From Dehalococcoidia bacterium (GTDB taxonomy: Bacteria; Chloroflexota; Dehalococcoidia; Dehalococcoidales; UBA3254), in NCBI GenBank assembly GCA_025361145.1, contig JANYAV010000018.1:1-64000 (forward strand): 64,000 bases of DNA, written 5' to 3'. The position numbers were made by a program, and so were the translations under genes. A model generated the notes under the pieces. It saw nothing but the letters and a program-made list of their open reading frames with translations. It searched no databases and had not been told where the DNA came from. Of this stretch, positions 1 to 64,000 are shown piece by piece (position 1 is the first letter of the stretch; each line of letters opens with the position of its first letter).

Positions 1-124
1 ACTCAAACCAGCTCAAACGAAGCTTAGCTTCTTTAGAAAGATCAAATTCTAGTTTGGCTAGATAAAAGGTTCCAGGTAGTACTCCGTTTCTTATCCTCAT
101 GACACCATTATATGTGTCACTCAT
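1..124 (-). CDS. Partial transposase/integrase-like protein, N-terminus only
   Basis: A reading frame on the minus strand opens at an ATG at 124 (second in-frame ATG at 100) and stays open for 41 codons until it runs off the window start. The peptide ends with a segment of the type LSKEAKLRLSWFE. This resembles the N-terminal region before the helix-turn-helix in some integrase-core transposases (a lysine/arginine-rich helix followed by a Trp-hydrophobic turn), but too little is present to assign a family. No strong Shine-Dalgarno is visible. It could also be a short chance frame. Confidence 0.35.
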   Translation of the reverse strand, partial: MSDTYNGVMRIRNGVLPGTFYLAKLEFDLSKEAKLRLSWFE

Positions 125-182
125 CTATCTGAACGAATTCAACTCGACCATAATCGCCCTGAAGTATCCCTCGGGGGCAAGG

Positions 183-236
183 GGTGGTTTATGTTTTACT
201 GATAGCTGACTGCGATTATGATAGAATGAAACCACC
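183..236. repeat. Inverted repeat GGTGGTTT / AAACCACC in leader region
   Basis: The 8-bp arms at 183-190 and 229-236 are perfectly complementary across a 38-nt loop. It lies in the 194-bp non-coding stretch (125-318) between the putative transposase fragment and the translin gene, which also holds a TATAAT at 271-276 that could serve as a -10 for the translin gene. The repeat may be part of a mobile-element end or a weak stem-loop; nothing decides between these. Confidence 0.3.
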
Positions 237-318
237 GAGCAGAGAAAACAAGTGTTCACCCGTCAATATATATAATACCCCTGAAGTTGTTAAATACTAG
301 AAATAATTGAGGATAAAA

Positions 319-954
319 ATGAAGAATCTAACTGAAAATTTGGACGTTTTTGCTGACCGTATCCGGGCCGATATGGAAAAGAAAGACGCTGCTCGCGAGA
401 AGGTCTTGCCCCTTTGCCGTGAATTGATCCGTTATGCCAGTGTTACTATCCGCGCCATCCACCGCCAGCAATTTGATGAGGCTAAAAATTTACTGACTGA
501 AGGTAAAAAGGTTAGAGAATCCCTCGCCCAGGCTATAAAGGAATGGCCGGAATTAAGTTCTCACGGATTCGTTAAGGACGCACAGAAGGAATATACTGAG
601 GCCAATGCTGTCTTTGCCCTGGTGACCGGGCAGTCTCTGCCTGATCCGGATGATTTGAAGGTGGACTACGGGGCTTATCTTAACGGCCTTGGTGATACTG
701 TAGGCGAGTTGCGCCGCTATATTTTGGACAGCATGCGTCACGGCGATCTTACGCATTGCGAAGAAACCCTGACCGCTATGGACGATATTTATACCACTCT
801 GGTTACCATGGATTTCCCGGACGCCATTACCGGCGGTTTGCGTCATACCACCGATCAAGTGCGCGGAATACTGGAAAAAACCCGTGGCGATATCACCCTG
901 GCCGTGCGGGAAAAAGAGCTTACTGAGAAATTAGTTCAGCATGGGGTGAAGTAA
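319..954 (+). CDS. Translin family protein
   Basis: An all-helical protein of about 211 residues resembling translin. Its C-terminal section has the family-typical run [19 protein letters not shown] followed by an [13 protein letters not shown]-type helix. Eukaryotic translin binds single-stranded RNA/DNA and, with TRAX, forms the C3PO RNase; archaeal and bacterial homologues are poorly studied. I start it at ATG 319, preceded by GAGG at 309-312, rather than at the in-frame TTG at 307, which overlaps that SD. It is followed 17 bp later by a flavin reductase-rubredoxin gene and may be co-transcribed. RNA-binding is inferred from family only. Confidence 0.8.
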
Positions 955-971
955 AAACAAGGGAGGCGCGA

Positions 972-1670
972 GTGAATACAAAAGCATTATATAAATTAAC
1001 CTATGGTTTGCATGTGGTTGGATCATTTAAGGGTGATAAGATCAATGCCCAGATCGCTAATACCGTCATACAAATTACTTCCGAACCGGCGACGGTAGCG
1101 GTGAGTATAAATAAAAAGAATCTGACCCATGAATATATTCAGGCCAGCGGGGTCTTTTCAGCCTCCATAATTACCAACGAAGCCCCCTTGAGTTTCATCG
1201 GGCAGTTCGGCTTTAAATCCGGCCGGGACACCGATAAGTTCGCCGGTATGAATTATAAAAAAGGCGCCACCGGTGCGCCGGTAGTTCTGGATAACTGCAA
1301 TGCCTATCTTGAAGCCAGAGTCCTTCAGTCGGTAGACGCCGGCACACATACCATTTTCATCGGCCAATTGGTAGAAGCTGAAGTCCTCAATGAAACACCC
1401 TCCATGACCTATGAGTATTATCAGCAGGTTAAACGCGGCACTACTCCTAAGTCAGCGCCCAGTTATCAGGAGGCTAAACCGGCGGTTTCTCCTCCCGTTT
1501 CACCACCATCCCCTAAATATAAATGCGAAGTTTGCGGCTATATCTACGATCCCGCCGTTGGTGACCCCGATAGCGGAATCAAGCCGGGAACGTCCTTCGA
1601 GGATCTTCCAGCCGATTGGACCTGCCCCGTCTGCGGAGCAGAGAAGAGCCAGTTTAAAAAACTGGATTAA
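972..1670 (+). CDS. Flavin reductase-like domain fused to rubredoxin (high-molecular-weight rubredoxin type)
   Basis: A 232-residue two-domain redox protein. Residues about 1-150 are a flavin-reductase-like (FMN-binding split-barrel) domain beginning [15 protein letters not shown] Pro-rich linker near 165-182 leads to a C-terminal rubredoxin (about 183-232) with the iron ligands [10 protein letters not shown] and CPVCG. In anaerobes such fusions pass electrons from NAD(P)H to flavodiiron oxygen or NO reductases. No flavodiiron partner is in the window, so that role is an inference. The start is GTG at 972 with GGGAGG at 961-966. An intrinsic terminator follows at 1700. Confidence 0.85.
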
Positions 1671-1699
1671 GCTTTTTAACTTTTTTCAGATCAGACATG

Positions 1700-1735
1700 G
1701 AGCTTGCGGATGGAAACATCCGCAAGCTCTTTATT
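1700..1735 (+). terminator. Intrinsic terminator after the rubredoxin fusion gene
   Basis: A perfect 13-bp stem (1700-1712 with 1717-1729) closed by a GAAA tetraloop is followed by TTTATT. It separates the translin/rubredoxin unit from pabB. Confidence 0.85.
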
Positions 1736-1784
1736 GTGAATTAGACCGCTGGCTATTGAAATCCAAATTGGTTAAAATCGAGAG

Positions 1785-3215
1785 ATGGCTGACGCTTTAG
1801 GACTGCCCCTGGTAGAAGAACTGGATACTGCCCTCTCTCCCCTTGAGCTTTTTGAATGTATCAAGGATGAAGGCGGAAGTTTTTTCCTGGATAGCGCGAT
1901 GGACTTACCGAAGTTAGGCCTCTATTCTTTGATGGGTTATGCTCCCTTTCTTACTCTGGTTTCCCGCGGAGATGAAATAACCGTAAAAAAGGCCGACGGC
2001 GAATTCCGCTTAAAAGGTGATCCGTTTGAGGTTTTAGGCCAGTATCTGGAGAGTTATCGCCTGGGAAAAACAGATTTTAATCTGCCATGTTATGGCGGAG
2101 CTGTGGGTTACCTCAGTTATGATCTCGGCCGTTTTGTTGAGCGCCTGCCTGCTAAAGCCATTGATGATCTGCAATTGCCGGAAAGCTGCCTGGGTTTTTA
2201 CGATATAATGCTAACGTACGATCATCAGGCCAAGCGGGCTTTTCTTGTTTCAACCGGTTTTCCGGAGACCAGCCAGAATGTGAGGATGGCCAGAGCCACA
2301 GAGCGTCTAGCTGAATTTAAAGCCCAACTTAAAAAGTTTGCAGGAAGGTCTTTACCGGTTTGTAATTCCAGGCTGATGGCCGTTCTCAAGAGCAATTTTA
2401 CCCATAAAGCTTACATCCGGGCGGTTGAAAAAGCCCGCCAATTTATTATTGAAGGCGATATATTCGAGGTCAATCTTTCCCAGCGTTATGAAGCAGAAAT
2501 CGCCATCTCTCCTTTTGAGTTATACCGCCGCTTGCGCAAAATCAATCCCGCGCCCTTCGCCGCTTACCTGAATTGCGGCGACATAGTCATCGCCGGTTCC
2601 TCACCGGAGAGATTTCTGCGCTTGCAGGGGGACAGGGTGGAAACCCGTCCGATCAAAGGAACCATCCGCCGGGGCAAAAATGCTGAGGAAGACAAGGCCA
2701 ACTCGGCCTGGCTTCTGAACAGCGTCAAGGACCTGGCGGAAAATATGATGATAGTGGATCTGGAAAGGAACGATTTGGGCAGAGTCTGCCGTACGGGTAC
2801 AATCAACGTCACTGAATTTGCGTCTCTGGAACAATTCCCTACGGTTTTTCATCTAACCTCGACAGTAGTGGGTCGGCTCAGGGCAGATGCCACCCGGATA
2901 GACTTACTAAAGGCCACTTTCCCCGGTGGATCGATTACCGGCGCTCCCAAAATTCGTGCCATGGAGATCATTGAAGAACTTGAGCCCACCCGCAGGAGCG
3001 TTTATACCGGCAGTATTGGTTATTTTAGCTTTGCCGGAGACCTTGATCTGAATATTGTCATTCGCACTTTCCTGATCAAAGGAAAACGGGCTTACTTTCA
3101 ATTGGGTGGCGCGGTAGTTTACGATTCCGACCCTGAAGCGGAATACCAGGAGACCCTGGATAAAGGACGTGCCCTGTTTAAAGCGCTTAACGACGAAATA
3201 AGAGTGAAGGAATAG
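1785..3215 (+). CDS. pabB: Aminodeoxychorismate synthase component I
   Basis: A chorismate-binding enzyme of 476 residues that aminates chorismate to 4-amino-4-deoxychorismate for folate. The chorismate-binding C-terminal half includes the motif PIKGTIRRG with Lys near residue 291. The lysine is typical of PabB, where TrpE has Ala (PIAGT), so I call PabB rather than anthranilate synthase. The N-terminal half has the family-typical GGAVGYLSYDLGRFVERLP stretch. The ATG at 1785 has a weak GAG upstream. pabC begins 2 bp after the stop, supporting pathway assignment. The amidotransferase PabA is not in the window. Confidence 0.88.
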   Translation: MADALGLPLVEELDTALSPLELFECIKDEGGSFFLDSAMDLPKLGLYSLMGYAPFLTLVSRGDEITVKKADGEFRLKGDPFEVLGQYLESYRLGKTDFNLPCYGGAVGYLSYDLGRFVERLPAKAIDDLQLPESCLGFYDIMLTYDHQAKRAFLVSTGFPETSQNVRMARATERLAEFKAQLKKFAGRSLPVCNSRLMAVLKSNFTHKAYIRAVEKARQFIIEGDIFEVNLSQRYEAEIAISPFELYRRLRKINPAPFAAYLNCGDIVIAGSSPERFLRLQGDRVETRPIKGTIRRGKNAEEDKANSAWLLNSVKDLAENMMIVDLERNDLGRVCRTGTINVTEFASLEQFPTVFHLTSTVVGRLRADATRIDLLKATFPGGSITGAPKIRAMEIIEELEPTRRSVYTGSIGYFSFAGDLDLNIVIRTFLIKGKRAYFQLGGAVVYDSDPEAEYQETLDKGRALFKALNDEIRVKE

Positions 3216-3217
3216 CT

Positions 3218-4069
3218 ATGATCGTTTGTTTAAATGGCACTTATTTGCCTCAGAGTGAAGCTAAAATCTCAGTCAATGATTACGGATTCTTGTACGGCTG
3301 CGGAATCTTTGAAACTATGCGAGCTTATAACGGAAAGATATTCCGGCTAGAATCGCATCTCGATCGTTTAAAGGCATCTGCGGATAGATTAGGAATCCCT
3401 GTGCAGGTCTCTGTATTTAAAGAGCAGATCAATGAGGTTATCCGCATCAATCGGCTTGCCGAGGCCAGGGTGCGTGTCTATCTTGCTGCCGGAGAGGGAG
3501 CAGTCGCGCCGGATCTTCGGTCGTGTCAGAATCCTACCCTGCTCATTCAAGCAGTCCCATACATTCCCTTTTCAGCAGAGATATACGAGAAGGGTTTTCG
3601 AGTAATGATTTCTACTTTTCATCGCTGCAGCTATTCGATTTTACCCGGCCTGAAAACCGCTAATTATCTGGAAAATCTTCTTGTCCGTAAGGAAGCCGCG
3701 GATTCAGGTTACGCAGATGCCATTTTATTGAATGATAAAGGTGAGGTGGTTGAAGCCAGCTCCAGCAACCTGTTTATTGTTAGCGGTGATATCGTAAAAA
3801 CTGCCCCTTTACAGAGCGGTATCTTGCCGGGGATCACCAGGGCGGTTGTTTTAGAGCTGGCAGCCGGATCCGGGCTGAAAGTGCTTGAGACTGCTATTGC
3901 CCCCGCCGAACTTTTATCCGCCAATGAGGTTTTCCTCACTAATTCATTGATGGAATTGATGCCTGTTACTACGGTGGGGGATAAAGTGATCGGCAACGGC
4001 CTACCGGGAGCGGTTACCCGTAAACTCATGGCTGCTTATAGTGCGCAGTTTCTTCTGGAGACTCACTAA
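3218..4069 (+). CDS. pabC: Aminodeoxychorismate lyase / class IV aminotransferase
   Basis: A PLP enzyme of fold type IV, 283 residues. Visible motifs are YGFLYGCGIFETMRAYNG near the N-terminus, the PLP-lysine segment LKTANYLENLL (Lys near 146), and EASSSNLFIV. The 2-bp spacing to pabB points to conversion of aminodeoxychorismate to p-aminobenzoate and pyruvate. Family IV also includes branched-chain and D-amino-acid aminotransferases, and sequence alone does not exclude those. Its stop lies shortly before a T/G-rich intergenic repeat. Confidence 0.8.
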   Translation: MIVCLNGTYLPQSEAKISVNDYGFLYGCGIFETMRAYNGKIFRLESHLDRLKASADRLGIPVQVSVFKEQINEVIRINRLAEARVRVYLAAGEGAVAPDLRSCQNPTLLIQAVPYIPFSAEIYEKGFRVMISTFHRCSYSILPGLKTANYLENLLVRKEAADSGYADAILLNDKGEVVEASSSNLFIVSGDIVKTAPLQSGILPGITRAVVLELAAGSGLKVLETAIAPAELLSANEVFLTNSLMELMPVTTVGDKVIGNGLPGAVTRKLMAAYSAQFLLETH

Positions 4070-4130
4070 GGCCTTTTTTCTTTGCATTGCCCCTCTATTT
4101 CAGCTAGAATTTTATGAGGTGTTTTAGCAT

Positions 4131-4188
4131 TTGGAATTTGAATTTTGTCATTGTTTAGGATTTGGATATTGGGATTTAGGATTTTTCT
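4131..4188 (+). repeat. Low-complexity T/G-rich intergenic repeat (GGATTTGGATATTGGG type), copy 1
   Basis: The spacer between pabC and glyS contains a run built from GGAATTTG, GGATTTGGATATTGGG and ATTTAGGATTT units. Similar words recur at 8512, 10440 and 14391, always in spacers. No coding capacity is evident. Confidence 0.5.
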
Positions 4189-4203
4189 TGTGAGGAGTAA
4201 TTG

Positions 4204-5577
4204 ATGTCCGAAGATACTACCCGCAAAGTGACTATGGAAAAAATCGTGTCCCTGTGCCGCCGCAGGGGTTTTGTCTTTCAAAGCAGCGAGATTTACGGCG
4301 GATTGGCCAGTTGCTGGGACTTTGGTCCGTTGGGAGTGGAGCTTAAGCGCAACGTGAAAGATGCCTGGTGGAAGGACATGGTGCAGAGCCGGGACGATAT
4401 GGTGGGCATCGAGACCTCTATTCTGATGCATACTCAGGTTTGGACGGCCAGCGGCCATCTTAAAAATTTTACTGATCCTCTGATCGAATGCAAGGGTTGC
4501 CAGAAAAGGTTTAAAGGTGATGAAGTTGAAGGCAAAATCTGCCCTTCCTGCGGAGGCGAATTGTCTGAGCCCCGCCAGTTCAACACCATGTTCAAGACCC
4601 ATATGGGGCCGATTGAGGATTCCCAATCTGAGGTCTATCTGCGTCCGGAGACTGCACAGGGCATGTTTGTCAACTTTCCCAACGTTGTTACCACTACCCG
4701 TAAAAAACTGCCTTTTGGTATCGCTCAGGTCGGCCGTTCCTTCCGTAATGAGATCACTACCGGCAACTTCATTTTCCGCGACCGTGAATTTGAACAGATG
4801 GAGATCGAGTATTTTATTAAACCGGGGACTCAGGAGAAATGGTTTGAATTCTGGGTCAACGAGCGTTTTGAATGGTACCAGAAATTAGGCATTAAAAAGG
4901 ACCATCTGAAGCTGCACCATAAGAAAAAAGAAGAACTCGCCCATTACGCCTTGGCCTGCGCCGACATCGAGTTTTTATTTCCCATGGGCTGGGGCGAGTT
5001 GGAAGGCATCGCCAGCCGCGGCGACTATGATATGACCCAGCATGCCAATGCCAGCGGCAAGAACCTTAAATATATTGATGAAGAAGCCAAAGAACAATAT
5101 CTGCCCTATGTCGTGGAACCCTCTGCCGGCGTGGATCGTGCCGTTCTGGCTCTGATGTGTGACGCCTATGACGAGGAAGTGGTTGAGGGCGAGGAACGGG
5201 TAATTTTACGCTTCCATCCCCGTATTGCTCCGGTCAAAGCAGCCGTTCTGCCTTTGAGTAAAAAGGAGCCTCTGGCTTCTAAAGCTCGCGAGATCTTCAA
5301 CAGTCTGCGATCTGACTGGGTGGTGCAGTATGACGATACTCAGAGCATCGGCCGCCGCTATCGTCGTCAGGATGAAACCGGCACGCCTTTCTGTGTTACG
5401 GTCGACTTCCAGACATTGGAAGATAATCAGGTCACGGTACGCGAACGCGACAGCATGACTCAGATTCGTATCCCCATTGCTGCACTTAAAGGAACTCTAG
5501 CCGCTAAGCTGGCTGGAGAGGCTATGACTGAAGGCAATGTAGCCTGGAAGTCTGGAGTAGTTGCTAAAGAAAATTAA
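4204..5577 (+). CDS. glyS: Glycyl-tRNA synthetase (homodimeric class II type)
   Basis: A 457-residue class II synthetase charging tRNA-Gly, of the dimeric alpha2 type found in Archaea, eukaryotes and part of Bacteria. Evidence includes the N-terminal [19 protein letters not shown] motif and the [13 protein letters not shown] segment. A CxxC zinc-like pair occurs at CKGCQKRF and CPSCGG, the motif 2 region is [16 protein letters not shown], and the C-terminal part is the anticodon-binding domain. I start at ATG 4204 with GAGGAG at 4192-4197 (the upstream TTG at 4201 is adjacent). The stop abuts the ATG of the nuclease gene. Confidence 0.95.
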
Positions 5578-6816
5578 ATGAAAATCATACACTTTGCCGA
5601 TTTGCACCTGGGAGTCGAGACCCACGGGCACGTTAATCCGGAAACCGGCCTCTCCTCTCGCCTGGAGGACTTTTTGCAGGCGCTGGACCGGCTGGTGGAT
5701 TTCGCCCTGGCTGAAAAAGTGGACCTGGTTCTATTCTGCGGCGACGCTTACAAGACCCGCGAGCCTTCCCAAACCCAGCAGCGGGAATTTGCTAAACGCA
5801 TCAAACGCCTTTCTGAGGGCGGTATTCCTCTTTTTATGGTAACCGGCAACCACGACTTACCCAATGCTCTGGGCCGGGCCACCGCTACTGAGATTTTCGA
5901 TACTCTCTCAGTGCCTAATGTGTATGTCGTTAATAAACCCGGTGTTCATCGGGTGGTGACCCCTTCAGGAGACCTTCAGATCGCCGCTTTGCCCTGGGTG
6001 CGCCGCAGCGCCCTGTTAGCGCGCCAAGACACTCAAAACCTGGACTTCTCCGAGATTAACCAGCGTTTACAGCAAGTCCTAACCGGAATAATCTCCCAAC
6101 AGGCTGCCCAGATTGATCCTACCCTGCCTGCCCTTCTGGCGGCCCATGTCTGGGTACTTAACGCCAAACTCGGCACGGAAAAATCCATGTCCATCGGTCA
6201 GGAACATATGCTGCTGTTGAGCAGCGTGGGAAATCCGGTGTTTGATTACGTTGCGCTGGGGCATATCCACAAGGGACAGGTCCTGAGCGAGTCTCCTCCA
6301 GTGGTCTATTCCGGCAGCCTGGAGAGGCTGGACTTCGGGGATGAAAACGACGAAAAGGGTTTCTATCTGATCGAGATTAGACCGGACCCCGCTACGGGCA
6401 AGCGGAAAACCAGCTACCAGTTCCATCCGATCAACGCCCGCCGATTTTTTACCCTGAGGGTTGAGCTTCAGGAGACAGACCTGGACCCCAATGCGGTCGT
6501 CTTTCTGAAAATAATGGATAATCTGGCTAAAATCGAAAATGCCATCGTGCGATTGGAAATCAGTTTACCGGCGGCACTCTCTGCCAGGCTTCGCGACAGC
6601 GAAATCCGCAGTCTGGCCAAATTGGCTTATTCGTTGAACATCTTCCGGGAAGTCAGGCGTGAGACGCGCCTGCGTTTGGGCCCAAATGCTGTCGAGGGTA
6701 TCACCCCGGTGGATGCCCTGAAAGCCTATCTGGAAAGTAAATATTCAGCGGAAAAAGCGGCAGCGCTTTTTACTGAGGGACAGAAGCTGATTCAGGAGCA
6801 AACCGCGAGAGGGTGA
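5578..6816 (+). CDS. sbcD: SbcD/Mre11-family DNA exonuclease (metallophosphoesterase)
   Basis: A calcineurin-like phosphoesterase of 412 residues with all the metal-binding motifs of the SbcD/Mre11 group: FADLHLG, FCGDAYKTREPS, VTGNHD, AAHVW and LGHIHKG. Its family partners with the SbcC/Rad50 ATPase in processing double-strand ends and hairpins. An SbcC gene is not in the window. The start directly follows the glyS stop, so the two are probably on one transcript. The C-terminal 120 residues are less conserved capping sequence. Confidence 0.85.
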   Translation: MKIIHFADLHLGVETHGHVNPETGLSSRLEDFLQALDRLVDFALAEKVDLVLFCGDAYKTREPSQTQQREFAKRIKRLSEGGIPLFMVTGNHDLPNALGRATATEIFDTLSVPNVYVVNKPGVHRVVTPSGDLQIAALPWVRRSALLARQDTQNLDFSEINQRLQQVLTGIISQQAAQIDPTLPALLAAHVWVLNAKLGTEKSMSIGQEHMLLLSSVGNPVFDYVALGHIHKGQVLSESPPVVYSGSLERLDFGDENDEKGFYLIEIRPDPATGKRKTSYQFHPINARRFFTLRVELQETDLDPNAVVFLKIMDNLAKIENAIVRLEISLPAALSARLRDSEIRSLAKLAYSLNIFREVRRETRLRLGPNAVEGITPVDALKAYLESKYSAEKAAALFTEGQKLIQEQTARG

Positions 6817-6886
6817 ACAAATCTTGTCCTGTTTGCTAGCAGTTGCTTTTCCATTAGTCCATTGTGCTTTCAGATCTTGTGACGGT

Positions 6887-7294
6887 TTACTGGTTGAATT
6901 TGAAGATGTTCGAAACGGTTTGCTTCTCTGGAGTAATCGCGGTTATATAGAGGTCATTCACCCAGTAATCAAGGCTAAAAAATGTGCCATCATCTTTCTT
7001 GAATTCCGTTAGTGCGGGGCTGTAGATAGTATGCGCTAAAAGGGCGGGCGTATTCAGTTTATAATCGGCATTGAGAAGTAGACGTACATCTTTCAACTCG
7101 TAATCTGCATTATTGGTTATATAGAAATGGCCGTCCGCTTTTTTGACCTCTGCGTTTAAAGCGGCGTAATGGAAGGGATAGAAAGCGACCATTGCGGCCA
7201 TGCCGAGTATCAGGGCTAACCCAACCAGGCCCAAAATCAAAGGTAGCCTGCTGGTTTTATTATTCTGGCTTGATGCAGTTGGATTAAGAGCCAT
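6887..7294 (-). CDS. Small membrane-anchored hypothetical protein
   Basis: A 135-residue protein with one hydrophobic segment (about residues 17-40, LPLILGLVGLALILGM...) and an extracytoplasmic domain of about 95 residues. That domain starts NAEVKKADGHFYITNNADYEL and probably forms a beta-sandwich. I do not recognise the family. It stands alone on the minus strand, with a 256-bp non-coding stretch before the next plus-strand gene. Confidence 0.6.
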   Translation of the reverse strand: MALNPTASSQNNKTSRLPLILGLVGLALILGMAAMVAFYPFHYAALNAEVKKADGHFYITNNADYELKDVRLLLNADYKLNTPALLAHTIYSPALTEFKKDDGTFFSLDYWVNDLYITAITPEKQTVSNIFKFNQ

Positions 7295-7498
7295 TTACAT
7301 ATCCTCAAAAACTTGTAAACATTTCCTGTTTCACAGCATATCTTATCCAACTTCGGCTGACAACTTTCTGCTGTATTTTATCGATTCGATAAGAGCGCTA
7401 AAGAGGACGATTAGGCCTAAAAAGCTCTGAAAATGCCTTTTTCTGCAGGTTTTATCAAAGAATAGTCCAAAACAGGTCCAAAAAGGCCATTTTACCTA

Positions 7499-7527
7499 TT
7501 GACATATCGTATGAAATATATTATCGT
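7499..7527 (+). promoter_or_regulatory. Sigma-A-like promoter for the small zinc-ribbon gene
   Basis: TTGACA at 7499-7504 and TATCGT at 7522-7527 are separated by 17 bp. They lie 24 bp before the ATG of the DUF5679-like gene. Confidence 0.5.
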
Positions 7528-7550
7528 TCCTAATCAATAGGAGGTGCAGC

Positions 7551-7694
7551 ATGCAAGCGTATTGTGTTAAATGCCGAGCTAAGAAGGAAATGAAGGCCCC
7601 CAAGGCGATCATCATGAAGAACAAGAGGCCCGCTACTCAGGGTATCTGCCCAACCTGCGGGACCAAAATGTTCAAGATCGGCAAAGCCAAATAA
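7551..7694 (+). CDS. Small zinc-ribbon protein of DUF5679 type
   Basis: A 47-residue protein, MQAYCVKCRAKKEMKAPK at the N-terminus and GICPTCGTKMFKIG near the C-terminus. Two CxxC knuckles form a one-zinc ribbon. The pattern matches the small DUF5679 family; no function is known. The start is well supported by AGGAGGTG at 7539-7546 and an upstream TTGACA promoter. Such proteins are often missed because of size. Nucleic-acid binding is a guess from the fold. Confidence 0.8.
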   Translation: MQAYCVKCRAKKEMKAPKAIIMKNKRPATQGICPTCGTKMFKIGKAK

Positions 7695-7772
7695 ACTGAG
7701 CCGCACCCAATAGAAAAAAGCGAGGCCGGATATCTGGCTTTGGTATTCGGTCTTTCGCTAATTATATTCAAA

Positions 7773-7850
7773 CTGTCGGCTGTCCTTTTATAAATGCCTG
7801 AACAGCCGATAGGGAGAGGGCCCTCTCAAATCTGCTCTCCCGAGCAGATT
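7773..7850 (+). ncRNA. Three tandem hairpins in a 444-bp non-coding gap (candidate structured RNA)
   Basis: The gap 7695-8138 contains no gene I can support, but three stem-loops lie end to end. An 11-bp stem pairs 7773-7783 with 7802-7812 (one G-U pair). A 14-bp perfect palindrome occupies 7814-7827, and a 9-bp perfect stem with a TCCC loop spans 7829-7850. No T-tract follows, so this is not a normal terminator. It could be a 3' structure of the upstream mRNA or a small RNA. Confidence 0.3.
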
Positions 7851-8138
7851 CCTGGAAAGATCACTCTAAATAACTCCATGGTTGTAGCCACCTTTGCCTC
7901 CCTTTCTTTTTGCCTTTCGACCTTTGTCTTTTGATTTGATTTATAATTTGTCGCTGGTTGAAACGGTATGTTGTCATTAAATATGTCCAGGTCAAGGATC
8001 GGTAAAAGAAGGGTCAGCGGTGATTTTCTGCTAAAATATATTCGAAGGCAATACTTGAAACTTGCCGCAGGTCACGCATAAGCGCAGCGATTCGGGGAAA
8101 CTTGTAACTCGTGACTGGAAACTCTTCAGGAGAATGAA

Positions 8139-8477
8139 ATGGATGATTGCATTTTCTGCCAGATAGGATCAGGTAAAATCCCTGCCGAGGTGGTTTATCA
8201 GGATGAGACTGTCATGGCGTTCAAAGACATTCATCCCAAGGCCCCTGTGCACGTCTTGGTCATACCCAAGAAACATATTGCTTCCGCGGCCGATATCACC
8301 AAAGCTGATCTACCCATAGCCGCACACATACTGGAAGTAGCCAACATCGTGGCTGAAAAAGAAGGGATTCCCGGGGCTTATAAACTGGTGATCAATACAG
8401 GTCCATCAGCCGGGCAGGTAGTCATGCACCTGCATATGCATCTTCTGGGCGGAAAAAGGATTACTGCGGTAGTCTAA
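8139..8477 (+). CDS. HIT family nucleotide hydrolase (HINT type)
   Basis: A 112-residue histidine-triad protein starting MDDCIFCQIGSGKIPAEVVYQD, with the catalytic triad HLHMHLLGG at the C-terminus. HINT-type enzymes hydrolyse AMP-lysine-like phosphoramidates. The start ATG at 8139 has AGGAGA at 8128-8133. The N-terminal CxxC is a common optional zinc site. It precedes a T/G-rich intergenic repeat. Confidence 0.93.
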   Translation: MDDCIFCQIGSGKIPAEVVYQDETVMAFKDIHPKAPVHVLVIPKKHIASAADITKADLPIAAHILEVANIVAEKEGIPGAYKLVINTGPSAGQVVMHLHMHLLGGKRITAVV

Positions 8478-8511
8478 AATTGCTATCTGCTCCGGTTGCT
8501 GCGGATTTTAA

Positions 8512-8536
8512 GATTGGAATTTGGATATTGGTAATA
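8512..8536 (+). repeat. T/G-rich intergenic repeat, copy 2 (short)
   Basis: The words GGAATTTGGATATTGG lie between the convergent HIT and NUDIX genes and match the unit seen at 4131-4188. Confidence 0.4.
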
Positions 8537-9076
8537 TTATCTCTGCCTCTTTTTCCAGTCCAGATAATATAACAGCCCGGCAACGCTCTTGGAATCGCAA
8601 ATCTCTCCCGAGCGAATCATGCGTCGAATTTGGTTGGGTTTGGCCCTTACAGTCTGAATCCCGGGGGTATCATCGGCGTATAACTGACTGTCTTTGAGAT
8701 CTTCTGCCAGATACAGGTACAAATACTCGGTACAAAAACCCGGGGAGGAATAATAGCCTCCCAGACTCGCCATCCGCCCCGGCAATTTGCCGATTTCTTC
8801 CTGCAGTTCGCGTTTTACCGCGGTTTCAGGGTCTTCGCCCGGATCAATGCCGCCCGCCGGAATTTCCAGCAGCTCTTTTTCGATGGCTTTGCGGTACTGC
8901 CTCACCAGCAGGATATCGCCGTTGCTGTCAACCGGCACCACCGCTACGCATTCGGAGTGTTCCACGATTTCGCGGGTGGTTTCCTGTCCGCCGGCGTCGA
9001 TGACGGTGTCTATTCTCACATTGAAGGCCCGTCCCTTAAAAATAGAACGGCTTCTCAGGGTTTTCTCTTCAGGCAA
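8537..9076 (-). CDS. NUDIX hydrolase, ADP-ribose pyrophosphatase-like
   Basis: A 179-residue protein with a complete NUDIX box (GX5EX7REUXEEXG). Visible parts are GGIDPGEDPETAV and RELQEEIG. An upstream ADPRase-like segment, VRQYRKAIEKELLEIPAG, suggests ADP-ribose or another nucleoside diphosphate-X as substrate. The start is TTG at 9076, overlapping the end of the acetyltransferase gene by 8 bp, with GAGGGGG upstream, so translation is likely coupled. It is the third gene of a nadK-GNAT-NUDIX operon, which suggests a link to NAD turnover. Confidence 0.85.
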   Translation of the reverse strand: MPEEKTLRSRSIFKGRAFNVRIDTVIDAGGQETTREIVEHSECVAVVPVDSNGDILLVRQYRKAIEKELLEIPAGGIDPGEDPETAVKRELQEEIGKLPGRMASLGGYYSSPGFCTEYLYLYLAEDLKDSQLYADDTPGIQTVRAKPNQIRRMIRSGEICDSKSVAGLLYYLDWKKRQR

Positions 9077-9545
9077 GCTGTGCCCCCTCTTTCACCGTAT
9101 AGACCATGGCGGTCTCTTCGCAGTCCGGGAATTTAGGGCAGTGGTAACATTCCGTCCAGACTTTCTTGGGCAGCTTCATTTTGTCTACTTCAATAAAACC
9201 TTGCTTGCCAAAGAACTCCGGTTTATAGGTCAGGCAAAAGATCACCGGTATTTCCAGCACTTCAGCTTCTTCTATGCAGGCCGCTACCAGTTTGGCGCCC
9301 AGTCCTTTTTTCTGGCTGCGAGAGGTCACTGCCAGGGCTTTCACCTCGGCCAGGTCGGACCAGCTGATATGCAGCGCCACGCAGGCGATGATTTTGTTTT
9401 CTTTTCTCACCACAAAATAATCCCGCAGGTTTTCGTATATCTCGCTCAGCGGCCTGGCCAGCATCTGTCCCTTGCCGGCGAAAGAATTGACCAGTTGATG
9501 GATCTGGGGAACATCCCCTATTTTAGCTTTTTCAATAGGCTTCAA
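9069..9545 (-). CDS. GNAT N-acetyltransferase, short ArgA-like
   Basis: A single GNAT domain of 158 residues. The features DLAEVKALAVTSRSQKKGLG (acetyl-CoA loop), CLTYKPEFFGKQGF and the C-terminal cysteine-containing tail CYHCPKFPDCEETAMVY match stand-alone N-acetylglutamate synthase-like enzymes. Those make the first committed intermediate of arginine synthesis. No arginine genes are nearby, so the substrate is inferred from family. TTG 9545 follows the nadK stop directly (TAATTG), indicating coupling. Confidence 0.75.
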   Translation of the reverse strand: MKPIEKAKIGDVPQIHQLVNSFAGKGQMLARPLSEIYENLRDYFVVRKENKIIACVALHISWSDLAEVKALAVTSRSQKKGLGAKLVAACIEEAEVLEIPVIFCLTYKPEFFGKQGFIEVDKMKLPKKVWTECYHCPKFPDCEETAMVYTVKEGAQLA

Positions 9546-10391
9546 TTATTTCTTCCCCCTCAGTTTTTCTTCCAGGATATTAAAAAAGTAGTTCTGCTCG
9601 CGCAGCCTTAAAAAGCGGGTTTTTTTATGGCTGATCTTGATGGTGACCTTAGTTCCGCTGGCGACCGGGATGTTGATATGTCCGTCTATGCTTAAGACAG
9701 CCTGATTATTAGTGATCAGCTTCAAACTGACCACGCCGCTGGGAGGGATCACCAGACTGTATCCATTGGTCAAATGGGGCACTATAGGCACCAGCAGGAA
9801 ATCGGTTGAATACGGGTAAAGGACCGGTCCCCCGGCGGCTAGCGCGTAACTGGTGCTGCCGGTTGCTGTGGAAAGGATTACCCCGTCTGCCCGGTAGGTA
9901 GTGACCGGTTTACCATCGATAGCGGCCTCCACCTGAATCAGTTTAACGATCGCCCCACGTGCCAGGACGATGTCATTTAAGGCGTAAAAAGAGACCGCTG
10001 GCTTATCGTTAGAATCAGGGGTGAAAATTTCGGCTTCCAGCATAGCTCTTTCATCTATCCAGCCTTTACCGGCCAGCAGTTCGGGCAGGCGCTCCAGGGC
10101 TTCATCAGCCTTGAACTCGGTTAAAAAACCCAGATTGCCCATATTAATACCCGTAATGGGTGTTCGATGATTTAAAGCTACCTGGGCGGCCCTTAAAAGA
10201 GTGCCGTCCCCGCCGCTGGTCAGGATCAGGTCCGTACCCTCCAGCAGAGAGCTGGCCTGGGCTGTTTCCCAGGCGGAACAGGACCAGACCTCGATGCCTC
10301 TGGCCAGCAGGAAATCCTTCAGTTCGCGCGTGCGCGCTACAGTGGTCTCCACCATGGGATGATAAAGGATGCCAACTTTTTTGATTTTCAT
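9546..10391 (-). CDS. nadK: NAD kinase
   Basis: A 281-residue enzyme phosphorylating NAD to NADP. Signature motifs are LTSGGDGTLLRAAQ, INMGNLGFLTEF, the YRADGVILSTATGSTSYALA segment, and IDGHINIPV near the C-terminus. Length is normal for bacterial NadK/PpnK. ATG at 10391. It is the first gene of an operon with an acetyltransferase and a NUDIX hydrolase, which overlap or abut one another. Confidence 0.95.
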   Translation of the reverse strand: MKIKKVGILYHPMVETTVARTRELKDFLLARGIEVWSCSAWETAQASSLLEGTDLILTSGGDGTLLRAAQVALNHRTPITGINMGNLGFLTEFKADEALERLPELLAGKGWIDERAMLEAEIFTPDSNDKPAVSFYALNDIVLARGAIVKLIQVEAAIDGKPVTTYRADGVILSTATGSTSYALAAGGPVLYPYSTDFLLVPIVPHLTNGYSLVIPPSGVVSLKLITNNQAVLSIDGHINIPVASGTKVTIKISHKKTRFLRLREQNYFFNILEEKLRGKK

Positions 10392-10439
10392 GATAAAACC
10401 AGTCTAGCACCGGCTTAAGGGGGTGTCAAAATCCTTTTT

Positions 10440-10497
10440 CTTATTTCTGGTTTGGTTATTGTATCTTGTATCTTGGGATTTGGCTACAAGCCTGCTT
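10440..10497 (+). repeat. T/G-rich intergenic repeat, copy 3 (degenerate)
   Basis: TTCTGGTTTGGTTATTGTATCT-like words followed by CTTGGGATTTGG occupy the spacer between divergent nadK and the DUF2284 gene. They resemble copies 1 and 4. The promoters of both genes must lie in or around it, but none is clear. Confidence 0.3.
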
Positions 10498-10556
10498 CTT
10501 GCACCCAGCCTCGTTTTATGTTAATAATAAGTATCTTTAGCAAGAGGAACAGGGAA

Positions 10557-11189
10557 GTGGCTCGAAAAATTGTAGACAATATCCCGGCCGAAGTCGTCCA
10601 GGCGGACCTGGAAAAATACCGCAAAATGGCGCTGGATCTGGGTGCCGCGGATGCGGTGATTATAAAAACCGAGCAGGTGATTGTGGATGAGCGCGTGCGG
10701 GCCAAATGCCTGAATCCCAAATGTGGGGCCTACGGCACTAATGCCAACTGCCCGCCGCATGCCCCTGACCTTGAAACGGTGCGCAAAATTGTCAGTAAAT
10801 ATAACTACGCGGTGTTTATCTATAATCGTTTTCCCCCGGAGACTTTCACCTCCGAGTTTCGTACCAAGACATACACTCAGGGCCGGCTGAAGAACCATGG
10901 TATAGTTGGCGCTATCGAGACCGCTGCTTTCAACGACGGTTATTATCTGGCCACAGGGCTGGCGGACGGGCCGTGCAGACCGCTCTATTGCCCGGAAAAA
11001 GAATGCGGTGTCCTGGAAGGGAAAGGCTGCCGCGCGGCGTTCAAGGCCCGTTACGCCATGGAAAGCTGGGGGATGGATGCTTACCGCATGGCAGTCCGCG
11101 CAGGCTGGGAAATATATCCGATTGGCTGTGCTACCGCAGCTAGTGACGTTCCTCACAGTGTTACGCTGGGGTTGGTTCTGGTTTATTAA
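10557..11189 (+). CDS. DUF2284 predicted metal-binding protein
   Basis: A Cys-rich protein of about 210 residues with motifs CLNPKCGAYGTNANCPPHAP and GPCRPLYCPEKECGVLEGKGC, as in DUF2284 proteins. The many cysteines suggest an iron-sulfur cluster or other metal site. Function is unknown; relatives are common in anaerobes. I prefer GTG 10557 (AGAGG at 10543-10547, 9-nt spacing). The frame also extends to an ATG at 10518 that lacks an SD. Confidence 0.75.
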   Translation: MARKIVDNIPAEVVQADLEKYRKMALDLGAADAVIIKTEQVIVDERVRAKCLNPKCGAYGTNANCPPHAPDLETVRKIVSKYNYAVFIYNRFPPETFTSEFRTKTYTQGRLKNHGIVGAIETAAFNDGYYLATGLADGPCRPLYCPEKECGVLEGKGCRAAFKARYAMESWGMDAYRMAVRAGWEIYPIGCATAASDVPHSVTLGLVLVY

Positions 11190-11203
11190 AGTTAGCGGAA
11201 AAT

Positions 11204-11212
11204 TGCTATAAT
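11204..11212 (+). promoter_or_regulatory. Extended -10 promoter before fabF
   Basis: TGCTATAAT is an extended -10 (TG-N-TATAAT) with TATAAT at 11207-11212. It lies 68 bp before the fabF start codon. No good -35 is visible. Confidence 0.55.
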
Positions 11213-11279
11213 GCATTGAAGGATGAATTAGTCCTATATGCTGTCGCTGATATAGCGCTTATTAATAAGGAGTTTCAAT

Positions 11280-12530
11280 TTGTGTAATAAAGATAACCAT
11301 CGCGTGGTAATCACCGGCCTGGGCATGGTCAGTCCTCTGGGACTGGATGTGGCCACTAACTGGGACGCCCTGATCAACGGCAAGTCCGGGGTAGCCAATA
11401 TTACCCTCTTCGATGCCTCTAAACATGTCACTAAATTTGCGGCTGAGGTCAAGAATTTTGATCCCACCGCTTTTATCAATCGCAAGGAAGCCCGCCGCAT
11501 GGACCGTTTCGCTCAATTCGCTGTGGCGGCCAGCCAGCAAGCGGTAAAAAATGCCAATCTGGTGATTGACGATTCCAACGCCAATGACATCGGCGCCCTG
11601 ATCGGCAGCGGTGCCGGCGGCCTCACTACTACCCAGGACCAGGTCATCAATATGTTGCAGAATGGGCCGGACCGCGTCAATCCCTTCACGGCTCCCATGA
11701 TGATCAATGACTCCGCATCGGGTCAGGTCTCAATCCTGCTGGGCACGAAAGGCCCTAATTTTTGTATAACCTCCGCCTGCTCCAGCAGCGCGGATGCCAT
11801 CGGTATAGCCTACGAAACTATCAAACGCGGCGACGTTAAGGCCATGATTGCCGGTGGGGCTGAGGCCACCATCAATCAAATCGGCATAGCTGCCTTTAAC
11901 GCCTGCAAGGCCCTTTCAGAGCGCAATGACTCTCCTGAAACCGCCTCCAGGCCCTTTGAGAAAGGCCGTGACGGTTTTATTATGGCCGAAGGCGGCGCTG
12001 CTTTGGTGCTGGAAGATTTGGAGTTTGCTAAAACCCGGGGTGCCAACATTCTGGCTGAAATTGTGGGTTACGGGGCTTCCGCGGACGCTTTCCATATGAC
12101 CGCTCCCGCCGATAACGGTGAGGGCGCTGCCCGCGCCATGCGGATCGCTATGAACGAGGCCGGCTGGTGGCCGGATGAGGTCCAATATATCAACGCTCAC
12201 GGCACTTCCACCCCTCTAAATGATAAAAATGAGACCATCGCGATCAAGACTGTCTTTGGCCAACACGCTTATAAACTGGCGGTCAGCTCTACCAAGTCCA
12301 TGACCGGCCATCTGCTGGGTGGAGCAGGCGCCATTGAGGCGGCTATCTGTGTTTTAGTCCTTCAATATGGTATAATTCCACCAACGATCAATTTGAAAGA
12401 CCCTGATCCGGAGTGCGACTTGGATTACGTTCCCAACACCCAGCGCAAAGCGGTGGTCAATAAAATCCTGTCTAACTCATTTGGTTTCGGGGGTCATAAC
12501 TCGGTTCTAGCTCTCATGCGCTATGTATAG
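11280..12530 (+). CDS. fabF: Beta-ketoacyl-ACP synthase II
   Basis: A 416-residue thiolase-fold condensing enzyme of fatty-acid elongation. The Cys-His-His triad is visible: ITSACSSSADAIG (Cys), YINAHGTSTPLND (His) and STKSMTGHLLGGAGA (His). It begins RVVITGLGMVSPLG. The start is TTG at 11280 with AAGGAG at 11267-11272. No acpP lies immediately upstream, unlike many genomes. plsY, another lipid gene, is two genes downstream. Confidence 0.93.
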   Translation: MCNKDNHRVVITGLGMVSPLGLDVATNWDALINGKSGVANITLFDASKHVTKFAAEVKNFDPTAFINRKEARRMDRFAQFAVAASQQAVKNANLVIDDSNANDIGALIGSGAGGLTTTQDQVINMLQNGPDRVNPFTAPMMINDSASGQVSILLGTKGPNFCITSACSSSADAIGIAYETIKRGDVKAMIAGGAEATINQIGIAAFNACKALSERNDSPETASRPFEKGRDGFIMAEGGAALVLEDLEFAKTRGANILAEIVGYGASADAFHMTAPADNGEGAARAMRIAMNEAGWWPDEVQYINAHGTSTPLNDKNETIAIKTVFGQHAYKLAVSSTKSMTGHLLGGAGAIEAAICVLVLQYGIIPPTINLKDPDPECDLDYVPNTQRKAVVNKILSNSFGFGGHNSVLALMRYV

Positions 12531-12670
12531 GCTGCTGAAAAGCGGTTTCTCGATAATATCCAGGTCTCGGATTAAGAGGTCCTCCGCAATTTCAGAAGGT
12601 CCTCCGGTGACGGGGGACGCGGGGATTTTTGTTTGATCTTTTCAGCGCTCTTTATTTAGAAAGGTAAAAG

Positions 12671-14365
12671 TTGAACCATAGCCGCTGGAATATTCTGCCA
12701 CCGGCACCCAGAGAATTCCTAGATCAGGCCCCGTGCCCATCGGCGCTGCTGGCTCAACTGCTGTATAACCGCGGATTGCGCGATGCCGTCCAGATTGAAC
12801 TGTTTTTAAAGGGTGACCAGCGTCTGGCTGCTGATCCTCTTTTATTGCCAGACATGGAGAAAACCATCTCCCGCCTTTACCGCGCGCTGCTCTCCGGTGA
12901 AAAGATCGCCGTTTATGGCGATTTTGACGTAGATGGTGTCACCAGTACTGCCCTGATGGTGCAGGGACTTACCGCCTTGGGTGGGATCGTCATGCCCTAT
13001 ATTCCCCACCGCATCACTGAAGGCCACGGCCTGCGTATGGCTGCCCTTGAGGAATTGCGCAATCAGGGCATTAATCTGATTGTGACCGTGGATTGCGGCA
13101 TCACTGACGTTGAAGAGGCCAGATACGCTGACAAACTCGGCATGACCCTGATCATCACAGATCATCACACTGTTCCTGCTGTACTCCCTCCTGCCTTTTC
13201 TATCGTAAATCCTAAACTGCCCGGCTCGAAGTATCCCTTTACAGAACTGGCTGGAGTAGGTGTGGCTTATAAAGTGCTGCAGGCTCTGATGAACAGCCTG
13301 GGCAAGGCAGACCAGATGGAAGCCCAAATGGACCTGGTGGCTATCGGCACCGTGGCAGACATGGTCCCGCTGGTCAGTGAAAACCGCTACCTGGTCAAGC
13401 ACGGTATTAAAACCCTCAATGCCATCCCCCGTCTGGGTCTTAAGGAGATCGCGGCCAAGGCCGGACTGAGCTCTGGCAATCTGGACGCGGAATCCATTAC
13501 CTGGTGTCTCTCTCCCTGGCTTAATGCTTCCGGCAGGCTGGAACATGCCATCGCCAGTTACCGGCTTTTAACCACTCAGTCTCAACAGGAGGCCAGGGAG
13601 CTGGCCTCCATGCTGGGACAACAGAACCTGGAACGCCAGCGCCTTACCGCTAAAGCCATGACCGAAGCTCGGGTGCAAATTGCCGCCCAGGGGCTGGCTC
13701 CGCTGATCATGCTCGTCAATCGGGATTTCCCGCTGGGTATCGCCGGTCCCGTGGCCGGGAAACTAACAGAGGAATACAATCGGCCTGTTATAATTGTCAA
13801 TCTTGATGAAAAAACCGCTTCCGGCAGCTCGCGCAGCATCCCACAGTTTAACATCATTAATGCTTTAAACCAGTGCTCCGGCCTGCTGGGGCGTTTTGGC
13901 GGACATGCCCAGGCCGCGGGTTTCTCCATGCCAGCCAAGAACATCAATCTTTTAAAAAATGCGCTGATCGAGTTGGCCACCACCCAGTTAAAAGAGGTGG
14001 ATTTGCGTCCCTACGTCAATATAGACGCTGAGGTTTCCCTATCTGAATTGACGCCCGAGATCTACCAGATGATCCAATCCCTCTCCCCATTCGGCAAAGG
14101 CAACCCCGTTCCCACCTTCGTCAGCCGCGGGGTGCGCGTTGTCGGCTGCCGCACCATGGGCGCAGATGCCCAGCATCTGCGCTTAAAACTCACACAGAAA
14201 GGCACTAATTATGAAGCTGTGGCTTTCAAACTGGGTGACGAGGCCAAAGGCATGTCGGAATCGTTGGATATCGTCTATAATCTGGAGCTGGACCGTTGGA
14301 GTGGGGTGGAAAACCTCCGTCTCAATATCCAGAGCTTCAGCCCCAGCTCGCCCCTGGATAAATAA
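12671..14365 (+). CDS. recJ: Single-stranded-DNA-specific exonuclease RecJ
   Basis: A 564-residue DHH-DHHA1 nuclease degrading ssDNA 5' to 3' in recombination and mismatch repair. Visible motifs are GDFDVDGVTS (motif I), VTVDCGITD, ITDHHTVP (DHH) and GGHAQAAGFS (DHHA1). It has RecJ length with a C-terminal OB-like domain, rather than the shorter NrnA. Start is TTG 12671 with AAAGGT upstream. The 140-bp spacer before it holds a weak stem (12599-12618) without a clean T-tract. Confidence 0.93.
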   Translation: MNHSRWNILPPAPREFLDQAPCPSALLAQLLYNRGLRDAVQIELFLKGDQRLAADPLLLPDMEKTISRLYRALLSGEKIAVYGDFDVDGVTSTALMVQGLTALGGIVMPYIPHRITEGHGLRMAALEELRNQGINLIVTVDCGITDVEEARYADKLGMTLIITDHHTVPAVLPPAFSIVNPKLPGSKYPFTELAGVGVAYKVLQALMNSLGKADQMEAQMDLVAIGTVADMVPLVSENRYLVKHGIKTLNAIPRLGLKEIAAKAGLSSGNLDAESITWCLSPWLNASGRLEHAIASYRLLTTQSQQEARELASMLGQQNLERQRLTAKAMTEARVQIAAQGLAPLIMLVNRDFPLGIAGPVAGKLTEEYNRPVIIVNLDEKTASGSSRSIPQFNIINALNQCSGLLGRFGGHAQAAGFSMPAKNINLLKNALIELATTQLKEVDLRPYVNIDAEVSLSELTPEIYQMIQSLSPFGKGNPVPTFVSRGVRVVGCRTMGADAQHLRLKLTQKGTNYEAVAFKLGDEAKGMSESLDIVYNLELDRWSGVENLRLNIQSFSPSSPLDK

Positions 14366-14390
14366 GCCTCCTGTGGGAGGTAATATCCAC

Positions 14391-14455
14391 TTGCCAATTT
14401 CCAAGATTTTGGGATTTGTTTGTGATTTGTGTCTTGGAGCTTGAGATTTTCTTAC
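14391..14455 (+). repeat. T/G-rich intergenic repeat, copy 4
   Basis: CCAAGATTTTGGGATTTG, then GTGATTTGTG and GGAGCTTGAGATTTT units, fill the recJ-plsY spacer and resemble copies 1-3. Confidence 0.4.
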
Positions 14456-14500
14456 TTTTCCTTCTATACACATCTTTCCCCTTCTGTTAAGATAGAAACC

Positions 14501-15145
14501 ATGAATGAAGTCGTATTCTCCATAATCGCTCTTCTTGTCGCCTATCTCTTAGGTTCTCTCCCCAGCGCCTTTATCATCGGCAAGACCCGCCGGGGAGTGG
14601 ACATCCGCAAAGTGGGCAGCCATAACATGGGAGCCATGAATACCTTTTACAATGTGGGCTTCTGGTGGGGCATGCTCGTGCTGGTTATGGACGTCGGTAA
14701 AGGCATGCTGGCAGTCGCTTTAGCGTTCTGGCTGGGTACTCCCTGGTATATCCCTCTCCTGGCAGGCTTGCTTGTATTGGCTGGTCACAATTTCCCGGTT
14801 TTCTTGAAATTCAAAGGCGGCAAAGGCGGGGCCAGCATGGCGGGGGTGCTGGTCATTCTAATGCCCTGGGGTTTTGTCTACTATCCCATTTTGCTCGGCA
14901 TATTGTTCTTGATCTCCCGCAACCCTACCATCAGCTATGGCCTTGCTTTCAGCTGCTTCCCCTTCGTGGCTGGTTTTCTGTATAATGCCCCGGTTTATCA
15001 TCCCCCGTCCTATATTATCTATTCGATTATTATTTTTCTCTTCCTCATTGGCCGCTATATTCCGCGCCTCAAGGAAATGCTCAGCAAAACCAAAGGTGAC
15101 GTCAAACACGTTGCCATGCGCCGGAACCTGAAGGATAGACTGTAG
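14501..15145 (+). CDS. plsY: Glycerol-3-phosphate acyltransferase (acyl-phosphate type)
   Basis: An integral membrane protein of 214 residues with about five hydrophobic helices. It transfers acyl from acyl-phosphate to glycerol-3-phosphate. The three PlsY loops are seen as GSLPSAFIIGK followed by GSHNMGAMN (usual form GSxNxGATN), GHNFPVFLKFKGGKGG, and a C-terminal RYIPRLKEML segment. The Thr-to-Met change in the glycerol-phosphate loop is minor but noticeable. I chose ATG 14501 because it opens the first membrane helix; upstream in-frame sequence belongs to the spacer repeat. Confidence 0.88.
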   Translation: MNEVVFSIIALLVAYLLGSLPSAFIIGKTRRGVDIRKVGSHNMGAMNTFYNVGFWWGMLVLVMDVGKGMLAVALAFWLGTPWYIPLLAGLLVLAGHNFPVFLKFKGGKGGASMAGVLVILMPWGFVYYPILLGILFLISRNPTISYGLAFSCFPFVAGFLYNAPVYHPPSYIIYSIIIFLFLIGRYIPRLKEMLSKTKGDVKHVAMRRNLKDRL

Positions 15146-15260
15146 GATCCATAACAGGACTCTTTCAGCACACTAGAACCAGTTGCCGGGGTCAAGGGAC
15201 CGGAGACAGAAGGCCGAGGAATTCACAAGTCAAAAATAAAAGTTACTTATTACTTAAACA

Positions 15261-15289
15261 AGAGCCCCGAGCACGATGCTCGGGGCTCT
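15261..15289 (-). terminator. Terminator hairpin between convergent plsY and gyrA
   Basis: A perfect 12-bp stem, AGAGCCCCGAGC (15261-15272) with its complement at 15278-15289, and a 5-nt loop. On the minus strand it is followed by TTGTTT, so it suits gyrA termination. On the plus strand TAAATTT follows, so it may work both ways. Confidence 0.8.
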
Positions 15290-15317
15290 AAATTTACCTT
15301 AATTTCGAGTAATCGGT

Positions 15318-17753
15318 TTAATCAAAGGCAGCTATGGCGGCGACCCGATCGCCCTCATCCATCTTCATAATGATTACGCCTTGGGTGTTGCGTCCCAGAT
15401 TAGGAATACCGCTGCCGTCTTCTTCTTTGAGAGGCGTAGAGATAACTATGCCGTCCTTAGAAACCAGCATGAGTTGCTCGCTCTGCCTGACCAGTCTGGC
15501 AGCAGCCACCTTACCGGTTTTATCAGTGACTTTAAGGGTCTTAATGCCCGTTCCACCCCGGCTCTGGGTCTTATATTCCTCGATTTCAGTAAGCTTGCCG
15601 TAACCATTGACAGTGACTACTAGCAAGAAGGCACCTGCAATGGCGACTGACATGCTGACCAGTTTATCCCCTTCATCGAGTTTGACACCCCTCACACCGC
15701 CGCTGGTGCGGGAACTAGCACGCAGGCTGGCAACTTTAAAGCGGATGGACTGTCCCTGCTCGGTGATCAATATAACGTCGTCGGTATCAGTAGCCAAACA
15801 GGCTCCAACCAGTTCATCGCCCTTTTCTAAATCCATAGCGATAATACCGCTGGAGCGGATGGCGTCGTAGAACTCCAGAGAAGATTTCTTGATTTCTCCT
15901 TTCTCAGTAGCCATTAGCAGGTAGTGATCGGGTTTAAAGTCGGTTACTGAAACTACCGCGGTGACACGCTCTCCTTCCACCACGGGGAAGAGATTAACCA
16001 CGGCCAGGCCTTTGGCGGTGCGGGAGGCATCCGCCGGTATTTCATGGGTTTTCAAACTGAAAATCTTACCCATATTAGTAAAGAAAAAGAGGGTATCGTG
16101 TGTATCGGTCACCACCAGGAATTTAACGGCGTCCGCTTCCCGGATACCCATGCCTTTGACGCCTTTACCGCGGCGGTGCTGGGAACGGTAAGTGACCGCA
16201 GGTATGCGCTTGATGAAACCGCGTCCGCTGAGAGTGACCACCACTCTCTCGTGGGGAACTTCTTCAATCACAAAATCCATCGCGGACTGATCGCTGATCT
16301 CGGTACGGCGTGCATCTCCATACTTTGTCTTAAGATTATTTATTTCTTCCTTGATCAGGAAGTGGATTTTCTTGCGGTTAGCCAGCAAATCTTCTAGGTA
16401 GGCGATGGTTTTCAGCACCTCAGCATATTCTTCCATGATTTTGCTGCTTTCCAGATGTGCTAACCTGCGTAATTGCATATCCAGGATGGCCTGAGATTGT
16501 TTTTCGCTCAGGCTAAATTTGGTCATTAAATTTCGGCGGGCTAATTCTACAGTCTCAGACCCGCGGATAGTCTTGATGACCTCATCAATGTGGTCAAGGG
16601 CAATTTTAAGGCCTTCCAATATATGCGCCCGCGCTCGCGCCACTGCCAGGTCGAACTTGGAGCGGCGAGTGATGACTTCCTGACGGAATTGGATATAAAA
16701 TTCCAGGGCTTCCTTGAGGGTAATTACACGCGGCTGACCATCTACCAGCGCTAGCATATTAGCGGAGAAGGACGACTGCATATTGGTATATTTATATAAC
16801 TGGTTCAGTATCTGCGGAGGCTGAGCCTCACGTTTTAATTCAATAGCAATACGCATGCCCTGGCGGTCGGACTCATCGCGAATTTCGCTGATGCCTACGA
16901 TCTTCTTTTCTTTCATCAGGTTGGCGATACGCTCCACCAGTGCGGCCTTATTGGTTTGATATGGAATTTCGGTTACGATAATCTGGCGGCGTCCCATGCT
17001 GCCGGGGATGTCTGAAACGTGCACCTTGGCCCTCACTACTACCTTGCCGTGACCGGTGGCATAGGCACTGCGGATACCATCCTTGCCGAGGATAATGCCT
17101 GCTGTAGGAAAGTCCGGGCCTTTAACGAACTGCATTAAATCATCTACGCTGGCTTCCGGATTGTCTATCAGAAGGGTGATTGCATCACATACTTCGTTCA
17201 AATTATGGGGGGGAATGTTGGTAGCCATGCCTACGGCGATGCCGGAACTGCCGTTTAAAAGCAGGTTAGGTAGCAGAGCGGGCAGAACGGAAGGCTCTTT
17301 AAGGCTATCATCAAAATTGGGAACGAAATCGACGGTATCTTTATCCAGGTCTACCAGCATCTGCTCTGCGATGGATGACAAGCGGGCCTCGGTATAACGC
17401 ATGGCGGCGGGCGGGTCGGCATCTACACTACCGAAGTTGCCCTGTCCGTCTATTAGGGGATAACGCATGGAAAAGTCCTGGGCCAGACGCACCATCGCGT
17501 CATAGACCGAGGTGTCACCGTGTGGGTGATATTTACCCAGAACGTCACCGACGATGCGGGCACTTTTCTTATAGGCGGTATTATGATAAATCCCCATATC
17601 CTGCATGGAATAAAGAATGCGGCGATGGACAGGTTTTAGACCATCACGCACATCCGGCAGGGCACGAGAAACGATTACGCTCATAGCGTAATCCAGGTAA
17701 GAGCCTTTTAACTCGTCATCAATATTAACTTCACGGGTTGCCCCTGTTACCAT
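15318..17753 (-). CDS. gyrA: DNA gyrase subunit A
   Basis: An 811-residue type IIA topoisomerase A subunit. The catalytic Tyr is at about residue 120 ([10 protein letters not shown]). The quinolone-determining region reads [18 protein letters not shown], with Thr at the position of E. coli Ser83 and Asp retained at the Asp87 position. The C-terminal domain has six-bladed pinwheel repeats with a GyrA-box-like QHRRGKG, which supports GyrA over ParC. ATG at 17753. The start lies 6 bp after the stop of a TPR gene and its SD lies inside that gene, so the two are co-transcribed. gyrB is not in the window. Confidence 0.95.
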
Positions 17754-17759
17754 AATTGG

Positions 17760-18569
17760 TTAGGCCTCCTGTTCCCAGTCTTTGTTTTCCTCGTCAATCT
17801 CTCCCGCGGCCTCTTCAACTGGTTCTGCCACGTCATCGGCTAATCCAGCTTCGCCCAGCCCCTCTTCATCCACTTCACCGTGGAAAACATGGTCGCTGCT
17901 ATAAGGTTGAATCTCCTCCAGCTTGCGGCCGGGGAAGGAAGTCAGATCTATCTGGCTGGGATCCTGATAGGTCTCCCGGATGATCACTGAAATGGCGGTT
18001 TCATTAGAGGCAACTACGGCGGCAGTATATTTATTGCCGCCCTCCATCAGTTTCATCAGTCTCAACGCATACTTAGAAGGCACCAGTCCAAGATACATTC
18101 CACGGATATTCACCACAGCCAGACTCTCATCCTGGACTTTCAGGAAAACCTTATCCCCTGCCATCATTTTCACCAGTTTGTCACCGGTGGCAATTTGGTA
18201 GAGATGTACCACTGCGGCTTTGCCGATCTCTTCAATGAACAGGTTGGGTTCGGCTTTTTCAGTATTGCTATTGGGGGCGGCGGCACCTTCCCCCATCAAG
18301 TCAAGGCGTTGTATGTTCTTTTTTGCAATAGCATTATATTTATCGAGTTTCAAAGCCTTCTCGTAAGTAGCTTTGGACCTGGCATATTCCCCCATTTCCA
18401 GAAAAGCTTTGCCCAGACGATTATGGGCTTCAACATCATGGGGAAATTTTTCAATGATAGCTTGATTAGCCTCGACAGCTTCCTGCCAGCGGCCTTCCAT
18501 AGCCATGTTGATAGCCTGTTTACTGGTGGTCCGTTTTATTTTACTTGGTAGATCTTCATGAAAAGACAT
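17760..18569 (-). CDS. TPR-repeat protein upstream of gyrA
   Basis: A 269-residue protein. Residues about 15-90 form two or three tetratricopeptide repeats (NMAMEGRWQEAVEANQAIIE, LGKAFLEMGEYARSKATYEK). A middle domain of about 100 residues (VVHLYQIATGDKLVKMMAGD onwards) has no family I recognise, and the tail is highly acidic. ATG 18569 with GGAGT just upstream. The close link to gyrA suggests co-expression only; no functional connection is proven. Confidence 0.75.
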   Translation of the reverse strand: MSFHEDLPSKIKRTTSKQAINMAMEGRWQEAVEANQAIIEKFPHDVEAHNRLGKAFLEMGEYARSKATYEKALKLDKYNAIAKKNIQRLDLMGEGAAAPNSNTEKAEPNLFIEEIGKAAVVHLYQIATGDKLVKMMAGDKVFLKVQDESLAVVNIRGMYLGLVPSKYALRLMKLMEGGNKYTAAVVASNETAISVIIRETYQDPSQIDLTSFPGRKLEEIQPYSSDHVFHGEVDEEGLGEAGLADDVAEPVEEAAGEIDEENKDWEQEA

Positions 18570-18655
18570 ATCGTTACTCCATTAGTTTGCTTTAATCAAT
18601 TTAATCTTTATCACACATTTTACTCTTGATTTAATGATACAACAAGTATATTATG

Positions 18656-19882
18656 TTAATCTTTCTCTAGCTCGAAAGCCCGGTGCAGAGCCAGAACGGC
18701 CTCTTTCACCCTGGTTTCCTCGATAATGCAGGTAATACGAATTTCAGAAGTAGTGATCAGTTGAATATTGATGCCAGCCTTGCTAAGGGCGCTAAACATT
18801 TTGGAGGCATACCCTGGGGTGTTTTGCATGCCAATACCGACAATGCTCACCTTAGCCAATTTGGCATCCGTAACCACTTCTTTAGCCTTGATGTTTTTAG
18901 CTATGGAATTAATCACGTCATTGGCTTTCTTAAGATCTCCCCGTGAGACGGTGAAAGTCAGGTCGGTAATATTGTCTTTGAAAGCGTTTTGCACAATGGT
19001 GTCCACGCTTATGCCTGCTTTGGTAAGGGGTTCAAAAATAGCAGCCGCGACACCCGGCTGGTTGGGAATGCCGGTCAATGTGACCTTGGCCACATCTATA
19101 TCATGAGCAATACCTCTGACTTTGTTGTGAACTTCCATAGAATCCATAGAATCTCCTCCGTGAATTAGTGTGCCAGGGCTATCATTAAAACTGGAAACAA
19201 CCAAAATGGGCATATTATAGTGTCCGGCTAGTTCAACTGCCCGGATATGTAAAACTTTATTACCGCTGGAAGTTAACTCGAGCATCTCATCGTAGGCGAT
19301 TTCTTTAATTTTACGGGCTTCCGGGCAAATCCGTGGATCGGCGGTATAAATCCCGTCCACATCGGTGAGTTTCTCACAGACCTGGGCTTTCAGGCTAATT
19401 GCCAGGGCCACAGCGGTGGTATCCGAGCCGCCGCGGCCTAGAGTTGTCATATCTGCATCCTGGGTGATGCCCTGAAATCCGGCTACGATCACAATTTTGC
19501 CAGCGTTAAGCTCTTTAACAATGCGGTCCGATTCTATTTTAAGGATTTTAGCCTTGCTGTGGGCGGCGTCGGTTAAAATGCCGGCCTGCGGGCCGTTCAA
19601 ACTGATAGCTTGATAGCCCAGTTTATGCAGAGCCATTGTCAGCAAGGCGCTGGAGACTATTTCACCGGTAGAGAGCAGAACATCCATTTCTCGGTTGTCG
19701 GGCCGATCATTTATTTTATGGGCTAATTCAATCAAATCATCCGTAGTATCGCCCATAGCGGAAATAACCACCACAACCTGGTTGCCTTTGGCATGGCTCT
19801 TAACTATACGCTGGGCGACATTGCGGATTTTATCCGGGTCTGCGACGGAACTGCCACCGTATTTTTGCACAACAATAGGCAT
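18656..19882 (-). CDS. lysC: Aspartate kinase
   Basis: A 408-residue enzyme phosphorylating aspartate, the first step to lysine, threonine and methionine. The kinase domain starts VVQKYGGSSVADPDKIRNVA and contains TTLGRGGSDTTAVALA. Two C-terminal ACT domains (about 265-400) bind the feedback amino acid. The monofunctional single-ORF form is typical of many bacteria. ATG 19882. An extended -10 (TATCAT on the minus strand at 19944-19949, preceded by TG) lies about 60 bp upstream. No lysine riboswitch fold is evident in the 207-bp divergent spacer. Confidence 0.95.
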   Translation of the reverse strand: MPIVVQKYGGSSVADPDKIRNVAQRIVKSHAKGNQVVVVISAMGDTTDDLIELAHKINDRPDNREMDVLLSTGEIVSSALLTMALHKLGYQAISLNGPQAGILTDAAHSKAKILKIESDRIVKELNAGKIVIVAGFQGITQDADMTTLGRGGSDTTAVALAISLKAQVCEKLTDVDGIYTADPRICPEARKIKEIAYDEMLELTSSGNKVLHIRAVELAGHYNMPILVVSSFNDSPGTLIHGGDSMDSMEVHNKVRGIAHDIDVAKVTLTGIPNQPGVAAAIFEPLTKAGISVDTIVQNAFKDNITDLTFTVSRGDLKKANDVINSIAKNIKAKEVVTDAKLAKVSIVGIGMQNTPGYASKMFSALSKAGINIQLITTSEIRITCIIEETRVKEAVLALHRAFELEKD

Positions 19883-20089
19883 GATATTACCTCAAAAACT
19901 AAAAATAAAAATAAGGAATAAAAAACGCCTCAATTTGCTTATTAATGATACCACAATTTGGGAAATAGATTAAATGGTGTGGACCTTATTTATTATAAAT
20001 GAACATTCTAATGGAAAATTTCCCCGATGTTATACTGATTTATAGACAATATTTGAAGTTGGCAGATTTAATCAGCGAGGAAATGGGGA

Positions 20090-20353
20090 ATGATATTCTA
20101 TTGGATATGGCTGGCGATCGCCAGCATTATCACTTTTCTTTTATACGGGGTTGATAAAACACTGTCAAAGGAAAGAGGTTGTCGCGTGCCGGAAGTGGTT
20201 TTGCATGGGCTGGGCTTAGCGGGTGGATTCATAGGTGGCTGGGTAGGGCGGTCGTTATTCCGGCATAAAACCACAAAGTGTATATTTGTGTTTGTCTTAG
20301 CGGTCAGTACAGTGAGTCATGTAGGGTTGGTGTGTTGGGTGTATTTGAGTTAA
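20090..20353 (+). CDS. DUF1294 small membrane protein
   Basis: An 87-residue protein with three hydrophobic stretches and the DUF1294 pattern: LLYGVDK near the N-terminus, RVPEVVLHGLGLAGGF, and FRHKTTKCIF. Function unknown. The start ATG 20090 follows GAGG at about 20078. An extended -10, TGTTATACT (20028-20036), lies upstream. It is divergent from lysC. Confidence 0.8.
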   Translation: MIFYWIWLAIASIITFLLYGVDKTLSKERGCRVPEVVLHGLGLAGGFIGGWVGRSLFRHKTTKCIFVFVLAVSTVSHVGLVCWVYLS

Positions 20354-20417
20354 GTTAATCAACGCACCAACCAGCTTGGGACTTCCAGCAGAGTTAGACA
20401 TACCATGTCAAAGCAAA

Positions 20418-21599
20418 TTAGGCTTTAATTAACTTACTAACTAGCGTGTGCCCAGGCTGAACGTATAAGCCGGTTGAGGCGGCTTCGGCCTCGGTGAGAC
20501 GTTCTGCGCCATTGGAAGTGAAACCCGGTCCCCAGAGTAGGAAAGGCACCGGATCGGCGGTGTGGGTCTTGATCTCGATGGGGGTTGGATGATCAGGCAT
20601 TACCAGCAGACGCAGGTCCTTAACTTCACGAAGGCGGCTGACTATATCTAGGTCAGTTTTCTCAATAGCTTCTATTTTAAGTTCGAGAGAACCAGCATGT
20701 CCGGCTTCATCTGGTGCTTCAACATGGACTACAACCAGATCATTAGTCTCTAAGGCTTTTAAAGCACCCAGGGCTTGTGCTTTGTAATCATTATCCGGTC
20801 CATCGGTAACACCCGGGATCTTAATGACCTCCATACCAGCCATTAAAGCGATACCGCGCAGTAAATCCACGGCGCTGATCATAGCAGCTTTTTGACCGTA
20901 AAATTCTTTGAATGAGGGTAGACCGGTTATTTGTCCACTGGGCCAGAAGAGCCAGATAGTGGTGGCGGAGGCTTCACCGCGAGCCCGGCGAGCCAGATTA
21001 ACCGGATGATTGCGCAAGACAGCTTCCGAGCGAACCATAAGGTCGTTTAATAGCTCACTACTTGGGCCTTTGGGTAAATGACTCGCTATAGGCTGAGAGG
21101 AGATATCGTGGGCCGGAGTGCAAAAAGCTCCTATGGCTTCGGGATGTCCTTTAAGTTTCAAAATATGACGGTAAGCTATGCCAGGGAAGAACTGAGTATT
21201 GGTATCACCCAATTCCTTCTCTAAAGCCAGGATCAATTCACGGGCTTCCTCAGTGGTGATATGTCCGGCGCTGTAATCCTGCATTTTGCCGTCTTGAACA
21301 GTTACCAGATTACAGCGGAAAGCTGATTCTTGCCAACCAATTTTAATGCCCATACTCTGGGCTTCAATGGCGGCACGCCCTTTATAATACACCTGAGGAT
21401 CATAACCCACGATAGACATACAGGCGATGGCACTACCCGGCTCCATGCCAGCCGGCACAGTGAGGGCTTTGCCTACGTTTCCGGTTTTAGCCAGAGCATC
21501 CAGGTGGGGGGTTCTGGCCAGTTCCAGAGATGTTTGGTTGTGATGAGATGGAATGGGCCAACCGGCGGCGCCGTCGATAATCAAAATACAATGTTTCAT
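20418..21599 (-). CDS. apgM: Cofactor-independent phosphoglycerate mutase, archaeal type
   Basis: A 393-residue alkaline-phosphatase-superfamily enzyme that interconverts 3- and 2-phosphoglycerate. The N-terminus ILIIDGAAGWP, the ACMSIVGYDP nucleophile segment (Ser), and the metal-binding MPDHPTPIEIKTHTADPVPF fit ApgM rather than GpmI. This form dominates in Archaea and occurs in scattered anaerobic bacteria. ATG at 21599. The tRNA-Pro gene lies on the opposite strand 109 bp away. Confidence 0.9.
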   Translation of the reverse strand: MKHCILIIDGAAGWPIPSHHNQTSLELARTPHLDALAKTGNVGKALTVPAGMEPGSAIACMSIVGYDPQVYYKGRAAIEAQSMGIKIGWQESAFRCNLVTVQDGKMQDYSAGHITTEEARELILALEKELGDTNTQFFPGIAYRHILKLKGHPEAIGAFCTPAHDISSQPIASHLPKGPSSELLNDLMVRSEAVLRNHPVNLARRARGEASATTIWLFWPSGQITGLPSFKEFYGQKAAMISAVDLLRGIALMAGMEVIKIPGVTDGPDNDYKAQALGALKALETNDLVVVHVEAPDEAGHAGSLELKIEAIEKTDLDIVSRLREVKDLRLLVMPDHPTPIEIKTHTADPVPFLLWGPGFTSNGAERLTEAEAASTGLYVQPGHTLVSKLIKA

Positions 21600-21664
21600 T
21601 TTAGTATCCTTTAAGAGCTTCGAGCTTAGAGAGTCTAGCTACAAGTTTCTAGTTAACGTACCGT

Positions 21665-21693
21665 TTGCCCTATAAGTCTTTTCCGATTATAAT
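21665..21693 (+). promoter_or_regulatory. Promoter for tRNA-Pro
   Basis: TTGCCC at 21665-21670 and a perfect TATAAT at 21688-21693 are 17 bp apart. Transcription would start a few bases before the tRNA 5' end at 21709. Confidence 0.7.
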
Positions 21694-21708
21694 GGATGAT
21701 GTTATCAA

Positions 21709-21786
21709 CGGGGAGTAGCGCAGCCTGGTTAGCGCGCCACGTTCGGGACGTGGAGGTCGGAAGTTCAAATCTTCTCTCCCCGACCA
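21709..21786 (+). tRNA. tRNA-Pro (anticodon CGG)
   Basis: A complete cloverleaf is visible. The acceptor stem CGGGGAG pairs with CTCCCCG (21776-21782). The D arm is GCGC/GCGC, and the anticodon stem CCACG/CGTGG carries the loop TTCGGGA, with anticodon CGG at 21744-21746. The T arm is GGAAG-TTCAAAT-CTTCT. The discriminator A and the encoded CCA end at 21786. It decodes CCG. Confidence 0.97.
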
Positions 21787-21884
21787 TATATTTTGACTGC
21801 GCTTTGGCAACTTTAATTCTATGTTGCTCCTTCGGGATTCATTTTACGGATAGCTTCATATAAAGTCAATACAGAGGTTTAGTA

Positions 21885-22319
21885 ATGGAAAATTCAAAAT
21901 ATAGCCAGTACATTGTTCAGCAGTTGCGTTTGCCTGAAAGTAAAGGATCTGAACGAAAAGAAGGCAACCCAGCGATCAAACGAGTCCTCTGGATGGATGA
22001 TGACGTAGTCAAAGGGGCTTTCCAGATGAATTGCACCTGGTTTCTGCAGCCTGCAGCTAAAAAGCCTGTTGAATCTACCTTTCATATGCATAATGCCAAT
22101 GAACTTTTAGGAGCTTTCAGCGGCGACCCCGACCAGCCTAATGAACTGGGAGCAGAAATAGAGTTCTGGATGGAAGATGAAAAGTTTATTATCAATAAGT
22201 CTTCTATGATTTTTATTCCTCAGGGTATTAAACATAGTCCCTTGATTGTTAATAAAATAGAAAGGCCGGTTTTTCATTTCTCTACCCTCACCGATGGTCA
22301 TTACCTGTGGGTCAAGTAA
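21885..22319 (+). CDS. Cupin-like protein
   Basis: A 144-residue protein with a probable cupin barrel. A HMHNANELLGAF segment provides two His and a Glu in the metal-site order, and IFIPQGIKHSPLIV resembles the second cupin motif (PxGxxH). The presence of both suggests metal binding. The ligand is unknown. ATG 21885 with AGAGG upstream. The MutL-family gene starts 24 bp after its stop, so the pair is probably an operon. Confidence 0.65.
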   Translation: MENSKYSQYIVQQLRLPESKGSERKEGNPAIKRVLWMDDDVVKGAFQMNCTWFLQPAAKKPVESTFHMHNANELLGAFSGDPDQPNELGAEIEFWMEDEKFIINKSSMIFIPQGIKHSPLIVNKIERPVFHFSTLTDGHYLWVK

Positions 22320-22343
22320 CCCTGGTTGTGGGGTGAATTCGAA

Positions 22344-23777
22344 ATGAACACCATCACGATTAAAAAAAGTGTTTTGGAAGATTTCGCTGTATTAATTGAT
22401 TTTGGGAGTACCTATACCAAAGTCGCGCTGGTAGACTTGACCAGTGAAGAGTTGATCGCCAGGCATCAATCTGTTACTACAGTTAATCAGAATATAATGA
22501 TCGGATTGAAAAATGCGATTTCGCTTTTTAGTCCGACAGAACAACAATTATTAGAATCTGGAAAGAAGTCCGCCTGCAGTAGCGCTGCAGGCGGACTTCG
22601 TGTTATTGCGGTGGGGCTGGTTCCGGCTCTTACCGTAGAAGCTGCCAGAAGAGCCGCTTTGGGCGCGGGCGCCAAGATCGTGGACTCCTTTGGTTATGAA
22701 CTTACCGATGCTGAGTTGGAGATAATCAACTCAGAACCATGCGATCTCATCTTGCTTTCCGGGGGAGTCGATGGCGGCAATAAAGACATCCTATTGTATA
22801 ATGCCAAGATGCTCTCCAGAATAGAAAAAGATATTCCCTTTATCGTTGCCGGTAACAAGGTTGTCAACCAAAAAGCCGCTGAAATATTAAAGGCTGCGGG
22901 GCATTTTGCTGTTACCACAGAGAACATTTTGCCCGAGCTAGATGAACTTAATGTAGAACCTGCCAGGCAAGTTATCAGAGAAATATTTATGTCCCGGATA
23001 GTTAAAGCCAAAGGACTTGATGGAGCTCAACAGTATATAGGTGGCATTATCATGCCAACTCCAATGGCAACACTAGAAGCAGGGAGATTATTGGCTGAAG
23101 GTACGAAGAACGAAGCTGGAATTGGAGAACTCATGATAGTAGAAGTTGGTGGTGCTACCACCAACGTTCATTCTGTTGCTTCCGGGCAAACCAATAAATC
23201 AAGTTATTTCTCCAGAGGGCTGCCCGAGCCGTTCGCGAAAAGGACCGTTGAGGGAGATCTGGGTATCCGTTACAACGCTATGACCATCCTGGAAAAAATC
23301 GGTGCAGAGATCGTTTTAAAGAACATTCCTGATAAAAACCTTGACCTAGATATGCCTGCATTATTAAAACGGGTCAATTATCTTTCCCAAAACGTAGGGG
23401 CTCTACCCGAAAATGCAGCCGATTGTTTGATAGACGCAGCTCTGGCTCGATGCGCGGTATCTGTGGCAGTTGAAAGGCATACCGGCGTTGTCAAAGAAGT
23501 CCCTACACTTCAAGGCCCAACCCAAATACTTTATGGTAAAGATCTGACCTCTATTCCAACACTGATTGGCGCAGGTGGCATTTTTGCTTATGGCCGATAT
23601 CCCAAGCCCATACTTCAGTCGGCTTTATTCGATTCCCATAATCCCGCTTCTCTGAAGCCCCTAAATCCTAAAATTTACATTGACAAACATTACTTATTGT
23701 ATGGAATAGGCCTCTTAAAAAGCTCGTATCCTGATCAGGCATTAAGAATCGCCAAAAAATATCTGCAAGCGGTTTGA
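22344..23777 (+). CDS. MutL/GlmL-family ASKHA ATPase (glutamate mutase L type)
   Basis: A 477-residue protein of the GlmL/MutL family. The actin-like phosphate loop is seen as VLIDFGSTYTKVALVDL. A conserved CSSAAGGLRV motif, the LLSGGVDGGN segment and VEVGGATTNVHS fit this group. In amino-acid-fermenting anaerobes the gene accompanies coenzyme B12-dependent glutamate mutase or related aminomutases, possibly as a reactivase. No mutase subunits are in the window. Start: ATG 22344 with GGGGTGA upstream, preferred to TTG 22326. The coding sequence contains a striking 15-bp perfect hairpin at 22565-22599. Confidence 0.8.
   Translation: MNTITIKKSVLEDFAVLIDFGSTYTKVALVDLTSEELIARHQSVTTVNQNIMIGLKNAISLFSPTEQQLLESGKKSACSSAAGGLRVIAVGLVPALTVEAARRAALGAGAKIVDSFGYELTDAELEIINSEPCDLILLSGGVDGGNKDILLYNAKMLSRIEKDIPFIVAGNKVVNQKAAEILKAAGHFAVTTENILPELDELNVEPARQVIREIFMSRIVKAKGLDGAQQYIGGIIMPTPMATLEAGRLLAEGTKNEAGIGELMIVEVGGATTNVHSVASGQTNKSSYFSRGLPEPFAKRTVEGDLGIRYNAMTILEKIGAEIVLKNIPDKNLDLDMPALLKRVNYLSQNVGALPENAADCLIDAALARCAVSVAVERHTGVVKEVPTLQGPTQILYGKDLTSIPTLIGAGGIFAYGRYPKPILQSALFDSHNPASLKPLNPKIYIDKHYLLYGIGLLKSSYPDQALRIAKKYLQAV
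22565..22599 (+). repeat. Perfect 15-bp hairpin inside the MutL-family gene
   Basis: GAAGTCCGCCTGCAG (22565-22579) is exactly complementary to 22585-22599, with a TAGCG loop. It covers codons for the conserved CSSAAGG motif. Very stable stems inside coding sequence are unusual. Confidence 0.85.
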
Positions 23778-23866
23778 CCTGCCCCCAGCCGGTGATACCA
23801 CCCTTCAACTTAAATCTACACTTAAATCCGTTGTTCCATCAAAACAAACGCTGGTGTTTTCGTGGG

Positions 23867-25657
23867 CTACTTTATAGATAAAGACAGTTCCTGGGTTGCC
23901 TGCTTCAAACCGTCATCCACCTGAACTGTGAATCTGGCAGTGCCGGCAGAGTTAGGTGCCCCATATATGCTGCCAGTGGTTTCGTCAAGTTTTAAACCGT
24001 CGGGTAGGCTGCCGGTAATTATTGACCATTTATAAGAGTTACTGTCTCCTAGGATTTCCAGCATAGCCGAGTAGTCAATTCCCACCTGACCGTCAGGAAG
24101 AGTTCTGGTGGTCACCGAAACCGGGAAATGCAAACGAATAGACAGATCCTGTTGCCAGTAGTGAGCCCCGCTGTTTACCTTTATCGTGAAGCTGGACAAA
24201 CCTGCGTTCACAGGTAATCCAGATATAACACCTGTGGATCCGTTTAGTCTTAGTCCCTCAGGCAGACTGCCTTTGGTGATGGACCAGGTATTCCCTTTCT
24301 TATTGCCATATATCTCCAGCGCGTAATAGTAACTAACACCAGCCTCTCCATCAGGCAGTGAACCAGTGTGTATTACAACCGAGCCTGCTCCTTTCGAATT
24401 CACCGTCTCATTGAGAGCGAAGTCTCTCTTCTCAGGCGTCAGAAGATTCTCCACCTTATAATTGGGGTCTTTCTGCAGTTCGCCGGTGAATCTGTCGAGT
24501 AAATCTTTTTCAAGCAGGCTTTGCTGGTCGGTTGTCAGAGCCAGATTATCATTTTTCTCTAGAACATTGAAAACCCAGAATCCGCCCCTAGTTTCGATCT
24601 GATTGTCGCTAATCGGGCCGTAGACTGTATTGACAGGCAGGCTGAATAGTGCATCGAGGTTTGCGGCAGTCTGACCCTGGAACATCCAGCCAAATTCCGC
24701 TCCATTATCTTTGGCGCCAATTTGCTGTGACAATTGTTTAGCCAGTTCATTAATATCCGCCCCGCCATTTAATTGGTCTATTACAGCCTTAGCTTCTTCC
24801 TCACTTCCCAATAGAATGCCCTGAGCATGTACTTGAGCACTGGCATCGTTAGTAGCACCGATCTTCTCCACAACCTTCATCACCCAATATCCCAGCTGTT
24901 TGGATATCGTATCATCGTAGGTCGGACCGCTCAAGACACCACTGTTGGTGCGGATAGCCAAATCTCCGAACTTCGTGCTTCCCACTTTAAGATTGATTTC
25001 TCGCGCAGTCATCCACCCTAAATCACCGTTGCTAATCTTACCGGTTGGAATCTTTGAAATCTCATTAGCTAGTTGATAGAAAGTCTCTCCCGCTTCTAAC
25101 CTGTTGACGGCGGTTTGCGCGGCACTTTCACTTTCCAGCAACAGGGCCTGTATGTGAGCCTGCGGCTGCGCGGCCGGAACCTGTTTTTTCATCAACTCTT
25201 GTGCCATCATTATGTTCATATTCTCTGGAGTAATCGGAGTGCCGGATTTTTTTAGCTCGGCTTCGATTTGATTACGCTCGATGCTGACCCCTAAAGCTAA
25301 CGAACCTTGTTTAATGATCTCGGCTTGCTCGATCTGATGTTCGACAAAGCTGGCAAACTGCTCAATTTCAGTATCACCAAAGATGGTTTTGTCAGTGGCA
25401 GATGAAGTATCGAATAGGGCCGATGATGGCACGGTTCCATAGTAAATCTTAAGCGTATTGACAAAATACCTCATATTGAAAGTAACACCATTAACTCTTA
25501 CCACTGCCTGATCATATGGTTTGGCTTTATAGGTATATATACACCATCCAGATAGACTCACAGCAGCTACGATGACGAGTACCAGAGCGAAGATAATCAT
25601 TTGGCGCAGGTGACCGCGTTGCCTGGATGGCTGGCCTCCTTGTGGTTTCTTAAGCAA
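23867..25657 (-). CDS. Membrane-anchored PpiC-type foldase with two Ig-like (He_PIG) domains
   Basis: A 596-residue exported protein. An N-terminal signal anchor lies at about residues 20-43 and a SurA-like helical region at about 50-165. Two parvulin-like domains follow: one with HIQALLLESESAAQTAVNRL, the second with HAQGILLGSEEEAKAVIDQL. Two C-terminal putative-Ig repeats carry the markers GSLPEGLRLNGSTGVISGLP and GSLPDGLKLDETTGSIYGAP. It likely folds exported proteins at the cell surface. TTG 25657 has AGGAGG 7 nt upstream. The foldase-plus-He_PIG combination is unusual. The Ig domains could anchor or recruit substrates. Confidence 0.8.
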   Translation of the reverse strand: MLKKPQGGQPSRQRGHLRQMIIFALVLVIVAAVSLSGWCIYTYKAKPYDQAVVRVNGVTFNMRYFVNTLKIYYGTVPSSALFDTSSATDKTIFGDTEIEQFASFVEHQIEQAEIIKQGSLALGVSIERNQIEAELKKSGTPITPENMNIMMAQELMKKQVPAAQPQAHIQALLLESESAAQTAVNRLEAGETFYQLANEISKIPTGKISNGDLGWMTAREINLKVGSTKFGDLAIRTNSGVLSGPTYDDTISKQLGYWVMKVVEKIGATNDASAQVHAQGILLGSEEEAKAVIDQLNGGADINELAKQLSQQIGAKDNGAEFGWMFQGQTAANLDALFSLPVNTVYGPISDNQIETRGGFWVFNVLEKNDNLALTTDQQSLLEKDLLDRFTGELQKDPNYKVENLLTPEKRDFALNETVNSKGAGSVVIHTGSLPDGEAGVSYYYALEIYGNKKGNTWSITKGSLPEGLRLNGSTGVISGLPVNAGLSSFTIKVNSGAHYWQQDLSIRLHFPVSVTTRTLPDGQVGIDYSAMLEILGDSNSYKWSIITGSLPDGLKLDETTGSIYGAPNSAGTARFTVQVDDGLKQATQELSLSIK

Positions 25658-25842
25658 TCGAGAACCTCCTCGTAATTAAATGACGCATTGAGTTTAATAC
25701 TTATTATTTCACAATAATGTTAAGAGTTTATTAACACCGATATAATCAGCATTAAATTATTAATAAAGATGACATTTTTAGAAACTGTAGTCAAGTTGGA
25801 TTGCACCAGGCCGGCAAAGCCAATAGACAATGCTTGTATCGA

Positions 25843-25969
25843 GGTTGTTTAAGGGAAGCTTTCGGGGCAAGTGCCTGCATACCAATTGGAGATGCTATGG
25901 AGAAAATCGGGGAATGGCGCAGGTAGTGCAAAGCATGGAGGTCGCATAGCTCCCTTGAGGACTTAACCC
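25843..25969 (+). ncRNA. Candidate structured RNA upstream of the rRNA promoters
   Basis: The 718-bp gap 25658-26375 has no gene. Within it GGTT (25843-25846) can pair with AACC (25966-25969), AAGGGAAGCT (25851-25860) with AGCTCCCTT (25948-25956, one bulge), GCA/TGC (25867-25869 with 25927-25929) and CCTGC/GCAGG (25874-25878 with 25919-25923). The nested helices suggest a folded RNA. I could not match it to 6S RNA, RNase P, tmRNA, SRP RNA or a known riboswitch, and no terminator follows closely. Confidence 0.25.
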
Positions 25970-26057
25970 AGAGCTCTTATGATGAAAAACAAGCCATTCA
26001 ATTTTCTGGGGCAATCACATTAGTTTTGATCCTAAGGTGGTGGAAATCTGATGGCGC

Positions 26058-26086
26058 TTGACAGGGCTCAGGCACTCGTATATAAT
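26058..26086 (+). promoter_or_regulatory. rRNA promoter P1 (perfect sigma-A consensus)
   Basis: TTGACA at 26058-26063, a 17-bp spacer, and TATAAT at 26081-26086 match the consensus exactly. It lies about 290 bp before the 23S 5' end. Confidence 0.92.
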
Positions 26087-26155
26087 GTGAAATGTTGTCT
26101 GAAGATTCAGAAAAACTGGTTGATGGAAATTTAAAAAAGAAAATCGAAATTGCTA

Positions 26156-26184
26156 TTGACAAGAAAATCTGAATCTGATAACAT
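26156..26184 (+). promoter_or_regulatory. rRNA promoter P2
   Basis: TTGACA at 26156-26161 and TAACAT at 26179-26184, again 17 bp apart, form a second promoter in tandem with P1, as is common for rRNA operons. Confidence 0.7.
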
Positions 26185-26216
26185 GGCAAGGCGACTGAAA
26201 AATCCTGAATGGAAGG

Positions 26217-26226
26217 TGTTTCTTAA
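26217..26226 (+). promoter_or_regulatory. boxA-like antitermination element
   Basis: TGTTTCTTAA matches the boxA core TGYTCTTTAA at 8 of 10 positions. It lies between P2 and a leader terminator, where an antitermination signal would be expected. Confidence 0.35.
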
Positions 26227-26280
26227 GTTGTTGAGAGGATTAGAAACATAACCAACTAAATGGTGATAAAGGACCGAGCG

Positions 26281-26313
26281 AAGGCTTGGTGCGAGTCACC
26301 AAGCCTTCTTTTT
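26281..26313 (+). terminator. Intrinsic terminator within the 23S leader
   Basis: A perfect 11-bp stem (26281-26291 with 26297-26307), a 5-nt loop and CTTTTT follow both rRNA promoters but precede 23S by 62 bp. It either ends a short leader RNA or attenuates rRNA synthesis. Confidence 0.85.
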
Positions 26314-26353
26314 GTTTCTTAATCGGTTGCAGGTACTTTAAAAAGTGAATAGG

Positions 26354-26375
26354 TGCTAATATCAAATCTGAATCA

Positions 26376-26383
<8 letters not shown>
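26354..26383 (+). repeat. 5' arm of the 23S processing stem
   Basis: These 30 nt pair with 29324-29353 at 29 of 30 positions. The long duplex loops out the whole 23S sequence and would be an RNase III substrate. Confidence 0.9.
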
Positions 26384-29332
<2,949 letters not shown>

Positions 29333-29445
29333 GATTCAGAGTTGATATTAGCATCCTTGAAACTTAAAGAAGCAATTAATGCGAACCTTGTCAGATTTGG
29401 GTTCGTTTTAACAACTTAATAGCAAACAAAGAGGTTTTTGATAAG

Positions 29446-29568
29446 CCTCCTGGTGATATAAGCGAGGTGGTACCACCCGTTCCCATCCCGAACACGGAAG
29501 TGAAACGCCTTAGCGCAGACGATACTGAGGGCGCAGGCCCTTGTGGAAAATATGTCATTGCCAGGAGG
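29446..29568 (+). rRNA. rrf: 5S ribosomal RNA
   Basis: The terminal helix CCTCCTGG (29447-) pairs with CCAGGAGG (29561-29568), and the conserved CCCATCCCGAACACGGAAG lies in loop B/helix III. The stem extends to AAGCCTCCTGG/CCAGGAGGCTT and runs into TTTTCTTT, so the 5S end helix also acts as the operon terminator. Length is about 123 nt. Confidence 0.96.
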
Positions 29569-29588
29569 CTTTTTCTTTGCCCTTTACT

Positions 29589-29617
29589 TTGACGTTTGAG
29601 TTAGCTTGAACTATAAT
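29589..29617 (+). promoter_or_regulatory. Sigma-A promoter of clpC
   Basis: TTGACG at 29589-29594 and TATAAT at 29612-29617 are 17 bp apart. No CIRCE or CtsR repeat is visible next to it. Confidence 0.85.
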
Positions 29618-29662
29618 TAAAATATAGTCCCGGATATAAAATATGGTATCTGAGGGAACATA

Positions 29663-32182
29663 ATGGCCAGCAGATTTGAAAAATTTTCAGAAAGCGCGCG
29701 TAGGGTTCTTACTTTAGCTCAGGAAGAGGCGCAGCGCTTTAATCATCCTAATATTGGTCCTGAACATATTTTACTGGGCATTGTCGGTGAGCCCGATGGT
29801 GTAGCCGCCAAAGTTTTAGTAAATCTTGGGATCAGCTTGAATAAAGTGCGCTCAGCGGTTGAGTTTATCATTGGTCATGGCGAAGGCTCCAGCCGCGCTG
29901 AAGTTGGGCTTTCTCCCGGTGCTAAAAGAGTCATAGAGTTAGCTATAGATGAAGCCCGTTATATTGGGCATAATTATATCGGTACAGAGCATCTTCTTCT
30001 GGGTCTTCTCAGAGAGGGTGAAGGTATCGCTGCTCGTGTTCTAGACAGCCTGGGCGTAACATTAGAAAAGGCACGTTCCGAGATTCAGAAAGTTCAAGAG
30101 CAGGGTACCCCCCGTCCTGCTAAAGCAGCTGCTCCCGGACGCACTCCCAGCCGTACCCCGGCTCTGGACCAACTAGGCACCGACCTTACAGCTTCAGCCC
30201 GCAGCGGGAAACTGGACCCGGTTATCGGTCGTGAAAAAGAAATTGAGCGTATAATTCAAATTTTAAGCCGTCGTACCAAAAACAACCCCGCCCTTATAGG
30301 CGAGCCAGGCGTCGGTAAGACGGCCATTGTAGAAAAATTGGCCCATCGAATTGCTTCCGGAGAAGTACCCGAAACACTGGAAGGCAAGCGACTGGTTATG
30401 CTTGACATCGCTTCGCTGGTGGCCGGGACTAAATACCGAGGTGAATTCGAAGAGCGCTTAAAAAAAGTTATCGAAGAAATTAAGAATGCCGGCAATATAA
30501 TTGTTTTTATAGATGAATTTCACACTATAGTAGGCGCTGGCGCTGCTGAAGGCGCGGTAGACGCTGCCAATATTTTAAAACCCTCTCTAGCTCGCGGAGA
30601 AATCCAGACCATCGGTGCTACGACTCTGGATGAATACCGAAAACATATTGAAAAAGACAAAGGGCTTGAGCGTCGTTTTCAGCCTGTTCTGGTGGCTGAA
30701 CCTTCTACGGATGAGTCTGTGGAGATACTCAAGGGCATTAAAAAACGTTACGAAGAACATCACCGCCTGACCATCACAGACGCAGCTATTAAAGCCGCTG
30801 TCGACCTTTCCGCCAGATATATACCTGACCGATTTTTGCCGGATAAAGCTATTGATTTGATAGATGAAGCGGCTTCTCGCGTTAGAATCAGGCATTGGAC
30901 AGTGCCAGTCACTTTGAAAGAGAAGAGGCTAAAAGAAGATAATCTGCGTAAAGAAAAAGATGCCGCACTTGCAACCCAGCAATATGAGTATGCTGCTGAA
31001 AAGCGTTCTGAGGAACTCCAAAATCAAGAAGAACTAAAGAAAGAAGAACAAGACTGGCAAGTCAAGAAAGAAACGGATAAACCTGAAGTCACTGAAAGAG
31101 ATATCGCAGAAGTTGTTGGTATGTGGACCGGAGTGCCGGTAGTGCAGATGACCACAGACGAAAGCAAGCGCTTGATGGGTATGGAAGAAGCCCTTCACAA
31201 GAGAATTATTGGCCAGGATGAGGCCATCATTACTATTTCCAAAGCAGTAAGAAGGGCACGTGCCGGATTAAAAGACCCCCGCCATCCTATCGGTAATTTT
31301 ATTTTCATGGGACCTACCGGCGTGGGTAAAACTGAATTGGTAAGAGTCCTGGCCGAGTTCATGTTCAGCAAGGAGGATTCTATGATCCGCCTTGATATGT
31401 CTGAATTCATGGACAAATATAGTTTAACTAGATTAGTTGGTTCTGGGCCTGGTTATGTAGATTCTGATAAAGGCGGGCAGTTAACTGAAGCGGTTAGACG
31501 CAAACCTTATTGCATTATTCTTTTTGATGAGATAGAGAAAGCACACGAAGATATTTTCAACATATTGCTTCAAGTTTTTGATGATGGGCATTTGACCGAT
31601 GCTATGGGCCGGCGGGTGGACTTTCGTAATGCTATTATAGTTTTGACTACCAACGTTGGGGCGCAAGATATTCTTAAAGATTCAACTATGGGTTTTGCTA
31701 CTAAAACCGATGAAACTAGGCAGCGCGAGCAAAATTACGCTGGAATGAAAGAGAAGCTACTGGGTGAGTTGAAGAAGAAATTCCGCCCCGAGTTCTTAAA
31801 CCGGATAGATGCGGTAGTAGTTTTCCATCCTCTCTCCAGAGAACACATTCGTAAGATTGTAGACCTGATGCTGGCTGGGCCGATCAAGCAATTGGAATTA
31901 AAAGGCATTCGCATGGAAGTTACGGACGCTGCTAAGGATTTATTGGGCGACAAAGGTTATGACAAAGTCTTTGGTGCCCGTCCCTTGCGCAGGGCTATTC
32001 AGGATAGGATTGAAGACAAACTAGCTGAAGAATTGCTGCGCTTAAATGCCGCCAATGTTGAAGACACAGCAGAAGTTCAGAACGAGCACAAGATTATAGA
32101 GAAGATCGTTGTGGATGTCGAGGCTGGCGAGATTATTTTAAAACCTTTAATTAAAACTCTGGCAGCAGTAAAACAAAAATGA
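29663..32182 (+). CDS. clpC: ATP-dependent Clp protease ATP-binding subunit ClpC
   Basis: An 839-residue AAA+ unfoldase that feeds ClpP. Two N-terminal Clp_N repeats (about 1-145) precede D1 with Walker A GEPGVGKT and Walker B VFIDEF. A middle region with a UVR-like helix pair ([19 protein letters not shown]) follows, then D2 with Walker A GPTGVGKT and Walker [11 protein letters not shown]. The UVR-type linker supports ClpC over ClpA/ClpB. ATG 29663 with GAGGGA upstream and a strong promoter. The usual mcsA/mcsB/ctsR partners are absent here. Confidence 0.95.
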
Positions 32183-32200
32183 CTGGAACAATTGATAATA

Positions 32201-32234
32201 TAAAGGGCGGGTAGTTGGTACTACCCGCCCTTTA
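32201..32234 (+). terminator. Terminator after clpC
   Basis: A perfect 15-bp stem (32201-32215 with 32220-32234) and a TGGT loop follow the clpC stop. The T-tract is weak (TATTTG). Confidence 0.8.
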
Positions 32235-32282
32235 TATTTGTATCATCGCAATCGATTAATAATAAAAATTCAGGAGATAAAA

Positions 32283-32504
32283 ATGGCTAAAGAAACTGTG
32301 GAATCCCCCATGCCTGGGAAGATCATCCAGATTGGCGTCAAGGTTGGGGATCTGGTCAAAGAGGATGATGATTTAATGACCCTGGAAGCTATGAAAATGG
32401 AGAATCCCATTATCGCGCCTATGTCGGGTAAAGTGGTGGAAGTGAATGTGGTGGTTAATTCTATGGTAGCCACTGGACAAATCCTGGCGGTTATCGAGAA
32501 ATAG
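32283..32504 (+). CDS. Biotin carboxyl carrier domain protein
   Basis: A 73-residue stand-alone biotinyl domain. The biotin attachment motif EAMKMENP and the PMPGKI and GQILAVIEK ends are clear. The following genes encode gamma-like and beta subunits of a sodium-pumping decarboxylase, so this is most likely its biotin carrier (MmdC/GcdC-like). ATG 32283 with AGGAGA at 32272-32277; the longer upstream frame is the clpC terminator region. Confidence 0.9.
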   Translation: MAKETVESPMPGKIIQIGVKVGDLVKEDDDLMTLEAMKMENPIIAPMSGKVVEVNVVVNSMVATGQILAVIEK

Positions 32505-32537
32505 CTGTTAAAAAGTTCGAAAAGATAAGGAGTCGTA

Positions 32538-32708
32538 ATGCAGATATTGAGGGCTCTTCTATATTCCCTGGGTCTCTTCGCAGGGTTGGCGCTGATTTCC
32601 CTGATGGTAGCCGGTATTATGATGGTCATGTACGCTCTTATTCATAAAAAAGGAAAAACCAAAGTCGGTACTGAAGCTAAAGCAGTTGCCGAAGGTAAGG
32701 TCGGGTAA
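32538..32708 (+). CDS. Small OadG/MmdD-like membrane subunit
   Basis: A 56-residue protein with one membrane helix (about residues 5-35, rich in Leu, Met and Gly) and a short Lys/Ala-rich cytoplasmic tail. Size, topology and position between the biotin carrier and the beta subunit (3 bp from it) fit the gamma/delta assembly subunit of sodium-translocating decarboxylases. AAGGAG precedes ATG 32538. Sequence identity alone would be too weak to name it. Confidence 0.7.
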   Translation: MQILRALLYSLGLFAGLALISLMVAGIMMVMYALIHKKGKTKVGTEAKAVAEGKVG

Positions 32709-32710
32709 AG

Positions 32711-33943
32711 ATGGATATTTTACAATTATTTCAAGGTATATTCACGCTCTTTCAGGCAGAGCCGACTATCGCCATCGCGCGCATTATTTTGATACTGGTG
32801 GGGGCTGCCTTCATTTACCTGGGATATAAAGGTATTTTTGAACCATTGATTATGATTCCGATGGGCATCGCCATGATCGGTGTCAATGCGGGCACCATGT
32901 TTTTATCCGCTAATGTGATGGGAAATCTGTTTGTAGATCCTTTGATCACAGATAACAATTCCCTTATAAACGCGATGCAAACCAACTTTTTACAGGTGAT
33001 TTTTAATTTTACTTTTAGCAACGGCTTGATACCCTGTTTGATATTCATGGGTATTGGAGCTTTAACAGACATCGATTTCATGATGGCCAGACCTATGCTA
33101 AGCTTGATGCTAGCGGTATGCGCTGAGTTTGGTACTATCTTCACCTTCCCCATCGCCATGGCCTGGGGAATGACTCCGGCTCAAGCCGCTTCAATCTCTA
33201 TCGTCGGTGGCGCAGATGGCCCTATGGTTTTATTTACTTCTCTAAAACTGGCGCCTGAACTACTGGTTCCTATTGCTGTCGTGGCTTATATGTACCTGGC
33301 ATTATGTTATGTAGGTTATCCTTACATAATTCAATGGTTGATCCCAAAAAAAATCCAGGGCACTCCTATGGATCTTGCCTCGATCCCCCAGGTCAGCAAG
33401 ACGGAAAAAATTGCTTTTACGATCGTGGCTACCGCAGTGCTGTGCTTGCTGTTCCCTGTGGCAGCTCCCCTCTTCGCCTCTTTCTTTGCAGGGGTGGTTA
33501 TCAAGGAAGCCAATGTTAAGGGACACCTGGATTTTCTGCAAAATGCCCTGCTATACGGCTCAACCTTCTTCCTGGGTTTTGTCCTGGGCGCTCTTTTAAC
33601 AGCTGACACTATTCTAAGCGGCAGCGTTTGGAAGCTGCTTATTTTAGGCTGCATTGCGCTGCTTTTATCCGGTTTAGGCGGACTGGCTGGCGGTATGATC
33701 GCCTACAAATTTACCAAAGGTAAGGTCAATCCCCTACTGGGGATAGCCGGTGTTTCGTGTGTTCCTACTACGGCCAAAATCGCACAGAAAATGGCTTTCA
33801 AGTCCAATAAGAAAGCTATGATTCTCCCCTTTGCCATGGGGCCGAATGTTGCCGGAGTGATTACGACAGCTATTGCGGCAGGTTTGTTTATAACTACCCT
33901 GTCTTCCATGCCCGCCATTACCAAATGGCTAGTAGGTGGTTAA
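32711..33943 (+). CDS. Sodium-pumping decarboxylase beta subunit (OadB/MmdB/GcdB family)
   Basis: A polytopic membrane protein of 410 residues with about ten helices. It couples decarboxylation of carboxybiotin to sodium export. The family stretch IGALTDIDFMMARP and the region VGGADGPMVLF, with its conserved Asp in the sodium path, are present, as is GPNVAGVITTAIAAG near the end. The carboxyltransferase (alpha) subunit is not in the window, so the substrate (oxaloacetate, methylmalonyl-CoA or glutaconyl-CoA) cannot be decided. Confidence 0.92.
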   Translation: MDILQLFQGIFTLFQAEPTIAIARIILILVGAAFIYLGYKGIFEPLIMIPMGIAMIGVNAGTMFLSANVMGNLFVDPLITDNNSLINAMQTNFLQVIFNFTFSNGLIPCLIFMGIGALTDIDFMMARPMLSLMLAVCAEFGTIFTFPIAMAWGMTPAQAASISIVGGADGPMVLFTSLKLAPELLVPIAVVAYMYLALCYVGYPYIIQWLIPKKIQGTPMDLASIPQVSKTEKIAFTIVATAVLCLLFPVAAPLFASFFAGVVIKEANVKGHLDFLQNALLYGSTFFLGFVLGALLTADTILSGSVWKLLILGCIALLLSGLGGLAGGMIAYKFTKGKVNPLLGIAGVSCVPTTAKIAQKMAFKSNKKAMILPFAMGPNVAGVITTAIAAGLFITTLSSMPAITKWLVGG

Positions 33944-33958
33944 AATAGTTGGAGAGAT

Positions 33959-34150
33959 ATGAGCACCAAAGCTAAATTTTGGATAGCCGGTATAGTGGTG
34001 GCAGCACTCGGAGTGTTGCTAGCCAAGCTGGTTTCACCTCGTTATGTCGATCAACCTGGTTGGCAATTGGGACTCTTTTTGGGTGGTGTGGTGGTAGCCA
34101 TCGGCGGTTTGGGACTGATCATGGCAGGAACTAAAAAAAATAAAAAGTAA
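33959..34150 (+). CDS. Small two-helix membrane protein
   Basis: A 63-residue protein with two hydrophobic helices (about 8-24 and 37-57) and a lysine-rich end. It begins 15 bp after the decarboxylase beta gene with GGAGAG upstream and is followed by a terminator, so it is the last gene of that operon. Function unknown; it may be an accessory subunit. Confidence 0.65.
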   Translation: MSTKAKFWIAGIVVAALGVLLAKLVSPRYVDQPGWQLGLFLGGVVVAIGGLGLIMAGTKKNKK

Positions 34151-34174
34151 ATCACCGGAAGGGGCAATCACCGC

Positions 34175-34198
34175 AAGGGGGTTGCCCCCTTTGTTTTT
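34175..34198 (+). terminator. Terminator of the decarboxylase operon
   Basis: AAGGGGG-TTG-CCCCCTT (34175-34191) followed by TGTTTTT. It lies between convergent genes. Confidence 0.8.
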
Positions 34199-34208
34199 AC
34201 TAATAAAA

Positions 34209-34838
34209 TCAGGGCTTTTGAGCCCGGCGGATCTGCCTGATTTTCCACCAGAAGTAAAAAGCAATTATGAGTAGAACGGCGGCGATGATGGGAAAATCGA
34301 ATGGTCGCATAGTTTCGCGCAGTTTTTCCCAGTTTTGTCCTAGCAGATAACCAGCGTAAGCCAAACCCAGAGACCAGAAAAAAGACCCGATAAAGGCATA
34401 TAACGAAAATTTTAAAAGCTTCATGCGGGCAATGCCAGCCGGAAGACTAATGAAAGTACGGACAGCCGGCAAAAAGCGGGCAAGCAAGGTGATCAGATTG
34501 CCATATTTATCAAACCAAATAGTAGCCCGGTCCAGGTCATCTTGGGTGATCAAGATGTATTTACCCCAACGTCTTAAAAAGGGTAAACCGCCTTTGGCGC
34601 CCACCCAATAGGCGATCCAGGAACCTATGACGTTGCCCACTCCGCCACATAATCCGGCTAGCAAAAGGAACCAAATACTTATACCAGCCTTTTGGACCAA
34701 CATCCAGCCGGCTAGAGGCATAATAATCTCGCTGGGTAAAGGTATGCAAGCGCTCTCAAGCGCCATCAGCAGAACTACTCCTAGCCATCCGATAGATTGA
34801 TAAACGCTATTAATAAAGTCTAGTATATGCTGTTCCAA
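34209..34838 (-). CDS. DedA family membrane protein
   Basis: A 209-residue polytopic protein of the DedA/SNARE-associated (VTT) family. Typical features are ESACIPLPSEIIMPLAGW near the N-terminus, GNVIGSWIAYWVGAKGG, and RFLPAVRTFISLPAGIARM. Family members act as lipid transporters or flippases (undecaprenyl phosphate, phosphatidylethanolamine) and support proton-motive-force homeostasis. The start is TTG 34838. It follows tgt by 12 bp and is probably co-transcribed. Confidence 0.9.
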   Translation of the reverse strand: MEQHILDFINSVYQSIGWLGVVLLMALESACIPLPSEIIMPLAGWMLVQKAGISIWFLLLAGLCGGVGNVIGSWIAYWVGAKGGLPFLRRWGKYILITQDDLDRATIWFDKYGNLITLLARFLPAVRTFISLPAGIARMKLLKFSLYAFIGSFFWSLGLAYAGYLLGQNWEKLRETMRPFDFPIIAAVLLIIAFYFWWKIRQIRRAQKP

Positions 34839-34850
34839 ATCTAATAATCC

Positions 34851-36014
34851 TTATTTCTGATTCTCTCGTTGTTCCCAGTTTTCCAGCCATTTTTGTTTTT
34901 GGGCAATACGCACCTGTTCATCAGAGGACTGATAGCCAGCCAGAAAGTCTGCTTTAAAACAATTAAATCCTCCCTGAGAGATGGATTGCCTGACCTGTTT
35001 CATAAAATTATACATAAAAGACAAATTATGCAAAGTGGCCAGAGTATAAGCCAGTAATTCCTCCGCTTTGAAGAGATGGTGCAGGTAGGCCGCAGAAAAA
35101 TGTGAGCAGGTATAGCAGCCGCAGGTTGGATCCACGGGCTGAGCACTCTCTTTCCACCGGGCGTTGCGGATATTGATGCGGCCATTTAAGGTATAAAGTC
35201 CCCCATTGCGGGCGACCCGGGTAGGCAAAACACTGTCAAACATATCTATGCCCTGTTCCACCCCGAAGAGAATATCTTCCGGCGAACCTACACCCATAAG
35301 GTAGTGGGGCTTATTTTCCGGTAGGAGGGGTGCGGTCAAGGCTATCATTTTCTGGGTTTGCTCTCTGGGTTCACCCAAGCTGAGCCCGCCAAGGGCATAG
35401 CCCGGGAAATCCAACGATGTCAGGACTGCCGCCGATTCTTTACGCCAGTCCATATTAAAACCACCCTGCACAATGCCGAAAAGAGCCTGATCGCTGCGTT
35501 TCTGCGCCTTCAGACATCTTTCTGCCCAGCGGTGGGTTCTCTGGGTAGCCTCTCTAACCTGTTCTGGTTTATCCTGAAATGAAGGACAGATATCAAGCGC
35601 CATTATTACATCTGCACCCAATCCTTCTTGAAGCTCAACCGCTAGTTCCGGCGAAAGAAAATGCTCGCTACCGTCGATATGCGATTGGAATTTAACTCCT
35701 TTCTCCTGGATCTTGCGCAGGCGTGATAAGCTGAATACCTGGAACCCACCGCTGTCGGTGAGAATAACGCGGTCCCAATCCATAAACTTATGCAGTCCAC
35801 CCATCTTGCGAATAATTTCTATACCCGGACGTAGATAAAGGTGATAGTTATTGGCCAGTATCATCCGAATATCTATCTCTTTAAGTTGGAGGGGTGTGAC
35901 GCCTTTGACGGTAGCCTGGCTGCCGACCGGCATGAAGACAGGGGTCTCCACTGTGCCGTGCGGAGTGATCAACCAGCCCAGCCGTGCGCGGCTGTCGGCC
36001 GAGGTTTTTATCAA
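34851..36014 (-). CDS. tgt: tRNA-guanine transglycosylase
   Basis: A 387-residue TIM-barrel enzyme that exchanges guanine-34 for a queuosine precursor in GUN tRNAs. Catalytic features are LTDSGGFQVFSL, ALDICPSF, GVGSPEDILFGVEQGIDMFDSVLPTR, and the zinc ligands CGCYTCSHF with a downstream His. The given start is TTG 36014, the first usual start codon, but it has no SD. An AAGGAG at 36046-36051 stands 7 nt before an in-frame ATT at 36038, so the true start may be AUU, adding eight residues (ISNSNWFN). Confidence 0.93.
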   Translation of the reverse strand: MIKTSADSRARLGWLITPHGTVETPVFMPVGSQATVKGVTPLQLKEIDIRMILANNYHLYLRPGIEIIRKMGGLHKFMDWDRVILTDSGGFQVFSLSRLRKIQEKGVKFQSHIDGSEHFLSPELAVELQEGLGADVIMALDICPSFQDKPEQVREATQRTHRWAERCLKAQKRSDQALFGIVQGGFNMDWRKESAAVLTSLDFPGYALGGLSLGEPREQTQKMIALTAPLLPENKPHYLMGVGSPEDILFGVEQGIDMFDSVLPTRVARNGGLYTLNGRINIRNARWKESAQPVDPTCGCYTCSHFSAAYLHHLFKAEELLAYTLATLHNLSFMYNFMKQVRQSISQGGFNCFKADFLAGYQSSDEQVRIAQKQKWLENWEQRENQK

Positions 36015-36132
36015 ATTGAACCAGTTGGAATTTGAAATGGCTGGTCTCCTTACTATTTGCTGTTTAGATTATTATATAGGCAGAGTGGCGGAATAATAAA
36101 GCCGTGTGAGTTTAATTGAAGAAAAGCGGAAA

Positions 36133-36164
36133 TATATTATATGAAATTGCCGCCATATAATATA
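36133..36164. repeat. Perfect 11-bp inverted repeat in the tgt-hisH spacer
   Basis: TATATTATATG (36133-36143) and CATATAATATA (36154-36164) flank a 10-nt centre. The 346-bp gap 36015-36360 is AT-rich and divergent, and otherwise shows no gene. The repeat could be an operator or a pair of overlapping -10 regions. Confidence 0.6.
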
Positions 36165-36360
36165 ATAGGAAGAGTTTATCAAGATAACGCTGATTTATAG
36201 AAAGATAACAAACGAATCATTTATACTAAAATTTGCGGAAACGGGATGTCGTATAGTTGTATTAGTTCATAATGGATTTTGATTATTGCTGTATACATAG
36301 TCTAATATATAGCTAGGTAAAAAAGTCAAAAATCAAAATCTATATAGATGAGTTTTACAG

Positions 36361-36978
36361 ATGGGTGATATCGCCATAATTGATTACGGAGCCGGCAATT
36401 TACGCAGCGTAAACAACGCTGTAGTAAAACTGGGTTATCAGGTGGGAATCACCAACAATGCTGAGGAAATCCTGCGAGCTAAAGCGGTGATTTTCCCCGG
36501 TGTAGGAGCGGCTGGTGATACAATGTTTACTCTGGATAAAATGGGCTTGATGCCGGTTGTTCGCCAATTGGCCGCTGAGAACCGGCCCCTGCTGGGAATA
36601 TGCATAGGCTTACAGGTGCTTTACACTGGAACTGAAGAGGGTGGATGGTTTGATTGTCTGGATATTATTAAGGGCAGGGTCAAAAAGCTGCCCTCTGGTT
36701 TAAAAGTGCCGCATATGGGCTGGAACCAGGTAAAAATAAAGAAATCGCACCCGCTTTTTGAAGGCATTCCAGATAGCTCCAACTTCTATTTTGTTCACAG
36801 TTATTATGGAGATCCGGAGGATAAATCCTTAGTTATCGCCGAAACAGAGTACGGCGTAAAGTTCGCCAGTTGTGTGGGCCGTGGCAATTTAGTGGCTGTT
36901 CAATTTCACCCTGAGAGAAGTGGGGATCTGGGCTTACAGATTTACGAAAACTTTTTTAAGTTTGCGGGGATTAAATAG
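36361..36978 (+). CDS. hisH: Imidazole glycerol phosphate synthase, glutaminase subunit
   Basis: A 205-residue class I glutamine amidotransferase supplying ammonia to HisF in histidine synthesis. It starts IAIIDYGAGNLRSVNNA, has the nucleophile segment PLLGICIGLQVLY (Cys), and the His/Glu of AVQFHPERSG. No strong SD precedes ATG 36361. hisF follows 38 bp downstream. Confidence 0.95.
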   Translation: MGDIAIIDYGAGNLRSVNNAVVKLGYQVGITNNAEEILRAKAVIFPGVGAAGDTMFTLDKMGLMPVVRQLAAENRPLLGICIGLQVLYTGTEEGGWFDCLDIIKGRVKKLPSGLKVPHMGWNQVKIKKSHPLFEGIPDSSNFYFVHSYYGDPEDKSLVIAETEYGVKFASCVGRGNLVAVQFHPERSGDLGLQIYENFFKFAGIK

Positions 36979-37016
36979 CAAATTAAAAGTCAAAAATAGA
37001 CCACTGTAGGAGTTAG

Positions 37017-37793
37017 ATGTTAACTAAGAGGATTATACCCTGTCTGGACGTTAAAGGCGGAAGGGTAGTCAAGGGAGTAAAGTTTAAATCGCACCGTGAT
37101 GCCGGTGATCCTGTGGAATTGGCGGCTTTTTACAACGAGCAAGGGGCAGATGAGCTGGTATTTTACGATATTACTGCTTCCAGCGATGAGCGCCCTATTA
37201 TGCTGGATGTGGTAAAACGGACTGCTAATCAGATCTTTATTCCGCTCACGGTTGGTGGTGGTCTGCGTACGGTAGAGGACATGCACCGCATGCTGGAGGC
37301 CGGGGCGGACAAGGTTTCCATTAACACAGCGGCGGTCTTACGTCCTGAATTAATTTCTGAAGGGGCGAAACGCTTCGGCAATCAATGTATTGTACTGGGG
37401 ATGGACGCCAAGCGGGTAACGGGCTCCGATCCTGTAAGGTGGGAAGTATATACACATACAGGCGCGGACGGCGGACAAACCTCCGGTATAGATGCCATCA
37501 AATGGGCCTGCCGGGCAGTTGATCTGGGCGCCGGAGAGATTGTAGTTAATAGCATAGATGCCGACGGAACTAAAGCCGGATACGATCTGGAACTTTTACG
37601 GGCTATCTCTGAATGCGTAACCGTGCCTGTTGTAGCTAGTGGAGGGGCTGGCAGTCCTGAGGATCTTTATCAAGCTTTAATTGTCGGTAAAGCGGATGCC
37701 GTACTGGCTGCTAGTATTTTCCATTATGGCACTTATACCATCCTTGAAACCAAGAAGTATCTCTCCGGGAAAGGCATACCGGTCCGTTTTTAA
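37017..37793 (+). CDS. hisF: Imidazole glycerol phosphate synthase, cyclase subunit
   Basis: A 258-residue TIM barrel. The N-terminus [20 protein letters not shown] carries the catalytic Asp, and VLGMDAKRV the second region. The C-terminal [13 protein letters not shown] is family-typical. It acts with HisH to make IGP and AICAR. TAGGAG precedes ATG 37017. The next gene, a response regulator, starts 21 bp after its stop and is likely on the same transcript. Confidence 0.96.
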
Positions 37794-37814
37794 GGACGGA
37801 GAGGAACTGAAGAG

Positions 37815-38477
37815 ATGTCCAATATTCTCATAATTACTAAAGAAAAAGATAATGGTCGTAACCTGCAGATCAGGTTGTCTGAATTGGGGCATGGCTGTAT
37901 GGTTGCCTTATGGCGGGACGACTTAAGCGAAAAAATGGGCGGGGTAGTCCCAGACCTGGTGATGTTTGAGGCTGACGGCCATAATACCGGGGTTCTGAGC
38001 GGCCTGGTGCAGGGACTGAAAGCGAAATATAAGGCGGCCATAATGGCCATAGTAACCAACGAGGTTCTAAATAAACCAGACGAATACTCAGAGGTGGATG
38101 ATTTTATTGTTCAGCCCTTCGGCAACCGCGAGTTGATGCTGAGGATCAAGAGGCTAGTTAAAAAGAGCGAAGGGCAAAATAAAAGCCTCCATATCGGCAA
38201 TTTAAGAATTGACCTGGATAACTGTGAAGTCCGGGTGGCGGGAAAGACGATAGAGCTGACCTTTAAAGAATATGAACTGCTAAAATTCCTGATCAGGGAA
38301 CCCGGGCGGGTCTTTACCCGGGAAACACTGCTGAATAAAGTCTGGGGATACGACTATTTTGGCGGTGATCGCACGGTGGATGTGCATGTGAGGCGACTAA
38401 GGAGCAAGATCGAAACTACCGAGGAAATTTATATTGAAACTGTGCGCAACATCGGCTACCGTTTTAAGAAAGACTAA
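37815..38477 (+). CDS. Atypical OmpR/PhoB-family response regulator with degenerate receiver (GlnR-like)
   Basis: A 220-residue protein with a receiver-like domain (about 1-115) and a winged-helix trans_reg_C domain (about 125-220, with VRVAGKTIELTFKEYELL, VWGYDYFGGDRTVDVHVRRL and GYRFKKD). In the receiver the N-terminal acidic pair is replaced (ITKEKD), the phospho-Asp position is Glu52 (DLVMFEADG), and the invariant Lys is Gln100 (IVQPFG); Thr81 remains. It therefore probably works without phosphorylation, as GlnR of Actinobacteria does. No histidine kinase is adjacent. It sits in a hisHF operon just before the nitrogen block, whose promoters carry GlnR-style boxes. Confidence 0.85.
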   Translation: MSNILIITKEKDNGRNLQIRLSELGHGCMVALWRDDLSEKMGGVVPDLVMFEADGHNTGVLSGLVQGLKAKYKAAIMAIVTNEVLNKPDEYSEVDDFIVQPFGNRELMLRIKRLVKKSEGQNKSLHIGNLRIDLDNCEVRVAGKTIELTFKEYELLKFLIREPGRVFTRETLLNKVWGYDYFGGDRTVDVHVRRLRSKIETTEEIYIETVRNIGYRFKKD

Positions 38478-38483
38478 AAATCA

Positions 38484-38843
38484 TCAACAGGTCACGTGAA
38501 TCAGGGCCGCGACTTTCTCCCCGTCTTCGATATGCTGGTTGAATTTCTTGACGACCTGCGGAGAAGGCTCCATAGTGATATCGAGATTGGGTTCCATCAT
38601 ATAATACTCGGCATCGTGAGCCAGTCTCGCCATTCCCTGAAAACCGGTGCCAATCAGGATCACATCCGGAACATCTTTAACCAAACTCTCTATTTCACTG
38701 CGGGAAATAGTGTGACTGCCTAATCTGCCCTTGCCCCCGACACGTTCTTTGACTGTCCCATCAACCAGGATGATGACGTCATGGGAGTACTGCTTTTCAT
38801 CTACTACGATAAAGCCGAAATTAAAACTATCTATCCTGGTCAT
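38484..38843 (-). CDS. Mth938-like (DUF498/NDUFAF3-type) domain protein
   Basis: A 119-residue protein of the Mth938 fold. Markers are IDSFNFGFIVVDEKQYSHDVII near the N-terminus and PDVILIGTGFQGM in the middle. The family includes NDUFAF3, a complex I assembly factor in mitochondria; the bacterial role is unknown. I start at ATG 38843 with GAGGGT 7 nt upstream rather than at TTG 38858. It is convergent with the response regulator (6-bp gap). Confidence 0.75.
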   Translation of the reverse strand: MTRIDSFNFGFIVVDEKQYSHDVIILVDGTVKERVGGKGRLGSHTISRSEIESLVKDVPDVILIGTGFQGMARLAHDAEYYMMEPNLDITMEPSPQVVKKFNQHIEDGEKVAALIHVTC

Positions 38844-39044
38844 GATTTTTACCCTCAATGGCCTTCTTATCTTACCGGCTTTCCGCTTATAACCACCTCA
38901 GTGAATATACATTATATAACAAAATTCCTTTATTGCAATAGCTGGAAGGATAATAGGGATTGATCAATAAATCTATAATTAAAGAATAAAACTGTCAATA
39001 GGCTATTGTTTCGTTTTAATTTTAGTGCATTCAAATCATAAATT

Positions 39045-39082
39045 GTAACAAAGAGTTAACCTCCGTGTAACATGCCGGAAAT
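39045..39082 (+). promoter_or_regulatory. GlnR-type box upstream of amt1
   Basis: GTAAC (39045-39049), TTAAC (39056-39060), GTAAC (39067-39071) and GAAAT (39078-39082) occur at exact 11-bp steps with 6-bp spacers. This is the layout of the actinobacterial GlnR consensus gTnAC-n6-GaAAC-n6-GTnAC-n6-GAAAC. TATTAT at 39101-39106 could be the -10, with no -35 consensus, as for activator-dependent promoters. Confidence 0.65.
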
Positions 39083-39090
39083 ATAGTTCT
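39077..39090 (+). promoter_or_regulatory. NrpR-operator-like GGAA-N6-TTCT at amt1
   Basis: The sequence matches the methanogen NrpR operator GGAA-N6-TTCC at 7 of 8 fixed positions. It overlaps the last GlnR-type half-site and a TATAGT (39082-39087) that is an alternative -10. Confidence 0.4.
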
Positions 39091-39128
39091 CGTAAAATTG
39101 TATTATCTGGTGAATGGAGGTGCTTGGA

Positions 39129-40361
39129 ATGTCTGCTATTGATACTGGCAATACCGCCTGGATGTTGATATCAACTGCTCTGGTCATGTTGATGACTCCG
39201 GGCCTAGCCTTTTTTTACGGAGGCATGGTTCGTAGAAAAAATGCCCTATCGACGATCATGATGAGTTTCATGACATTGGGTTTGATTGGTGTTCTGTGGG
39301 TTCTATATGGTTACAGCCTGTCTTTCGGTCCTTCTATGGGTGGAATAATCGGTGATTTAAGCTGGTTTGGTTTAAATGGGGTTGGACAGGATCCCTCCAC
39401 TATATATGCTACTACAGTGCCTCATCTGGTTTTTATGGCTTTTCAAATGATGTTTGCTATCATCACTGTGGCTCTTATCACAGGAGCTGTAGTAGAAAGA
39501 ATGAAATTCAGTTCAATTTTAGTCTTTGCGGTAGCCTGGTTTACTCTCGTATATTGTCCGGTAGCTCACTGGGTCTGGAATAGTCAGGGTTGGTTATATA
39601 AATTGGGGGCCCTGGATTTTGCCGGAGGCACGGTGGTCCACATTAACGCCGGTGTTTCAGCCCTGGCCTTAGCGTTACTATTGGGTCCTCGTAAAGATTA
39701 TCATAAGGGCGTTAACATAGGGTCCCACAACGTACCGTTCGTGGTCATCGGCGCCGGCTTATTATGGTTCGGGTGGTTCGGCTTCAATGCGGGCAGCGCT
39801 CTGACTTCTGGTGGACTAGCCGCCAGTGCTTTCGTGGCCACCAACACAGCCGCTGCCGCTTCTGCCTTAACCTGGATGTTTTTAAGCTGGTTTTTCCACC
39901 GGCCTACTGTTTCAGGTATTGCCACCGGTGCGGTAGCCGGCTTAGTCGCGATTACTCCAGCAGCTGGTTTTGTTAGCCCAATTATGGGTATACCCATAGG
40001 AATTGGTGTGGCTCTGGTTTGTTTCTTTATGATGCGGCTGCGCAATAAAACCAGAATTGATGAGTCCCTGGATGTGTTCGCCTGTCATGGTATGGGTGGT
40101 ACCTTTGGAGCTATTGCAACCGGTATTTTTGCCAGCACAGCCTTAACTGCGGGTGCGGGTGGGCTGCTCAACGGCAACATCAAACAGGTTGGCATTCAAC
40201 TCTTAGCAACCGTGGTAGTCTGGGGGTTTGCTTTTATCATGACACTGGGTATAGGCAAAGTAATCGACCTAACCATGGGCTTGAGGGTAAGTGAAACTGA
40301 AGAATCAATTGGCCTGGATATTTCTCAGCATGGTGAATCAGCCTACGGTGATGAGTTATAG
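39129..40361 (+). CDS. amt: Ammonium transporter Amt (first copy)
   Basis: A membrane protein of 410 residues with about 11 helices. The N-terminus NTAWMLISTALVMLMTPGLAFFYGGMVRRKN, the paired pore region and the conserved His in VWNSQGWLYK and CHGMGGTFGAIATG contexts identify Amt. ATG 39129 is preferred because GGAGG (39116-39120) precedes it. glnK follows 9 bp after the stop, the usual Amt-P-II pair. The promoter bears a GlnR-type box. The second copy at 50802 is closely similar. Confidence 0.95.
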   Translation: MSAIDTGNTAWMLISTALVMLMTPGLAFFYGGMVRRKNALSTIMMSFMTLGLIGVLWVLYGYSLSFGPSMGGIIGDLSWFGLNGVGQDPSTIYATTVPHLVFMAFQMMFAIITVALITGAVVERMKFSSILVFAVAWFTLVYCPVAHWVWNSQGWLYKLGALDFAGGTVVHINAGVSALALALLLGPRKDYHKGVNIGSHNVPFVVIGAGLLWFGWFGFNAGSALTSGGLAASAFVATNTAAAASALTWMFLSWFFHRPTVSGIATGAVAGLVAITPAAGFVSPIMGIPIGIGVALVCFFMMRLRNKTRIDESLDVFACHGMGGTFGAIATGIFASTALTAGAGGLLNGNIKQVGIQLLATVVVWGFAFIMTLGIGKVIDLTMGLRVSETEESIGLDISQHGESAYGDEL

Positions 40362-40370
40362 GAGACTGAT

Positions 40371-40709
40371 ATGAAAAAGATTGAAGCGATTGTCCGGGAA
40401 GAAAGATTTCACTTAATAAAGATTGCGTTGGAAGAAAAAGGTTTTATCAGCATGACCGTCAGCGACATTATGGGCAGGGGCAAACAGAGAGGTATCTCGC
40501 TAAAGTGGCGGGTGGGGGAGCATAGAATCGAATTTTTACCCAAGAAGAAAATTGAAATATTTGTTGAAGACAAGGACTGCCAGATTGTGGTGGATACGAT
40601 TATTGAAAGGGCTAAGACCGGGGCGGTAGGTGACGGCAAGATATTCGTTTCGCCAGTCGAGGAAGTTTATAAAATCCGGACCGGCGAAACAGGCCCCGAA
40701 GCAATCTAG
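40371..40709 (+). CDS. glnK: P-II nitrogen regulatory protein with a divergent T-loop
   Basis: A 112-residue P-II protein: MKKIEAIVREERFHLIKIALEEKGFISMTV at the start, DIMGRGKQRG, then LPKKKIEIFV, and GDGKIFVSPVEEVYKIRTGE at the end. ATP-binding residues are conserved. In the T-loop the uridylylated Tyr51 is His, and Tyr46 is Trp (SLKWRVGEHRIEF), so modification by GlnD-type enzymes is not possible. It probably gates Amt by ATP/ADP/2-oxoglutarate binding alone. Two hairpins follow the gene. Confidence 0.93.
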   Translation: MKKIEAIVREERFHLIKIALEEKGFISMTVSDIMGRGKQRGISLKWRVGEHRIEFLPKKKIEIFVEDKDCQIVVDTIIERAKTGAVGDGKIFVSPVEEVYKIRTGETGPEAI

Positions 40710-40720
40710 CTTTTTGATAA

Positions 40721-40780
40721 GGAGACTGTCCGTAAAGCAACCCCCGCCCCAGCGAGATAAAGAATTAACGGACAGTCTCC
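40721..40780. repeat. 13-bp inverted repeat downstream of glnK
   Basis: GGAGACTGTCCGT (40721-40733) is perfectly complementary to 40768-40780, with a 34-nt loop containing CCCCGCCCCAG. It precedes a true terminator. It could be an mRNA 3' protection hairpin. Confidence 0.6.
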
Positions 40781-40790
40781 AGGAAATATA

Positions 40791-40836
40791 TTTCGGACTC
40801 GTTCTTATTTATTAAGCAACGAGTCCGAAATTTTTT
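40791..40836 (+). terminator. Intrinsic terminator of amt-glnK
   Basis: TTTCGGACTCGTT (40791-40803) pairs perfectly with 40818-40830 and is followed by six T. Confidence 0.88.
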
Positions 40837-40986
40837 AGGGGGTATCATTCAGATGAAACCTGCGGCAAGTTCCCATAACGCAAATTTCACTCATGCGGCA
40901 TAAATACCCCAAATATTACCGCTAGATATTAATGTCTTCTGCTATTATCACCAGTTTAGCCGCGTGCATCCCGCCGCTGCGTGTAT

Positions 40987-41063
40987 TTTACCCGATAATA
41001 AATGGATCATATGTTCGTGGCAGGGCGAGTTTTATTATAAAAAATTGACAATAATCGGGTAAA
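40987..41063. repeat. Pair of inverted TTTACCCGAT sites before the glutamate synthase operon
   Basis: TTTACCCGAT at 40987-40996 and its exact complement ATCGGGTAAA at 41054-41063 lie 57 bp apart. The second sits between the -35 and -10 of the operon promoter. The 391-bp gap 40837-41227 has no gene. The two sites may be half-sites for a looping regulator. Confidence 0.45.
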
Positions 41064-41073
41064 CTGTTAAATT
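41045..41073 (+). promoter_or_regulatory. Promoter of the glutamate synthase operon
   Basis: TTGACA at 41045-41050 and TAAATT at 41068-41073 are 17 bp apart. GGCA-N6-TTCC at 41085-41098 (7 of 8 to the NrpR operator) lies just after the expected start. A weak GlnR-type series TTAAA-n6-GTAAT-n6-TTATT is at 41146-41172. Confidence 0.6.
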
Positions 41074-41227
41074 TAGGTATATGCGGCAACCACTTTCCGC
41101 AATATTGGGAAGTCCTAAAATCATACCTTTTAAAATATGATCTTCTTAAATTAACTGTAATTAAAGCTTATTCTAGTCATGGTGCTTGTTTCCAATCACT
41201 TTAGATAGCGAAGAAAGAGAATAATAA

Positions 41228-43072
41228 ATGATGAAAACAGATGAACTTAAAACCAAGCTAGGCAACATTAAAACCCTCGAAAGGGTAGAAGAAAGAGAGA
41301 TGTACAGTCATGACATCGGCGATTTACCGCTGATCATGACTAAAACCATGTTTAAAATTCTACCCGATATAGTTGTACAGCCTAAAAATGCGGATGAGAT
41401 TAAAAAGGTAGTTGAGATTGCTAATAATTTGAAAATTCCGGTGGTAACGCGGGGGGCTGCTTCCTGGGGTTTCGGCGGGGTTATCCCCACCCGTGGGGGA
41501 ATTGTGATTGACTTGTCCCCTTTCCGCAAAGTCGGGCCGATTGACACGGCTCAAAAGACCGTTACCGTACAGGCGGGCGCTCGTTGGAGCGATATTGATA
41601 TCGTTGCCAGGAAAGTTGGACTATGTTTGATGACTTACCCATCTAGCAAATTTTCCACAGTAGGCGGCTGGATCGCGACAGGTGGATACAGCATCAATAA
41701 CTATAAGTACGGCCACCTGTCAAAGCAGATTGTATCTATGACGGTCGTAACTGGTACTGGTGAAATTAAGAAGCTAACCCAGGTGGATCCCGAATTCCCC
41801 CATTACATATCAAGCGAGGGTGAGTTCGGCATAATAGTTGAGGTAATCCTTAAGCTGCGGGATATTCCTCAGGGTTCATACTCCCACCTTTTATATTTTG
41901 CGAACGACAAAGAAGCCTTCGTTTTCATTGATAAGTTCGTTAAAAATTCATCCCCTGTTCAGCTCAAGCCGAATGTTATTCGCTTTCTTGATGCGAACCA
42001 TCTGGGCGATATTAACCAGCTTATGCGGAACAGCTTTTTTAAAAAGAGCGCAGCGGTTTTATTTGAATTTGGCAGCGCCACTGAGGATGCTGAATTTGCC
42101 AAATATTTAGCGTCGATTAATAACCTTGAAGAAGCGCCTACTTACTTGGCGGATTACCTCTGGAATGAGCGCCTTTTCGGTATGAAAACCAAGCGTTTAG
42201 GGCCTACCATCCTGGCCAGTGAGGTCATTATGCCTATTACCGAAACAGCAGCCTTTATAGCGAAGGCCAAGAAGCTGGGGGCGAATTTCGGGGCTGAGAT
42301 TTACATCGACTCATATATCATCGATTCTAAGGATGCTCTTACTATGGCTACTTTTCTGTGTGATTCAAGAAGGAAGAGATATATTATAAGCTTGCCTCTG
42401 GTAGCCATGCTCACCAAGACGGCGATCGGATTAGGGGCTAAGCCTTACGGACTCGGCCTCTGGAATGCCGGCTATATCAATGCTCTGTACAGCAGCGAAG
42501 AACAAACTAAACTTAAAGCTTACAAAGCCAAGGTTGATCCAAACGATATCTTGAATCCTGGTAAATCCTTCGGTCTTGGTCCCAAAGGTCTTTCGGGCCT
42601 GGTTTTCAGTCCAGCTTTTTTTAATCCAGCGATAGGTCTCCTGGCTTTCACCGCCCCCGTGACCGGTAAAATCTTCTCTGCCCTCCTGGGAAAAGATAAG
42701 AAGGTCGATAATCTTGACCTTCAGTTGAGCACGCACGCTTGTGCCAAATGCGGCAACTGCATGGCGGTATGTCCTGCTTATCTGGTCACCGGTAATGAAG
42801 AGCTAACAGCTAAAGGGAAGATCGCTATAGCTAAAAAACTACAGGCTGGCAAGTCCGTGACCAAGGAGGAAGCGTCTGCTGCCTTCCTTTGTATGCATTG
42901 CAAAGCCTGTGAGTCGATCTGCCAAACCAATCTTGAATTGATGAACCTCTGGGATGCCCTGGAAAAGAAGCTGGAGGGTCAGTTCAGTCGGCCTGAGGCT
43001 CAGATCACGGAATTCCTTAAAAAAGTGGATGATAGTAAGGAGTTCTGGGACATGGTGGAACGGAACAACTAA
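41228..43072 (+). CDS. GlcD-like FAD-binding oxidoreductase with C-terminal 4Fe-4S domain
   Basis: A 614-residue protein. An FAD_binding_4 (PCMH) domain spans about 40-225, including VVTRGAASWGFGGVIPTRGG and STVGGWIATGGYSINNYKYG. An FAD-oxidase C-terminal region follows, and then two cysteine motifs of GlpC/GlcF type (CAKCGNCMAVCPAY near 505 and CMHCKACESICQTN near 560). Such proteins oxidise 2-hydroxy acids or act as electron-transfer subunits. Here it opens an operon with glutamate synthase subunits and no GltD is present, so it may feed electrons to the synthase (inference). Start ATG 41228 (another ATG follows at once). Confidence 0.75.
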   Translation: MMKTDELKTKLGNIKTLERVEEREMYSHDIGDLPLIMTKTMFKILPDIVVQPKNADEIKKVVEIANNLKIPVVTRGAASWGFGGVIPTRGGIVIDLSPFRKVGPIDTAQKTVTVQAGARWSDIDIVARKVGLCLMTYPSSKFSTVGGWIATGGYSINNYKYGHLSKQIVSMTVVTGTGEIKKLTQVDPEFPHYISSEGEFGIIVEVILKLRDIPQGSYSHLLYFANDKEAFVFIDKFVKNSSPVQLKPNVIRFLDANHLGDINQLMRNSFFKKSAAVLFEFGSATEDAEFAKYLASINNLEEAPTYLADYLWNERLFGMKTKRLGPTILASEVIMPITETAAFIAKAKKLGANFGAEIYIDSYIIDSKDALTMATFLCDSRRKRYIISLPLVAMLTKTAIGLGAKPYGLGLWNAGYINALYSSEEQTKLKAYKAKVDPNDILNPGKSFGLGPKGLSGLVFSPAFFNPAIGLLAFTAPVTGKIFSALLGKDKKVDNLDLQLSTHACAKCGNCMAVCPAYLVTGNEELTAKGKIAIAKKLQAGKSVTKEEASAAFLCMHCKACESICQTNLELMNLWDALEKKLEGQFSRPEAQITEFLKKVDDSKEFWDMVERNN

Positions 43073-43115
43073 ACTACCAGATATAAAAATAATTTAGAAA
43101 AGACGGATAAAGATT

Positions 43116-44516
43116 ATGCCGAAAAAGTATCACATCACGCCCAAACCTGCTCCCCTCGATATGGACTACGTATTTAAATTTACAATCGTCCGTGGGGAAA
43201 ACTGCATCAATTGCGGTAAATGTATCAAGGTCTGTATTTATGAAGCGCATAAACGCCGCACTGACGATCCCCGCAAGATGGCTGATCCCAACACTGTGGT
43301 ATGCAGAAACTGTTTCCGTTGCATTCAGGAATGTCCGCGGGGAGCACTGGAAAAATCTATCAATAAGGATTATTCCAATATCGGTGGTGCGTTCTGGAAG
43401 CCCGATATATTGATGAGCCTTTGGAAGCAGGCTGAGGATGGGAACGTACCCGTATCGGGTGCCGGTTACCGCGGACCCTTTACCGGAATTGGTTTCGACA
43501 GCATGTGGACCGATATGTCAGAGATTGTGCGCCCGACCCGGGATGGCATCCATGGACGTGAATATATTAACACCGGTGTTGACCTGGGTAGTAAACTCAA
43601 TCATCTGACTTTTGATTCTAACGGACAACTAATTTCCGTTGTTCCTGAGACAATAGATCTTCCTTTCCCGATACTTTTCGATATCACGGCTTATAAGCTA
43701 AGTTTACATGTTAAAGAAGCTATTTTAAAGGCTGCTTCTGTCATCCAGACCTGCTTAATCATACCGGTTACTGAGATTACACCTGAACTGGAAAAACATA
43801 GCGATAACATCATCCCCAGCCTTGCTTCTACGGATATCGATAAGCATGAGGCTATTCTCAAAAAGGCACGGCTGGTGGCTATCGACTATAGCGATGCAAT
43901 GTTGAAAGATTTCCAGGCCTTAAAGGAAAAAATAAAAAAGCATAATCATGCCCTGACCATCGTTCGCGTTCCAGCTGTCAAGAATGTTGAAGAAATCGTT
44001 GCGAAGTTAACACAAAATGGGGCTGAAATTATCCAAATCGTGGCCGATTACCGTGGCCAGGAGATCAATGAATCATCAGGAAAAGATGGTCGCCTTCTAA
44101 AAGACATCATTCGGGCTATTCACAGCAGATTGGTGGAAGACAAAATCCGCGATAGCGTTACTCTTGTCGCCTCGGGTGGTATTGGCATGGCGGAGCATGT
44201 ACCGAAGGCCATGCTCTGTGGTTCTGACCTGACGGCTATAGACATTCCCCTGCTGGTGGCCCTGGGTGTCAGGGTCTTTGAAGAACCGCAGAAATTGCTG
44301 GTATTCCCTGAAGGTCTGGATAAGATACCTTCTAGAAAACTTACACAACGTATAGTTAATCTCATGGGGGCCTGGCATTCTCAGATTCTCGAAATGATGG
44401 GCGCTATGGGCATCCGTGAAGCAAGACGTTTGCGTGGAGAATCCGGACGCGCGATATTTTTCGAAGAAATAGACAGAGAATCCTTTGGGAAATTATTTAA
44501 AAAAGAGAAGCGTTAA
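43116..44516 (+). CDS. Ferredoxin-domain protein with degenerate glutamate-synthase FMN domain
   Basis: A 466-residue paralogue of the next gene product. The N-terminal 100 residues hold two 4Fe-4S motifs (CINCGKCIKVC and CRNCFRCIQECPRGA). The rest aligns in order with the GltB2 barrel, but the FMN/2-oxoglutarate motif GGYGGTGAAP and the 3Fe-4S cysteines of the true subunit are missing. DYRGQEINESSGKDG stands in that region, while TLVASGGIGMAEHVPKAMLCG is retained. It is probably catalytically inert and electron-carrying or structural. ATG 43116. Confidence 0.7.
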   Translation: MPKKYHITPKPAPLDMDYVFKFTIVRGENCINCGKCIKVCIYEAHKRRTDDPRKMADPNTVVCRNCFRCIQECPRGALEKSINKDYSNIGGAFWKPDILMSLWKQAEDGNVPVSGAGYRGPFTGIGFDSMWTDMSEIVRPTRDGIHGREYINTGVDLGSKLNHLTFDSNGQLISVVPETIDLPFPILFDITAYKLSLHVKEAILKAASVIQTCLIIPVTEITPELEKHSDNIIPSLASTDIDKHEAILKKARLVAIDYSDAMLKDFQALKEKIKKHNHALTIVRVPAVKNVEEIVAKLTQNGAEIIQIVADYRGQEINESSGKDGRLLKDIIRAIHSRLVEDKIRDSVTLVASGGIGMAEHVPKAMLCGSDLTAIDIPLLVALGVRVFEEPQKLLVFPEGLDKIPSRKLTQRIVNLMGAWHSQILEMMGAMGIREARRLRGESGRAIFFEEIDRESFGKLFKKEKR

Positions 44517-44517
44517 T

Positions 44518-45999
44518 ATGAAACCATCAACCGTAAAAATCAATAAGATGCCTTCCCGGTTCAAACACCAGGTTCCGAAATATAAGGTTACCCGTTCTGA
44601 TGCTTGCATAAACTGTGGCACATGCGCCAAGACCTGTCCTTACGGTGTGCATGAAAGATCTGAGGGGCATAATAAAGTCAAGCCCCCTATCGATTATAAA
44701 TGTATCGGTTTTGAGTGCCAGAGCAAGGATTTCTGTTGTATCACCAAATGCCCACGTAAGGCTTTAAGCCTATCGCTGAACCCTATGTATAACACGCTGG
44801 GCGATCCCCGCTGGACCGCGGATATGATAACTGGTACCTGGATCATGGCTGAGACCGGTTATCCGCCTGAGCGCACTGACCTCGATTATAACGTTGGCAA
44901 TTCCGGCGGCGGGTTTGACAAGTTGCGCTTCAAGTTTCCAGCAAAACCTGCAAAAGTCGATAAAGCCGAGATTTCAACAGCTATTCCTTTGAATCGTCGG
45001 AAAGACGGGCGAGCGGATGTTGTGATCTCTACGCCTGTTTATGGTGGCGGCATGTCCTTTGGGTCGGTCAGTCTTTCTACCATGGTTTCCAAGGCACATA
45101 ATGCGACTATCTGGAATACTTTTACCTGCACCGGGGAAGGGGGTTTTCCCGATATACTTAAACCGTATTGTGATCATGTCATCACACAGGTCGCCACCGG
45201 GCTTTTTGGCGTCCGCGAAGAGACGATTCAAAGGGTCAAGATTGTGGAATTAAAATATGCTCAGGGTGCCAAACCTGGTTTGGGGGGACACCTGCTGGGT
45301 GAAAAAAACACTGAAGCTGTCGCTAAAATGCGTGAGGCTGTCAAAGGTACCTCACTATTTTCGCCCTTCCCTTTCCATTCGGTATATTCCATCGAAGACC
45401 ATAAAAAGCACATCGACTGGATCAAAGCTGTCAATCCCACGGCTCTGTTGTCCGTCAAGGTTTCAACCCCCAATGATGTCGATATGGTAGCTGTCGGGTC
45501 ATACTATGCAGGTGCCCATATTATCCATATCGATGGGGGATATGGTGGAACCGGGGCCGCCCCTGATATAGCCAAGAAAAACATTGCTATGCCTATTGAA
45601 TACGCCATCACCAAGGTCCATAACTTCCTGAAGGCAGAAGGTGTTCGTGATGCTATTACGCTGATTGCTTCAGGCGGCATCCGGACCGCTCATGATCTAG
45701 CTAAAGCTATCTGTTTGGGCGCCAATGGTGCGGTGATTGGCACCGCTGAACTGGTGGCTCTGGAGTGCGTTCGTTGCGGCAATTGTGAATCGGGACGCGG
45801 CTGTTCAAGGGGCATTGCCACCACAGATTCAGTACTGGCAGATTTATTTGACGAGAAGTGGGCAACACAGCGCTTGACCAACATGTACAATGCCTGGAAC
45901 GTCCAACTGGTCGATATCCTCCAGAAATTCGGCATGCATGACGTCAGTGAACTGGTGGGAAGGACCGACCTGTTGGAGCATATAGATTACAGTCATTAA
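44518..45999 (+). CDS. Glutamate synthase catalytic (FMN/Fe-S) subunit, archaeal-type GltB2
   Basis: A 493-residue protein. N-terminal ferredoxin motifs (CINCGTCAKTCPYG, and a modified second cluster CQSKDFCCITKCPRKA) precede the FMN TIM barrel, which has the signature HIDGGYGGTGAAPD, the ASGGIRTAHDLAKAICLGA segment, and the 3Fe-4S ligands CVRCGNCESGRGC. It makes glutamate from 2-oxoglutarate and ammonia channelled from the glutaminase subunit. ATG 44518 lies 1 bp after the previous stop, with AAGAGAAG upstream. Confidence 0.88.
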   Translation: MKPSTVKINKMPSRFKHQVPKYKVTRSDACINCGTCAKTCPYGVHERSEGHNKVKPPIDYKCIGFECQSKDFCCITKCPRKALSLSLNPMYNTLGDPRWTADMITGTWIMAETGYPPERTDLDYNVGNSGGGFDKLRFKFPAKPAKVDKAEISTAIPLNRRKDGRADVVISTPVYGGGMSFGSVSLSTMVSKAHNATIWNTFTCTGEGGFPDILKPYCDHVITQVATGLFGVREETIQRVKIVELKYAQGAKPGLGGHLLGEKNTEAVAKMREAVKGTSLFSPFPFHSVYSIEDHKKHIDWIKAVNPTALLSVKVSTPNDVDMVAVGSYYAGAHIIHIDGGYGGTGAAPDIAKKNIAMPIEYAITKVHNFLKAEGVRDAITLIASGGIRTAHDLAKAICLGANGAVIGTAELVALECVRCGNCESGRGCSRGIATTDSVLADLFDEKWATQRLTNMYNAWNVQLVDILQKFGMHDVSELVGRTDLLEHIDYSH

Positions 46000-46016
46000 A
46001 GGGAGTCTGATAAAAA

Positions 46017-48653
46017 ATGGATAACTCTGAAATAATATTGTCCTCACGTAACGAAATGTGCAAGCAACTACCGGTTTCCGCCTCCAATACTGAAGAGGAA
46101 GGCGGTTGTGGTGTCACCGGGTTTGTCTGTTCCATACCGGTTACCGGTAAAAATATCTTTGAGCCATCAGCCCAGATGCATAACCGCGGCAATGGTAAGG
46201 GCGGCGGCATCGGAGCGGTCGGTTTTGTTCCCGAAGCGCTGGGTGTGTCCAGGCAGGTACTGGATGATGACTATATGCTGCATATAGCTCTGCTGGATGC
46301 AAGTGCGGCTAATGAAATTGAAAACACTTTTATTAAACCATTTTTTAAGATTGATAAATTTGAAAAGCTAGCCACCCTTGACGACCACCGCAGTATTGGC
46401 CTGGAGGTAAGACCTCCGGATATTATGCGCTATTTCGTGCGAGTTAAGGACGACGTTCTCGATGGATTTATTAAGGAAAAGCATTTCACGTCGCTGGATC
46501 GGAGAGATGCTGAGGACGAGTTCGTTTATCAGAATAGCTTCAAGATTAATAAGCAATATTATGCCTCTCTCGGTGAGAAAAAAGCCTTTGTAATGTCCCA
46601 TGGCCGAAACATGATGATTTTGAAAATCGTTGGTTACGCTGAAAATGTGGTTCGTTATTATAAGCTGGATGATTTTAAAGCGCATGTTTGGTTGGCGCAC
46701 CAGCGCTATCCAACTCGCGGGCGCGTCTGGCATCCGGGTGGATGTCACCCCTTCAGCGCTCTTAACGAAGCTTTGGTACACAATGGCGACTTTGCCAACT
46801 ACCAGTCTATTTACGAATATCTCAAACAGCGGAATTACCATCCCCTGTTTCTGACCGATACAGAGGAAGCGGCACTTTTACTCGATCTCTGGAGTAGGGT
46901 CTACAAATACCCTCTGGAGTATCTGATCGAGGCGTTGGCCCCCACCTCGGAGATGGACTTCGATATGCTCCCGCCACATAAGCAGGCATTGTACAAGGCT
47001 ATCCAGACACATCACGTCCCTGTGTCTCCCGATGGTCCATGGTTCTTTATTATCGCTCGCAATGAGGTAAAGACTCAGCAGTTCCAATTGATCGGTATCA
47101 CTGATACAGCCATGCTCAGGCCGCAGGTGTTTGCCCTGCAAGAGGGAGAGGTGCAGATCGGGTTGATTTGCTCTGAAAAACAGGCCATTGATGCGACACT
47201 GATCTCCCTCCAGCGGGAAGATTCGCGTTTTAGGCCGATTGCTGATAAGTACTGGAATGCCCGCGGTGGCAGTTATACCGATGGCGGAGCTTTTATTTTC
47301 AGTCTGAAGGACACTGGTTCAGGTAACAAGCAGCTTATTTGCTCTGACAAATTTGGTAAGGTTATCGAAACAGTCAAAAATAAGGCTATTTTAGATATTT
47401 CTAAAGAATTGAAAGTTACCACAGCCGAAGATAAAGCTCTCACGGAGAGCGTCCGTAATTTATTTGTAGAGAAAAGCAGTGATGTCGCGGCAAACAAAGT
47501 TTTCGCTTTTGTCCGTGATAATATTGAGAAATTTAGCGCTGAGAATTTTAGATTAACGATTGAAACTATCAAAGCTCAGTCCCTTATTAACGATGGTTTC
47601 AGGCAAACGGCTATAACAGCCCTGACTATTTTAAACGACCGGCGCTACAATACCGGCAAATTCAAGAGAAGTTCTGTGCTGCATGTCTTGAAAATTAATC
47701 TGGATGAAATCTTAGCTGCGACACCCGGGATAAACGACACGATGGCTTCACGTTTCCGCCAAATTGATTTTGCCACTCGGGGTAATCTGAAGGCTCCTAA
47801 GCAACTTGAAGAAGTTTTGGTCATCAACGCTGAACATTTTGAGCCTGAAGGAGAAAACTGCGACGCGGTATTAATTGTTAAGGCATACAAACTCGGTTGG
47901 CGGCGCTTTATAGTCTATAAATACCGTGGGCAGCGTTTTACAGGTTGCGGCTGCGGTGTGGCAACCGAAGGTGCTCGGATTGATGTCTACGGTTCATCCG
48001 GAGACTATCTATCGTCAGGTATCGATGGCATGCAGATTTATGTACACGGCAACGCCCAGGATCAACTCGGCCAAATCATGAAAGAGGGCAAGTTAGTTGT
48101 TTTCGGCGATGTTGGACAGACCTTTATGTACGGTGCTAAAGGCGGAACTGCATATGTTATGGGTAACGCCGCGGGTCGGCCTCTGATCAACGCCGTCGGT
48201 AAACCTCGTGTGGTTATTAACGGAACTGCCCTGGACTATCTGGCAGAATCGTTTATGGCGGGAGACCCTTTAAATGGGGGCGGATTTGTTATCCTGAATG
48301 GCATCGGATTTGATGACAATAATGGGGCAGTTCGGGAGTTGGAAGAGCCGTATCCGGGCTCCAATATCTTTTCACTGGCATCCGGAGGGGCAATCTATGT
48401 ACGCGATCCGCAACGGAAACTGGTTGAAGAACAGCTTAATGGCGGTGAGTTTACCAGTATTACGGACACTGATTGGCAATTGATAAAACCCTACCTGGAA
48501 GAGAATGAGAAGCTTTTTGACATCACCCTCGATCGGCTTTTAACCGTTGATAGTAAGAAGATGGCTCCAGTGGACGTCTATAGAAAGATCATACCCAAAA
48601 AGAAACCCGTTTTCACTAAAGATGATGACGGGTTGACTGAGACCTGGCACTAA
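46017..48653 (+). CDS. Glutamate synthase glutaminase domain fused to GXGXG domain (GltB1-GltB3)
   Basis: An 878-residue protein. A class II glutamine amidotransferase domain (about 31-420) has the nucleophile Cys31 in EGGCGVTGF. This suggests removal of a 30-residue propeptide. HNGDFANYQ and LAHQRYPTRG are further Ntn motifs. After a helical linker, the right-handed beta-helix GXGXG domain (about 640-800) shows repeated G-rich turns (VYGSSGDYLSSG, GAKGGTAYVMGNAAG). In canonical GltB the FMN domain lies between these two; here it is a separate gene. A terminator follows at 48683. Confidence 0.85.
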   Translation: MDNSEIILSSRNEMCKQLPVSASNTEEEGGCGVTGFVCSIPVTGKNIFEPSAQMHNRGNGKGGGIGAVGFVPEALGVSRQVLDDDYMLHIALLDASAANEIENTFIKPFFKIDKFEKLATLDDHRSIGLEVRPPDIMRYFVRVKDDVLDGFIKEKHFTSLDRRDAEDEFVYQNSFKINKQYYASLGEKKAFVMSHGRNMMILKIVGYAENVVRYYKLDDFKAHVWLAHQRYPTRGRVWHPGGCHPFSALNEALVHNGDFANYQSIYEYLKQRNYHPLFLTDTEEAALLLDLWSRVYKYPLEYLIEALAPTSEMDFDMLPPHKQALYKAIQTHHVPVSPDGPWFFIIARNEVKTQQFQLIGITDTAMLRPQVFALQEGEVQIGLICSEKQAIDATLISLQREDSRFRPIADKYWNARGGSYTDGGAFIFSLKDTGSGNKQLICSDKFGKVIETVKNKAILDISKELKVTTAEDKALTESVRNLFVEKSSDVAANKVFAFVRDNIEKFSAENFRLTIETIKAQSLINDGFRQTAITALTILNDRRYNTGKFKRSSVLHVLKINLDEILAATPGINDTMASRFRQIDFATRGNLKAPKQLEEVLVINAEHFEPEGENCDAVLIVKAYKLGWRRFIVYKYRGQRFTGCGCGVATEGARIDVYGSSGDYLSSGIDGMQIYVHGNAQDQLGQIMKEGKLVVFGDVGQTFMYGAKGGTAYVMGNAAGRPLINAVGKPRVVINGTALDYLAESFMAGDPLNGGGFVILNGIGFDDNNGAVRELEEPYPGSNIFSLASGGAIYVRDPQRKLVEEQLNGGEFTSITDTDWQLIKPYLEENEKLFDITLDRLLTVDSKKMAPVDVYRKIIPKKKPVFTKDDDGLTETWH

Positions 48654-48682
48654 AGGTATCAATTTCAGTAAGCGATAAAGTT

Positions 48683-48732
48683 GTCCGGCAAGAGCATAAT
48701 CTTAATGATATGCCAACCTTGCCGGACTTTTT
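48683..48732 (+). terminator. Terminator of the glutamate synthase operon
   Basis: GTCCGGCAAG (48683-48692) pairs with CTTGCCGGAC (48718-48727) across a 25-nt loop and is followed by TTTTTA. Confidence 0.75.
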
Positions 48733-48908
48733 ATTACACAATACCTAGCGGTAATATGGTTCCAATGTAAAGCGCTCAATTTTAAGCGCGATCGCTGCTT
48801 AATTCCAATTGTGCTACAATGTTAAAAAAGAGTTTTTGTATTATTTTTGCGAGCATTGCCCCAAATAAGTTGACACAGCTACATTGCAATTATTGTTTGG
48901 AGGTTGTT

Positions 48909-50702
48909 ATGCCCTATCAGGTCACCAACAAAAAACTCAATGAATGGGTTAATGACATAACCGAATTATGCCAACCAGAAAAACTTCATTGGTGCGATGG
49001 AACACAAGATGAATATAACCTTTTGATGGCTCAAATGGTTGCGGAGGGAAGGGCTATTCCTCTTAAAAAGTGCCCCAACAGTTTTCTGTTCCGCTCAGAC
49101 CCGAGCGACGTTGCTCGTGTCGAATCGAGAACCTTTATTGCCACCAAAAATCGTGAGAGTGTAGGGCCAACCAATAACTGGGTGGATACTGACGAACTCA
49201 AGCAGACAATGACAGCTTTATATGCAGGCTGTATGAAGGGACGCACAATGTACCTGATCCCCTTTTCCATGGGACCTGTTGGTTCCCCAATATCCAAACT
49301 GGCTGTTCAGATTACTGACAGTTCTTATGTTGTCTGCAACATGCACATCATGGCACGCGTTGGGACTGAAGTGGTTGCAGCTATAAATAACGGTGAAGAT
49401 TTTATTGAGTGTCTCCATTCTGTTGGTGCCCCACTACAAAAAGGACAAAAAGACGTTCCCTGGCCCTGTGCCCCTATAGAAAAGAAATATATCAGTCATT
49501 TCCCGGAAGAGAACTCTATTTGGTCTTTCGGGTCTGGTTATGGTGGTAATGCCCTCCTTGGAAAGAAGTGTTTGGGATTGCGTCTCGCATCTGCTATCGC
49601 AAAACGTGAAGGCTGGATGGCAGAACACATGCTTATATTGCGCTTGATTAATCCTCAGGGTAAAAAATACCATGTTGCTGCTGCTTTCCCATCAGCTTGC
49701 GGTAAAACCAATTTAGCCATGATCCAGCCAGCCGTACCGGGGTGGAAAGTCGAATGCATTGGTGACGATATCGCCTGGATGAAGGTTGCACAGGACGGGA
49801 AATTGCATGCGATCAACCCGGAGGCCGGCTTTTTTGGAGTGGCTCCCGGCACTTCTTATAAGTCCAACCCAGTATGTATGGAATTGATAAAAGAAGGCAC
49901 GATTTTTACAAACTGCGCTTTGACTGATGATGGAGACGTGTGGTGGGAGGGTATGGATGGGGAAAAGCCCCTGCATGCCATTGACTGGAAGGGGAATAAC
50001 TGGAACCCAGCACATAAGGAACCAGCAGCTCATGGGAATGCCCGTTTTACCGCTGCTGCGAAACGCTGCCCTGCCATATGCCCCGATTGGGAAAATCCCC
50101 AGGGAGTGCCAATTGATATCTTCATATTTGGCGGTCGTCGTTCTGCGGTTGTCCCTCTGGTTACAGAGGCATTTAATTGGGATCATGGTGTCTTTCTTGG
50201 AGCAACTGTCGCATCAGAACCTACTGCGGCCGTTCTGGATAATGTTGGTATAAGGTATGACCCCTTCGCGATTCTGCCTTTCTGTGGATATAACATGGCA
50301 GACTATTTTCAGCATCAGTTCGATATGGGAGATAAACTAAAAAGCAAGGCTCCAAGAATATTCTACGTCAATTGGTTTAGGAAAAGCCAAGATGGTGGGT
50401 GGTTATGGCCTGGATTCGGGGAAAATATTCGGGCTTTAATTTGGATGTGCGAGCGCATTGAAGGCAGAGCAGGGGCTAAGCAAACCCCCATAGGTTACGT
50501 GCCTGAAGAGAAAGATCTGGACTTAACCGGGTTAAGTATAACTCAGGCAAAAATTAGTGAACTGCTAAGTGTTGATCCAGAAGTTTGGAAAGCCGAAATT
50601 CCTAAGATGGAGAAATTCTTTTCACAATTCGGCGATCATCTTCCTGCACGGTTACGTAAACAACTTGATGAGCTAAAAAGCCGTTTGTCATTAAACGTTT
50701 AA
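48909..50702 (+). CDS. pckG: Phosphoenolpyruvate carboxykinase (GTP)
   Basis: A 597-residue GTP-dependent PEPCK interconverting oxaloacetate and PEP. The P-loop region AAFPSACGKTNLAMI, the metal-binding and omega-loop areas, and FIFGGRRSAVVPLV are typical of the GTP form. Start ATG 48909 with GGAGG at 48899-48903; the longer frame upstream has no SD. TGCTACAAT (48812-48820) is an extended -10 about 90 bp upstream, and TTGACA at 48870-48875 may be part of a second promoter. It links carbon skeletons to the surrounding nitrogen genes only by position. Confidence 0.95.
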   Translation: MPYQVTNKKLNEWVNDITELCQPEKLHWCDGTQDEYNLLMAQMVAEGRAIPLKKCPNSFLFRSDPSDVARVESRTFIATKNRESVGPTNNWVDTDELKQTMTALYAGCMKGRTMYLIPFSMGPVGSPISKLAVQITDSSYVVCNMHIMARVGTEVVAAINNGEDFIECLHSVGAPLQKGQKDVPWPCAPIEKKYISHFPEENSIWSFGSGYGGNALLGKKCLGLRLASAIAKREGWMAEHMLILRLINPQGKKYHVAAAFPSACGKTNLAMIQPAVPGWKVECIGDDIAWMKVAQDGKLHAINPEAGFFGVAPGTSYKSNPVCMELIKEGTIFTNCALTDDGDVWWEGMDGEKPLHAIDWKGNNWNPAHKEPAAHGNARFTAAAKRCPAICPDWENPQGVPIDIFIFGGRRSAVVPLVTEAFNWDHGVFLGATVASEPTAAVLDNVGIRYDPFAILPFCGYNMADYFQHQFDMGDKLKSKAPRIFYVNWFRKSQDGGWLWPGFGENIRALIWMCERIEGRAGAKQTPIGYVPEEKDLDLTGLSITQAKISELLSVDPEVWKAEIPKMEKFFSQFGDHLPARLRKQLDELKSRLSLNV

Positions 50703-50739
50703 ATCTATCATGTCAGCTGTATAAACCCGCAGAACTGAT

Positions 50740-50755
50740 GTAATCTGTTTGAAAC
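50740..50755 (+). promoter_or_regulatory. GlnR-type half box upstream of amt2
   Basis: GTAAT (50740-50744), six bases, then GAAAC (50751-50755) match the a-b unit of a GlnR box. A weak GTCTT follows at the next 11-bp step. TATTAT at 50775-50780 may be the -10, at nearly the same distance from the box as at amt1. Confidence 0.5.
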
Positions 50756-50801
50756 AATTAGGTCTTAAACTGAGTATTATACAATTGGGAGGGACCTTTT
50801 T

Positions 50802-52031
50802 GTGTCTATAAATGCGGCCGATACTGCCTGGATGTTGGTTTCTACTGCCATGGTCATGCTGATGACCCCCGGAGTCGCTCTGTTCTACGGCGGCATGGTG
50901 CGTAGTAAAAATGTTCTTTCCACGATCATGATGAGTTTTATGTCGCTGGGCGTAATCGGGATTTTGTGGGCTTTATATGGTTATAGTTTGGCTTTCGGCA
51001 GCGATTTCGGCGGCGTGATAGGTGGACTGGACTATATCGGTTTAAGAAATGTTGGTCAGTCTCCCTCCAGTATTTATGCTACTACTGTGCCTCACCTAGT
51101 TTTTATGATATACCAGATGATGTTCGCCGTGATAACGGTGGCCCTGATAAGCGGCGCTGTAGTAGAGCGTATTAAATTCGGCGCCATTCTGGTTTTTTCC
51201 GTTTTATGGTTCACCCTAGTCTATTGTCCGGTAGCGCATTGGGTCTGGGGAGGAGGATGGCTGGCTAAGCTGGGAGTATTAGATTTCGCGGGTGGACTAG
51301 TGGTACATATTACCGCGGGTGTCTCGGCTTTTGCTATGGCTGTTCTGCTTGGCCCGCGCAAGGGCCTCTCTGACGGATCTTCCATGTCCGCGCATAATGT
51401 GCCATTAGTCGTGATCGGAGCAGGGCTATTATGGTTCGGTTGGTTTGGTTTTAATGGTGGCAGCGCCTTGACCTCCGGTGGTCTGGCTGCCAGCGCCTTC
51501 GTTACAACCAATATGGCCGCGGCAGCAGGAGCTTTTACCTGGATGATGTTAAGTTGGTATTTCCGGCGGCCAACTGTAACAGGTATTGTTACCGGAGCTG
51601 TGGCCGGATTGGGTGCGGTCACACCGGCTTCGGGCTATATCACGCCGATGATGGGCATAGTGGTCGGTGTAGTAGCTGCAATTATTGCTTACTTCTGTAT
51701 TCTCTTCAGAACACGCCGTAAGATTGATGAATCACTGGATGTTTGGGCGGTGCACGGTATGGGTGGTACTTGGGGCACTCTCGCTGGTGGTCTTTTTGCT
51801 GCTTTGACGGTTAATGCGGCCGGCTCCAATGGTCTGTTTTATGGCAACGGGCTCTTCTTTTTAAAACAATTGCTGGCGGTGGTAGTGATTTGGGCTTTTG
51901 CCTTTGGTATGACCTGGGCGATTGGTAAATTAGTGGATCTTATTATGGGGCTAAGAGTGAATGCCACCGAAGAAAGTGTCGGACTGGATATCTCTCAGCA
52001 TGGCGAGTCGGCCTACGGGGAAGATCTTTAA
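50802..52031 (+). CDS. amt: Ammonium transporter Amt (second copy)
   Basis: A 409-residue Amt protein closely similar to the copy at 39129 (DTAWMLVSTAMVMLMTPGVALFYGGMVRSKN; the ends VGLDISQHGESAYGEDL are nearly identical). The conserved pore His is in VHGMGGTWGTLAGG. GTG start 50802 with GGGAGGG 8 nt upstream. It is followed by glnA 133 bp downstream with its own promoter. No P-II gene accompanies this copy. Confidence 0.95.
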   Translation: MSINAADTAWMLVSTAMVMLMTPGVALFYGGMVRSKNVLSTIMMSFMSLGVIGILWALYGYSLAFGSDFGGVIGGLDYIGLRNVGQSPSSIYATTVPHLVFMIYQMMFAVITVALISGAVVERIKFGAILVFSVLWFTLVYCPVAHWVWGGGWLAKLGVLDFAGGLVVHITAGVSAFAMAVLLGPRKGLSDGSSMSAHNVPLVVIGAGLLWFGWFGFNGGSALTSGGLAASAFVTTNMAAAAGAFTWMMLSWYFRRPTVTGIVTGAVAGLGAVTPASGYITPMMGIVVGVVAAIIAYFCILFRTRRKIDESLDVWAVHGMGGTWGTLAGGLFAALTVNAAGSNGLFYGNGLFFLKQLLAVVVIWAFAFGMTWAIGKLVDLIMGLRVNATEESVGLDISQHGESAYGEDL

Positions 52032-52063
52032 GAGTCAGGATTTAGGGACACTGATTTTTAAAT

Positions 52064-52106
52064 TTAACATAAATGTAATATGTTTGAAATATTAATTCCC
52101 TAGAAT
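52064..52106 (+). promoter_or_regulatory. GlnR-type box and -10 of glnA
   Basis: TTAAC (52064-52068), GTAAT (52075-52079) and GAAAT (52086-52090) lie at exact 11-bp steps, the same b-a-b order as at amt1. TAGAAT at 52101-52106 is a good -10. GAAA-N6-TTCC at 52086-52099 also matches the NrpR operator at 7 of 8 positions and covers the promoter core. Confidence 0.6.
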
Positions 52107-52164
52107 GTGAGTAACAAGGGGAATAATAGCTACCCGCCCCAAAAATAAGTATAGGAGGAAATCA

Positions 52165-53526
52165 ATGGCACTGGCAAAGAAAGGCAATTCAGAAGGGAAA
52201 GAATACATTTTGAAAATGGCCCGTGAACACAACGTCAAATTTGTGGAGTTATGGTTTACCGATATCCTGGGACAGCTTAAGAGCTACGCTATTCCGGTTT
52301 CTGAATTAGAAGGCGCGATAGATTCCGGTATGGGCTTCGACGGCTCATCTGTTGAAGGTTTCTCTCGTATCGATGAAAGCGATATGATGTCTGTACCGGA
52401 CACGGATACCTTCCAGTTATTGCCCTGGAGACCCAGAGAGGATGTCGGTTTGGCTAGAATGATCACCGATGTCTGCCAACCTGGTGGTAAGCCTTTTGAA
52501 GGCGATCCACGCCAGGTCCTAAAGCGGAACCTTAAAAAGGCCACCGATATGGGCTATACCTACTATGTGGGTCCTGAACTGGAATATTTCTACTTTAAGA
52601 ATGACAAAGATGGTGCCCCGACTACAGAAGGTCTTGATAAGGGTGGTTATTATGATATGACCATTCTGGATGCTGCAACCGAGCTGAGAAACGAGACCGT
52701 TCTAGCTCTGGAAGAGATGGGAATCGGAGTTGACAAGTCCCACCATGAAGTGGCCATCAGTCAGCATGAAATCGATATGAGATACACCGACGCTTTGACT
52801 ATGGCCGATCAGGTTATGACCTACCGTCTTATCGTAAAAGAGATCGCCGCTAAACACGGTGTTTATGCCACCTTCATGCCAAAACCCATTTATGGCATCA
52901 ACGGCAGTGGTATGCACGTCCATCAGTCCCTCTTTAAGAATGGCAAGAACGCTTTCTTTGAGAAAGGGAATCTGTTTAATCTATCCACTGTAGCCCAGAG
53001 TTTTGTAGCTGGTCTCTTAAAATATGCCCCGGAATTTACCGCAGTTACCAACCAGTGGGTCAATTCTTACAAGCGTTTGGTTCCTGGTTATGAAGCACCT
53101 GTTTATCTATCCTGGGCCATCCGCAACCGTTCCGATCTGATTAGAGTTCCAGGTTATGAGCCCGGCAAAGAAAACGCCACTCGCTTTGAAATCCGTTCTC
53201 CTGATCCGGCCTGCAATCCTTATCTTTGCTTCAGCGTTTTGCTGGCTGCGGGTCTTAAAGGTATTGAAGAAGGTCTTAAACCACCAGCCCCAGCTGAGGG
53301 CAACGTCTATCATATGTCCGATGAGCAGAGAATGAAACTGGGCATCGGCACTCTGCCCGGCAACCTGAAAGAAGCCATCCAGTTGATGGAGAAGAGCAAG
53401 CTGGTTAAAGAAGCCCTAGGCGAACATTGCTTTGAAGCCTTTATCGAAAATAAGAAAGCTGAATGGGACAAATTCCGCACTCGCGTCACTGACTTCGAGC
53501 TGAAGGAATATTTGCCCATCATTTAA
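52165..53526 (+). CDS. glnA: Glutamine synthetase, type I alpha
   Basis: A 453-residue enzyme making glutamine from glutamate, ammonia and ATP. Motifs are GMGFDGSSVEGFSRIDESDM, VGPELEYFYFK, NGSGMHVHQSLF, and RSPDPACNPYLCFSVLLAAGL. The length and the segment after PAPAEGNVYHMSDEQR lack the insertion and the NLYDLP adenylylation motif of type beta. Control by GlnE-type adenylylation is therefore not expected. ATG 52165 with AGGAGG upstream. A strong terminator follows. Confidence 0.96.
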   Translation: MALAKKGNSEGKEYILKMAREHNVKFVELWFTDILGQLKSYAIPVSELEGAIDSGMGFDGSSVEGFSRIDESDMMSVPDTDTFQLLPWRPREDVGLARMITDVCQPGGKPFEGDPRQVLKRNLKKATDMGYTYYVGPELEYFYFKNDKDGAPTTEGLDKGGYYDMTILDAATELRNETVLALEEMGIGVDKSHHEVAISQHEIDMRYTDALTMADQVMTYRLIVKEIAAKHGVYATFMPKPIYGINGSGMHVHQSLFKNGKNAFFEKGNLFNLSTVAQSFVAGLLKYAPEFTAVTNQWVNSYKRLVPGYEAPVYLSWAIRNRSDLIRVPGYEPGKENATRFEIRSPDPACNPYLCFSVLLAAGLKGIEEGLKPPAPAEGNVYHMSDEQRMKLGIGTLPGNLKEAIQLMEKSKLVKEALGEHCFEAFIENKKAEWDKFRTRVTDFELKEYLPII

Positions 53527-53564
53527 TTTGGGGTTAGCTCCTCCTGGGGCGGGGGACTAGCTAT

Positions 53565-53603
53565 AGCGAGCTTCGGAGTGCAAACTCTGAAGCTCGCTTT
53601 TTT
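53565..53603 (+). terminator. Terminator of glnA
   Basis: A 15-bp stem (53565-53579 with 53584-53598, one G-U pair), loop GCAA, then six T. Confidence 0.92.
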
Positions 53604-53662
53604 AGATATTACATCTGTCGAAAAACAGACGAATATGTTAGTATAAATTCGAGGCTTTAGCT

Positions 53663-54274
53663 ATGAAAAAGAAAAATCTAAAAATAGGTGTGCTTGCTCT
53701 GCAAGGGGCTTTTATCGAGCATTGTCAGATTCTAAAACAAATAGGGGTAGATGTGCGGGAAATACGTCTGCCCGGTCAGTTGCAGCAATTGGATGGGCTG
53801 ATTATGCCGGGTGGAGAAAGCACTACTATCTTAAAATTGATGCATGGTTATGGGCTTTATGCCCCGTTAAAACAATTGATCAGCAAAGGTTTCCCAGTAT
53901 GGGGAACCTGCGCAGGAATGATTTGCCTGGCTGCGAAAATCAAGAATTCCCAGCAGTCCTCATTGCAACCTTTGGAGTCAATGGACATCATCGTTAAACG
54001 CAATGCCTTCGGCCGGCAGGTGGATAGCTTTGAAATTGATCTGGACATTCCCGTCCTGGGCAAGCGTCCTTATCACGCTGTCTTTATTCGTGCTCCCTTA
54101 ATTGAAAAAGTTGGCTCGGAGGTGGAGGTACTATCAAAACTGAATGATGGAGTTATCGTAGCTGCCCGCCAGGGTAATCTTCTGGTCAGTTCTTTCCACC
54201 CGGAATTGACCGCCGACACCCGTTTCCACCAGTATTTTGAAAATATAGTTGCCTCTCAAAGAGGCGAATACTAA
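53663..54274 (+). CDS. pdxT: Pyridoxal 5'-phosphate synthase glutaminase subunit
   Basis: A 203-residue class I glutaminase that gives ammonia to PdxS. The motifs GVLALQGAFIEH, IMPGGESTTI, WGTCAGMICLA (Cys nucleophile) and SSFHPELT (His/Glu) are clear. ATG 53663. pdxS is not adjacent, which is unusual since the pair is normally linked. nrpR follows 36 bp downstream, so pdxT and nrpR may share a transcript. Confidence 0.95.
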   Translation: MKKKNLKIGVLALQGAFIEHCQILKQIGVDVREIRLPGQLQQLDGLIMPGGESTTILKLMHGYGLYAPLKQLISKGFPVWGTCAGMICLAAKIKNSQQSSLQPLESMDIIVKRNAFGRQVDSFEIDLDIPVLGKRPYHAVFIRAPLIEKVGSEVEVLSKLNDGVIVAARQGNLLVSSFHPELTADTRFHQYFENIVASQRGEY

Positions 54275-54310
54275 TTACAATACTAAACTTCAGCTATATG
54301 AGGTATAACA

Positions 54311-55342
54311 GTGTCTAACAACAACTTGAGAGAAGACAGGGATAATAAAGTAGTTCAGGGTTCGGGTTCTGATAACGAACGTAAAATTATCTCTATTTTA
54401 AAAGTTCTCAGTGAATCATCCGAACCGTTGGGATCGATTACTATTGCCCGCGAATTGGAACGCTATGGTATTTTCCTAAGTGAAAGGGCTATACGCTATC
54501 ACCTCACGATTACTGATGAGCGTGGTTATACTCATCCTATGGGCAGGGACGGCCGTATGCTGACATCCCAGGGAGTAGAGGAATTGCGTATGGCATTGGC
54601 TCCCGATCAGGTGGGTTTTATCCTGGACAAACTGGAATTGCTGGCTTTCCGCACCACACTCAATCCGCTTGATAGGAGTGGACTGGTACCGATCAATACC
54701 TCCATTTTAGACGTCAATAAATTTGATAAAGCCCTGGTCATTATGAAAGAAATCTTTAAGGCTGGATTGGCGGTCAGCGATCTGGTGATTACCGCTCGAG
54801 AAGGGGAGAAGATCGGTTCAGTGATTGTACCTCAAGGGAAAGTTGGCCTGGGTACGGTTTGCAGCGTGGTAGTAAACGGAGTTCTGCTTAAGGCCGGTAT
54901 TCCCATCGAATCACGATTCGGGGGAGTGCTGGAAATCCGCGATAGTAAACCCCGGCGTTTTGTATCCTTGATCAGCTATAGTGGCACTTCGCTCGACCCA
55001 TCTGAACAATACATCCGGGCAGGGATGACAGCGGTTACTAGCGCTGCCCATGGCAGCGGCAAGATATTGGCTAATTTCCGTGAAATACCCGCTTTGGCAC
55101 GCAGCTTGGTGGATGAGAAAATCACCCAATTGAAGACTGTAGGGATTCATGGTGTTTACCTGCTAGGTAATACCAGCGAACCTATCTGCCAGATTGCCGT
55201 TGGATTGAACCGAGTAGGATTAATTATGGTGGGTGGTTTGAATCCGGTAGCGGCAGTAGCAGAAGCTGGTATTGAAGTTGAAAATATATCTGAAAGCGGC
55301 CTGGTAGAATACCGCCAGCTTCAGAGCATCCAGAGTCTTTAA
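54311..55342 (+). CDS. nrpR: NrpR-family nitrogen regulator (HTH plus one NrpR/DUF128 domain)
   Basis: A 343-residue protein. An N-terminal winged helix (about 24-85, ILKVLSESSEPLGSITIARELE, ERAIRYHLTITDERGYTHPMG) precedes a single NrpR effector domain (about 100-340, GLGTVCSVVVNGVLLKAGIP, SRFGGVLEI, GLIMVGGLNPVAAVAEAGIE). In methanogens NrpR represses nif and gln genes at GGAA-N6-TTCC sites and is released by 2-oxoglutarate. Bacterial homologues are rarer. The genes around it (glnA, amt, glutamate synthase) make a nitrogen role likely. GTG start 54311 with GAGG upstream. Confidence 0.88.
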   Translation: MSNNNLREDRDNKVVQGSGSDNERKIISILKVLSESSEPLGSITIARELERYGIFLSERAIRYHLTITDERGYTHPMGRDGRMLTSQGVEELRMALAPDQVGFILDKLELLAFRTTLNPLDRSGLVPINTSILDVNKFDKALVIMKEIFKAGLAVSDLVITAREGEKIGSVIVPQGKVGLGTVCSVVVNGVLLKAGIPIESRFGGVLEIRDSKPRRFVSLISYSGTSLDPSEQYIRAGMTAVTSAAHGSGKILANFREIPALARSLVDEKITQLKTVGIHGVYLLGNTSEPICQIAVGLNRVGLIMVGGLNPVAAVAEAGIEVENISESGLVEYRQLQSIQSL

Positions 55343-55369
55343 AAAGTCGATATTGGTTGGTTTTTTAAA

Positions 55370-56083
55370 TTATTTTACTTCTCCATTGATGCCGATCACA
55401 ATTTCCTTAAAGGGGAGATCGATTCCGCTGGCGGCCAGTGCTTTCTTAGCGAAAAAGGTTAATCCACCACAGCAGGGCACTTCCATGCGCACCACAGTCA
55501 GACTTTTAAACTTAGATTTCTTGATAATATCAGTTAATTTAACCAGGTGAGCTTCTGCGTCATCCAGCTTTGGACAGGCAATAAGTACCGCATGGTCTTT
55601 TAAAAAGTCCGCGTGTAAATTAGGGTAAGCGAAGGGCACGCAGTGGGCGATCAACATCACATCCGCCCCATTCAAGAATTTGGCCCCTGGAGGCACCAGG
55701 GTAAGCTGGACAGGCCAGTGGGTCAACTTAGAGTCCTGTCGTCCCGCCACGGCTGTAAGGTTAGGTCTGGCCGCAAATTCTTTAACGGCTGAACCAGGGC
55801 AGCCGCAGGGAGAGGTTCTCTCGGCCTTTTTCTTTTGCTCCAGGTAGCCTTTAACTGCCTCCTCGTTAAATTCTTCTGCTTCTCTTTCTATGATATGCAG
55901 AGCGCCCTGCGGGCATTCTTTCAGACAAGCCGCCAGACCGTCACAATATTGGTCTTTTACCAGTTTGGCTTTGCCGTTCACTAGGGCTAGAGCGCCTTCC
56001 GCGCAGGAACTTATGCAATCTCCGCAGCCGTTGCACTTCTCCTCGTCGATCTGGATGATTTTTCTGATTGTTTTAGCTGACAT
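55370..56083 (-). CDS. 4Fe-4S ferredoxin-domain protein
   Basis: A 237-residue protein. The first 65 residues are a ferredoxin with CNGCGDCISSCAEGA and CDGLAACLKECPQGA. The remainder contains CGCPGS, an IAHCVPFAYPN segment, LIACPKLDD, and VPCCGGL, so more cysteines may hold a second metal site. Its role is unknown. I chose ATG 56083 with AGGAGA upstream; the longer frame overlaps the zinc-ribbon gene. The two genes overlap by 11 bp and are coupled. Confidence 0.8.
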   Translation of the reverse strand: MSAKTIRKIIQIDEEKCNGCGDCISSCAEGALALVNGKAKLVKDQYCDGLAACLKECPQGALHIIEREAEEFNEEAVKGYLEQKKKAERTSPCGCPGSAVKEFAARPNLTAVAGRQDSKLTHWPVQLTLVPPGAKFLNGADVMLIAHCVPFAYPNLHADFLKDHAVLIACPKLDDAEAHLVKLTDIIKKSKFKSLTVVRMEVPCCGGLTFFAKKALAASGIDLPFKEIVIGINGEVK

Positions 56084-56324
56084 TTTTATTCTCCTGCTCT
56101 TCTCCGTGCATCGCTTTCCATCTTTCTTCTCCCAAACACTCTCTGGCTTTGGCACACCATTGTATGCAACTTGGAGTCTCTTCTTTGTAGACATAGGAGC
56201 TGCATTTACGGCATTTGACACGGGTTTCGTCGGAAAAGATCTCTACTTCATTACCGCACTCAGGACACTTGTGCAAAGAGATTTTTAGGTTACGGCTGTC
56301 CTGACCTGGGCAGTGGCTGACCAT
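56073..56324 (-). CDS. Small zinc-ribbon protein coupled to the ferredoxin gene
   Basis: An 83-residue protein with CPECGNEVEIF and CRKCSSYVY knuckles forming a zinc ribbon, then CIQWCAKARECLGEERW, a further Cys cluster. ATG 56324 has GGAGG 6 nt upstream. It is the first gene of the two-gene minus-strand operon. Function unknown; the pair may form a redox module. Confidence 0.75.
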   Translation of the reverse strand: MVSHCPGQDSRNLKISLHKCPECGNEVEIFSDETRVKCRKCSSYVYKEETPSCIQWCAKARECLGEERWKAMHGEEQENKNVS

Positions 56325-56421
56325 TTGAAACCTCCATGAAAGATTTTAGTAATCAATTAGTAGCAACTAGTTGTTAGTTATTAGGAGTATTTAGTTTCTG
56401 GTATATAGAGAAACCCCTAAT

Positions 56422-56446
56422 CAATATTTATATTATATAAATATTG
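56422..56446. promoter_or_regulatory. Inverted repeat CAATATTTATA-TTA-TATAAATATTG in divergent spacer
   Basis: An 11-bp perfect inverted repeat with a 3-nt centre between the divergent ferredoxin operon and FMN reductase gene. Its form suggests a dimeric repressor site. The 241-bp spacer shows no gene. Confidence 0.5.
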
Positions 56447-56516
56447 CGCGGAGTTTATCGGCGTCTTTATTCCGGGGTCTGAATTATCTTCATTAAATCC
56501 TATTTTATTGCTTTAT

Positions 56517-56532
56517 TTTATCATATGATAAA
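56517..56532. promoter_or_regulatory. Perfect 16-bp palindrome TTTATCATATGATAAA
   Basis: It lies 33 bp before the FMN reductase ATG, where an operator overlapping the promoter would be expected. The sequence is distinct from the first repeat in the same spacer. Confidence 0.5.
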
Positions 56533-56565
56533 CATAGGGAATGTATTGCAACTCAGGAGAATAAT

Positions 56566-57123
56566 ATGGAAAAACAATTATTGATAATGGGAATGGCCGG
56601 TAGTCTGCGAAAAGGGTCCTACAATCGGGCGCTCCTTCGAGCTGGTGTGGAATTGGTGCCCGATGAAGCCAGACTTGAAATCTTCGATCTGGAAGGAATA
56701 CCCCCTTTTAATCAGGACCAGGAAAATTCTCCTCCAGAGAGAGTGAGGGAGTTTAAAAGCAGGTTAAAAGCGGCGGACGCCATTTTGTTTGCTACACCAG
56801 AATACAACTATTCAATTCCGGGTGTGTTAAAAAATGCCATGGATTGGGCTTCCCGCCCTCAAGGTGATAATGTTTTACAGGATAAACCGGCGGCTATTAT
56901 GAGCACTTCTACCGGAATGTTAGGAGGGGCCAGGGCGCAGTATCACCTGCGCCAATCCATGGTTTCTCTGGATATGCATCCGGTTAATAAACCTGAGGTT
57001 ATGGTGACTTTTGCCCCGCAGAAGTTCGACGAAAATGGTAAGTTTACCGATGAAAAAGGCAGAGAAGTAGTAAAGTTGCTATTAAAAGCACTGATAGATT
57101 GGACTAGAAAGTTACAGAGGTGA
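56566..57123 (+). CDS. NADPH-dependent FMN reductase (ChrR/YieF-like)
   Basis: A 185-residue flavodoxin-fold oxidoreductase. The FMN phosphate loop MAGSLRKGSYNRALLR, the segment FATPEYNYSIPGVLKNAMDWASRP and MLGGARAQYHLRQ match the ChrR/azoreductase-like quinone or chromate reductases. It probably performs two-electron reduction of quinones. AGGAGA precedes ATG 56566. Two palindromes upstream suggest repression by a dimeric regulator. Confidence 0.9.
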   Translation: MEKQLLIMGMAGSLRKGSYNRALLRAGVELVPDEARLEIFDLEGIPPFNQDQENSPPERVREFKSRLKAADAILFATPEYNYSIPGVLKNAMDWASRPQGDNVLQDKPAAIMSTSTGMLGGARAQYHLRQSMVSLDMHPVNKPEVMVTFAPQKFDENGKFTDEKGREVVKLLLKALIDWTRKLQR

Positions 57124-57447
57124 TTATCTGAACATTCGGTCGTTATTGTCGTCTGACTGTCTTTTCAGGTCTTCTTCGGCGGTCTGCAAAGCGGCGACAT
57201 CATCGATTGATTGATCATTATTGATCTCGGTTTCTATGGTTTGGCGGGATTCGTCGGCATAGAAGTCATTTCCGCAGTTCTGGCAGCGGTAAGTGACATA
57301 GCGCTGGCCTCTCCAAACTTTAACATAAGCTTCTTCGCCAGTTCCATGATGAGTAATGACCTTCGTCTCGGTGCTTTGACACTGCGGACACGGCTTGTGT
57401 GGGGAGGTGTTATTTTGAGATGGTTTTTGACGTTTAAACGGCCACAT
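57124..57447 (-). CDS. Zinc-ribbon hypothetical protein
   Basis: A 107-residue protein with CPQCQSTETKVI and CQNCGNDFYADE knuckles and a Gln/Asp-rich acidic C-terminus. Its stop abuts the FMN reductase stop (convergent). I do not recognise the family beyond the ribbon. It begins MWPFKRQKP, suggesting a basic N-terminus. Confidence 0.6.
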   Translation of the reverse strand: MWPFKRQKPSQNNTSPHKPCPQCQSTETKVITHHGTGEEAYVKVWRGQRYVTYRCQNCGNDFYADESRQTIETEINNDQSIDDVAALQTAEEDLKRQSDDNNDRMFR

Positions 57448-57475
57448 AAAATTTTATAATAATACCGGGCATAGT

Positions 57476-57730
57476 TTAAATGTTACGCGGCGCCCCTCTT
57501 TTTAGATTGTCCGGGGCTTTAATAACCAGCACGTTGGTAGATTTTACCAGATAAACCGGGTTGCCTTCAGCGTCATATTCACCATCGAGGCGCACGATTT
57601 CAGAGACTACCGCTTTCATACGGATGTTAGAACCGTCCTCCAGAGTATAATCGTTCCACTCTTCGTGATTGCTGCGGAATCGGACTTCTAATCCATCAAC
57701 ATCTCGTCCTTGCCACTTAATAATCGGCAT
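57476..57730 (-). CDS. Hypothetical protein
   Basis: An 84-residue protein, probably all-beta (MPIIKWQGRDVDGLEVRFRSNHEEWNDY would be cut here: only its first part MPIIKWQGRDVDG is quoted as marker). It has the motif LVKSTNVLVIKAP. The ATG at 57730 is followed by an open frame whose codon use resembles its neighbours. No domain is recognised. Confidence 0.5.
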   Translation of the reverse strand: MPIIKWQGRDVDGLEVRFRSNHEEWNDYTLEDGSNIRMKAVVSEIVRLDGEYDAEGNPVYLVKSTNVLVIKAPDNLKRGAPRNI

Positions 57731-57830
57731 AGTAGCACCCCCTATCCTGGTCGACTATGTAATAAAAATAGTTTATTGAGCAGTTTTTGTCAAAAGGACG
57801 AGTTATTGGTAAATAGTAATTACTTTTTAG

Positions 57831-59756
57831 TTATAGGACAAGAGGTAGGATTCTGGCGGCGAGGCCGCCGATAAGGAGAGCCAGGATAATTTCGCCGACC
57901 ACAATCGCGGCTGTAACTTTATATCCAGTCTCTTTAAAGAGAACAGCAATGGTGGAGATACAGGGAATATAAAGCATTATGACCAGGGCAAAGACGACCA
58001 TTTGAACCGGAGTCATGATGGTTGAAACAGCCGCGCCGCCGGCCATAGAGATCAATAATGCAAGATTTGCCTCCTTTCTGAGGATCCCGAAGATCAAAAT
58101 AACGCCGGCAAAAGCGGGTAATCCCAACCACCAGACTGTGATAGGATCAAGAAAGCGGGTTACATATTCCATCCAGTGAAAGACTTGCATAGCTTCGATC
58201 ACCATACTGCCAGCCACGATTAAGGGGATGCCGATGGTTAGGAAATCCTTAAATTTGTACCAGGCCTGCCTCCAGACTACCTTCAAAGAGGGTGTGCGGA
58301 AATCCGGGATCTCCATAATAATACCGGGAGATGTACTGGGAATGAGGTTATTTAGCAGCTTACCGATCAAGAAGATCAGGATAAATTGGAAGAGAAATAT
58401 TCCGAGCGCCCATTGCCAGCCGATGAATGCTCCGACTAGCCCCAGCACAACCGAAGAGCGGGCTGAGCAAGGCACCAGAGTTGATAAAAAGGTGGCGATC
58501 AAGCGGTCGCGTTTATTTTCCAGAATTCGGCAGGCCAGGCAGGCCGGGACGTTACAGCCGAAACCCATAATGAGCGGCAGGCTGGCTTGACCATGCAATC
58601 CGAGGGCATGGCTGGGTCGGTCCAGCATAAAGGCCATTCTGGGCAGATAACCGCTTTCACCTAGCCACGAGAGAATGAAATAAAAAGGCAAAATGAAGCC
58701 GATGGCCACAGAAAGGGCCGCATAAAATCCTACTACACTACCGTTCCATAAAATAGAGCCGATGGGGCCCGTAGCGTGAGGATTAAAGCTTTCAAAAAAA
58801 CGGGTAATTAGATTAGACATCCAACCGCCGAATAACGAGATGAAAACGAGGATGGCAGCCATGGTTATTATAAAGACAAAATAACCTCCCACCGGGTGCA
58901 GAGTAACATTGTCGAAAAAGCTTGTCAATTTATGTTGGGGGATGGAAAACTGGCTAATTTGGCGGCTGATCCGTGCGGCCGTGGTATATCTTTCTGAGGC
59001 TATGACGGTAGCGCTGTCTTCCCCGTGAATGGCGCTCAGTTCTCCAGCGGCTGTTTCTACCTTCCGGATGATGTCCGGCCAGCGGCTGGCGATCTCTCCA
59101 GTCAAGGCCAGATCTTTTTCCAGCAGTTTTAGGGCGGTCCAGCGGGTATTATAGTCCAGTCCGGCTTCTTGGAGGTCCTGGTGCAATTTGTCTATTCGAT
59201 TTTCAATCTCAAGGCCGTATTTAATCTCCGGGCATGGATTAAGGCACTTTTCCTCAACGATTTTCAACGAGGCATCAACTAGTTCATGCACCCCTATGCC
59301 TTTGATGGCTATAGTATCTATCACCGGATAGCCCATTAGACTGCTCAATTTTGCTCCGTCGATCTGCATATGCCTTTCCAGGGCGATGTCTGTGTAATTG
59401 AGAGCAATAACGCAGGGCAGTCCCATTTCTTTAAGCTGGAGAGTGTAATATAGGTTACGCTCCATGGAGGTGGCATCCAGAACATTGATAATCACATCGG
59501 GTTTATTCTTTAAAATGTAATCACGGGTCACCGCCTCGTCAGGGGAATAAGTGGCAAAAGAATAAACTCCGGGCAAATCTACTACTTTAAATTCGCGGCC
59601 GTCATGAAAGAGCCTCCCTTCTTTGATGCCCACGGTTTTACCGGCCCAGTTACCGGTTTCCTGGACCAGTCCGGTCAATTGGTTGAAAATAGCGCTCTTT
59701 CCTACATTGGCGTTGCCGGCCAGTGCCAGAGTGATAAGGGACTTATTTTCATTCAT
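57831..59756 (-). CDS. feoB: Ferrous iron transporter FeoB
   Basis: A 641-residue membrane GTPase. The G domain has G1 GNANVGKSAIF, G3 DLPGVYSF and G4 NYTD. The GDI-like helical domain spans about 165-270, then two Gate domains in the membrane, with GFGCNVPACLACR and VPCSARSSVVLGLVG conserved. It imports Fe2+. FeoA is present only as a C-terminal part of the upstream DtxR regulator, 4 bp away, so the pair is one operon. Confidence 0.95.
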   Translation of the reverse strand: MNENKSLITLALAGNANVGKSAIFNQLTGLVQETGNWAGKTVGIKEGRLFHDGREFKVVDLPGVYSFATYSPDEAVTRDYILKNKPDVIINVLDATSMERNLYYTLQLKEMGLPCVIALNYTDIALERHMQIDGAKLSSLMGYPVIDTIAIKGIGVHELVDASLKIVEEKCLNPCPEIKYGLEIENRIDKLHQDLQEAGLDYNTRWTALKLLEKDLALTGEIASRWPDIIRKVETAAGELSAIHGEDSATVIASERYTTAARISRQISQFSIPQHKLTSFFDNVTLHPVGGYFVFIITMAAILVFISLFGGWMSNLITRFFESFNPHATGPIGSILWNGSVVGFYAALSVAIGFILPFYFILSWLGESGYLPRMAFMLDRPSHALGLHGQASLPLIMGFGCNVPACLACRILENKRDRLIATFLSTLVPCSARSSVVLGLVGAFIGWQWALGIFLFQFILIFLIGKLLNNLIPSTSPGIIMEIPDFRTPSLKVVWRQAWYKFKDFLTIGIPLIVAGSMVIEAMQVFHWMEYVTRFLDPITVWWLGLPAFAGVILIFGILRKEANLALLISMAGGAAVSTIMTPVQMVVFALVIMLYIPCISTIAVLFKETGYKVTAAIVVGEIILALLIGGLAARILPLVL

Positions 59757-59760
59757 AGCG

Positions 59761-60483
59761 TTATTCCTGCTTAGCTAAATCTTGCTCTACAAAGACATTA
59801 CAGGCCACTTCATCTCCCAGCGCCAGTTTGCAGCCTCGCAACGAGATTTCCACAGGGCCTTTAAGGGGAGCGATGCGGTTAACCTTAATTTGAGTGCCGG
59901 GGGTTAATCCCAAATCCTGCAGTCTTTTAAGGGCTTTATGATCGCCGCGAATAAAGGCCACTCTGGCCTCCTGTTTTTCTTTTAGGGAAGAGACCGAGAC
60001 TACGTTAGTTTTGCGTTTGGCCACTTCACTCAGGTCTTGCCCTTTCCATTTCTGGCACTGGTCGCAGGTCTGAAATTCCAGATTACAGGCAGGAATGACC
60101 TGCTTGTCATCCGGACATTTATCTGGGGCTTTGAGAGTCCGGCAAAGCGCTCTTTCAGCTTCATCCGAAAGGCTGTGTTCCATAGCGCAGGCCTCGTTGT
60201 GTACCTTCTCATTACCGATATTGAGGACATTATGTAAAAAGTATTCTAGTAGACGATGCTTGCGGGTCATCTTCTCGGCGATTTTGTAACCGGCCGGGGT
60301 TAAAGTGACACCCTGATAGGGAGAATAGTTAACCATATCCTCATCCGCCAACTTTTTCAACATTTCAGTCACGCTGGCCGGCGAGATTTTGAGCCTTTTA
60401 GAAATGTCTGAAGTTCCGGCAGTGCGACCGTTTTGAGTGAGATGATATAAAGCCTCCAAATATTCTTCTGTGCTGGCGCTCAT
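59761..60483 (-). CDS. DtxR-family metal-dependent regulator with FeoA-like domain
   Basis: A 240-residue regulator. The N-terminal winged helix (about 1-60, EEYLEALYHL, ISKRLKISPASVTEMLKKL) and the metal-binding dimerisation domain (HRLLEYFLHNVL, CAMEHSLSDE) are typical of DtxR/MntR/IdeR. A Cys-rich insert (CPDDKQVIPACNLEFQTCDQC, about 123-143) follows, and then a FeoA/SH3-like domain (about 165-235). ATG 60483 with GGAGAG upstream. It probably represses its own operon with feoB through the palindrome at 60496. Confidence 0.9.
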   Translation of the reverse strand: MSASTEEYLEALYHLTQNGRTAGTSDISKRLKISPASVTEMLKKLADEDMVNYSPYQGVTLTPAGYKIAEKMTRKHRLLEYFLHNVLNIGNEKVHNEACAMEHSLSDEAERALCRTLKAPDKCPDDKQVIPACNLEFQTCDQCQKWKGQDLSEVAKRKTNVVSVSSLKEKQEARVAFIRGDHKALKRLQDLGLTPGTQIKVNRIAPLKGPVEISLRGCKLALGDEVACNVFVEQDLAKQE

Positions 60484-60495
60484 CAATTCTCTCCT

Positions 60496-60541
60496 ATTTA
60501 GGTATACCTAAATTATAACTTAAAATAAAGTGAAAAAGCAA
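60496..60541 (-). promoter_or_regulatory. Promoter and DtxR-type operator of the feo operon
   Basis: ATTTAGGTATACCTAAAT (60496-60513) is a perfect 18-bp palindrome of the iron-box type TTAGG-N-CCTAA. On the minus strand TATAAT (60512-60517) is the -10 and TTGCTT (60536-60541) a -35 with 18-bp spacing. The palindrome overlaps the -10 and the start site, so metal-loaded regulator should block initiation. Confidence 0.8.
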
Positions 60542-60586
60542 GGAAGATAGCCCATGATGATTTTCTAGTAAATAGTAAGTGGAAGT

Positions 60587-62086
60587 TTAGATGATAGGCT
60601 TAATCTTGTAGATTCTGGCTTCTCCGGCGGACAGATTAAAGATCAGGCCGGGATGGGCCATGATCTTGCCATTTTCGGTTGAAGTAGTTTTTCCGAAGAT
60701 TTCTTCCAGGTTATAGTTAAATTCCTCATCCACATCATCCTGGAAACAGACCCGACCGACGGATGATACACGTGAGAGATTTACCAAAGTAAATCTCGAT
60801 TCCCCTTCGGATTTCCAGAGGTAGGCTACCAGGTTGTTATTAGTAAGATCTATATGGGCATATACCTCTTTCAAGCGCCAAGCGCCTGAGTGGTAAATAT
60901 CATCGTTTATAACTTTAAGCAGTAAGGAATAAAAAGACGCGACAACTAGATCGAGTTTTTCCGCCCTGGACTGTCGGAGTTGGAGGGGTAGGCGTATCCG
61001 TCGGCCATCCATCTGACCCTGAAAAAATAACTTTAATCCGGGAAGACCGGCGAAGAGTGCGGTATTAGCTGGCAACCGGTCGGGTCCGAAGGCTGTGATA
61101 TTGCGAGGCTCGTCATGGTTTTCAATAAATCGCAGCAATTTATTCTGGTAGGATATGTCGGCTTTCAGGTGCAAGAAGACTTCGTGGGGTGGCCCGTTTC
61201 TTAGCCTATCATAAAGTCTCTTATCGTAAACAAAGTCAAAACCCAGTTGTTGCAAAGTCCATTCGGTATCCCAGTAGGCTTCTGCCATGTAAATTAAATT
61301 GGGGATTGTGGTGATGAGCTGTGACCAGAATTCCTGCGGAGGCATTTTATAATGATTATTGAGGTTGGTCCAGCCCCACACCCTCTGGAAAACATCATTT
61401 AAAACCAGCATGGCCATATCGCAGCGCAAGCCGTCACAGTGCAACGAAATGTCCTTGGCGCGCTCGATCATGGCGGTGCGGACATCTGGATTAAAGTAGT
61501 TAAGTTGCGCGGTGTCCGTCCAGGGCGGAAAATTCGGATCACGTCCGTGGGCTATATAAAGAGTTTTCTGTTGATTTTGAATAGTGAAAAAAGCCTGCTT
61601 ATCTTTTTGATAGTCGGTTTCAGAGCCCTGGATATAATATTCCGGATGTTCAGAAAGCCAGCTGTGATCTATACCGGTGTGGTTGGGCACGAAATCCAGG
61701 ATTAATCCTATACCGCGTCTATTCAATTCAGCTCTGGCATGGTCCAAATCGGCCCAGGTTCCTATCAAGGGGTCAGGACCATAGGAACTGATGGAGTAAC
61801 AGGATCCAATGATATCTTCCGTAGAGCACTGAGGCAGGATTTCGTTAAATTGAGTACGGAATTCAGGGGAATTCAAGCTGATTTTACGCCCTTCCTGGCT
61901 GCGGTTCCAGACGCCCATCAACCAGACGAAATCCATGCCCATCGTCTTGATTTTGTCCCACTCTTCGTCTGGAACTCCGCCCAAAAAGACAGTTCTACCT
62001 AGCCTTGTTGATAGCTCAAAAAGCCAGGCGACAGTGTTGATTTCTAAAAGTAAAGGATGTTTACGATATGCGAATTTAGCAGACAT
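60587..62086 (-). CDS. GH13 alpha-amylase family enzyme
   Basis: A 499-residue protein with a TIM barrel of the alpha-amylase clan. Conserved regions are DFVPNHTG, GLRCDMAML (catalytic Asp nucleophile), YMAEAYWD (acid/base Glu) and FIENHDEPR (third Asp). A C-terminal beta domain follows. The substrate cannot be told from the sequence; candidates include amylase, maltosyltransferase or a sucrose-phosphorylase relative. No signal peptide is visible, so it is probably cytoplasmic. ATG 62086, no strong SD. Confidence 0.85.
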   Translation of the reverse strand: MSAKFAYRKHPLLLEINTVAWLFELSTRLGRTVFLGGVPDEEWDKIKTMGMDFVWLMGVWNRSQEGRKISLNSPEFRTQFNEILPQCSTEDIIGSCYSISSYGPDPLIGTWADLDHARAELNRRGIGLILDFVPNHTGIDHSWLSEHPEYYIQGSETDYQKDKQAFFTIQNQQKTLYIAHGRDPNFPPWTDTAQLNYFNPDVRTAMIERAKDISLHCDGLRCDMAMLVLNDVFQRVWGWTNLNNHYKMPPQEFWSQLITTIPNLIYMAEAYWDTEWTLQQLGFDFVYDKRLYDRLRNGPPHEVFLHLKADISYQNKLLRFIENHDEPRNITAFGPDRLPANTALFAGLPGLKLFFQGQMDGRRIRLPLQLRQSRAEKLDLVVASFYSLLLKVINDDIYHSGAWRLKEVYAHIDLTNNNLVAYLWKSEGESRFTLVNLSRVSSVGRVCFQDDVDEEFNYNLEEIFGKTTSTENGKIMAHPGLIFNLSAGEARIYKIKPII

Positions 62087-62134
62087 TTGTTTTATATTGT
62101 ACTCTAAAAACTTTCAGATAGGTATGCTGAAACG

Positions 62135-62695
62135 TTATTGTTTCTGTGGTTTAACCCGGAGGGGGATGCCCGCTACCATGAAATAGACTTCATCGGCGCT
62201 GCGAGCTAGCATCTGGTTAGCGCGACCGAGAAAATCACGGTATAGCCGGGCCAGACGGTTGTCAGGCACGATATCCAGCCCAACCTCATTGCTAACAATA
62301 ATGAAAGAGGCTGGGAGAGCCTTCAGACACTCCTGAAGCTCAGTGATCTCTTCGATAACTTGCTTCTCACTCTCAGCTTCGCTGAGAGTGGCGAATTGCT
62401 CATCTGGATAACGGCATAAAAGGTTACTAACCAGCAGAGTGATACAGTCAATCAGGATCAACTCCTCTTTCTGATAGGCGATATCAATCTTGTCACCTAT
62501 ATGCTGCTCAACTTCCAGTGTCCGCCAGTGAGTGGGACGCTCAGCCTGGTGTTTTTCAATGCGGAGACGCATGGATTCATCACCTGCGGAAGCCGTGGCC
62601 ACAACAAGGACCGATTTGGCCTGAGCGGCCATCTCCTGCGCCAGATGGCTTTTACCGCTGCGAGCGCCGCCCAGAATCAAGGTTACCTTCTTCAT
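62135..62695 (-). CDS. cobU: Adenosylcobinamide kinase / adenosylcobinamide-phosphate guanylyltransferase
   Basis: A 186-residue enzyme activating adenosylcobinamide to its GDP form in cobamide salvage. The P-loop LILGGARSGKSHLA, DCITLLVSNLL and IVSNEVGLDIVPDNRLARLYRDFLG are CobU signatures. I start at ATG 62695 because it opens the P-loop domain; the longer frame upstream overlaps the next gene. It lies in a minus-strand run with a Dph6-like gene and cobC. Confidence 0.93.
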   Translation of the reverse strand: MKKVTLILGGARSGKSHLAQEMAAQAKSVLVVATASAGDESMRLRIEKHQAERPTHWRTLEVEQHIGDKIDIAYQKEELILIDCITLLVSNLLCRYPDEQFATLSEAESEKQVIEEITELQECLKALPASFIIVSNEVGLDIVPDNRLARLYRDFLGRANQMLARSADEVYFMVAGIPLRVKPQKQ

Positions 62696-62708
62696 ATCAA
62701 TCCACCGC

Positions 62709-63380
62709 CTATTTTGATACCAGTATCCCCTTGCCGATTTTGAGATACCAGTGATTATTTCTTTTTTCTGTCTTAGTATCTTGCAGTTCAAGGCGTTTTT
62801 TAAAGAGCGGTCCATCCACCACGATGGTATGGAATTCACCGGCTTCTCCGCAAGGTGAGATTTCATCGTCGTGAGCCGACAGTTCTTTTAAAAATGCAGC
62901 ATCGAATTTCCTGCCCAGCCATTCTTCACCCAAGAGATCAGCCTGCGTGGCGATTACTATTGCTTCAAATCCCAGGTCAATAAAATTTTTAGCGACATCT
63001 TCATGATGCTCCTGCCAGAGTGGTAAAATCGGCATGATTTTGGCATTGGAACAGATCCGGGTAATCCACTCTCTGTGGGGATTAAAGTCAATGTCCCCAA
63101 AAACCCCGTAATTAACCCCTTCAGCTTTCAATTTGCTGATGGTTGAGGTATAGATCGCTTCATAATTGGCGGAAGTGGTTGCCTGCTGCAACAAAGGCAG
63201 TCCCATCGCTTCAGCCTGCAGGCGAATCCAGCGGATAGAGAGGCCATGGGAGCAAGAACGCCTTTTATCATTAGTGACCATATTCAGCAAGCAGGCGACC
63301 TGGAAACCTTGTTGAACCGCCTGGTAGGCAGACTGGCAGCAATCCTTGCCGCCGCTCCAGGAAATAAAAGCTTTTTTCAT
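62709..63380 (-). CDS. Dph6-like ATP pyrophosphatase (diphthine-ammonia ligase family)
   Basis: A 223-residue PP-loop (adenine nucleotide alpha hydrolase) enzyme. The PP-loop AFISWSGGKDCCQSA, GDIDFNPHREWITRICSN and SPCGEAGEFHTIVVDGPLFKK are Dph6 marks. In eukaryotes and Archaea Dph6 amidates diphthine on EF2. Bacteria lack diphthamide, so another carboxylate is likely amidated. Its place between cobC and cobU suggests a corrinoid-related substrate (inference). ATG 63380. Confidence 0.85.
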   Translation of the reverse strand: MKKAFISWSGGKDCCQSAYQAVQQGFQVACLLNMVTNDKRRSCSHGLSIRWIRLQAEAMGLPLLQQATTSANYEAIYTSTISKLKAEGVNYGVFGDIDFNPHREWITRICSNAKIMPILPLWQEHHEDVAKNFIDLGFEAIVIATQADLLGEEWLGRKFDAAFLKELSAHDDEISPCGEAGEFHTIVVDGPLFKKRLELQDTKTEKRNNHWYLKIGKGILVSK

Positions 63381-63393
63381 TGTTTACACCTTT

Positions 63394-64000
63394 CTATAAT
63401 GTTCTGCACTTATCTACCAGATGGGACGTATCGTTTAAAAGACTCAGAATGGCCGTATTGGGGTAGATATCTAATATACTTAAAGAAGCCAGATCTACAC
63501 GGATATTCCAGCGGCTTTTCATATCCAGGTTTAACAATTGACAGATTAAAGAGCGTATTACACCGCTATGAGCTACCACCATGATTGTTTGTTCATGGTC
63601 GTGATTACAGAGGCGCGCCCTGAACTCCGCGATTCTTTCTTCCAATTGGGCCAACCCTTCACCTTCAGGGTATTGTATTCCGGTATCAAGGCCGGTCCAC
63701 ATCCTAGCAATCTCAGGAAAATGAGTTTGCACCTCGCTGAAGTTCAATCCCTCTATCTTCCCGAAATCGATTTCTCGCAATTCAGGACAGCCAGTTACTG
63801 GAAGATGGTGAAAGGCAGCCACGGTTTGTGCGGTGATCAAAGCCCTGCGCATTATCGAGGAATAAATACAATCAATTTTTTCAACAGCCAGACGGTCTCG
63901 CAATTGCTCGGCCTGTCTTAGCCCAACAGGCCCCAGTCCTACGTCAGTCCTTCCCCAGTAACGTTGTGAACTTTTGCTATCGGTTTCTCCATGTCTTACC
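63394..64000 (-). CDS. cobC: Histidine phosphatase family protein, probable alpha-ribazole phosphatase (5' end cut)
   Basis: The frame is open to the window end, giving at least 202 residues. The catalytic VRHGETDSKS lies at the visible N-terminus, followed by YSSIMRRALITAQTVA and VVAHSGVIRSLICQLL, the standard branch-1 motifs. With cobU in the same run, removal of phosphate from alpha-ribazole-5'-phosphate is the likely job. A general phosphoglycerate-mutase-like phosphatase cannot be ruled out. It is truncated by the window. Confidence 0.8.
   Translation of the reverse strand, partial: VRHGETDSKSSQRYWGRTDVGLGPVGLRQAEQLRDRLAVEKIDCIYSSIMRRALITAQTVAAFHHLPVTGCPELREIDFGKIEGLNFSEVQTHFPEIARMWTGLDTGIQYPEGEGLAQLEERIAEFRARLCNHDHEQTIMVVAHSGVIRSLICQLLNLDMKSRWNIRVDLASLSILDIYPNTAILSLLNDTSHLVDKCRTL

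Follow-up and report, generated by a model that had tools for sequence, protein, structure and literature searches.

We identified in Chloroflexota, outside Actinobacteria, a regulator that is very probably an activator of nitrogen assimilation of the GlnR type and that, judged from its sequence, would act independently of phosphorylation. Its gene lies in a 64,000-nucleotide stretch of a Dehalococcoidia genome (the window), close to ammonium transporter and glutamine synthetase genes whose promoters carry 11-nt-phased boxes. A GlnR-type regulon outside Actinobacteria had been proposed in a sequence-only reading of this DNA, and the proposal is supported by conservation of the boxes, by a common clade with GlnR and by a genome-wide scan. 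GlnR has so far been treated as an actinomycete regulator, known from soil actinobacteria; a regulator of this type is conserved, together with its boxes, in another phylum, Dehalococcoides included. Among the papers listed by our literature searches we found no description of an OmpR-type GlnR in Chloroflexi or Dehalococcoides, and none of a nitrogen regulator of Dehalococcoides. The regulator is called REG below, and the features of the window are as follows.

37815-38477, + strand: REG, GlnR-type orphan regulator of the OmpR/PhoB family, 220 aa, degenerate receiver plus winged helix
38484-38858, - strand: small DUF498 gene between REG and amt1
39045-39082, + strand: four 11-nt-phased boxes upstream of amt1, GTAAC-n6-TTAAC-n6-GTAAC-n6-GAAAT (held-out matrix score 38.0)
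39093-39098, + strand: -10 element TAAAAT of amt1, 10 nt past the last box (TAnnnT position fixed in 19 amt promoters)
39114-40361, + strand: amt1, ammonium transporter (open reading frame; likely start 39129)
40371-40709, + strand: PII signalling protein (GlnB/GlnK), downstream of amt1 (PF00543, 1.7e-26)
50740-50755, + strand: two boxes upstream of amt2, GTAAT-n6-GAAAC (matrix score 21.6; exact match to two boxes plus -10 element)
50766-50771, + strand: -10 element TAAACT of amt2
50802-52031, + strand: amt2, ammonium transporter (TIGR00836, 1.8e-138)
52064-52090, + strand: three boxes upstream of glnA, TTAAC-n6-GTAAT-n6-GAAAT (matrix score 30.8; exact match)
52101-52106, + strand: -10 element TAGAAT of glnA
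52165-53526, + strand: glnA, type I glutamine synthetase (TIGR00653, 2.7e-160)
54311-55342, + strand: NrpR, archaeal-type nitrogen repressor (NRD1_2, 3.9e-75; HTH_12, 1.7e-17)

REG is a pseudo-receiver protein of the GlnR clade

The only Pfam match of the window REG is Trans_reg_C (3.7e-29). Response_reg gives no match in this protein and is matched in 23 of the 37 members of the REG family (E<=0.1). The nearest NCBIfam models are those of PhoB, YycF and MtrA, with scores far under their cut-offs. An AlphaFold model based on 37 orthologs (pLDDT 89) reveals an alpha/beta receiver-like domain followed by a winged helix, which is the OmpR/PhoB architecture; at a pTM of 0.58 the arrangement of the two domains is uncertain. 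Foldseek returns M. tuberculosis GlnR in a transcription complex (8hih) as the best match to the model, and the GlnR chains 8hig, 8hih and 8hml are the closest solved chains in both single-sequence and family-profile searches. The Pfam family GlnR_1st was rejected as a marker: 15 of the 37 members match it at E<=0.1, the window REG not among them, but it also matches ordinary receivers, and the Chloroflexota matches inspected elsewhere are ordinary OmpR-type regulators.

Phosphorylated response regulators of the PhoB/PhoP type carry an acidic pair, an Asp and a Lys, none of which the window REG has at its site. K9-E10 replaces the acidic pair, E52 occupies the phospho-Asp site within the stretch E52-A53-D54, and Q100 stands at the Lys site; Glu52, Gln100 and the missing acidic pair had been read from the sequence before. 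Across the family the Asp site holds Glu in 20 members, Asp in 7 and another residue in 10, and the Lys is retained in 14. The same reading described actinobacterial GlnR as devoid of functional phosphorylation residues. Asp-50 of GlnR is unphosphorylated, but the residue itself is kept and is required for dimerisation (PMC10704036). Since actinobacterial GlnR retains D50, Glu52 marks a difference from GlnR and not a common trait. Most REG proteins carry Glu at this site, which implies a variant of GlnR whose dimer contacts must differ.

In a maximum-likelihood tree of full-length proteins (80 rows, including as non-GlnR comparison 36 paralogous OmpR-type regulators plus MtrA, RegX3, PhoP and PrrA), REG and actinobacterial GlnR form one clade with support of 97/95. 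PhoP of M. tuberculosis, MtrA, RegX3 and PrrA all fall outside it, so that REG groups with GlnR and not with regulators of those types. The YycF/WalR branch adjoins the clade from outside, with low support, and a REG-like protein from another Dehalococcoidia order lies on the GlnR side of the tree, with weak support. The DNA-binding domain alone recovers the same split (97/86); the grouping is therefore not an artefact of decayed receivers.

The order Dehalococcoidales contains 36 REG orthologs, and in a phylum-wide sample REG is present in 18 of 201 genomes (E <= 1e-34), all 18 inside the class. In nearly all of the 36 mapped loci, REG is preceded by hisH/hisF and by genes for a split glutamate synthase, and amt, PII and glnA come after it, in many cases with NrpR next. 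The window REG likewise comes after hisH-hisF, and the DUF498 gene on the opposite strand parts it from amt1-PII. The mapped neighbours, the only ones annotated, are nitrogen and histidine genes. No kinase gene adjoins REG in the ORF list of the window, and REG is thus an orphan regulator at the level of the locus; unlinked kinases may exist. A search with amt1 as the query recovered it from 36 of 81 genomes. The start of this gene in the window probably lies at 39129, behind a GGAGGTG, rather than at 39114. Beyond the PII gene, on its 3' side, an inverted repeat (ggagactgtccgt ... acggacagtctcc, 40720-40850) was spotted by eye; it is possibly a terminator or a small mobile element.

Phased boxes at nitrogen promoters

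To score the boxes we built a 56-nt matrix from 19 amt promoters, all taken from other families; neither the family of the window nor Dehalococcoides contributed to it. On both strands of the window it finds only the amt1, glnA and amt2 sites, all else scoring below 14, and the phased 5-mers at these three promoters have the sequences reported from first inspection. A further box suggested there for glutamate synthase, TTAAA-n6-GTAAT-n6-TTATT at 41146-41172, was already called weak; it scores -16.8 and was rejected. Markov-random sequence (2-3 Mb) yields no score of 8 or above, with one of 3 million random positions reaching 7, and reversed sequence yields none of 7 or above over 1.3 million positions. 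AT-rich promoters might be expected to form such repeats by chance. With no random or reversed sequence attaining the scores of the boxes, and with the boxes conserved across many families, this explanation is refuted.

The 1.70-Mb genome has the exact three-box pattern in only two places, ahead of amt1 and ahead of glnA. Two boxes plus TAnnnT occur at exactly six places, namely amt1, amt2, glnA, a glutamine synthetase III gene on contig C19 (matrix score 7.3, borderline) and two copies of one identical repeat. The genome scan with the phased motif thus returns nitrogen genes.

The boxes are also kept in orthologous promoters of related genomes. In most relatives the amt promoters follow the consensus TTAAC-n6-GTAAC-n6-GTAAT-n6-GAAAC, which ends 10 nt before TAnnnT; where the ammonium transporter has a signal-peptide-like extension, the box sits further upstream. 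Box pairs in amt promoters are spaced by 11 nt (80 pairs), 22 nt (53) or 33 nt (31), against a mean of 0.7-0.9 pairs per spacing in shuffled promoters. In 650 kb of sequence from relatives, nearly all sites with a matrix score of at least 12 stand before an amt, PII or glnA gene; two further sites are found ahead of amt genes that are truncated or offset, and another (13.0) ahead of the ferredoxin-type gene with which the cluster begins in a Dehalococcoides-like genome.

Further predicted targets in relatives belong to nitrogen fixation and nitrite assimilation. A box scoring 38.3 precedes nifH-nifI1-nifI2-nifD in a Dehalogenimonas-like genome (L333 2097-2152, - strand), one of 28.5 precedes a NifV-like homocitrate synthase gene, and boxes of 25 and 32 precede a PII-like gene that has a gene resembling assimilatory nitrite reductase, nirA, behind it (L336 2082-2137, - strand; L225 1490-1545). 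A D. mccartyi 195-sized genome encodes a second, diverged GlnR-like gene upstream of modABC and a nif operon (L340 8666-9274, - strand), with a box of its own (20.7). We examined the methylglyoxal synthase gene mgsA, with the matrix fixed beforehand, because a review names methylglyoxal synthase genes, together with nif, ammonium transporter and PII genes, as markers of nitrogen status in D. mccartyi 195 (PMC3462421, citing Lee et al. 2012). A box scoring 19.8 lies 42 nt upstream of mgsA (L413 9248-9303) and is the only strong match in 400 kb of that 195-sized genome, the next, at another place, scoring 7.4. In the same order, two genera of one family have genomes of 1.4-1.9 Mb with 20-30 reductive dehalogenases each.

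Boxes and regulator occur together. Of the 38 genomes with REG, 33 contain the 43-nt box pattern when one mismatch is allowed, against 4 of the 43 that lack REG; the Fisher p of 4e-13 overstates independence, because the genomes share ancestry, and is descriptive only. The four genomes with boxes and no detected REG (G001, G011, G013 and G071) are mostly incomplete assemblies or one-mismatch matches, and two amt genes from genomes without detected REG carry no box. Exact matches to the 43-nt pattern occur in 13 of the 201 genomes of the phylum sample; apart from one genome with three similar copies, these all belong to the class. Separately, a box scoring 27.2 was noted ahead of a gene for a P-type ATPase, adjacent to NrpR (L337 476-531), in a genome without detected REG.

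Discussion

In the mechanism that we propose, the pseudo-receiver of REG would dimerise without Asp phosphorylation, and the tandem winged-helix domains would bind two to four direct repeats, one per helical turn. Repeats ending 10 nt upstream of the TAnnnT -10 element would cover the -35 region, and under a shortage of fixed nitrogen bound REG would recruit RNA polymerase at amt1-PII, amt2, glnA and glnN. Activation is favoured over repression because the boxes lie over the -35 region and the predicted targets are nitrogen-responsive. The first candidate for the signal to REG is PII, encoded beside amt1.

The gene for NrpR beside glnA was missed in the sequence-only reading and is a second candidate nitrogen regulator. 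It forms a glnA-pdxT-nrpR cluster and is present in 63 of 81 relatives, and a second copy, on the contig of which the window is part (G000:C6:110710-111672), lies beside another OmpR-type regulator. Being this close, NrpR could dominate nitrogen control, with REG and its boxes belonging elsewhere or being secondary; one-mismatch GGAA-n6-TTCC sites at amt1 (39077-39090) and glnA (52086-52099) would fit such a role. However, such sites are at background, with 33 in the window against 36 expected, and 4 in amt promoters against 2.2 expected (p 0.14), none of them exact. The direct-repeat boxes differ from NrpR-type palindromes, and among NrpR-bearing genomes they follow REG (33 of 38 with REG, 3 of 25 without). 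We therefore give little credence to NrpR as the regulator of these promoters. As the archaeal operator is not enriched in the window or at amt promoters, NrpR is a possible partner rather than the owner of the boxes, that is, a neighbour and possible co-regulator of the nitrogen genes.

Ownership of the boxes by another OmpR/PhoB-type regulator, such as one like PhoP or WalR, is more improbable still. The whole family binds 11-nt direct repeats, the sites of B. subtilis PhoP and WalR are similar 11-nt repeats, and the genome encodes 14 proteins with a DNA-binding domain of this type. Yet the targets of the boxes are almost exclusively nitrogen genes, the box sequence fits the GlnR consensus, and the boxes co-occur with REG, which itself lies beside a box-bearing amt promoter. 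Somewhat less remote, but unlikely, is that REG is a GlnR relative that is nevertheless phosphorylated, at least in some species, through an unlinked kinase. Phosphorylation is possible in parts of the family, since 14 members keep the Lys and 7 the Asp, and Glu is able to mimic phospho-Asp. In the window REG and most orthologs, though, the acidic pair is replaced and the Asp lost, no kinase gene stands beside REG in the window, and its closest relatives act unphosphorylated (PMC10704036).

With REG as a GlnR-type activator, a broader scheme can be put forward tentatively. Dehalococcoidia may control nitrogen through this activator, most members of which have Glu at the Asp site of GlnR, acting alongside PII and an NrpR of archaeal type. 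In that case the lineage of GlnR would either be older than the Actinobacteria/Chloroflexota divide or have crossed it, and in organohalide-respiring bacteria both nitrogen fixation and methylglyoxal synthase would be under its control. A conserved regulon of this kind offers a concrete candidate for nitrogen control in Dehalococcoides and Dehalogenimonas, which matter for the cleanup of chlorinated solvents. REG also provides an evolutionary comparison for phosphorylation-free pseudo-receivers, with Glu where actinobacteria retain Asp.

Comparison with known systems

Among known regulators of nitrogen, archaeal NrpR shares the gene cluster with REG but is an unrelated protein with a palindromic GGAA-n6-TTCC operator. 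The GlnR of Firmicutes shares its name and the glnA target with OmpR-type GlnR; it is an unrelated protein of the MerR family, and its operator differs from the OmpR-type boxes. B. subtilis PhoP and WalR and E. coli PhoB belong to the same protein superfamily as REG and bind 11-nt direct repeats over the -35 region; unlike REG, they are two-component regulators with phosphate or cell-wall targets.

The closest counterpart is actinobacterial GlnR (S. coelicolor, S. erythraea, M. tuberculosis), which like REG is an orphan OmpR/PhoB-type regulator with a pseudo-receiver and falls in the same clade. Both share the DNA-binding helix RTVDVHVRRLR and the wing TVRN(I/V)GY, and both have 11-nt-phased GTAAC/GAAAC boxes, of the gTnAC/GaAAC form, at nitrogen-assimilation promoters; the M. 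smegmatis box, t/gTAAC-n6-Gc/aAAC (PMC10704036), matches the units of the REG box. REG differs in its phylum, in the location of its gene inside a hisH/hisF-glutamate synthase-amt-PII-glnA cluster, in its coexistence with NrpR and in a regulon that is apparently much smaller, and its boxes, unlike those of GlnR, also occur at nif and mgsA in relatives. Asp-50, which in GlnR belongs to a charge network with Arg-52 and Thr-9, is replaced by Glu (20 of 37) or another residue (10 of 37) in most REG proteins, and the window REG has no Arg-52 partner. From these comparisons, REG would work like GlnR, from within the GlnR clade, minus one structural feature of the actinobacterial protein.
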